A stretch of DNA of 31,523 nucleotides from the NCBI GenBank assembly GCA_002841685.1, contig PHAM01000017.1, forward strand, positions 1 through 31,523, in the 5' to 3' direction. Position numbers and translations under genes: made by a program. How positions within the stretch are numbered: position 1 is the first letter of the stretch; each line of letters opens with the position of its first letter. The stretch is from Elusimicrobia bacterium HGW-Elusimicrobia-2. Lineage in GTDB: Bacteria; CG03. This document shows, piece after piece, positions 1 through 31,523 of the stretch. The notes beneath the pieces are model-generated. The model was not told the origin of the DNA. It did not search any database and worked only from the letters and a program-made list of their open reading frames with translations.

Positions 1-618
1 GTACATACACAGCGTCAGTATAGCGTGGCTGGTCACGCCTCTTCTCGTCTTCACGCCACGGCGCACCTTCGGCTTCGGAACTGTGTTAATCAGCCAGCCC
101 TGTTTCAATTCTCTGAAAGTTGTGTTCTCAATCAAACTTCTCTTATCGTATTTATCAATAATCTGCAATGGCCTGTTAATTGGAAGAGTCGTTAAAAACA
201 CTTTCTCTTTACCCGGCGCATACTCTTTGGCATCCCATTTTGTAACCATTACAACATTGATTTTGTTGCCTCTAAAATCTTTGCTGAATTTATCTTTTTG
301 ATTGTGTTTCTCGTCGCCATATTGGTCATAAGAGGTCAATCCTTTAATTCCTACGACACTCAAATTTTTATTCTCATCTCTATAAATTTTGTTCTCTATC
401 TCTGTGTTTCTAAGCCCCCTTGCGTTAGCGGTTATTCTCATGTCTGTTTTTAACGGTACGATAAAATCAATTTTGAGTTTATGTTTTAGTTTCCATAAGA
501 TTACTCCGTCGATAAAACCTCTGTCTATCAGGAGTAATTTTATTTTATCTTTTCCTATATTTTTTTTCGCCTGTTCAATCAGCTTTAACACATGTTTTCT
601 TGCGTCATCATTAATCTT
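1..618 (-). pseudogene. IS4-like DDE transposase, C-terminal fragment
   Basis: Reading the minus strand from about 618 to the window edge gives an uninterrupted frame that looks like the C-terminal half of an IS4-type (DDE_Tnp_1) transposase. A catalytic-Asp region reads LLLIDRGFIDG, and near the end a Y-x2-R-x3-E segment reads YDKRSLIENTTFRELKQGW, as in the third catalytic block of this superfamily. The protein runs off the left edge, so its C-terminus is unseen. Upstream, the frame meets a stop (TAA at 637-639), and the N-terminal half with the first catalytic Asp is missing, so the gene is broken. The break coincides with the 14-bp repeat at 619-632 that appears to be the end of the neighbouring element. 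Family assignment is by motif recognition only. Confidence 0.72.
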
Positions 619-632
619 CCTGACTTCCGCAA
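619..632. repeat. Left terminal inverted repeat of the IS
   Basis: CCTGACTTCCGCAA, an exact reverse complement of 2135-2148. It marks where homology to the left transposase fragment stops. Confidence 0.75.
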
Positions 633-701
633 ACCGTTAAAAACCGCCTAATTTCCTTCATAAAAATTGCAATTTGGGTGCTGCAAAGGTAATATTAGGG
701 T

Positions 702-2122
702 ATGTTTATTCGAAGGAATCGCAATCGCAGCGGGTCGGTCAGTGTACAAATTATCTCCAAAAAAAATAGAAGATACCGAGTAGAAACAGTTGGTAATTCG
801 AAAAATCCTGAAGAAGTAGAAAGACTGGCAGTAGAAGCGAAAAATCGTATCAATTATCCATTAAACCAAACATCACTGTTCCCAAACCTGTCAAAAACGG
901 ATGCTGTTATCAAAAACTTTCTGAAAAACATGGCTAATCTGCAAGTTCATACTATTGGACCTGAGATTATCTTTGGCGCCCTGTTTGATAGAATTGGTTT
1001 TAACGTCATAAAAGAAAAGTTGTTTCGTCACATTGTCATCGCGCGATTAGCCTATCCGGTCAGCAAATTAAAAACGGTTGACTATTTGTATCGTTATCGT
1101 GGAATAAGGCTGAAAGTGGATAAAATATATCGGTTTCTTGATAAATTATGCGACAGTTACAAAGAAACTGTTGAACGGATAGCATATGATTACACAAAAC
1201 AAACGTTAAAGAATATCTCAATAGTATTTTACGATATGACCACACTCTATTTTGAAACTGACGACGAAGATGATTTAAGGAATATAGGATTCTCCAAGGA
1301 CGGAAAATTCCAAAACCCACAAATCATGTTAGGTTTATTGGTCGGACAGCATGGCTACCCCATCGGTTATGACATTTTCGAAGGTAACACATTTGGCAAA
1401 ATCTCACAAATCAAAAATATCAATTCATTATCGGGGCAAGAATCAAAAATGAAAGCCATAAAAAGAAAGAAGCAATATTAAAAAAGGCCAAAGGCCTGAG
1501 CGACGGCCAAAGTTTCTCGTTGAAGAAATCGGATGGAACGAGATTGATTATTACCTATTCAGAAAAACGTCGTACCAAAGATTTTTACAATAGAAAAAAG
1601 GGTTTACAAAAACTGCGCCAAAAAGTAAAAACAGGCAAATTAACTAAAGCAAGCATAAACAACCGCGGGTATAATAAATTCCTTGTTCTCAAGGGCAAAG
1701 TTGAAATTGAGATAGATGAAAATAAAATCCAGGAAGACCAAGTATGGGATGGCCTAAAAGGATACATTACTAATACGCGGCTACCTGCTAAGAAAATAGT
1801 AGACAATTACCGCCACCTCTGGCAGATAGAAAAAGCTTTCCGTATATCAAAAACCGATCTTAGAATCCGGCCTATTTACCATTACCGAAAAAAACGCATT
1901 GAAGCTCATATTTGCATTGCATTTGCAGCTTATACTATTTACAAAGAATTGGAGCGGCTCCTCTATAAACACAAGGCCGGTTTTAGCTCCAAACGAGTCG
2001 CTGAATTGTCACACACCATGTACGAGTTTGAATATATGCTTCCACATTCAAAGAAGAAAGAAAAGACAATTTTAAAAATGAACGATGAGCAGCAATTGCT
2101 TTACAATATCATTTGTAAATAA
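702..2122 (+). pseudogene. IS1634-like transposase with internal deletion and frameshift
   Basis: Two open frames belong to one transposase. The first (702-1481) holds the N-terminal region and the first catalytic Asp (FYDMTTLYFET), followed by GFSKDGK, NPQIMLGLLV and YDIFEGNTF, all typical of IS1634-type DDE transposases. The second frame (+2 relative to the first) can be read from about 1403 through KYQFIIGARIKNES to the stop at 2122, including the third acidic block (HLWQIEKAFRIS). Between FEGNTF and KYQFII family members normally have some 35-40 residues carrying the second catalytic Asp (VADAGLLS-type). Here that stretch is absent and the frame shifts near 1392-1405. The first frame then runs through out-of-frame codons to 1481. 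The protein cannot be a complete DDE enzyme. The start at ATG 702 follows an AGGG, 4 nt away. Confidence 0.85.
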
Positions 2123-2448
2123 TTGGGTGCTGCATTGCGGAAGTCAGGAGGGGCCTTCTTTTTGGCGACATCCCACACGATGTCAATATTTACCCCAAAA
2201 TAAAAATGAATGATTTTATCTCTCATCCCCGCGATGTTTTTCCAGGCGACATCGGGTTCAGCTTTTCTTAAATCATTTGATATGTTTTTGACGGCTTCGC
2301 CAAGAATTCCGATATTATAAATCACGGCATCCTGACTTTTTTTATCCTTGATGAATTTCTTGTAACTTGACTTTTTAACATAATCCGAGATACTATTCAA
2401 AGCATTTTCCATGTCATACAAATATTCTAAATTGCCGCGTTTATGCAT
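2101..2448 (-). CDS. hepT: HepT-like toxin (HEPN), C-terminus replaced by IS sequence
   Basis: HepT is the HEPN-fold RNase toxin of MntA/HepT modules. The R-x4-H-x-Y catalytic motif is present (RDKIIHFYF, around residues 76-84), as is the conserved IYNIGILGEAVKNIS segment. HepT homologues are about 110-115 residues and end in a helix after VWDIV-x-LP. Here homology ends near residue 100 (VWDVAKKKAP), exactly where the IS begins at 2148. The last 15 or so residues are read from the inverted repeat and the IS end. The start ATG at 2448 overlaps the end of the upstream mntA by 8 nt, the usual coupled arrangement. Catalytic residues survive, so residual activity is possible, but folding and AMPylation control may be impaired. 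Family assignment is secure; activity is unknown. Confidence 0.85.
   Translation of the reverse strand: MHKRGNLEYLYDMENALNSISDYVKKSSYKKFIKDKKSQDAVIYNIGILGEAVKNISNDLRKAEPDVAWKNIAGMRDKIIHFYFGVNIDIVWDVAKKKAPPDFRNAAPNYLQMIL
2135..2148. repeat. Right terminal inverted repeat of the IS
   Basis: TTGCGGAAGTCAGG, the exact reverse complement of 619-632. The end of hepT reads through it. Confidence 0.75.
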
Positions 2449-2750
2449 AGATTAAATTTCTTTTGATATCCTCTGCCACTTTTTTCACTCGGATATTCTT
2501 CACCCCTTCCGAAGTCAGCACATCCACTTTTCTATCAAATAATTTTTCCAGATAGTCGATCAAACCTATCAAATTATCAAAACTCGGTTTGTTGAATTCA
2601 ACGACAAAGTCAATATCGCTGCTGACTTTCTGCCTGTTTTGAACAAATGAACCGAAAAGACCGATTTTTTTAACGGTGTATTTCTTTAAAACTTCCCTGT
2701 TTTCCTTGAGTTCTCTGATTACTTTTTTCTGTGTAAGATTTTTTTTTCAT
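2441..2750 (-). pseudogene. mntA: MntA-like minimal nucleotidyltransferase antitoxin, frameshifted at start
   Basis: The minus strand encodes a minimal nucleotidyltransferase: KKIGLFGSFVQNR followed by SDIDFVVEF gives the GSF…(S)DxD signature of MNT-type enzymes, here the adenylyltransferase antitoxin that AMPylates HepT. It ends at TAA 2443-2441, inside the hepT start. The frame is open back to about 2740, but the plausible start codons (ATG 2756 with GGAG five bases upstream, and ATG 2750) are in another frame. A run of nine A residues right after ATG 2750 explains this: with eight A's the protein would begin MKKNLTQKKVIRELK and be about 102 residues long, the normal size. A stop in the correct frame overlaps the run, so no in-frame start is available upstream. 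This is either a real inactivating indel, slippage-dependent expression, or a sequencing error. Confidence 0.8.
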
Positions 2751-2826
2751 ATTCATCTTCGCTCCAATCGTTTGATGTTACAACATTTACTGAAATTTTA
2801 CCATAAGAGCGCTGGTAAAACCGCGA

Positions 2827-4926
2827 TTATTTGACGCCGCTTTTGAAATTGAATCGCACCGAGCCGGGAACACTCTCGTCGCTGTCGTATGAGTCAAATA
2901 AAGTTTTAAGAAGTTTCCGGTCAGGCGGGATATAGCTCAGGTCAATGCCGAAATTGCTTATGCCCAGATCGTGCAGTTTTCTCCTTGAAGAAAAAAGGCA
3001 GACAGGTTTCGCGGCGATCAGAAGTGTGAGTTTTGACTCGGCGACGGGATAAAAAGAGTTCTCGTCCTTTGATTTTTTATCACCCCTGTCGTTCTCCAGC
3101 AGGAGATCGCCGCCGATGTATCCGGGCGTGAGTATCCTCGAGCGAGCCACAGGCGGATGGCCGTAGAGATATATGAGCATGCGCGCGGCGTCCACGGGTC
3201 CGGTCAGGTCCCTGATATTCAGAAAATCGTCCTCCCATGAGATGTTGAAGGAGTTTATGTCTCTGTCGTCGAGAAAGGCCGCGGCGTAGGCGTTCCAGGC
3301 ATAGAGGAACTGGCCCGCGGAAAGCGAGCATCCTTTTTCTTTGAAAAATCCTATGTGTGAGATATTGTTCAGCGTCCAGTTTTTCACGCCGGCGTTTATC
3401 AATTTTTCCAGATGATTTCTGAAGAGCTGTGTTTCCCTCTGCCCTATAAAAGGCGGCAGCTCCATCACCGTCTCATTACCCAGCCTATCGATTATATCGC
3501 CGGATTGATGTATGTTTTCCTGGGTCAGCGAAAAAACAGCGCGGCTTTTTCTGCCGCCGAGCGAATCCGCCCATTTGACGTCTGAAAACCTCAGCCACAG
3601 CGTGTCCGCCCCGGGCGATGATTTTTTCCCGCTGTTCCATTTGTTTGATATGAGCGATGTGTAGTCCTGACTCACCTGATAGACACGGACGACTTTGCCC
3701 CTGTTTTTCAGGGTATAGCTCTTATACATGGCGTCCACTTCTTTCTCTATATCTTTCTGATCCGTCAGGGCTTCGGCTGTCCTGAAGACGGGGTCGCCTT
3801 TTGAGAAGTCATCCGCGTTATCAATGGCAAAAGTGTATCTGTCAGCGTCTAAAGTGAAGACCTTCACCTTAAAGGCCCTGGTAATGTCTCCGGCGGGATT
3901 GGAGATGCGCAGGCGGTCACCCGCGATTATTCCGGACACGCCTTCAAAAAGCTTTATCGTCACGCTGTCCGCGGAGCTTTCCCCGACTTCACCTATGCGG
4001 TTTCCGAGGCACTGCGCCTTTTCCGGCTCAAATATATTTTCGTCACGGCCAGAAAAAAGGCAGGAGGTCTTTTCGCGGGCGTAATCCGCTGAAAGAATGC
4101 CGCGCGCCTCGTCCAGCGCTTCCGGAAAATCCCCCTCGGCGGCGTCTATCAGCATACGGTAGGCCTTCACCGTCCTGTAAACATATTCAGCGCTCCTCAT
4201 GCGGCCTTCAATTTTTAACGACGCTATCTTTATTTTTTTCAATTCCCTGATATCTTCGGCCAGCTGCATATCGCGCGGCGATAAGAGATAGCCCTTCCTC
4301 TTTCCCTGACGCCATATCCTCCGGCAGGGCTGGGTGCAGAGACCCCGGTTGCCGCTGTGTCCGCCTATGAAACTTGAGAAAAGGCATTGCCCCGAGAGGG
4401 AGAAACAAAGAGCGCCGTGGCAGAAGACTTCCAGCTCCGCGGGAGAGCCCTTGGCGATTATCTTCAATTCGGGATATGAGAGCTCCCGCGCGAGGATCAC
4501 CCGCTTGAAACCGGCTTCCGCGAGGATGTCAACGCCCATCCTGTTGTGGACGGCAAGCTGCGTGCTGGCGTGCATCTCTATATCCTCAAAATGTTTGGAT
4601 ATGATCTCGGCAAGCCCCAGATCCTGTATTATAAAGGCGTCCGCGCCGAGTTTCTTTATCCCCGCGACGAGTTTAACGGCGCCGTGTATCTCGGCGTGCT
4701 TGATGAGGGTGTTCATCGCCACAAAAACTTTGATGCCCTTACCGTGAGCGTAATCCATGAGCACCGCCAGATCGTAGAAAGTGATGCTCTTGGCGGACAT
4801 CCGTGCGTTGAAGCCGGGAGCGCCTATGTAAACGGCGTCTGCGCCCCCGCGCACTGCGGCGACGAGAGCGTCCTTAGACCCCGCCGGAGCTAATAATTGG
4901 AATAATTGGGGGTCAGGTCTTGACAT
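2827..4926 (-). CDS. U32-family protein, RlhA-like (23S rRNA hydroxylation)
   Basis: Belongs to peptidase family U32. The signature EVFCHGALCFSLSGQC (about residues 166-181) is followed by NRGLCTQPCR, supplying the conserved cysteines. U32 members in E. coli (RlhA, TrhP) act with prephenate-derived cofactors in RNA hydroxylation rather than as proteases. At 699 residues, with a long C-terminal half after the U32 core, this resembles RlhA (about 650 residues, C2501 of 23S rRNA) more than TrhP; substrate is inference. It lies 17 nt downstream of ispG on the same strand. The usual N-terminal LLAPAG block sits at residues 11-16. The preceding residues (MSRPDPQLFQ) are encoded by a repeat-like stretch at 4908-4926 (see that entry). 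The start has no strong Shine-Dalgarno sequence. Confidence 0.85.
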   Translation of the reverse strand: MSRPDPQLFQLLAPAGSKDALVAAVRGGADAVYIGAPGFNARMSAKSITFYDLAVLMDYAHGKGIKVFVAMNTLIKHAEIHGAVKLVAGIKKLGADAFIIQDLGLAEIISKHFEDIEMHASTQLAVHNRMGVDILAEAGFKRVILARELSYPELKIIAKGSPAELEVFCHGALCFSLSGQCLFSSFIGGHSGNRGLCTQPCRRIWRQGKRKGYLLSPRDMQLAEDIRELKKIKIASLKIEGRMRSAEYVYRTVKAYRMLIDAAEGDFPEALDEARGILSADYAREKTSCLFSGRDENIFEPEKAQCLGNRIGEVGESSADSVTIKLFEGVSGIIAGDRLRISNPAGDITRAFKVKVFTLDADRYTFAIDNADDFSKGDPVFRTAEALTDQKDIEKEVDAMYKSYTLKNRGKVVRVYQVSQDYTSLISNKWNSGKKSSPGADTLWLRFSDVKWADSLGGRKSRAVFSLTQENIHQSGDIIDRLGNETVMELPPFIGQRETQLFRNHLEKLINAGVKNWTLNNISHIGFFKEKGCSLSAGQFLYAWNAYAAAFLDDRDINSFNISWEDDFLNIRDLTGPVDAARMLIYLYGHPPVARSRILTPGYIGGDLLLENDRGDKKSKDENSFYPVAESKLTLLIAAKPVCLFSSRRKLHDLGISNFGIDLSYIPPDRKLLKTLFDSYDSDESVPGSVRFNFKSGVK
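4908..4926. repeat. Possible REP-like element supplying the U32 gene start
   Basis: On the minus strand the gene begins ATGTCAAGACCTGACCCCC, with an imperfect inverted repeat GTCA-AGACC-TGAC. I recall very similar GTCAAGACCTGACCCC strings as recurrent dispersed repeats in bacterial genomes rich in REP-associated transposases, but I cannot verify this here. Only one copy is in the window. Confidence 0.35.
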
Positions 4927-4943
4927 GAGACATCCGGCTCTGG

Positions 4944-5993
4944 TTAGACAAGATTTTTTTTGATTTGCTTCGTAATAAATTTCACGGCTTCAGAACGCTT
5001 CAGCGTTTTAACGATTTTGCCTTTTTCAAAGTAAACGGCCTTTTGCCCGGCGAAAGCGATACCCAGATCGGCGTTCCTGGCCTCGCCCGGGCCGTTCACC
5101 TCACAGCCCATGACGGCCACATTAAGTGTCTTTGCTGCGGCTGTGTCCGCGTCCGGAAAGCCTTTCATGATATCGTCCAGAATGGTTCTCAGATCGACCC
5201 CGCATCTCCCGCAGGTCGGACAAGCCATGAAATTGATTTTCCTTTTAATTAAACCTATATCGGATAAAATTGAATAAGCTACTTTAACTTCTTCCACCGG
5301 GTCGGAAAGCAGCGAAACCCTTATCGTGTCGCCTATTCCCTCCCTCAGAAGTATGCCCAGAGCCATGGCGCTTTTGATGATGCCGGAGCTTTTGGGGCCG
5401 GTCGCGGTCACGCCCATGTGGAGCGGATATGCGAGCCTGTCCAGAATGCGGTTGACCTCGATCGTCGTTTCAACATCTTCGGCTTTCGCGGATACGACAA
5501 TATTGTAAAAACCGGCTTTTTCAAGGACGGAGACCTCCTTTTTCACGGCCGCGGCCAGTTTACGGGCTTTCACCTTCGGAGAGTCGCCTTTGTTGAGCGT
5601 TTTCACGGAACCGCTGTTGGCGCCCACCCTTATGGGAATGCCTCGTTCTCGGCAGACGGCGGCCACTTCCCGCGCTTTTTGGACCGAACCTATGTTTGAT
5701 GGGTTTATCCTGATCTTGTCTATTCCCGATGCCGCCGCTGTGACGGCGAGTTTCCAGTCAAAATGAATGTCGGCCACGAGGGGGACTTTGACTTTTTTCC
5801 TCAATCCGCCCAGATGTGAAGCCTCAAAAGCGTTGGGCACGGCTATCCTCACAATCCGGCAGCCGGACTCCGCCATTGAATTGATCCACGAGGCCGTTTT
5901 CCCGTCAGAGGGCGCCGTTTTAACCATCCCCTGCACGACGACGGGCTTTCCCCCGCCCATGCTGACATCACCAACTTTAACCGTTTTTTTCAT
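4944..5993 (-). CDS. ispG: 4-hydroxy-3-methylbut-2-enyl diphosphate synthase
   Basis: IspG (GcpE) converts methylerythritol cyclodiphosphate to HMBPP in the non-mevalonate isoprenoid pathway using a [4Fe-4S] cluster. The protein is 349 residues, a normal length for the single-domain bacterial form. The N-terminal TIM barrel contains VRIAVPN and VPLVADIHFD. The C-terminal cluster domain has MACPTCGRCGVDL and MGCEVNGPGEARNADLGIA, which contain the conserved cysteines and the catalytic Glu of the NGPGE motif. It lies 15 nt downstream of the SPFH gene and 17 nt upstream of the U32 gene, likely one transcript. No clear Shine-Dalgarno sequence precedes the ATG. It implies an MEP pathway feeding undecaprenyl phosphate, the lipid carrier used by the WecA-type enzyme in this window. 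Confidence 0.97.
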   Translation of the reverse strand: MKKTVKVGDVSMGGGKPVVVQGMVKTAPSDGKTASWINSMAESGCRIVRIAVPNAFEASHLGGLRKKVKVPLVADIHFDWKLAVTAAASGIDKIRINPSNIGSVQKAREVAAVCRERGIPIRVGANSGSVKTLNKGDSPKVKARKLAAAVKKEVSVLEKAGFYNIVVSAKAEDVETTIEVNRILDRLAYPLHMGVTATGPKSSGIIKSAMALGILLREGIGDTIRVSLLSDPVEEVKVAYSILSDIGLIKRKINFMACPTCGRCGVDLRTILDDIMKGFPDADTAAAKTLNVAVMGCEVNGPGEARNADLGIAFAGQKAVYFEKGKIVKTLKRSEAVKFITKQIKKNLV

Positions 5994-6008
5994 TAAATTA
6001 ACCGGCGG

Positions 6009-6875
6009 CTATTTTCCGGCCGCCGACTTATGCGTTAACGGCAGAACACCGGCCAGCTCGCCGATAACATTAACCAGTTCGCTGTTTTCCGGCACCACAA
6101 TTTTGGCATTGTCTTTCAAAGATGTCTCAACGGTCTGTAATTTTCTCAAAAGCTGGGCGTTCCCCACAAAATATTTATTCGCCGCTTCATTGACAAGCTG
6201 TATCGCCTCGGCTTCGCCCTGCGCATGCAGAATTCTTGACTGCTTTACGCCCTCGGCTTCTTTGATCTTTGATCGTTTTACACCGTCGGCGACGGTTTCG
6301 GCGGCCGTGGCGTAATCTATGGCGGCTATCTTCTCGTTTTCCGCTTTTACAACCTTATTCATTGTCTCCTGCACATCTTTCGGGGGGTCTATTTCTTTTA
6401 ATTCCGTTCTGACAATTTCAATTCCCCAGCTGCCTGTCTCTTCACGCAGCGTATTGTGCAGTTCGGAATTAATTTTTCCCCTCTCGCTATTCGCGGATTT
6501 CAAAGTTAATGTTCCTATTATGTTTCTCAAAGTCGTTCTGGCCAAGTTTACAATCTGCCACTGATAATCATTGACATTATACTGTGAGTTTTTGACATCC
6601 ACCTCGCTATCTTTGACTTTGAAATAGACCTGCGCGTCAACTCTGGCATTGAGATTATCGTTAGTGATGATCTCCTGCGGCTCAGCGTCAATCATCTGCT
6701 CCGTGATATTTATCTTGACCATAGAATCAATCACCGGTATGATCCAGTGAAACCCGGGATTGCAAAAACGGTTATATTTTCCCAGTCGTTCAATAAGACC
6801 CCGTTGTGTAGGTCTGATAATCCTTATGCCCCACAAAAAAATAAAAACAGCGCCTGCCAAATAAAAGTAATTCAT
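6009..6875 (-). CDS. SPFH/band-7 membrane protein (QmcA/paraslipin-like)
   Basis: 288 residues. One N-terminal membrane anchor (YFYLAGAVFIFLWGIRII) is followed by the SPFH domain: RPTQRGLIERLGKYNR, GFHWIIPVIDSM and AQVYFKVKD. A charged helical region rich in Ala and Glu then follows (KAENEKIAAIDYATAAETVADG, then KIKEAEGVKQSRILHAQGEAEA), typical of prohibitin/stomatin oligomerisation. Family members form ring assemblies or membrane microdomains and often regulate membrane proteases such as FtsH or NfeD-type partners. No nfeD gene is next to it here, so the partner is unknown. A strong ribosome binding site (GGGAGGGCGG) precedes the ATG by a few bases. The 115-nt gap to ppdK suggests it could have its own promoter. 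Confidence 0.88.
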   Translation of the reverse strand: MNYFYLAGAVFIFLWGIRIIRPTQRGLIERLGKYNRFCNPGFHWIIPVIDSMVKINITEQMIDAEPQEIITNDNLNARVDAQVYFKVKDSEVDVKNSQYNVNDYQWQIVNLARTTLRNIIGTLTLKSANSERGKINSELHNTLREETGSWGIEIVRTELKEIDPPKDVQETMNKVVKAENEKIAAIDYATAAETVADGVKRSKIKEAEGVKQSRILHAQGEAEAIQLVNEAANKYFVGNAQLLRKLQTVETSLKDNAKIVVPENSELVNVIGELAGVLPLTHKSAAGK

Positions 6876-6990
6876 AACCGCCCTCCCTTACTTTTCAACT
6901 AACCGCCTGAACAAAGAACTCTGAAAAAATCTTTAATTGCCGTTAAAGCCAAACTGACCGCAGGCAATAATACTTTTCCGCGGGAATAAA

Positions 6991-9711
6991 TTATTTTCCT
7001 TCTTCAAGCACCGCCTGAGCCGCCGCAAGACGCGCCAGCGGCACCCTGTAGGGCGAACATGAAACATAATTCATGCCTACCCTGTGACAGAACTTGACTG
7101 AATCCGGATCTCCGCCGTGCTCGCCGCAGATGCCTATTTCAAGCTTGGGATTTGAAGCTCTTCCCATGTCAACGGCTATCTTTATTATACGCCCCACGCC
7201 GTCCTGATCAAGCGAGGCGAAGGGGTCTTTCGCGTAAATTTTTTTCTCAACATAATCGCCGAGAAATTTTCCCGCGTCGTCCCTTGAAAAACCGCATGTC
7301 ATCTGTGTCAGATCGTTTGTTCCGAATGAAAAGAATTCCGCTTCTTTCGCGACATCGTCGGCGGTGAGGGCGGCCCGCGGCACCTCTATCATCGTGCCTA
7401 TCATGTAATGAAGCTTAACACCCTGTTCCTTTATCACTTCGTCGGCAATCTTTTTTATTTCGTCTCTCTGATTCACATATTCCTTCACATGCCCGATAAG
7501 CGGCACCATTATTTCCGGAATAACTTTTATCCCTTTTTTCTGCGTAATACACGCGGCCTCAATTATCGCCCGCGCCTGCATCCGGGTTATTTCCGGATAG
7601 ATGATTCCGAGACGGCATCCCCTGTGCCCGAGCATGGGATTAAACTCGTGGAGCGAATCCACTTTGCTCTTTACGACATCAACCGAAATGCCCATCACAT
7701 CGGCCATCTCTTTCTGGTCTTTGTCCTCATGCGGAAGGAACTCGTGAAGAGGCGGATCCAGAAGCCTGATAATAACAGGCAGTCCGTTCATCACCTCAAA
7801 AATGCCCTCAAAATCAGATCTCTGCATCGGAAGGAGCTTCGCGAGCGCTTTTTCTCTACCCTTCACATCGTCGGCAAGAATCATTTCCCTCACCGCAAGA
7901 ATACGGTCTCCGCCGAAAAACATGTGCTCCGTGCGGGTAAGGCCTATCCCTTCCGCTCCGAAAGCTATCGCCACGGCGGAATCCTGAGGCGTGTCAGCAT
8001 TTGTTCTGACGCCGAGCTTCTTCACCTCGTCGGCCCATTTCAATAATTCATCAAACATTTTGGCGGCCGGAGCTTCTTTAATGTCCTTGGTTTTCTTGAT
8101 AAACACCTGCACAACTTCCGAAGGATTCACGGGTATCTGCCCCGCGTAAATTTCGCCTGTGCTGCCGTCTATTGAAATAAAATCGCCTTCCTTAATTATT
8201 TTTCCTCCGGTTTTCATTTGCCGTTCCTTGTAAGATATCTGGAGAGATCCGCATCCGGCGACGCAGGGTTTACCCATGCCGCGCGCCACAACAGCGGCGT
8301 GCGAAGTCATTCCGCCGCGGGCAGTAAGAATGCCCTGCGCAACGACCATACCGCCTATGTCTTCCGGCGAGGTTTCTATTCTGACAAGTACGCTTTTCGG
8401 ATATTTCCCGGCGTCATCAGCGAAGAATACAACCTGGCCCGTCGCCGCGCCCGGAGAAGCGTTAAGCCCCTTTGCGAGATACCTGCCGGCCTCCTTCGCT
8501 TTTGATGTGTCCTTAGAATCAAAAATCGGGGCGAGAAGCTGTTCCAAACCATAAGGGTCAACTCTTTTGAGAGCTTCTTTTTTGTTTATAAGCCCTTCCT
8601 CCTCCATCTCAAAAGCTATCCGCACCGACGCGAAACCTGTTCTTTTGCCGTTTCTCGTCTGAAGAAGATACAGCCTTTTTTTCTGTATCGTAAATTCTAT
8701 ATCCTGCATATCTCTGTAGTGCTTTTCCAATTGCTGATAAATGGCAACAAGCTCTTTATAAACTTCGGGAAACTTTTCTTCAAGCGAAATCTGAGAATCA
8801 TCCGTTTTTGCGGCTTTGTTAATGGGCTGCGGCGTCCTGATGCCGGCGACAACGTCTTCGCCCTGCGCATTCACCAGATATTCTCCGAAAAATCTTTTTA
8901 GCCCCGTCGCGGGGTCTCTTGTAAAAGCGACGCCCGTGGCCGAATCGTCGCCCATGTTTCCATAAACCATTGTCTGAACATTCACGGCCGTGCCCCATGC
9001 GTCAGGTATGCCGTTAAGCTGTCTGTATTTGTTCGCTCTCTCGTTGTGCCACGACGAAAAAACAGCTTTAACCGCTTCTTCAAGCTGCACCATCGGATCC
9101 GAGGGAAAATCCCTTCCTGTTTTTTCTTTCACAAGCTTCTTGTATTCGCCGACCAGTTTTTTCAGATCTTCCACACCGAGATCAGTATCGCTGGCCGCGT
9201 TTTTTTCTTTTTTTATCTTTGACAGTATTACTTCGAAAGGATCTTCCTCTTCCTTGGACGGGCGGACATCCATAACAACATCGCCGAACATCTGAATAAA
9301 ACGCCTGTAACAATCCCACGCGAAACGCGGGTTGCCGCTCATATTAGCAAGCCCCTCAACCGATATGTCATTTAAACCGAGGTTGAGAACAGTGTCCATC
9401 ATACCAGGCATGGAAACACGCGCTCCGCTCCTCACCGACACGAGAAGAGGTTTATCTTTATCGCCTAACTTCAGGCCCTGATCTGTTTCCACGAGCTTCA
9501 AGTTTTTTACGACTTCATCCATAAGCCCCTTAGGCATACCGCCGGCTTCATAATACTCAAGACAAGTCTGGGTTGTTATAGTGAATCCGGGCGGCACCGG
9601 CACGCCTATGCTCGCCATTTCGGCAAGGTTCGCTCCCTTCCCGCCCAGCTCATTCTTCATCTTCGCGTTACCCTCGGCGTTTTTGCCGATGAAGTGATAC
9701 ACTCGTTTCAT
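6991..9711 (-). CDS. ppdK: Pyruvate, phosphate dikinase
   Basis: PPDK interconverts pyruvate + ATP + Pi and PEP + AMP + PPi, serving gluconeogenesis or PPi-linked glycolysis. The 906-residue length matches bacterial PPDK. The N-terminal ATP-grasp part starts with GGKGANLAEMASIGVPVPPGF and includes VSVRSGARVSMPGMMDTVLN. The central swivelling domain has the phosphohistidine motif GGMTSHAAVVARGMGKPC. The C-terminal PEP-binding TIM barrel has GIGLTRTEHMFF, LGHRGCRLGI, SFGTNDLTQMTCGFSRDD and the catalytic Cys in GICGEHGGDP. A consensus GGAGG lies 8 nt before the ATG. A small hicB-like gene ends 22 nt upstream, so the two are probably co-transcribed. No PPDK regulatory kinase gene is present nearby. 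With pfkA in the same window, a glycolytic role is plausible. Confidence 0.98.
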   Translation of the reverse strand: MKRVYHFIGKNAEGNAKMKNELGGKGANLAEMASIGVPVPPGFTITTQTCLEYYEAGGMPKGLMDEVVKNLKLVETDQGLKLGDKDKPLLVSVRSGARVSMPGMMDTVLNLGLNDISVEGLANMSGNPRFAWDCYRRFIQMFGDVVMDVRPSKEEEDPFEVILSKIKKEKNAASDTDLGVEDLKKLVGEYKKLVKEKTGRDFPSDPMVQLEEAVKAVFSSWHNERANKYRQLNGIPDAWGTAVNVQTMVYGNMGDDSATGVAFTRDPATGLKRFFGEYLVNAQGEDVVAGIRTPQPINKAAKTDDSQISLEEKFPEVYKELVAIYQQLEKHYRDMQDIEFTIQKKRLYLLQTRNGKRTGFASVRIAFEMEEEGLINKKEALKRVDPYGLEQLLAPIFDSKDTSKAKEAGRYLAKGLNASPGAATGQVVFFADDAGKYPKSVLVRIETSPEDIGGMVVAQGILTARGGMTSHAAVVARGMGKPCVAGCGSLQISYKERQMKTGGKIIKEGDFISIDGSTGEIYAGQIPVNPSEVVQVFIKKTKDIKEAPAAKMFDELLKWADEVKKLGVRTNADTPQDSAVAIAFGAEGIGLTRTEHMFFGGDRILAVREMILADDVKGREKALAKLLPMQRSDFEGIFEVMNGLPVIIRLLDPPLHEFLPHEDKDQKEMADVMGISVDVVKSKVDSLHEFNPMLGHRGCRLGIIYPEITRMQARAIIEAACITQKKGIKVIPEIMVPLIGHVKEYVNQRDEIKKIADEVIKEQGVKLHYMIGTMIEVPRAALTADDVAKEAEFFSFGTNDLTQMTCGFSRDDAGKFLGDYVEKKIYAKDPFASLDQDGVGRIIKIAVDMGRASNPKLEIGICGEHGGDPDSVKFCHRVGMNYVSCSPYRVPLARLAAAQAVLEEGK

Positions 9712-9733
9712 TTTTAAAACCTCCGTTATTTTT

Positions 9734-9895
9734 TCAACCTTCAGCCAGGCAATGAAGGTGCAATTTAATTGCCTCTCTTATATTTTTTACGGCTTCCTTT
9801 TCCGTCCGCCCCTGTGAAACGCAACCCTGAAGCGACGGACAAGTCGCTACAAACCAGCCGTCCTCGTCTTTTTCCAATTTTATTTTCACATCCAT
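9734..9895 (-). CDS. Solo HicB-like small protein (53 aa)
   Basis: A short gene: ATG at 9895, stop TGA at 9736-9734, with a perfect GGAGG seven bases before the ATG. The product begins MDVKIKLEKDEDGWFVATCP and continues SLQGCVSQGRTEKEAVKNI, then REAIKLHLHCLAEG. This is the HicB/UPF0150 partial RNase-H fold: a D-x-GWFVAxCPxLxGC strand pair followed by a helix of the TxxEAxxNIxEAI type. HicB proteins are normally antitoxins to HicA (a small RNase with a GSH motif), often with an added DNA-binding domain. Neither HicA nor a DNA-binding domain is present on either side, so this is a minimal solo member. It lies directly upstream of ppdK. Function is unknown; regulation of ppdK or orphan antitoxin are both possible. 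Confidence 0.88.
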   Translation of the reverse strand: MDVKIKLEKDEDGWFVATCPSLQGCVSQGRTEKEAVKNIREAIKLHLHCLAEG

Positions 9896-10081
9896 AACAC
9901 ACCTCCATTAAAATTCATGTTGCGGAATCCAAAATTAAAATACTCGGGATTTTTAACATATACCGTTAAAATATGCAAACAACGGCTTACACACGTTTCG
10001 TTTATCCGTCGTCACGACGCAGGGCGCACCGCGAACGGTTGCCTGACGAATGGCTATCCGCCGAATTAAAATACTTTGAAT
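9896..10081. other. Intergenic region, probable promoter region for hicB-ppdK
   Basis: AT-rich next to hicB. No ORF with family resemblance, in particular no hicA. A small palindrome CGTCGTCACGACG lies at 10007-10019. A weak sigma-70-like pair (TTGCAT and an A/T-rich -10 about 17 bases later) can be drawn on the minus strand between about 9940 and 9990, but it is not convincing. Confidence 0.3.
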
Positions 10082-10474
10082 TTATTTAATTTCTATCGAA
10101 TGTATCGAGTCTGCTTTTCCCTGCGTTGCCGTGATGTAAACGACTCCGGGAGCAAAGCATTTCACTGTAATTGTTTTTCCTGCCTCCGCTTGAAGAGCGC
10201 CGATTGCGGAATTATCACTTTTCCATGTCGGATTGACGGCGCCGGGGCGCTTGATGGATGCCGACCGCTCATCATAACCTTCTACTGTCAGCGTAACTAC
10301 CTGACCAACTGTTGCCCGGCTCGGACCTTTAATTATCAATGAGGCCACGCCTCCCGTAATAATTCCGCCGCCAACGCCCGTTTTGCCTCTCGTCTTTTCG
10401 GCAATCATCGCGCAACCGGAAATCAGCCCGACAACAAAAATCAAACCCATCAAACCGGCAGTTCTTTTCCTCAT
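10082..10474 (-). CDS. Lipoprotein with BIG2-like Ig domain
   Basis: 130 residues. The N-terminus is a lipoprotein signal: MRKRTAGLMGLIFVVGLISG followed by Cys at position 21, with lipobox LISGC. After a Gly-rich linker (KTGVGGGIITGG) comes an Ig-like strand pattern: TVGQVVTLTVEGYD, then PTWKSDNSAIGAL and GVVYITATQGKAD, which resembles the bacterial BIG2 domain (the 'xWxSxNxxxA' and 'GxxxITA' blocks). Such domains occur in cell-surface proteins. It has a strong ribosome binding site (CAGGAGG). The gene stands between ribF and hicB on the same strand with gaps of 66 and 186 nt. A specific function cannot be assigned. Confidence 0.8.
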   Translation of the reverse strand: MRKRTAGLMGLIFVVGLISGCAMIAEKTRGKTGVGGGIITGGVASLIIKGPSRATVGQVVTLTVEGYDERSASIKRPGAVNPTWKSDNSAIGALQAEAGKTITVKCFAPGVVYITATQGKADSIHSIEIK

Positions 10475-10540
10475 TTCAACCTCCTGTTACTTTTCCCCAC
10501 TCCCCTCATTAAACACTGAGTCACTATATTTTAATTCAAA

Positions 10541-11509
10541 TTAACAAATACGCCGTTTTTTTGCAATTTCAATGTCTTTTTTTATGCGTTCTATCAAAGC
10601 CCCGCGCGAGGCGAACTTTTTCTGCTTCCTGATAAAGCGCCCGAACTCAACGGTAAATTTAGAGCATTTATGAAGGGGGACTGTCCCCTTTACGGACGAA
10701 GCTGAAAATCCACCGTCTTTTAGGCGAGTCCGGGGTACCCGCGTTAGCGGGTCGGGGGACTGTCCCCGTCTGTGCAACGCGTGAAACTCAAAGACTTTTT
10801 TTATGCCGAAAGTCGGGGCGCCGCCCGAATTGACAACGGCCCTGAAACGGCCGGAGGCGCATGTGACCTCAGCGGCGAAAACGCCCGCCGGCACCAATTT
10901 ATGTTTTTCGGGCATCAGATTTACCGTCGGAAAACCCAGCGTGCGCGCTATTCCGAGGCCCTGCACCTTTCTGCCGCTGACCCTGTAGGGCCGTCCCATG
11001 AGCGCGGCGGCCCGGGAGGTCTTTGACAGCGCGATGAGTTTTTTGATCAGCGTCGTGGATATCTTCATGCCGCCGCGGGCTTTGGTCCTCACCACCTTCA
11101 CCTCGAGCCCCAGCTCCCGCGCCCATTTTTTGAGTGAGGCCACGGTGCCTTCCTTCTTCCTGCCGAACACGAAATCTTCGCCTATGACAAGGCGCCGCAC
11201 ATTATATTTTTTGACGAGAACATCTTCCAGAAAAGCCCGCGCGCTCATCTTCCAGTATTTCTCTATTTTGAGCATCACGGGTTCAAGCCCCATCCCCGCG
11301 AGGACAGTCTTTCGCTCTGCGGCGCTGGTGACGATGTTTCCCGCCTTGTTGGGATTCCTGAAAAACACAAACACCTTTTTTGTACCGGGGCATTTCAGAA
11401 GTTCTTTGAGGACAGCCCTGTGTCCGGCGTGTATACCGTCGTAAATTCCGATTGAAGCGGAAACTGAAAGTCCGCCGGGGCGGATAGTTTTTTGGACTCG
11501 GCGTCTCAC
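10541..11509 (-). CDS. ribF: Bifunctional riboflavin kinase/FAD synthetase, with repeat-derived insert
   Basis: RibF phosphorylates riboflavin to FMN and adenylates FMN to FAD. The N-terminal nucleotidyltransferase half shows SASIGIYDGIHAGHRAVL (the GxFDGxHxGH site) and IGEDFVFGRKKEGT. The kinase half shows GRPYRVSGRKVQGLGIARTL, then GFPTVNL and VPAGVFAAEV. After FEFHALH, where family members have a short DF-x-GDLYG turn, about 34 extra residues intervene before KCSKFTVEFGRFIR. These are exactly the translation of the palindromic repeat at 10673-10770, inserted without breaking the frame. The 322-residue length therefore hides a short core of about 288. The start is GTG 11509, with no obvious Shine-Dalgarno sequence; nrnA ends 12 nt upstream. 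No FMN riboswitch is seen. Confidence 0.93.
   Translation of the reverse strand: MRRRVQKTIRPGGLSVSASIGIYDGIHAGHRAVLKELLKCPGTKKVFVFFRNPNKAGNIVTSAAERKTVLAGMGLEPVMLKIEKYWKMSARAFLEDVLVKKYNVRRLVIGEDFVFGRKKEGTVASLKKWARELGLEVKVVRTKARGGMKISTTLIKKLIALSKTSRAAALMGRPYRVSGRKVQGLGIARTLGFPTVNLMPEKHKLVPAGVFAAEVTCASGRFRAVVNSGGAPTFGIKKVFEFHALHRRGQSPDPLTRVPRTRLKDGGFSASSVKGTVPLHKCSKFTVEFGRFIRKQKKFASRGALIERIKKDIEIAKKRRIC
10673..10770. repeat. REP/BIME-like palindromic unit inside ribF
   Basis: Two copies of GGGGGACTGTCCCC (10675-10688 and 10754-10767, same orientation, 79 bp apart). Each is a near-perfect palindrome with arms GGGGAC/GTCCCC around a central T. A third hairpin, ACCCGC-GTTA-GCGGGT, lies between them at 10737-10752. 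The architecture resembles bacterial interspersed mosaic elements. It sits wholly within ribF and is translated on the minus strand as HRRGQSPDPLTRV… to …VKGTVPLH. Confidence 0.75.
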
Positions 11510-11521
11510 CTGTCTATGCGC

Positions 11522-12493
11522 TTATTTTCCCGCTCTGACGTAAGAGGCAAAATCCCGCGTGATCGTCTCTCTGAGCTTGTCATAATCTCCGCTGACCGTC
11601 ACGCCGCTGGCGAGCTTGTGGCCGCCGCCGCCGAATTTTTTGGCGAATGGCAGGATATTTTTTCCGAGCGACCTGAAATTAATGTGTATCTTTTGGTCCT
11701 CGCCTTCCCTTATGTAACAGGCCGCCTCAACGCCGTCCAGGTCCCGGGCGTAATTGATAAAATCCTTCGTGTCGTTATAAACCGCGCCGCAGCGCTCGAG
11801 CATTTTTCTGTCCGTGTGCATACAGGCGACCGAGCCCTTGAGTATTTCTATTGTTCCGAGAGTTTCGGCGAGCAGTTTTATCCTCGCGGGTTTCTGCGAG
11901 CCGTAGATCTGATTATAGATTTTGCTTATATCGGCGCCGAAGCGCATAAGTTTTGAGGCTATCTCCAGACATTCCGGAGTCGTGTTTTTCTGAGAGAACC
12001 TTCCCGTGTCGGTGACAATGCCCGTTAAAAGCGCCGCGGCTTCGCTTTTGAGGAGCGGCAGGCGGCGCAGAACGAAAAACTGATATATTATTTCCGCCAC
12101 CGACGACACTTCGGAATCGGCTATATTATAATCCCCGTAATTTCTGTTATCAGGATGATGGTCTATGTTAAAAACCTCAAGTGAGCCGAGTTCCTCTTTC
12201 GTGAAAGCGAAACCGCTTCTTTCGGGTATAAAACATTCAAGAAAAATTATTCCGTCACGACCCTCAAGGCACGGGCGTTCAGGCGTTTTTATTCCCGAAA
12301 TCCCGAGGAAAGTTAGCTCACGGGGAATAGCGTCACTCTGGCAAACGGTCACTCTTGCGCCAAGCCTCCGCAAAAAAGACGCCAGCGCAAGAGCGGAACC
12401 GATGGAATCCCCATCGGGCCCGGAATGGCCTGTTATAAGCACATTTTTCAGCGACGACAACGCCCCGACTGTTTCTATTATTGACTTGTCCAT
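11522..12493 (-). CDS. DHH/DHHA1 phosphoesterase, NrnA-like
   Basis: A DHH-superfamily phosphoesterase; bacterial members (NrnA) degrade short oligoribonucleotides and dephosphorylate pAp. Motifs: GHSGPDGDSIGSA, in which the family's usual N of H-x-NPDGD is replaced by G; FNIDHHPDNRNYGDYN with the DHH triplet; LTGIVTDTGRF; and the DHHA1 substrate-binding GGGGHKLASG. A longer reading frame extends to 12580, but the start is placed at ATG 12493 (MDKSIIETV). That ATG overlaps the stop of the upstream glycosyltransferase gene as TGATG, giving 323 residues, the usual size. The upstream extension would lie inside the neighbour. ribF follows after 12 nt. Whether it prefers nanoRNA, pAp or cyclic-dinucleotide products cannot be told from sequence. 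Confidence 0.9.
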   Translation of the reverse strand: MDKSIIETVGALSSLKNVLITGHSGPDGDSIGSALALASFLRRLGARVTVCQSDAIPRELTFLGISGIKTPERPCLEGRDGIIFLECFIPERSGFAFTKEELGSLEVFNIDHHPDNRNYGDYNIADSEVSSVAEIIYQFFVLRRLPLLKSEAAALLTGIVTDTGRFSQKNTTPECLEIASKLMRFGADISKIYNQIYGSQKPARIKLLAETLGTIEILKGSVACMHTDRKMLERCGAVYNDTKDFINYARDLDGVEAACYIREGEDQKIHINFRSLGKNILPFAKKFGGGGHKLASGVTVSGDYDKLRETITRDFASYVRAGK

Positions 12494-13509
12494 CAGAAGT
12501 CTTCCACATCTATTACCGAAAGCCATCCGGCCAGATAAATACCCGCGCATAAACCCGCGCCGCACAAAACGAAAGCCCATTTCATCGGGACAATCGTCAA
12601 AAGCCAGGCGACCATTCCCATAACCGCGCCCGTAACCGCCACCCTGAAAAGTATCTGTTCTCTGGTAAACCCAAGATTCAGCATTCTAAGCGCGAAATGG
12701 TCCTTTGACCCCCTGAAAGGAGAAAGCCCCCGTCGGGCCCTGTGTATCATAACGAATATCACATCAAAAAGAGGAATAGCGAGAATGATAAGAGGAGCGA
12801 ACACGCCTATGGGGTGCACGGTTGAATACTCCGCGCCGAGAGAAACAGCGGCCATTATGAATCCCAAGGTGAGGCTGCCTGTATCGCCCATAAATATCCT
12901 GGCGGGAGGAAAATTGTAAATGAGAAAACCGGCGGCGGCCCCAAAAGCCGCCAGAGAAGCGAAATTAACATATATCTGCTCGCTGGGGAAAGACACCATA
13001 AAAAAGAAGAGCGAGCACATCATAAGAGATGTCGCGCTTAGCCCGTCCATGACATCTATTATGTTGAAACTGTTTGTGATAGCCAGTATCCAGAGCATGG
13101 AGAAAAAATAGTTCAAAAGCGGATTAGCGAACAGTTGTATTGATATACCGTAGCGGAAGAGAACGGAGGCGGCGATCAGCTGGATAAAGAATTTCAGTTT
13201 GTAATCCAGCGGCGCTATATCGTCGGACAAACCCAGGAGAAAGATTATGCCCGCGCCCAGGAAAATGCCCCTGAGCGTGTAAAGGGTGCCTGTGGGGAAA
13301 TTGCTTATAAAGCGTATCGCAGTCAGAGAGAGTATAATACCAGCGAAAATAGCCACGCCACCCAGATAAGGCACCGCGGAAAGATGAGTCTTCACCGCCG
13401 TGTTGGGCATGTCCATTACGTTGAATCTTTTTGCCAGGCGCATGCACAGCGGCATCAGCGCCGATGACACGGCAAACGATACGATGAGTGTGATAATATA
13501 ATAAATCAT
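12493..13509 (-). CDS. WecA/MraY-family undecaprenyl-phosphate sugar-1-phosphate transferase
   Basis: Polytopic membrane protein, 338 residues, with about ten hydrophobic segments. Signature loops of the glycosyltransferase-4 family are present: HLSAVPYLGGVAIF, FLLGLSDDIAPLDYKLKF (Asp pair), NSFNIIDVMDGLSA, FPPARIFMGDTGSLTLGF and the HIHH-region equivalent HRARRGLSPFRGSKDH. These fit a WecA/TagO-type enzyme that loads GlcNAc-1-phosphate on undecaprenyl phosphate to start O-antigen or other polymer synthesis, rather than MraY. Sugar specificity is inference. Its stop codon overlaps the start of the NrnA-like gene. A UUCG-capped hairpin and tRNA-His lie directly upstream, so it may be transcribed from the tRNA promoter by read-through. 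Confidence 0.9.
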   Translation of the reverse strand: MIYYIITLIVSFAVSSALMPLCMRLAKRFNVMDMPNTAVKTHLSAVPYLGGVAIFAGIILSLTAIRFISNFPTGTLYTLRGIFLGAGIIFLLGLSDDIAPLDYKLKFFIQLIAASVLFRYGISIQLFANPLLNYFFSMLWILAITNSFNIIDVMDGLSATSLMMCSLFFFMVSFPSEQIYVNFASLAAFGAAAGFLIYNFPPARIFMGDTGSLTLGFIMAAVSLGAEYSTVHPIGVFAPLIILAIPLFDVIFVMIHRARRGLSPFRGSKDHFALRMLNLGFTREQILFRVAVTGAVMGMVAWLLTIVPMKWAFVLCGAGLCAGIYLAGWLSVIDVEDF

Positions 13510-13523
13510 TTTTTAACTTTGCC

Positions 13524-13537
13524 CCGGCCGAAGCCGG
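13524..13537 (-). promoter_or_regulatory. UUCG-tetraloop hairpin before the wecA-like gene
   Basis: On the minus-strand RNA, CCGGC-UUCG-GCCGG forms a 5-bp stem with the exceptionally stable cUUCGg loop. It ends 15 nt before ATG 13509. There is no U tract after it. It may act as an RNA stability or processing element between the tRNA and the mRNA. Confidence 0.55.
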
Positions 13538-13560
13538 AAAAAGGGTGACAGTCCCTTTTT
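13538..13560 (-). terminator. Hairpin abutting the tRNA-His 3' end (terminator-like, repeat-related)
   Basis: Perfect 8-bp stem AAAAAGGG/CCCTTTTT with a 7-nt loop. It is directly adjacent to the CCA of tRNA-His. Because its U-run is inside the stem, termination may be weak. The core GACAGTCCC (plus strand) matches the GGGGACAGTCCCC palindromes in ribF, so it could be a captured repeat. Confidence 0.5.
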
Positions 13561-13635
13561 TGGGGTGGCTAACGGGAGTCGAACCCGCGCTGAGAGAACC
13601 ACAATCTCTAGTGCTGCCATTACACCATAGCCACC
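13561..13635 (-). tRNA. tRNA-His (anticodon GTG)
   Basis: 75 nt on the minus strand with encoded CCA. It begins GGTGGCTATGG and ends TAGCCACCCCA. The first G is the extra G(-1) diagnostic of tRNA-His and pairs with C73. The acceptor stem is GTGGCTA/TAGCCAC. The anticodon arm is AGAGA-TTGTGGT-TCTCT with GTG as anticodon. The T arm carries GGTTCGACTCC. All stems pair. It lies alone between a small membrane protein gene and the wecA-like gene. Confidence 0.97.
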
Positions 13636-13644
13636 ATTGCGCAT

Positions 13645-13673
13645 ATTAAACTAAATGTATAAGACAATGGCAA
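13645..13673 (-). promoter_or_regulatory. Sigma-70-like promoter of tRNA-His
   Basis: On the minus strand TTGCCA (-35) is followed by a 17-nt spacer and TTTAAT (-10). The -10 ends 9 nt before the mature tRNA 5' end, fitting a short leader. Consensus matches are 4/6 and 5/6. Confidence 0.55.
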
Positions 13674-13712
13674 TGTTCCTGCGCGTCAGCCCACAATCCG
13701 CCGGAAAGGCGA

Positions 13713-14084
13713 TCAGTCCGACCATTTGGACATTATTTTTCTCACATCCTCGTCGTTTTTTGACATCAGCACCAGCGCCTTTGAAAGGTCCTTGACCCAC
13801 GGGTTCGCCCGGGCGGCCTCGACCGAATCCACCGGCACCGAGCCCCTGCGGTAATCGATGTAACCTATCAGCACAGCCAACGGTATGTACACGGCGAAGA
13901 AGGCGATAAAAAAATAAGTGAACCTCTGAAAAATGAATTTCAGAGCGTCAACCTTCTCGACGAGAAGCCGCCACTGTATGACGGTGAAATTCAGGAACGA
14001 GATCCCGAAGACGAGATAAACGCTGTGCCCCCGCCTGAAATATGTCCACGCCCTCATAAAATTAGACCTTGTCATTTTTGTCAT
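13713..14084 (-). CDS. Small membrane protein of unknown function
   Basis: 123 residues, no recognised family. Two hydrophobic segments are visible: about residues 21-37 (VYLVFGISFLNFTVIQW) and about 54-74 (FTYFFIAFFAVYIPLAVLIGY). They are separated by a basic and amphipathic stretch. The C-terminal 45 residues are soluble and charged (VDSVEAARANPWVKDLSKAL and KNDEDVRKIMSKWSD). The N-terminus (RAWTYFRRGHSVYL) is Arg-rich, consistent with a cytosolic start. It is followed by tRNA-His and preceded by rlmN with a gap of 67 nt on the same strand. Function cannot be assigned. Confidence 0.7.
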   Translation of the reverse strand: MTKMTRSNFMRAWTYFRRGHSVYLVFGISFLNFTVIQWRLLVEKVDALKFIFQRFTYFFIAFFAVYIPLAVLIGYIDYRRGSVPVDSVEAARANPWVKDLSKALVLMSKNDEDVRKIMSKWSD

Positions 14085-14151
14085 AAAGCCTCCCTGTGAT
14101 TATTTTTCTCATTCTATGATCAATTTCGCGGTCCGGACACCGTAAACGACA

Positions 14152-15180
14152 TCATGCGCCCGGCAAAATTTGTGCTTTCAGCTGACCGCAGGCGGCGGAT
14201 ATGTCGGCGCCGCGTCCACGCCGTATTGTGTAAAACACACCCCTGCTTTTAAGAATATCCACAAAGCCGCCTACCTCGTCGCCCGTCGGAGCGTTCCAAT
14301 CAAAATGTTCCGACGGATTGTAAGGGATTATGTTGAGCTTGTGCGGCACGCCTTTCACATACATTGAAAGCGCCTCGGCGTCTTTCTCCGACGAATTGAA
14401 ACCGCTTATGAGAATATATTCAAAAGTTATGGCGAACTGTTCTTTTTCATAGAATTTCTTCAGGGTCTTCATGATCTGTCCCGTGTTCCACTTCTTGTTC
14501 ACGGGCATGATCTGCGAACGTTTTTTGTCGTCGGCGGCATGGAGGGAAACAGATATTCTCAAACCCACTCCGGATTCCGTCAGCTTTTCTATGCCCGGCA
14601 CAAAACCGCATGTGGATATAACGATCTTCCTTTTTCCTATCTCAAGCCCCCTGTTATCCATGAATATGGCCACGGCCTTCATCACATAGTCAAAATTGTC
14701 CAGCGGCTCCCCCACACCCATAAAAACGATGTTCGTCACCTTCTCGCCGGTCTCCTTTTCAACGGCGAGGAGCTGTCCGCAAATCTCCCCGGGAGTAAGG
14801 TTCCTCTTAAACCCGTTTAAACCGCTCACGCAGAATTTGCATCCGAATTTACATCCCGCCTGCGTGGAAACGCAGAGGGTGCGGCGCTTTTTTTCCGGGA
14901 TGAGAACGCTCTCAACGGCAAGGCCGTCAGGAAGCCCCATCAGGAATTTTACAGTACCGTCGGACGAGACTTCTTTTTTCAGCGCTTTGACCTGCGAAAA
15001 ACAAAAAGCCGTTTTAAGATATTCCCTGAATTTAACCGGCAGGTTGGGCATGAGAGAAAAATCATCAACCCTCCTGCGGTACAGCCATTCAAACACCTGC
15101 TGCGCGTGAAAAGCGGGAACGCCTCGGCTAATGCAGACCTCTTTTAAATCATCCCTCGTCAAATTTTTAATATCTTTCAT
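14152..15180 (-). CDS. rlmN: Dual-specificity 23S rRNA/tRNA adenine-C2 methyltransferase
   Basis: Radical-SAM methyltransferase that makes m2A2503 in 23S rRNA and m2A37 in some tRNAs. 342 residues, a normal length. The N-terminal domain includes HAQQVFEWLYRRRVDDFSLM. The cluster motif is GCKFGCKFCVSG (C-x3-C-x2-C). Further family blocks are FMGVGEPLDNFDYV, GLRISVSLHAAD, NIIPYNPSEH and RRGRGADISAACGQL, the last carrying the catalytic second methyl-carrying Cys. It follows the nnr gene by 20 nt, so it is probably the tail of the long bamA-lpx-pfkA transcript. Confidence 0.97.
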   Translation of the reverse strand: MKDIKNLTRDDLKEVCISRGVPAFHAQQVFEWLYRRRVDDFSLMPNLPVKFREYLKTAFCFSQVKALKKEVSSDGTVKFLMGLPDGLAVESVLIPEKKRRTLCVSTQAGCKFGCKFCVSGLNGFKRNLTPGEICGQLLAVEKETGEKVTNIVFMGVGEPLDNFDYVMKAVAIFMDNRGLEIGKRKIVISTCGFVPGIEKLTESGVGLRISVSLHAADDKKRSQIMPVNKKWNTGQIMKTLKKFYEKEQFAITFEYILISGFNSSEKDAEALSMYVKGVPHKLNIIPYNPSEHFDWNAPTGDEVGGFVDILKSRGVFYTIRRGRGADISAACGQLKAQILPGA

Positions 15181-15200
15181 TATTCTCCGGCATTCGGCCG

Positions 15201-16649
15201 TCAGGCCATTCTTTCTTCTTTCATGATTTGCAGGGCCCGCGGCAGAAGACCCGCGATATCTCTGACGAGCGCTCCCGAGGAAGCGTTTTTTTTCATAAAC
15301 AGATCTCCGGCGAGGCCCTCGGCGTAAACGGCACAGCGCGCGGCATCAAAAACGCCCATCCCGCCGGCGATCAGAGCCGCCGAGGCTCCGGAAAGAAGAT
15401 CCCCCGTGCCGCCGAGCGCCAGAACCGGATTCCCCGTCGGGTTTATTGTCACGCTTTTTCCGTCGGAGATCACCGTTCTGTGGCCCTTCAAGACAACAAC
15501 GGCCATCACGGCCGAAGAGAGTTTTTTAACGGTATCCCATGAACGCGGGGCGATAAGAGACCCTCTCGTGAGGAGTTTTGCCTCGCCCGTGTGGGGAGTC
15601 ATCAGACAATTTTTAAGTTTTCCGAGATAGCCGTATTTTTTCGCGAAGAATATGCCGTCGGCGTCTATGACTTTCGCTACAGCGGTTTTTGATAAAGCAT
15701 CAAGTATCCCGGCCGCTCGCGCGGGATTTGCACGCCCGAAACCGGGACCGAAAACAATAGCCCGCACTTTTTTCCGCTTGATGTATTCCGCAATATCAGC
15801 ATCTTCATTTAAGACAATTGCCTCTGGGAAATCTTTCACACCGCCGCCGGCTATCGTCACAAGCCCGGCCCCGCCCCGCAGAGCGCCCAGCGCCGCAAGG
15901 CGCGCGGCGCCTTTCATAGCTCCGCCGAAAACCAGCACATGGCCGGAAGTGTATTTGTGGGATCTGCTGTTCCTGACGGGGATTTTTGAGGTTATATCAC
16001 GGGCCGCCGTCATATAAACGGCGGTTTTTTTTGAGGGCGCTGAAAGGCCTATGTCCACGCATCTGACGGAACCCGAAATTTCAGCGCCCCGGCCGGTGAA
16101 CAGACCCATTTTCGGGAATCCGAAGGTCACGGTAAAATCAGCGCTTACAGCCAGAGACGCCTGCCCCGTGTCCGAATCAAGTCCCGAGGGCACATCGCAG
16201 GACACGACGGCTCTTTTCGCGGAATTGATCTCTTTTATGGCCGAGGCTGCCCTGCCCAGCGGAAGGCCGTGAAAACCGGTGCCGAATATGCAGTCCACGA
16301 TACAATCGGCTTTTCTCAGGCTTTCTTTGAGCGCCGCGGATGAGGGCATAAAAACAACGCCTCTGCCTGAGCGCGATTGAGCCCACAGAAAATTGGAATT
16401 GACTTTCTCCGCCGGAAAAACGCAGAAGATCTCAACTTCAGTTTTTTTATCTATCAGTCCGGAAGCGACGATACCGTCGGCGCCGTTGTTGCCGGGGCCC
16501 GTGACGAAAACCACGCGTTTCGCATCCAGAGAATCTATGAATTCCGCCAGCCCCGAAGCCGCCCGTTTCATGAGCGTCCTTCCTGATACGCCTGATTTAA
16601 TCGTTCGCCTGTCCGCGGCTATGACCTCACTGCCCTTGAGTATCCTCAT
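15201..16649 (-). CDS. nnr: Bifunctional NAD(P)H-hydrate epimerase / ADP-dependent dehydratase
   Basis: Repairs damaged hydrated NAD(P)H. 482 residues with the usual two-domain fusion. The N-terminal epimerase part (YjeF_N) has VVFVTGPGNNGADGIVASGL, DCIFGTGFHGLPLG and VSCDVPSGLDSDTGQ. The C-terminal ribokinase-like dehydratase part (NnrD) has HKYTSGHVLVFGGAMKGAAR, AIVFGPGFGR, MTPHTGEAKLL, VLKGHRTVISDG and NPTGNPVLALGGTGDLLSG, with the catalytic Asp in GTGDLLSG. The start at 16649 is one base after the acpS stop. That acpS-nnr order is common in bacteria and supports the assignment. Confidence 0.96.
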   Translation of the reverse strand: MRILKGSEVIAADRRTIKSGVSGRTLMKRAASGLAEFIDSLDAKRVVFVTGPGNNGADGIVASGLIDKKTEVEIFCVFPAEKVNSNFLWAQSRSGRGVVFMPSSAALKESLRKADCIVDCIFGTGFHGLPLGRAASAIKEINSAKRAVVSCDVPSGLDSDTGQASLAVSADFTVTFGFPKMGLFTGRGAEISGSVRCVDIGLSAPSKKTAVYMTAARDITSKIPVRNSRSHKYTSGHVLVFGGAMKGAARLAALGALRGGAGLVTIAGGGVKDFPEAIVLNEDADIAEYIKRKKVRAIVFGPGFGRANPARAAGILDALSKTAVAKVIDADGIFFAKKYGYLGKLKNCLMTPHTGEAKLLTRGSLIAPRSWDTVKKLSSAVMAVVVLKGHRTVISDGKSVTINPTGNPVLALGGTGDLLSGASAALIAGGMGVFDAARCAVYAEGLAGDLFMKKNASSGALVRDIAGLLPRALQIMKEERMA

Positions 16650-16650
16650 G

Positions 16651-16974
16651 TCAGAGAGATATGACCACAGCGACGGCTATGTCTTTTGTGTGAGATATGG
16701 ATATATGGAATTTTTTCTTTTTGCCTTTTATAAAGACTTCGGGAGCGCCGGACGCCCTGTTTTGCACATAGATGTCCTTGAGGGCTATGTCCGTCTTTGT
16801 CGTAGCTTTTATAACGGCCTCTTTCGCCGCGAAGCGCGCGGCAAAATGCATCTCCGGCCGGCTACTCTTGTTGCAGTAAGCTATTTCCTCGTCAGTATAA
16901 ACCCTGTTGAGAAAACGCCTGCTCAGCCGGCGGAAACGCTTTACCTCGGCTATGTCTATTCCTATTCCGGGCAC
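16651..16974 (-). CDS. acpS: Holo-[acyl-carrier-protein] synthase
   Basis: Transfers 4'-phosphopantetheine from CoA to apo-ACP. It is 107 residues, slightly short for the family (about 120). Motifs: GIGIDIAEVKRF with the metal-binding Asp, RVYTDEEIAYC, and the FAARFAAKEAVIKA block with the second metal ligand Glu. The C-terminus HISISHTKDIAVAVVIS matches the family ending. It has a 6-nt gap after the beta-barrel-like gene and one base before nnr. It serves ACP for the lipid A and fatty-acid steps encoded in the same cluster. Confidence 0.94.
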   Translation of the reverse strand: MPGIGIDIAEVKRFRRLSRRFLNRVYTDEEIAYCNKSSRPEMHFAARFAAKEAVIKATTKTDIALKDIYVQNRASGAPEVFIKGKKKKFHISISHTKDIAVAVVISL

Positions 16975-16980
16975 AAGATA

Positions 16981-17700
16981 TCAGTTCTTGATTCCTATGC
17001 CGAGCTGAAAGCCCGTCTCGGAACCGCTTTTTGATGCCGCTATGTTGAAATATGTGAAAGGTATCAGGCGCAGCTCTATGCCGACAAGAATCCGGTTCTG
17101 TGTTTTTTTCGGCTTAACGGTTAGGACTTCCATTTCTGTTTTGTCCATCGCCAGCGTCGCGAAAGGCGTGATAAAAGGAAGTTTTTTGCTGACCGTTGCC
17201 GCCGCGGTAATCGTCTGCGCGTCAAGCCCCTGAGCATCAAGCTTGTTGACCGCGGCAAGAAGAGACACTCCTGGAACGGGTTTTATCAGCTTGTCACTTA
17301 TCAGCGTATACTGAATGCCGAATCCGGTCAGATCTATAGTCTCGGCGGAAGACTCTATTTTGAGCGACGCGTAACGGCCGAAGATGTCTATGCCGAAAGG
17401 AAGTCCCTTTGAGGCGTAAAGCCACGCGGCGGGAATATAATCGCTGTCTTTCAAAGAAGTGATGTTTGCTTTTGTTTTATTGGAAATGCCCGCGAAACTT
17501 GTCCTTATTCCCACATCAAAGCCGAAAAGGCCGCCGTTCTTTACCGGCTCATACATTCCGCCGCCCAGAGCCGCGCCCAGATCACCGGCCAGCGGTTTAA
17601 GCTCCGCCTCTAATTTCAACTTGGCATCACCTATCCAGTCAGCTTTCGCGATACCCGTCATCAGTATCATCGCCGTCATCACAATTAAAATCTTTTTCAT
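16981..17700 (-). CDS. Predicted outer-membrane beta-barrel protein, unknown function
   Basis: 239 residues with an N-terminal Sec signal peptide (MKKILIVMTAMILMTGIAKA, cleavage after AKA). The mature part is rich in alternating strands: FGFDVGIRTSFAGI, GIDIFGRYASLKIES, LTGFGIQYTLIS, TITAAATVSKK, NRILVGIELRLIPF and TGFQLGIGIKN. The Gly/aromatic pattern suits a small outer-membrane barrel. No specific family can be named. The ATG overlaps the stop of the nucleotidyltransferase gene (ATGA) and is preceded by GAGGGGG. It probably shares the long transcript with acpS. The ending IKN lacks the aromatic terminal residue of the classical beta-signal. Confidence 0.7.
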   Translation of the reverse strand: MKKILIVMTAMILMTGIAKADWIGDAKLKLEAELKPLAGDLGAALGGGMYEPVKNGGLFGFDVGIRTSFAGISNKTKANITSLKDSDYIPAAWLYASKGLPFGIDIFGRYASLKIESSAETIDLTGFGIQYTLISDKLIKPVPGVSLLAAVNKLDAQGLDAQTITAAATVSKKLPFITPFATLAMDKTEMEVLTVKPKKTQNRILVGIELRLIPFTYFNIAASKSGSETGFQLGIGIKN

Positions 17701-18257
17701 TTTTCCCCCTCTTCTTTAATTTTTTTCCAAATCGGCAAAGAGCCCTTCTTTTCCGCCCAGTAATCAATGTATTTCAAATTCAATTTCCCGCCTCGCACTT
17801 CCAGGATGCCCTTAATATCCTCTATGTGTTTGCTGGATTCTCCATCCATGTAATAATCCAGCTTCTTTATGATAACATCTTCCGCGGAGGAAAAAAACGC
17901 CGTCCTTTTTTCATCAAATTCCTGCTCCGTTTTATTTAAAAACTGGGCCTTCTCATATTCTCCGACTCCCGCCGGGAAAAAATCTATTTTATTCCCGCTC
18001 GGTATGTGAATAAAATTAAAAGGCATCTTTTTTTCAGCCGCCTCCCTGACCATTGCCGCGTCGGCATACCAGTCGCTGTCAAAACTTCCCGCCAAAGCCC
18101 CGGCCTGGTCTTCCTTTATGCTGATCAGTATATCCATATCATAGGTTAAACGCGGTTTTCCGTAAACAGTTGACGCCACCGAACCGACGATCATATAGTT
18201 TATTTTGAGTTTTTTGAGAGTTTCTACGACGAAACCGAAAATTTCTGTCTGGGTCAT
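17697..18257 (-). CDS. Nucleotidyltransferase-fold protein (AbiEii/DUF6036-like)
   Basis: 186 residues. The NTase core is YMIVGSVASTVYGKP followed by TYDMDILI, giving the GS…DxD metal site, and a third acidic strand GNKIDFFPAG. The C-terminal half (SSAEDVIIKKLDYYMDGESS, then HIEDIKGILEVRGGKL) matches the helical tail of AbiEii-type or DUF6036 NTases, many of which serve in toxin-antitoxin or abortive-infection pairs. It overlaps the upstream 64-residue gene by 4 nt (ATGA), suggesting a two-gene module. It is embedded between pfkA and a membrane-protein gene in an otherwise housekeeping operon. Substrate is unknown. Confidence 0.8.
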   Translation of the reverse strand: MTQTEIFGFVVETLKKLKINYMIVGSVASTVYGKPRLTYDMDILISIKEDQAGALAGSFDSDWYADAAMVREAAEKKMPFNFIHIPSGNKIDFFPAGVGEYEKAQFLNKTEQEFDEKRTAFFSSAEDVIIKKLDYYMDGESSKHIEDIKGILEVRGGKLNLKYIDYWAEKKGSLPIWKKIKEEGEK

Positions 18258-18448
18258 CTCCTGAATCTTTCCGCTACGAGTTTATCCACCTCCTCATCGC
18301 TGATGGACAGATTGCTTTTCCTAATATCGGCGCGTATTATTTTTCTCGCGAAATCGTTTAATCCGAAGGCTATCGCGAGACGCTCACGGCCTGACATTTT
18401 TTTAATTATCTCACTCTGTATCCGGCCGCTGTCCCGGGCTGATATCAT
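18254..18448 (-). CDS. Small helical partner of the nucleotidyltransferase, unknown function
   Basis: 64 residues from ATG 18448 (MISARDSGRIQSEIIKKM), chosen because it overlaps the pfkA stop as ATGA; a longer frame to 18487 would lie inside pfkA. The sequence is highly charged and helical: SGRERLAIAFGLNDFARKII, then RADIRKSNLSISDEEVDKLV. The ending is AERFRR. The pattern (RL-x-IAFxLxxFAR…SDEEV…L…RF) is one I associate with short proteins encoded next to NTases in many bacteria, but I know of no assigned function. The 4-nt overlap with the NTase downstream makes co-translation likely. It could be an antitoxin or assembly partner; this is inference. Confidence 0.72.
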   Translation of the reverse strand: MISARDSGRIQSEIIKKMSGRERLAIAFGLNDFARKIIRADIRKSNLSISDEEVDKLVAERFRR

Positions 18449-19410
18449 TTGTTTCCCCCCGCGAGAACCTCCGCGATCTTCAACCATTTTCCGTTGAGCT
18501 TTTTCTTATGTGTCGCCGGATATGTCAGCGGCACGGTTTTGAACGAGTCCTTCACCCACGCGCACATGAGATTTTTCTTTTTATTTTTTAAAAGCATCAC
18601 CGCCTCGTAACCCAGAACGCCGGCCAGCACACGCGAATCCACCGACGGAGAACCCCCGCGCTGTATATAGCCGAGTTTTGATATGCGCACTTCCAGTCCC
18701 GCGGATTTATTCAGATATTCGGCGAGCTCCGACGCTTTGCCCGCGCCTTCGGCCATGACGATGATGATGGATGATTTCCCGCCGTGCAAAGCTTTTATTT
18801 TTTTCAGCACTTCTTTTTTATCCGTTTTGATTTCCGGCACAAGAATGATTTCGGCACCGGTCGCCAGGCCCGCGGAAAGAGCCAGAAAGCCCGAATCCTT
18901 TCCCATCACCTCGGCTATGAAAACTCTGTCATGAGAGGTGGCGGTGTCCCTTATCTTGTCTATCGCCGAAAGAGCCGTGTTCAGGGCCGTGTCAAAACCT
19001 ATGGTCTCATCGGTGCCGGCTATGTCGTTGTCAATGGAGGCGGGTATGCCTATGACGGGCACGCCGCTTTTTTTCGCCACCGCATTCGCCGCCCTCATGG
19101 AACCGTCGCCGCCTATGACGATGAGCCCGTCCGGCGCTATCTTCCTCAGGGTATCGGATATTTTTTTCATTCCCGCGGTCGTTTTTGACAGCGGGCATCT
19201 CTGCGTTTTGAGGAAGGTGCCGCCCGATGATATTATGCCCGAGGCGGATTTTGAATTGAGGCTCATATAATCATCTTCCAGCAAACCCCACCAGCCCCGG
19301 CGCACGCCCGTCACATTCATACCGCAGGAGGCGGCTGTTCTTATCACGGCACGCAGAGCGGCGTTCATTCCCGGAGCGTCGCCGCCTGTTGTAACAACGG
19401 CTATGTTCAT
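18445..19410 (-). CDS. pfkA: 6-phosphofructokinase (PfkA family)
   Basis: 321 residues, a typical bacterial PfkA. Motifs: VTTGGDAPGMNAALRAV, IVIGGDGSMRAANAV, PASIDNDIAGTDETIGFDTA with the catalytic base in the IDND block, EVMGKDSGFLAL and LGYIQRGGSPSVDSR. The Gly after GGD (equivalent to E. coli Gly104) points to ATP rather than PPi as donor. The second donor-determining position (E. coli Gly124, PGTIDND) is Ala here (PASIDND), neither the ATP-type Gly nor the PPi-type Lys. It overlaps the HAMP gene upstream by 4 nt and the small-protein gene downstream by 4 nt. Confidence 0.95.
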   Translation of the reverse strand: MNIAVVTTGGDAPGMNAALRAVIRTAASCGMNVTGVRRGWWGLLEDDYMSLNSKSASGIISSGGTFLKTQRCPLSKTTAGMKKISDTLRKIAPDGLIVIGGDGSMRAANAVAKKSGVPVIGIPASIDNDIAGTDETIGFDTALNTALSAIDKIRDTATSHDRVFIAEVMGKDSGFLALSAGLATGAEIILVPEIKTDKKEVLKKIKALHGGKSSIIIVMAEGAGKASELAEYLNKSAGLEVRISKLGYIQRGGSPSVDSRVLAGVLGYEAVMLLKNKKKNLMCAWVKDSFKTVPLTYPATHKKKLNGKWLKIAEVLAGGNK

Positions 19411-19979
19411 TTTTTAAGAAGTTCCGCCGCGGCGGCCGTTCCAAAATGATCTTTGAAAAAAGCCATGCTGCCGTCGAGCTTCTGCTTCATTTCCGTATAT
19501 TCTTTCCCGCCTATCCTGTCTTTCATCTCGTCCAGTTTTTTGGACACCTCGTCTATTTTTGAACGGGCGCCGGAGCTTTCCCTGAGTATTATCTCCCCCA
19601 GCGCCTCAATGCTTTCGGCAAGGTCATTGAGCTCGTCGTTGTTTCTGAGACGGATTTTACCTCCGAAATAACCCTCCTTCATCACATCAAGCGTCCTTTC
19701 TATCACAACCAGCGGTCCGATGAGATGGTGAAAGAAAAGCGTCAGCTTTACAAAAACCATTACAAGAAATATGCTCGATATATAAACAACGCTCATCCTG
19801 GCCTCGTGTACCAGCGCCTGCACCTCGCCGTCTGAGATATTCTCGGCGAATGTGGAATGTGTTATCCTGTAATCCATCACGAGCACCGATATAAGCGCAG
19901 CCATGAAAACCATGAACACCGTCACCAGCACATACTTTATCTGGATCTTCGGTTTCGCGAAAAATTGTGTCCTTTGCAT
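19407..19979 (-). CDS. Membrane protein with orphan HAMP domain
   Basis: About 190 residues. Two transmembrane segments (VLVTVFMVFMAALISVLVM and VVYISSIFLVMVFVKLTLFF) flank a short extracytoplasmic loop of about 30 residues. A HAMP domain follows (GPLVVIERTLDVMKEGYFGG, then KIRLRNNDELNDLAESIEAL). The C-terminus is a charged coiled-coil-like tail (SKIDEVSKKLDEMKDRI) with no kinase, methyl-accepting or cyclase output domain. Two tandem ATGs exist at 19982 and 19979. The second has the better spacing (7 nt) to the GGAGG and is chosen. It lies between lpxA (19-nt gap) and pfkA (4-nt overlap). A signal-relay or scaffold role is possible but unknown. Confidence 0.8.
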   Translation of the reverse strand: MQRTQFFAKPKIQIKYVLVTVFMVFMAALISVLVMDYRITHSTFAENISDGEVQALVHEARMSVVYISSIFLVMVFVKLTLFFHHLIGPLVVIERTLDVMKEGYFGGKIRLRNNDELNDLAESIEALGEIILRESSGARSKIDEVSKKLDEMKDRIGGKEYTEMKQKLDGSMAFFKDHFGTAAAAELLKK

Positions 19980-20001
19980 CATATCCTCCTTAACTTTATC
20001 A

Positions 20002-20772
20002 TTATTTCGACGGGGTTACCCCGCGCTTGGAATTCCTGACAAATTCTATAAGATTTTTCAAAGCCGGCGTCTGTTCCAGTTTTTCCGCCTCTTTCAGCGC
20101 CTCGTCCTTCAGGAGAGAACTCCTGAAAATTATCTTGTATGCCTTTTTAAGGAGCGTCAGCTCTTCCGGAGAAAAACCGGCCCTGGAAAGGCCTATGCGG
20201 TTGAGTCCGTAAACAAAAGCCGGGCTTCCGGCAGTCATCGAATACGGCGGCACATCCTGATTGATCCTGGCGGTGCCGCCGACCATGGCCAGCTCTCCTA
20301 TGCGAGTGAACTGATGCACACCCGCGTAGGCGCCCAGAATGGCCCGCTCGCCGATGGCGACATGGCCGGCCAAACCCACGCAGTTTGACATTATAACGCC
20401 GTTTCCGACCCTGCAGTCATGGGCCACATGCACATAGGCCATGAGAAGAACATTGTCGCCGACAACTGTCCTGCCCGTGGCCGTTGTTCCCCTGTTGACC
20501 GTGACAAATTCGCGTATCGTGCAGTTTTTTCCAATCTCGCACAAAGTTTCCTCTCCCGCGTATTTCAGGTCCTGCGGCGGCGTGCCAAGCACGGCGTAAG
20601 GCGAAACCTTTGTGCCTTCGCCTATGATTGTATTTCTGCCTATAACAGCGCCCTGGCCAATAGAGGCGCCGTCCATTACGCGGACCTTCTCGCCGATGCT
20701 GGCGAAAGCCTCTATCTCAACATTTTTTCCTATCACCGCGCTTCGCGCTATCTGAGCTTTATCCGATATCAT
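20002..20772 (-). CDS. lpxA: UDP-N-acetylglucosamine O-acyltransferase
   Basis: First step of lipid A synthesis: transfers a 3-hydroxyacyl chain from ACP to UDP-GlcNAc. 256 residues, close to E. coli LpxA (262). Hexapeptide-repeat left-handed beta helix from the N-terminus (AQIARSAVIGKNVEIEAFAS, then IGEKVRV). The catalytic His is in YVHVAHDCRVG. The family block AGVHQFTRIGELAMVGG is followed by DVPPYSMTAGSPA. The C-terminal helical domain follows from about residue 190. The ATG overlaps the stop of lpxC-fabZ by 4 nt, so the genes are coupled. Confidence 0.97.
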   Translation of the reverse strand: MISDKAQIARSAVIGKNVEIEAFASIGEKVRVMDGASIGQGAVIGRNTIIGEGTKVSPYAVLGTPPQDLKYAGEETLCEIGKNCTIREFVTVNRGTTATGRTVVGDNVLLMAYVHVAHDCRVGNGVIMSNCVGLAGHVAIGERAILGAYAGVHQFTRIGELAMVGGTARINQDVPPYSMTAGSPAFVYGLNRIGLSRAGFSPEELTLLKKAYKIIFRSSLLKDEALKEAEKLEQTPALKNLIEFVRNSKRGVTPSK

Positions 20773-22055
20773 TCTTTATCCACCAGCGAAAATGAGAATT
20801 CGCACTCGCACACCAGAGCATCTCCCACATAGGCCTGTCCGGCGGCTTTTCCGCCTCTCATCCTCGGCCTGATGATCTCAACCTTGAGGATGAGCTCGTC
20901 GCCCGGATTTACCGGCCTGCGGAATTTCACATTATTGATCCCCATGAAAAAAGGCAGTTTGCCCTTCCAGTCCGGCTTTGAAAGAAGAAGAACGCACGCT
21001 GTCTGCGCGAGGGCTTCCGTTATCAGCACGCCCGGAAGAACGGGCCTTTCGGGAAAATGGCCCTTGAAAAACCATTCATCGGGCCGGATCAGACGACGGC
21101 CGACTGCCGCGACAGCCTCTTCGGTGATGGTGACGCTGTCTACAAAAAGGAAAGGCGGACGGTGAGGGATCGCGGATTTAACACCTTCCAGATCCAGTTC
21201 CATCGGATATTCGGGGACAACGCCCCCTCCGGTCATTTCTATGTCTTTGGCAAAAAGTTTCGCCAGAGCCGTGTTGGAGGTGTGGCCGCCGCAGAAAGAA
21301 GTGATGTCCGCTTTTACGGGACGGCCTATCAGATACAGGTCACCCATGAGATCGAGTATCTTGTGACGCACGAACTCGTCTTCAAAAGTCATCATCTCTT
21401 TGTTGTGGATCCCCTTCTCTCCTATGACGATGGCGTTCTTGAGGCTCCCGCCTTTGGCAAGGCCTATGGCCTCGAGCTGCTCTATCTCATAATCAAAACA
21501 GTATGTTTTCGCGGGAGCTATTTCTTTTTTGAACACTTCCTCGTCTATGATGATCTCAAGACGCTGTCTCCGTATAAGAGGATGGTCGTATTCTATCTCG
21601 GCCGTCACCTTGAAACGGCCCGACGGAAGGGCTTCCACCTTCGCCTCGTTGTCGGAGTAGGAGATCTTCATTGAAGGCGTGTAATATTTTTTTTCGGCAT
21701 CCTGTTCTACTATCCCCGCTTCCTCTATCATCTTCACGAAAGGCATGGCGCTGCCGTCGCCTATGGGCGGCTCGTCAGCGGTGATCTCAACGCAGATGTT
21801 GTCTATGCCCATGCCGACAAAAGCCGCCAGAAGGTGCTCAACGGTGTTGACCGCGTTTTCACCTTCGCCTATCGTCGTGCCCCTGACGGTGTTGGAGACC
21901 TTTGAGGCGTCGGGGGTGATCTTGACGCCGTTCTTCATGAAAAAAATTCCGGCGTTGGCCGGAGCCGGCTTGAAAGTTATGGATGTTTTCTGACCCGTGT
22001 GAAGGCCTATACCGCTTAAAGAAACATCCTTCGCTATCGTCCTCTGTTTAGCCAT
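20769..22055 (-). CDS. lpxC-fabZ: LpxC-FabZ fusion: UDP-3-O-acyl-GlcNAc deacetylase / 3-hydroxyacyl-ACP dehydratase
   Basis: One 428-residue protein with two enzymes. Residues 1 to about 275 are LpxC, the committed zinc deacetylase of lipid A synthesis: SLSGIGLHTGQ, NTVEHLLAAF (zinc His), HKILDLMGDLYLIGRPVKA (zinc His/Asp) and GGHTSN (catalytic His). Residues from about 290 are FabZ: IPHRPPFLFVDSV, then FKGHFPERPVLPGVLITEAL with the catalytic His of GHFPxxPVxPGV and the Glu of EALAQTA. The fusion is well known in Bacteroidota and occurs in some other diderms; it balances acyl-ACP use between phospholipid and lipid A. It overlaps lpxD by 8 nt and lpxA by 4 nt. Confidence 0.97.
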   Translation of the reverse strand: MAKQRTIAKDVSLSGIGLHTGQKTSITFKPAPANAGIFFMKNGVKITPDASKVSNTVRGTTIGEGENAVNTVEHLLAAFVGMGIDNICVEITADEPPIGDGSAMPFVKMIEEAGIVEQDAEKKYYTPSMKISYSDNEAKVEALPSGRFKVTAEIEYDHPLIRRQRLEIIIDEEVFKKEIAPAKTYCFDYEIEQLEAIGLAKGGSLKNAIVIGEKGIHNKEMMTFEDEFVRHKILDLMGDLYLIGRPVKADITSFCGGHTSNTALAKLFAKDIEMTGGGVVPEYPMELDLEGVKSAIPHRPPFLFVDSVTITEEAVAAVGRRLIRPDEWFFKGHFPERPVLPGVLITEALAQTACVLLLSKPDWKGKLPFFMGINNVKFRRPVNPGDELILKVEIIRPRMRGGKAAGQAYVGDALVCECEFSFSLVDKE

Positions 22056-23109
22056 TTGCTTTTCCTCCGCGGCGGACCTGCGGCCCCTTCATTTTACGGA
22101 ACATTTCCAGTATCTCGGGAAGACGCATAGTCGCCGCCTGCACCTTCAGCATCTCGCGGTGATCCCTGGCCGGAAAACCCGAAACAAGAACCCCGTCGGC
22201 AAGATCTTTTATCACCCCGCCCCGGGCGGCGACGGTGACGCGATTCCCTATTTTAAGATGGCCCGAAACCCCGCTCTGGGAAGCCAGCGTCGTGCAATCG
22301 CCTATAACGGTGCTGCCGGCAATTCCCGTCTGGCCGAGTATGAGACAGTGCCTGCCTATGCGCACATTGTGGGCTATGTGCACAAGATTATCTATTTTTG
22401 TGCCCTCGCCTATGACCGTCGATGAAAGAGCCGCGCGGTCCACGCACACATTCGCTCCTATCTCAACATTGTTTTCTATGACGACATTTCCGGCCTGGGG
22501 TATTTTTTTGTGTTCGCCTTCATCCTGCACATAACCGTAACCGTCGGAACCTATGACGCTGCCCGAATGGATGATAACATTGTCACCGATTATCACTTTC
22601 TCGCGGATGGTGACATTCGGATAAATGAAACAGTTCTTCCCGATTCGCGCGCCCTCTCCTATAAAAACATGAGGCATCACCGCCGTGCCAGCGCCGATCC
22701 CGGAATCTTTGCCCGCGAAAACAAAAGCGGCGATGCAGGCGCTGGCCTCAACCTCTGCGCCGGAAACGTCCGCGAGAGGGCTTATGCCTTCCGGCGGGCG
22801 CGGCGGCGGCTCTCTCAAAAGAGCTACCGTTTTCGCGAATCCGAGATAGGGATTTTTACAGACAACAGAGGGGATGGAGCTTTTCATCCCCTCGCCGGCT
22901 ATAACGGCGGATGCCCGTGTTTTTTTCAGGGCCCCGGCGTATTTGGGGTTGGATATAAAAGTGATATCTCCGGGCCCGGCGCTTTCTATATCCGAGATAT
23001 TATTTATTTCAATATCCCGCGACTGCCCGCCCGCCCCGGCGGACGAAGCGCTTTCAGAGCCGCCTTTTATTTCTCCGCCTATGCGGCGGGCTATTTCGGA
23101 TAATTTCAT
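22048..23109 (-). CDS. lpxD: UDP-3-O-(3-hydroxyacyl)glucosamine N-acyltransferase
   Basis: Third lipid A step: adds the N-linked 3-hydroxyacyl chain. 353 residues. The N-terminal uridine-binding domain includes NISDIESAGPGDITFISNPK. The long hexapeptide beta helix includes IHSGSVIGSDGYGYVQDEGE and ENNVEIGANVCVDRAAL. The catalytic His is in NLVHIAHNVRIG, followed by GQTGIAGSTVIGD and VSGFPARDHRE. The C-terminal helix (MLKVQAATMRLPEILEMFRK) closes the trimer. A short Gly/Ser-rich insertion (ESASSAGAGGQSR, residues 19-31) sits in the N-terminal domain and is unusual. It lies 13 nt after the skp gene and overlaps lpxC-fabZ by 8 nt. Confidence 0.97.
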   Translation of the reverse strand: MKLSEIARRIGGEIKGGSESASSAGAGGQSRDIEINNISDIESAGPGDITFISNPKYAGALKKTRASAVIAGEGMKSSIPSVVCKNPYLGFAKTVALLREPPPRPPEGISPLADVSGAEVEASACIAAFVFAGKDSGIGAGTAVMPHVFIGEGARIGKNCFIYPNVTIREKVIIGDNVIIHSGSVIGSDGYGYVQDEGEHKKIPQAGNVVIENNVEIGANVCVDRAALSSTVIGEGTKIDNLVHIAHNVRIGRHCLILGQTGIAGSTVIGDCTTLASQSGVSGHLKIGNRVTVAARGGVIKDLADGVLVSGFPARDHREMLKVQAATMRLPEILEMFRKMKGPQVRRGGKANG

Positions 23110-23122
23110 AACGGCTCGCCCT

Positions 23123-23737
23123 TCATTTTAATTTTTCTAAAACCGTTTCTGTCAGATCCGTGGCAGGCATGCCGTAAACAGCGTTGTTTTTATCAATGAC
23201 CAGATCGTATCCGCCCTCCTCGGCGGCCTCGGCGACCGCGTCATAGATCCTGCCCATTATCTGCGACATGTATTCGCTTTTGATATTCTTCAAACCTTCC
23301 CTGGCCTCAACCGAGAGGAGTTCTTTTTGTTCCCTGAGAGCTTTTATCTCTTCGCCCCGCGTGTCGGTTTTTACGGCCGCTGTGGATATTTCCACATCCT
23401 GCGCGGTTGAGGTGGAAACGGTAAGCTCCGAAGCTTCGGCGCTCATTGTGGAAACGCTCACCGGCTTCGCCTCCTCAAGGGCCATGCTGGTCTCAAGCTG
23501 GCGTATTTTAGCGTCCATGGCGGTAATGTCCGAAAGATATTTTTCCCTGCGGATGTCCAGTTCTTTTTCCGCCAGTTCTTTCATGCGGAAACGGGAATAA
23601 ATGCCCTCTATGTCAACGAAAGCCACTTTCTGCGTGGATATCATCTCCGCGCGGACGAGCCCTGAGCACAAAAAGCACAAACAGATGAATTTCAGCGCGG
23701 TCAAAGCGATTGCCCCCTTTTTTCCGGATTTTACCAA
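23123..23737 (-). CDS. Periplasmic OmpH/Skp-family chaperone
   Basis: Skp holds unfolded outer-membrane proteins on the way to BamA. From a TTG start at 23737 the product is 204 residues. The frame is open to a GTG at 23764, but the TTG has AGGGG seven bases upstream and gives a clean signal peptide (KSGKKGAIALTALKFICLCF, then LCSGLVRAE), whereas the GTG has no Shine-Dalgarno sequence. The mature part begins with KVAFVDIEGIYSRF, then a long charged coiled coil (KELAEKELDIRREKYLSDIT). It ends with GGYDLVIDKNNAVYG and DLTETVLEKL, as in the family. A Ser/Thr/Val-rich insert (STMSAEASELTVSTSTAQDV) interrupts the coiled coil. The start overlaps the bamA stop by 7 nt. Confidence 0.9.
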   Translation of the reverse strand: MVKSGKKGAIALTALKFICLCFLCSGLVRAEMISTQKVAFVDIEGIYSRFRMKELAEKELDIRREKYLSDITAMDAKIRQLETSMALEEAKPVSVSTMSAEASELTVSTSTAQDVEISTAAVKTDTRGEEIKALREQKELLSVEAREGLKNIKSEYMSQIMGRIYDAVAEAAEEGGYDLVIDKNNAVYGMPATDLTETVLEKLK

Positions 23738-26115
23738 AAGATATCCCCTATTGTAAAATACCACTGAGTCTGGGATTCGCCTTTCACATGATCAATGCCT
23801 TTTGCCCAGTCCAGCCGCACGGGGAAAGCGGGGATCTTGAATCTTATACCCATTCCCCATCCTCTTTTAAAATTATTTTCCGTCAGGCCGAAGGCCCAGT
23901 TCACATCTTCTCTTTTATCCCATGTACCGCCGAAATCAAAGAAAAACGCCCATTGCAGGACAGTCTGATTGTTCTCCCTGACGAGCGGAAACTTGAGTTC
24001 CAGATTATTGACATTCATGTACCTTCCGCCCTCGGAAGGGCCTATCTGGCCCCTGTAATCATAACCTCTTATGGATTCGCCGCCGCCGGTGTAAAAACGC
24101 TCGTAAACCGGCACGTCGGGGGTTGCCCCGTAACCTGTGACAACGCCCGCCTCAAAATTTGTCACCAAAACCAGCCTCCAGACAATCGGGAAAAAATACG
24201 ATATCTGAAGGCGTTCCCTGTGAAAGAAATTCTGTCCGCCGAAAATACCCAGAGCCGTTTGCTCGGAAAGTTTATAAATGGACCCCGTCGTGGGATCCCA
24301 GAAATAATCCCTTGTGTCACGCGTGAGAGAAGTCCGCACGCTGGATGTGATGCCCCTGCGGTCGGCCAGCGCTCTCTGTTCAAGCATATATGCGTTGTCC
24401 GTAGCATAAAGCCGCAAAGCCTCATAAGCGTATGTCACATTCGCGTTGTACACCTTCATAAAGCGTTTGCCAAAACCTATGCTGCCGCCTCTTTTGTGTT
24501 CGTGATATTTATCAGTGACGGTTGAGGAACTCACATATTCCTGCACCCTGTCTATGTCATAAACAGAGGCGTTGAAAGAAAGATCCCTGCCGAAGAAATA
24601 GGGCTCCGTGAAAGAAAGATTATAATTTTTCCGGCGAGCGCCGAACTCCCACATGAGAGAGAGCTTCTGCCCCATACCTCTAAAATTGGTTTCCGATATC
24701 TGCATCGTGCCCACGAGCCGGTCCACGGAGGAATATCCCGCACCGACGGAGAGCATCCCCGTCTGCTGCTCCTGCACCTGAAAGGTCAGATCCATCTTAT
24801 CCCTTATGTGGGTGTCCGTGGGGATGATCTGCACATCCGAGAAAAAGCCGAGATTAAAGATACGCCGCTGAGACTCCCGCACCTCGGTTAATTTGAAAGG
24901 ATCGCCTTCTTTGACATGTATTTCCCTTTTGATGACAAACTCCTTTGTGCGGCGCGAGCCTTCTATATAAATGTTGTTGATGCTGATCTGCTCTCCCTCG
25001 TGGACACTATAAAGAATATTAACATTGCCGCCTTCATAGCTGTATTCGGGGCTGATCAAAAGCTTCAGATAACCGTCATCCGCGTACAAACCGTTCACGG
25101 AGGAAATTAAAATCTCCTCATTTTTGCGGGAATACACCTTGCCCTTTTTGAGTTTGGCCTGCTGTATGAGCGGCGTGAATGCTGAGCTGTCTTTGACGAC
25201 AGAGCCTTCAAATCTCACATCGCCAAGATTATATCTGCCACCCTCATAAACAAAAAGAGTCAGAGTCACGGAATCGCCGGCGGGGGAATAGCTGATATAA
25301 GGTTTTGATATCTCAAAACGGGCGTAACCGCGGTCCTTATAGAATTCCACTATTTTGGCGGTATCAGCATCCAGCTTTTCGGGGTTGAATATCTTTTTCT
25401 TTTTTAATTCCATCAGGGATTTTATTTTTTTCACCTTAAAGGACTTCACACCCGGCAGATTGATATCGCTGATGAGTATTTTCTGCCCCTCTTCTATGTA
25501 AAATGTCACGATGGATTTGCCTTTTTTGTCGGGTTCGTCTATGAAATGGCTCACCGTCACTTTTGAAAAGCCCTCTTCTCTGTAAAGGTCCTGTATCGCG
25601 CGGATCTCGTTCATCACATCGCTGACCGAAAAATAATCGCCGCCGGATAGCGTGATCTTTTCAAGCATCATTCCCGATGACACTTCCTTGTGGCCCACAA
25701 ATTTGAATTTTTTGAGCCGGGGTTTCTCTTTCACCTGGAAACTTATCACCGTGCCCGCGGCGCCGGTGCTGATCTCCACCGACACATCCTCGAATTTTTT
25801 CATGTCATATATGCGTTTAATGTCGCCGCGCAGCACTTCTTCCGAAAAAATGTCCCCGGCACGGACGGATATCTCTTTGGTGATCTTTTTGGTTTTAACC
25901 GTTTCATTGCCCGATATCTCGACACGCTCGATAAAATCTTCGGATAGAGCGGTGAGATAACCCGCGAAAACGCACAAGGCCGCCGCGGCAAAAAGAGAAA
26001 AATGGGACGTCCTTAATATTATGCGTGGGAAATGTATATGAAAAAATATAGGACGTCCCATTTTTTTCATTTTTTTCGCCGGTATTTTTAAATCCCTCTC
26101 GTTTTCGTATTTCAT
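23731..26115 (-). CDS. bamA: Outer-membrane assembly factor BamA
   Basis: Central subunit of the BAM complex. 794 residues. Five POTRA domains occupy about residues 60-440, beginning IERVEISGNETVKTKKITKE, then RLKKFKFVGH, KILISDINLPGVKSF, RYNLGDVRFEGSV and ISINNIYIEGSRRTKEF. The 16-strand barrel follows (LSVGAGYSSVDRLVGTMQIS), with the loop-6 motif SIRGYDYRGQIG and a terminal aromatic residue (GDIFW). The signal peptide is odd: basic residues KIPAKKMKK are separated from the hydrophobic core FSLFAAAALCVFAGYLTAL by about 21 residues encoded by the inverted-repeat unit at 25999-26066. No Shine-Dalgarno sequence precedes ATG 26115. A -10-like TACAAT lies 8 nt upstream, so the mRNA may be nearly leaderless. 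skp and lpxD follow, the usual order. Confidence 0.95.
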   Translation of the reverse strand: MKYENERDLKIPAKKMKKMGRPIFFHIHFPRIILRTSHFSLFAAAALCVFAGYLTALSEDFIERVEISGNETVKTKKITKEISVRAGDIFSEEVLRGDIKRIYDMKKFEDVSVEISTGAAGTVISFQVKEKPRLKKFKFVGHKEVSSGMMLEKITLSGGDYFSVSDVMNEIRAIQDLYREEGFSKVTVSHFIDEPDKKGKSIVTFYIEEGQKILISDINLPGVKSFKVKKIKSLMELKKKKIFNPEKLDADTAKIVEFYKDRGYARFEISKPYISYSPAGDSVTLTLFVYEGGRYNLGDVRFEGSVVKDSSAFTPLIQQAKLKKGKVYSRKNEEILISSVNGLYADDGYLKLLISPEYSYEGGNVNILYSVHEGEQISINNIYIEGSRRTKEFVIKREIHVKEGDPFKLTEVRESQRRIFNLGFFSDVQIIPTDTHIRDKMDLTFQVQEQQTGMLSVGAGYSSVDRLVGTMQISETNFRGMGQKLSLMWEFGARRKNYNLSFTEPYFFGRDLSFNASVYDIDRVQEYVSSSTVTDKYHEHKRGGSIGFGKRFMKVYNANVTYAYEALRLYATDNAYMLEQRALADRRGITSSVRTSLTRDTRDYFWDPTTGSIYKLSEQTALGIFGGQNFFHRERLQISYFFPIVWRLVLVTNFEAGVVTGYGATPDVPVYERFYTGGGESIRGYDYRGQIGPSEGGRYMNVNNLELKFPLVRENNQTVLQWAFFFDFGGTWDKREDVNWAFGLTENNFKRGWGMGIRFKIPAFPVRLDWAKGIDHVKGESQTQWYFTIGDIFW
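25999..26066. repeat. 68-bp inverted-repeat (REP/MITE-like) unit in the bamA signal-peptide region
   Basis: Perfect 16-bp inverted repeat AAAAATGGGACGTCCT (25999-26014) and AGGACGTCCCATTTTT (26051-26066) around a 36-bp spacer. Each arm itself contains the 10-bp palindrome GGGACGTCCC, or GGACGTCC plus flanks. On the minus strand the unit is read in frame as MGRPIFFHIHFPRIILRTSH within bamA. Confidence 0.8.
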
Positions 26116-26123
26116 AAGTTGTT

Positions 26124-26150
26124 ATTGTAGCATATAGTCGGCATTAACAA
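26124..26150 (-). promoter_or_regulatory. Candidate promoter of the bamA-lpx operon
   Basis: On the minus strand TTGTTA and TACAAT are separated by 15 nt. The -10 matches consensus 5/6; spacing is short. Transcription would begin at about 26117, only a few bases before ATG 26115. It lies in the 117-nt gap after the PorV-CsgG gene. Confidence 0.4.
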
Positions 26151-26232
26151 AATATGACCACATGTTATGAGCTGGGGATGTTCATTGACTTATTTTCTCA
26201 AAACCGCTGGAATAACTACCGGCGGAGTGCCG

Positions 26233-27669
26233 TTATTTGTTTTCAGCCGCCGCAGCAAGACGACGCACAAGCCTCAGAACCGTGTCCTCAAGTTCCGCGG
26301 GGTCATAGCATGAGTCTTTATCGGAGTATTCAATCTCGCTGCTTTCAACGTCAATAACGGAAATTGTTATGATATACCTGTTGACCAGTTTTCCTACTTT
26401 GCCCGTCACTATCTTATGCACGTTCAGCAGTTTACCCATCTGCACGGCGCATTCGGCCGTTGTGCAGCCGGTCTGCTGAAAGCCCTGCTCGGCAAGAAGC
26501 TGGTCCATGTTGCTGCGGTCAAGCACCTTAAAGACTTTGTACTTTGTCAGGTCACCGCGATAGAATTCAGAAACAAACGAGGCTTCCGACGATGAAATCG
26601 GCGGCTGCGGCGCAAAATCAGAAACGGCTATGTTTATTTTTCCGCCGTCTTTGGATTTTATTTTCTGCGCGGTCTCGGAGGGGGCATATTGTTTTTCTTT
26701 CGACTTAAACATAATATCGTAAGAAAGTGAGAATCTCATAATGTCACTAAACGCGCTCATGGGGGTATAGCTGGAATCAAATTTAAATTTTCCTAATTTC
26801 ATTCCAAAACCTACGCTCACCGCTTTGATTTCATAGCCGGTCTGATAACCCAGCCGCAGCGCCAAATCTCTCCACACAAATTCGTTGCCGAAATTTATGC
26901 GAGTTTCATTATCGTTCTGTTTCAAATCAAGAAAAGTCTGCGCGTTTAATTTTTCTTTTTCCATCCAGCGCCAGAATAAGCCCATGCCTACCGTCATGGG
27001 GATAGGATCCGACTCGCTTATATAAGTCATTTCTCCGCCTATGTTTCTGACGGCCAAGCCGAAAGAACGCCTCTGATTTTTGGAACGAAGCATTAGGCCT
27101 AAATCGCCGCACACCGTCGTTGCTTTGTACTCGTCCGCGAGTGTGGATTGAAGAGATTTTAAGGCTAACCCTATATCAAACTTCCAGAGTTTCCGCCCGT
27201 AAGCCGCCTGTAGCAGCAGGTCTTTCTGTGAAGACACCGTCTTTGTATTAATAACCTGCCCTGTGGAAGGGTCAAGCGTTATAACTTCCATACTTCCCGC
27301 GTCATACTGGATAACATTCAGAGCAAGCGCTCCGCCGTTCTTAAAAGGTTTCGCAAAACCCATTGTCATAAAGTTTGTTCCATCATATCCCGTCATCGCT
27401 CCGGCTTCCAGCGCGAATAATTTCTGATAATTAAGGCCAGCGGGATTCCAGAATGAACCTGCTGCTCCCTCGGCAAAAGCCGTGTAGGCCTCGCCAAGAC
27501 TCGCCGCTTTTACCGACGCCGGTTCTTCAAGTGTGATACCGCCCGCGTCACCGGGCGTGGCGGAAACGGGGCAGGAAAAATAATTAAGCGTTAAAAAAAC
27601 AAACGCGGAACTTAAGCATATTTTCAAGGCATTTTTTAATCTTCTATTTTCCCTTAATAACACGCTCAT
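26233..27669 (-). CDS. PorV-like outer-membrane barrel fused to CsgG-like domain
   Basis: 478 residues with an N-terminal signal peptide (ALKICLSSAFVFLTLNYFSC). Residues from about 40 to 330 resemble PorV/PorQ (UPF0164) barrels: ASVKAASLGEAYTAFAEGAA, then GSFWNPAGLNYQ and repeated amphipathic strands (FMTMGFAKPFKNGGALALNV, RINFGNEFVWRDLALRLGYQ). From about residue 340 comes a CsgG/DUF2380-type periplasmic domain: INIAVSDFAPQPPIS, KVFKVLDRSNMDQLLAEQGF, TGCTTAECAVQMGKLLNV and HKIVTGKVGKL, with two Cys in the GCTTAEC segment. PorV carries type-9-secreted proteins in Bacteroidota; whether this one does is unknown. Its ATG overlaps the stop of the giant FN3 gene by 4 nt, so the two are co-translated. 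Confidence 0.82.
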   Translation of the reverse strand: MSVLLRENRRLKNALKICLSSAFVFLTLNYFSCPVSATPGDAGGITLEEPASVKAASLGEAYTAFAEGAAGSFWNPAGLNYQKLFALEAGAMTGYDGTNFMTMGFAKPFKNGGALALNVIQYDAGSMEVITLDPSTGQVINTKTVSSQKDLLLQAAYGRKLWKFDIGLALKSLQSTLADEYKATTVCGDLGLMLRSKNQRRSFGLAVRNIGGEMTYISESDPIPMTVGMGLFWRWMEKEKLNAQTFLDLKQNDNETRINFGNEFVWRDLALRLGYQTGYEIKAVSVGFGMKLGKFKFDSSYTPMSAFSDIMRFSLSYDIMFKSKEKQYAPSETAQKIKSKDGGKINIAVSDFAPQPPISSSEASFVSEFYRGDLTKYKVFKVLDRSNMDQLLAEQGFQQTGCTTAECAVQMGKLLNVHKIVTGKVGKLVNRYIITISVIDVESSEIEYSDKDSCYDPAELEDTVLRLVRRLAAAAENK

Positions 27670-30600
27670 TTTACCACCACTATTTTATGCACTTCCTCAA
27701 CACCGCCGGCTTTTACATGCAGAAGATAAACGCCGCTGGCGACGGTGTTTCCGCCGGAATTTTTTCCGTACCAGTATTTTACATTTGTTGAATCCTGACC
27801 CTCAAAAATCGTTTTTACAAGCCTGCCCTGCAAATCATAAAGCTTTACCGAAACAGACCCCTGCGACGGCATTTCATATCTTATTATGGCGGGATTTGCC
27901 GCTGACGGAGTTTTGATTATATTGTTGTAAATTTTTGTTTTGACTTCGCTGACCGCGGTCTTAACGGCAATTTCGGGTGTAATAAATAAGGGGGAACGGT
28001 TTTCTCCGTCATCTTCAAGCTGTATCCCGATTTTTATACTTGTCGCCGCTGGAAAATATTCGCTGAAATTTGACGCTATCTCCACCAAACCGCTTATCGC
28101 GCCTGAAGTTGAAACGGAAAGGCCGTTTGTAAAATACGGTGACGAATTCGGCGCATCGCTTGCGATTGTTGCGAGAGGCCTGTTGGCCTGGTCGTATACC
28201 GTCACTATAACCTTAGTAAAACTTTCACTTGAAGCGTCTGTCGCATAACCGCTTATATATATACTTCCTCCGAGGTACACTGTATTTGCGGGCGGGTCAA
28301 TAACCGGCGGCTGAGGGGGTATTACATCCTGCTGTGTCGTCACATTAACCGACGCCGTGGCGGCGCTGTTAATTACGTCATCGCCGTTATAAGACTGCAC
28401 AACATACGAATATTGAGTGTTCTGCTCAAGGCCTCCGTCGCTGTAGGAGGTCGTACTCACAACGATTACCGCATCTTCGGTTACCCCCCTGTTTCTGGTT
28501 ATCTTATAAGCCGCGGCGCCGTCGCCGGGCGCTGTCCAACTGATGTTTAGCGTGTGGTCGGTAACAATCAAAGCCGTCAGCGCCGTCGGGTTTTCCGCGA
28601 TGGTGCGGCGTGTTACAACAGCCGTCGCCGTGCTCGCGCCGCCGGAGTTATAAGCGATGACATAACGGCTGTAAGCCGTGTTCGGCGAAAGGCTGCCTTC
28701 ATCATATGGGACTTCACCGGAAGCAAGGGTTGCTCCTATCTGGGTGCCGGACCCGTTAAACAGTTTATATGAAACACCGGAAACGCTGTCCCCCCACACC
28801 CACCTTATTGTATTTATACTTTGAGCCGTTCCGGAAAAATTTTGTGGAATTGCGGGAACGGCAATATCGCTTTTGGCCATTGTCGCCGGATAATTATCCG
28901 ATTCCATATGATTACCCGCTTCATCATAAGTTTTTATCGCAAACATATGTATCGTATATTCAGTAAGGCCGCTCACAATCATTGTTTGCAAAGAACCAGG
29001 GGCGGAAGGCGCGGGCGGGTTCGGCACAAGTATCCCCGCGTCAAAATCCCAATCCCCTGTATCAATCAAATATCGTACTTCATAACTCGCCGCAGGGCCG
29101 CCGCTTATACCGTCGTCGCCGGGGGCTATCCATGAAAGTTTTATTTCCCCTGCATTAATTCCTATCTCAGCGTTAAGCGTAGTAATTTTTGCGGGCGGCG
29201 TATTGTCGTATATGCCCCCCGTGCAGGCTGATGCTTCAAGGGATATTTCCGACCAGTTCAAATGTGCGTCTGCCGTCCATATCCTGAAATAATAGGTGCT
29301 CCCGTAAAGCAGCCCTGTCACACTAAACGCGCGTGGAGATATTGCCGCCACGGAAGTGGATATTACCGTCTGCGCGTTTTCATATGACCATACTACAGCC
29401 AATGAATCGTCGGTATATTGAATCGCGAATTTTCCGTCATTTATATATCCCAGAGTGCCGTCGTCGCCCGGCGCCGTCCAGGTCAGATTTATCTCGTCAT
29501 CGTTTGCCGTCGCTCCCGCAGCCAAATCCGTCACCGCCGCAGGTGCTATTATATCGGCGAGAAATGTTGAAATCATAATATCGTAATCCGTACCCGCTCC
29601 GGCGCCGTTATACGCGCATACTTTATACCAGTATGTGATTTCGTTTATTAAACCGCTATCGCTAAATGCAGACGGGATATAAGCATCAGAGAAATCTTTC
29701 AGCGTCATCGTACTCGTTATAAAATTATCAGTTGAACGCAAAATACCCCACAATGTATACGCCGGATTATTGTTAGCCGACCACGCTATATTAATTGAAC
29801 TGCTTGCTCTTGAAACAACATAACTCGCCGCAGGGGCATTAGCAAGCGTAAACGCTGAAGCCGGTGCTGTTGCGCTTGTGCCTGACTCATTATACGCTTC
29901 CACATAAACCGAAGTCGATAAATTTACAGAAAGGCCCGTCTGTAACCAGTATGTCGTATCCGCGGGACGCGACGCCAGAATTTCATTATCCACCGCCCGT
30001 CGGACAAGGTAGCCGTCTTCGGGATTAGTTCCGCCGTTTGTGTCTGCCCAGCTCCAGTTTATTGAAAAACTTGATACTCCTATTCCTGAAAATGCACCGG
30101 CTGAAACTGGAGACGCGGGTTTTGTTTTAGTGGCAACAACCGTATCAAAAGAGCTCTCCATTCCCGACTCATTAAACGCCTGCACCTTATACCAGTAAGT
30201 CGTATTTCCAGCTAATTGATAAGTATCCGTGATTGAAGTGAGCGTATAATTATGTCCCGCCGATTTCAGCGTCGTTGTGCTCGTCGTAAAATTGTCCGTT
30301 GAACGGAGTACCCCCCACTTCGTATAAGCGGGATTATCGTTAGCCGACCAGTTTAACGTTACTGAAAAACTGCTTACGGAAATAACTCCGCTATCCGCGG
30401 GAGGATTTGCCAAAGTCCACACAAGCGACGAACTTGAAGTTACAACTCCACCGGCATTTACGGCCGCGGCATATGCCTGATACGATGTGTTCGGGCAAAG
30501 GCTTGTATGATTTGAACCTTCCGGCTCGTTTCCATCTAAGGTAGCGGTGGCAATTGCGAGATAAAAATTTCCGCCTGCTGATGAACAGTAAACCCTGTAG

Positions 30601-31523
30601 CCGATGGCATTGATTGAATGATTAGACCATGACCAGTCTATCTGTGTCGGAGATATGACCGAACCGCTGAAGTTCATCGGCGCCTGCACTTTTCCCCGCG
30701 AATTTCCGCCCATCGGCGGTTCGAACGTACAATCTATTGATGAAGTCGCGAATCTCAAATCGTAATTTGATGTGTTGGCATTATACGATGAATAAGCGAT
30801 ACATGCCCTCCCGCCGCTGTCAAAAGCGAGAGAATTATATTGTCCCATATCACGGGATGGCTCTAAGTTCCCGTCCACAATATTGGAATTCCAGTTCGGA
30901 TAACTGGAATAGTTAAGTCTAAACCAGGTTGAAGGCTCGTGATAAACGATATGCGTATAGCCGTTACCGTCAAGAGCTATTGAATTAACATTGCTAACCG
31001 CCCCGAAATAAACGCTTGCGACCTCCCAACTGGAATCGGATAAGGACATCGCATACAAGATTTCTGTCCCTGTATCATCATAGGAAATGTGGACTGTTCC
31101 GTTCCCGTCAATCGCAATTGATGTATTTTTCCCGCTGTTTGAAGTGTCCACATCTTCAAATGCCCAACCCGACCGAGGCGTCCATTTCGCGTATTTTGTA
31201 TTGTAAACCCCGATACTTGTCTCTTTTGAATAGGATATATGCGGATTTCCCAGTCCGTCCAGAGCAAGAGAACAATACTGACCATCACTGGCTGCATCTG
31301 CCGAGTCAATTGTCTGAATATCCCAGCCGCTTCCCGTCCATTTTGCATATTTGAGATTAGTGTTGCCAGTATCGTAATATGCAATGTGAGCATAGCCCCT
31401 GCCGTCAAGAGCCAATGAATTGTATTGTGGGAATAGGAAGGGACATCGTGACCCCCCTGGGAAGAAATATAGGTTTATCAGGTTGATTTGTTTTGGGGAA
31501 GAATATGAAAAGAAGATAAGGAT
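27666..31523 (-). CDS. Giant surface protein: propeller-like repeats, FN3 domains, FlgD/T9SS-like tail (partial)
   Basis: The N-terminus is not in the window. The frame is open to the right edge and has a TTG at 31415. Roughly the first 240 residues from there are repeats of the form LALDGxGxxHISYxD…KYAKW (GQYCSLALDGLGNPHISY, NTSIAIDGNGTVHISYDD, VNSIALDGNGYTHIVYHE), resembling a beta-propeller. About eight fibronectin-III-like domains follow, marked by NLTWTAPGDDG, KLSWIAPGDDG, NISWTAPGDG and TTYWYKVQAFNESG. Then an Ig-like region, and a C-terminal 75-residue module (NPAIIRYEMPSQGSVSVKLY, DLQGRLVKTI, ASGVYLLHVKAGG, HKIVVVK) of the FlgD-Ig/T9SS-tail type used for surface attachment or sorting. 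Likely extracellular. Recognisable repeat homology stops near 31433. Confidence 0.82.
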   Translation of the reverse strand: MLIFFSYSSPKQINLINLYFFPGGSRCPFLFPQYNSLALDGRGYAHIAYYDTGNTNLKYAKWTGSGWDIQTIDSADAASDGQYCSLALDGLGNPHISYSKETSIGVYNTKYAKWTPRSGWAFEDVDTSNSGKNTSIAIDGNGTVHISYDDTGTEILYAMSLSDSSWEVASVYFGAVSNVNSIALDGNGYTHIVYHEPSTWFRLNYSSYPNWNSNIVDGNLEPSRDMGQYNSLAFDSGGRACIAYSSYNANTSNYDLRFATSSIDCTFEPPMGGNSRGKVQAPMNFSGSVISPTQIDWSWSNHSINAIGYRVYCSSAGGNFYLAIATATLDGNEPEGSNHTSLCPNTSYQAYAAAVNAGGVVTSSSSLVWTLANPPADSGVISVSSFSVTLNWSANDNPAYTKWGVLRSTDNFTTSTTTLKSAGHNYTLTSITDTYQLAGNTTYWYKVQAFNESGMESSFDTVVATKTKPASPVSAGAFSGIGVSSFSINWSWADTNGGTNPEDGYLVRRAVDNEILASRPADTTYWLQTGLSVNLSTSVYVEAYNESGTSATAPASAFTLANAPAASYVVSRASSSINIAWSANNNPAYTLWGILRSTDNFITSTMTLKDFSDAYIPSAFSDSGLINEITYWYKVCAYNGAGAGTDYDIMISTFLADIIAPAAVTDLAAGATANDDEINLTWTAPGDDGTLGYINDGKFAIQYTDDSLAVVWSYENAQTVISTSVAAISPRAFSVTGLLYGSTYYFRIWTADAHLNWSEISLEASACTGGIYDNTPPAKITTLNAEIGINAGEIKLSWIAPGDDGISGGPAASYEVRYLIDTGDWDFDAGILVPNPPAPSAPGSLQTMIVSGLTEYTIHMFAIKTYDEAGNHMESDNYPATMAKSDIAVPAIPQNFSGTAQSINTIRWVWGDSVSGVSYKLFNGSGTQIGATLASGEVPYDEGSLSPNTAYSRYVIAYNSGGASTATAVVTRRTIAENPTALTALIVTDHTLNISWTAPGDGAAAYKITRNRGVTEDAVIVVSTTSYSDGGLEQNTQYSYVVQSYNGDDVINSAATASVNVTTQQDVIPPQPPVIDPPANTVYLGGSIYISGYATDASSESFTKVIVTVYDQANRPLATIASDAPNSSPYFTNGLSVSTSGAISGLVEIASNFSEYFPAATSIKIGIQLEDDGENRSPLFITPEIAVKTAVSEVKTKIYNNIIKTPSAANPAIIRYEMPSQGSVSVKLYDLQGRLVKTIFEGQDSTNVKYWYGKNSGGNTVASGVYLLHVKAGGVEEVHKIVVVK
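31434..31523. other. Right-edge segment that breaks the repeat pattern
   Basis: The propeller repeat is recognisable on the minus strand from QYNSLALDG at about 31432 inward. Beyond it the frame stays open but encodes a Ser/Phe/Pro-rich string (for example INLYFFPGGSRCPFLFP) with no resemblance to the repeat or to a signal peptide. No gene is recognised on the plus strand. Confidence 0.45.

Follow-up and report, generated by a model that had tools for sequence, protein, structure and literature searches.

How does a perfect palindrome come to stand, in frame, within the signal peptide of an essential gene? The gene in question is bamA of Elusimicrobia bacterium HGW-Elusimicrobia-2, carried on a contig of 31,523 nucleotides that was analyzed at full length (the window). 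Its identity is given by a TIGR03303 match (512 bits, with a cut-off of 297) and by the presence of POTRA and Omp85 domains (Table 1).

A sequence-only reading of this DNA had reported a perfect 16-bp inverted repeat at the start of bamA, and the arms are indeed exact reverse complements: AAAAATGGGACGTCCT at 25998-26013 pairs without mismatch with 26050-26065. Since the next base pair out, 25997/26066, is mismatched, the unit ends there, and the range first proposed (25999-26066) was one base off. The 10-nt palindrome GGGACGTCCC, which had been taken as the core of the repeat, is incomplete in both arms; each contains the 9-nt GGGACGTCC, either arm read inward gives GGGACGTCCT, and a single end of the unit forms a loopless palindrome of 8-10 nt. 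On the + strand, ATGAAAAAATAT precedes the right arm. The window holds exactly one repeat of this kind (16 perfect bases, loop of at most 60), none of 60 windows simulated with a Markov-1 model holds a comparable one, and a pattern search of the window with AAATGGGACGTCC found no second copy. The coding strand of the unit has a predicted fold of -36.1 kcal/mol (z = -4.9), with an equally stable structure in none of 200 shuffles. Rfam matches to the hairpin came from eukaryotic families only, far under thresholds, and were dismissed as chance.

Table 1. Coordinates of the repeat unit and of the bamA features around it (positions in the window)
Feature	Position	Strand	Basis
Putative 68-bp palindromic mobile unit in bamA, in frame at about residues 17-40	25998..26065	-	Exact arms, family members, empty G003 site
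Left arm AAAAATGGGACGTCCT, followed by TAATATTATG; "left end" of the family	25998..26013	+	
Right arm, 16 bases equal to the left arm on the - strand; "right end" of the family, consensus ATGAAAAAATGTAGGACGTCCC	26050..26065	-	
38-bp core between two GGACGTCC palindromes; inverted relative to sister species G001	26013..26050	+	
bamA, 794 aa, OM_YaeT, POTRA + Omp85	23731..26115	-	Profile matches
Hydrophobic core of the bamA signal peptide, SLFAAAALCVFAGYLTA; kept in the empty-site orthologue	25945..25995	-	
Most upstream in-frame ATG of bamA	26113..26115	-	
Block ATGCTACAATAACAACTT right before the ATG; near-identical by eye in G001 and G003	26116..26133	-	

Translation confirms the in-frame placement that had been proposed: the unit reads MKYENERDLKIPAKKMKKMGRPIFFHIHFPRIILRTSHFSLFAAAALCVFAGYL in the bamA frame, with MKKMGRPIFFHIHFPR as the peptide belonging to it, and stands between the Lys-rich MKYENERDLKIPAKKMKK and the hydrophobic core FSLFAAAALCVFAGYL of the signal peptide. 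The frame is closed upstream of the first ATG by a TAA at 26122-26124, and two further in-frame ATGs lie at 26070, upstream of the unit, and at 26061, inside it. The next in-frame start after 26061, a TTG at residue 47, already falls within the hydrophobic core, and no signal peptide would result from it. Because the window's bamA frame has no start codon between the unit and the hydrophobic core, the unit must be translated, wholly or for the most part, for BamA to be exported. The TACAAT in the ATGCTACAATAACAACTT block is a possible -10 element of a leaderless or very short-leader transcript; a sigma-70 promoter scan of the bamA strand gave no match.

Comparison with relatives, all of them draft MAG-style assemblies, points to an insertion. 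The closest orthologue, G003 (L042; BamA 93% identical), has neither the repeat nor the extra residues, and its empty site, MKYGKNTVSMRRFFSPLFAAAALCVFAGYLTALSEDFVERVEISG, lies in an ordinary-looking signal peptide; bamA of the family-level outgroup G006 also lacks the unit. The DNA between start and unit also differs from the empty allele, with a net gain of 24 residues, so taking out the 68 bp alone does not yield the sister sequence. No target-site duplication was identified.

In G001 (BamA 81% identical) a unit occupies the same place between colinear flanks, with its core the other way around: 33 of 39 positions agree with the window core when inverted, against 20 of 41 in direct orientation, and the inverted alignment scores 25, with at most 4 in 2000 shuffles. 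Since the core matches better inverted while the flanks remain colinear, a single insertion was probably inherited by both and inverted in one of the lineages. As G003 groups with the window by identity, the unit must either have been lost in G003 or have inserted twice independently at this site; the shared core favors the loss. Reading from the upstream ATG in G001 stops at a TAA within the unit (MKYGTNSSLEKMVEKMKKWGRP*), and GAGGGGAAG followed by ATGTATATGAAAAAA then opens the reading MYMKKCRTSLFFAAAALCVFAGYLAAA. Here, an upstream mini-ORF ends in the element, which also brings a likely ribosome-binding site and start codon (MYMKKCRTS...). In G002, a different palindromic repeat, GGGGACTGTCCC, adjoins the signal peptide of bamA. 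In this gene (L044), the repeat shows as two GGGACTGTCCC palindromes in the frame upstream of the hydrophobic core, and a GTG overlapping the upstream gene's stop may be the start.

The unit belongs to a dispersed family, whose copies we counted by pattern search. With at most one mismatch, the half-motif GGGACGTCCTTAAT occurs 22 times in the window's own genome (G000, a draft of 1.78 Mb in 94 contigs), 11 times in G001, 50 times in G002 and 21 times in G003, compared with one match of the reversed control pattern in each of these four genus genomes. The family appears confined to the genus: 12 other genomes of the phylum lack the 18-mer AAAGGGGACGTCCTTAAT, and 94 other genomes lack the 20-mer. 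GGGACGTCCTTAATATTATG, longer than the half-motif and found at four places in the window's genome, has matches in the genus only among 98 genomes searched. In a genome-collection scan, likewise, the only hits were two named MAGs of the genus, the window's own genome being possibly left out of that collection. In a full unit, a purine-rich core is bounded by the left end AAAAAGGGGACGTCCTTAATATTATG and the right end ATGAAAAAATGTAGGACGTCCCCTTTTT; numerous copies comprise one end alone, and some are clustered. AAAAAGGGGACGTCCTTAAT is present in the element ends, and some right ends carry GTAG before the palindrome, where the unit in the window has ATAG. The core motif AATGTATATGAAAAAAT, allowing one mismatch, has two non-self matches, in G001 bamA and at G001:C181. 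As a side observation, six element ends cluster at L087 5115-5341 (G002:C85), partly with a 51-base period, and GGGGTTGACTTTCGATACTTATTGG or near variants recur beside element copies in L013 and L014 (G000:C19), L029 (G000:C85) and L071 (G002:C29).

With many further copies in the genome, an empty orthologous site and no usable downstream start, the proposal of a mobile insertion is supported. The copies mainly avoid gene interiors: only 4 of 76 element clusters lie deep in them, compared with 73% of shifted control positions. Another 47 of the 76 lie at 5' ends of genes, which among non-interior positions amounts to 65% against 54% expected, so that the excess at 5' ends mostly reflects the avoidance of interiors. 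Signal peptides or N-terminal membrane helices were found, by a crude ORF caller and a hydrophobicity rule, in 28 of 57 genes with a 5' element and in 68 of 173 others (Fisher p = 0.22), and we therefore claim no targeting preference for signal peptides.

Other protein starts carry the element in frame. A CHU_C-type protein begins with MKKCRTSPFYFV... in two species (its Pfam match is below the gathering score), with MKKCRTSPFYFVMAALITAAAF and MKKCRTSPFYFVFFVFFLAAL as in-frame N-terminal uses; a TPR protein starts with MKKCRMSPFFLQLFLSLFLL or MRKLRTSPFSMLLIALVLL (MKKCRMSPFF..., MRKLRTSPFS...) and a second one with MKKLRTSPFSPFSRKS... or MKKLRTSPFSPFS...; and an ApbE-family protein with a lipoprotein-like signal contains VEKVGRPLFLCFFLGTVFLFGSC. 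Non-exported proteins also have in-frame copies, for example at the N-terminus of a DNA ligase. One end, AAAAAGGGGACGTCC, reads as a Lys/Gly-rich peptide and the other, GGACGTCCCCTTTTT, as a Phe-rich one, so a copy that is read through looks like the beginning of a signal peptide, basic first and then hydrophobic. Orthologous-looking proteins in L147 (G002) and L153 (G001) have an N-terminal element in different frames (LRTSPF and IKDVPFF).

Two further features of the window deserve mention in their own right. Within ribF (10541-11509), the riboflavin kinase part contains two in-frame GGGGACAGTCCCC palindromes (10676-10767, - strand). Flavokinase is matched there in two stretches, and alignments with relatives cover residues 4-246 and 280-322, with only some 21 bases between them in G003, so that a second palindrome family seems to have added about 26 residues. 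At 702-2122 (+ strand), two adjacent ORFs in the same direction (259 and 200 aa) resemble one transposase split into two pieces; only the second matches DDE_Tnp_1.

A candidate source of mobility is found in G002, where a gene for a 226-aa Y1 transposase lies between inverted ends AGAAAAAGGGGACGTCCTTAAT (G002:C53; L088 1242-1922), beginning shortly after the left end, with the right end at most about 20 bp past its stop codon. The protein matches PF01797 above cut-off (E 1e-16; IS200/IS605-like Y1 family) and NF047646 REP_Tyr_transpos at 60 bits, below the 80-bit cut-off; PNHYHL and YARYY motifs, for the HUH motif and the tyrosine, are visible, and a sequence comparison with solved structures gave no match. 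Because this gene in a sister genome has the same flanking ends, the 68-bp unit most likely derives from a RAYT-type element and is non-autonomous. A search of the window's own genome found no RAYT gene with exactly these ends: a related copy on C22 (L040) has the diverged GGGGACGGAGGTAATT. Inverted ends of other kinds flank further RAYT genes of the genus (GTGGGGTCAGGTCTTGACATT at G000:C27, L039; GGGGACGGTGCTTGACATTGTGACAATAG at G002:C12, L187). At L088 1883-2000 (G002:C53), the RAYT stop overlaps an ATG (TGATGA) from which a frame runs out through the element end and on into the signal peptide that the following gene encodes, MRKLRTSPFSMLLIALVLLRTSPFLSLLYADF.

The explanation that we prefer, with a probability of roughly 0.85, is that the unit is a non-autonomous, genus-specific RAYT/TIRYT-type element inserted in the BamA signal peptide where its n-region meets the hydrophobic core. 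Two inverted ends around a short core (AAAAAGGGGACGTCCTTAATATTATG ... ATGAAAAAATGTAGGACGTCCCCTTTTT) would have entered the genome of an ancestor belonging to the genus. Oriented as in the window, the unit leaves the bamA frame open, which may be why the insertion was tolerated: about 24 residues would be added to the n-region, and the intact hydrophobic core would still direct export. In the G001 orientation, the unit's stop would end the mini-ORF, and a GGGG-rich site and an ATG of its own would restart translation as MYMKKCRTSLFFAAAAL. Neither orientation would disturb the hydrophobic core or the mature protein. A RAYT probably mobilized the unit in trans at some time, and the unit most likely persists as a near-neutral passenger.

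More speculatively, the family could be a mobile start module, a full copy of which would carry a stop to close the frame upstream, a ribosome-binding site and an outward ATG followed by a basic n-region (MKKCRTSPF). We consider this unlikely. If true, insertion near the start of an exported protein would rebuild both its translation start and its signal peptide, and the in-place flip in bamA would swap two N-termini.

One rival holds that the hairpin is no passenger and was selected for bamA control, as an attenuator of translation or transcription. Its strong predicted fold (z -4.9) does lie near the mRNA 5' end, with a T-rich stretch after it on the coding strand. Nevertheless, the unit is entirely absent from sister species G003, stands before or in many unrelated genes, and is part of a translated region, whose ribosomes would melt it. 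A terminator scan was empty at the unit, though its loop limit would exclude so large a loop. We regard a selected regulatory role as rather improbable.

The unit might also be an invertible start cassette, in which flipping switches bamA N-termini or expression levels as a form of phase variation. A core flanked by perfect 16-bp repeats, opposite orientations of the same insertion in two species with colinear flanks, and different start architectures in the two orientations would all suit such a switch, and inversion has been described in a review for the Correia element, another bacterial MITE (PMC10969869). We nonetheless find an active switch doubtful: one orientation was seen per species, bamA is apparently translatable both ways, leaving no clear off state, and a single old inversion explains the data.

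An assembly error behind the inversion, whether in the window or in G001, seems very improbable. The assemblies are fragmented throughout and G001 is listed with 6% contamination, but the usual assembly k-mers are longer than the 16-bp arms, the cores differ by point changes (33/39 identity) and are thus not copies of one sequence, and the insertion claim is independent of orientation. Finally, a repeat that never moved, arising by local duplication or as part of the ancestral BamA N-terminus, might draw on the A/T-tract-rich arms and on the presumably fast evolution of signal peptides, but is hardly credible given that dispersed copies and a transposase gene share the same ends and that G003 and G006 have sites without the unit.

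With a mobile, RAYT-type element as the preferred reading, the empty, forward and inverted alleles at one site in sister species constitute a clean natural experiment on mobile palindromes entering essential coding sequence. They suggest that the signal-peptide n-region is a tolerant landing site, where, with ends that read as Lys-rich and then Phe-rich peptide, some insertions may do no harm or even be of use. They also carry a warning: start-codon annotation in such genomes can be wrong where units lie.

Several known systems bear comparison. Rickettsia palindromic elements (RPEs) insert in frame in protein genes, including the N-termini of expressed proteins (PMC10969869; PMC3733652). The likeness seen here is one of behavior, the in-frame insertion of a palindromic unit: RPEs are about 150 bp long with a conserved peptide of their own (PMC10969869), whereas the unit described here has 68 bp and shares its ends with a transposase gene. 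REPINs and GTAG REPs likewise combine two inverted palindromic ends, a hairpin, association with RAYTs, and clusters and arrays; the loopless single end of the present family differs from the REP stem-loop. Surveyed REPs lie mostly downstream of genes (PMC3733652), in contrast to the 47 of 76 clusters at 5' ends here, a share little higher than the 54% expected outside gene interiors. The RU-2 element of Yersinia was found in 2007 in the signal peptide of a putative exported protein (PMC2759123); here, the protein is BamA, and empty and inverted sister alleles are available.

A close parallel is with TIRtrons and TIR repeats, in which RAYT-like tyrosine transposase genes have inverted repeats, not REPs, at their flanks (BMC Genomics 2013, PMC3733652). 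Both have a Y1/HUH transposase gene between inverted ends that are also dispersed single, paired or clustered, and the GGGGWSAS motif shared by several TIRtron ends (PMC3733652) is close to GGGGACGT of this family. A term search of that article's text found no mention of the phylum of this genome, and a literature search gave a weak negative, with no Elusimicrobia case of such a palindrome insertion found. Intragenic REPs, RAYT-type genes with inverted ends and dispersed ends have already been described (PMC3733652). Unlike in TIRtrons, a full unit stands here in frame in the signal peptide of an essential gene, with an outward start codon in its right end. Intragenic palindromic elements are themselves known; the unusual parts are an inversion in place within bamA and a start codon that points outward.
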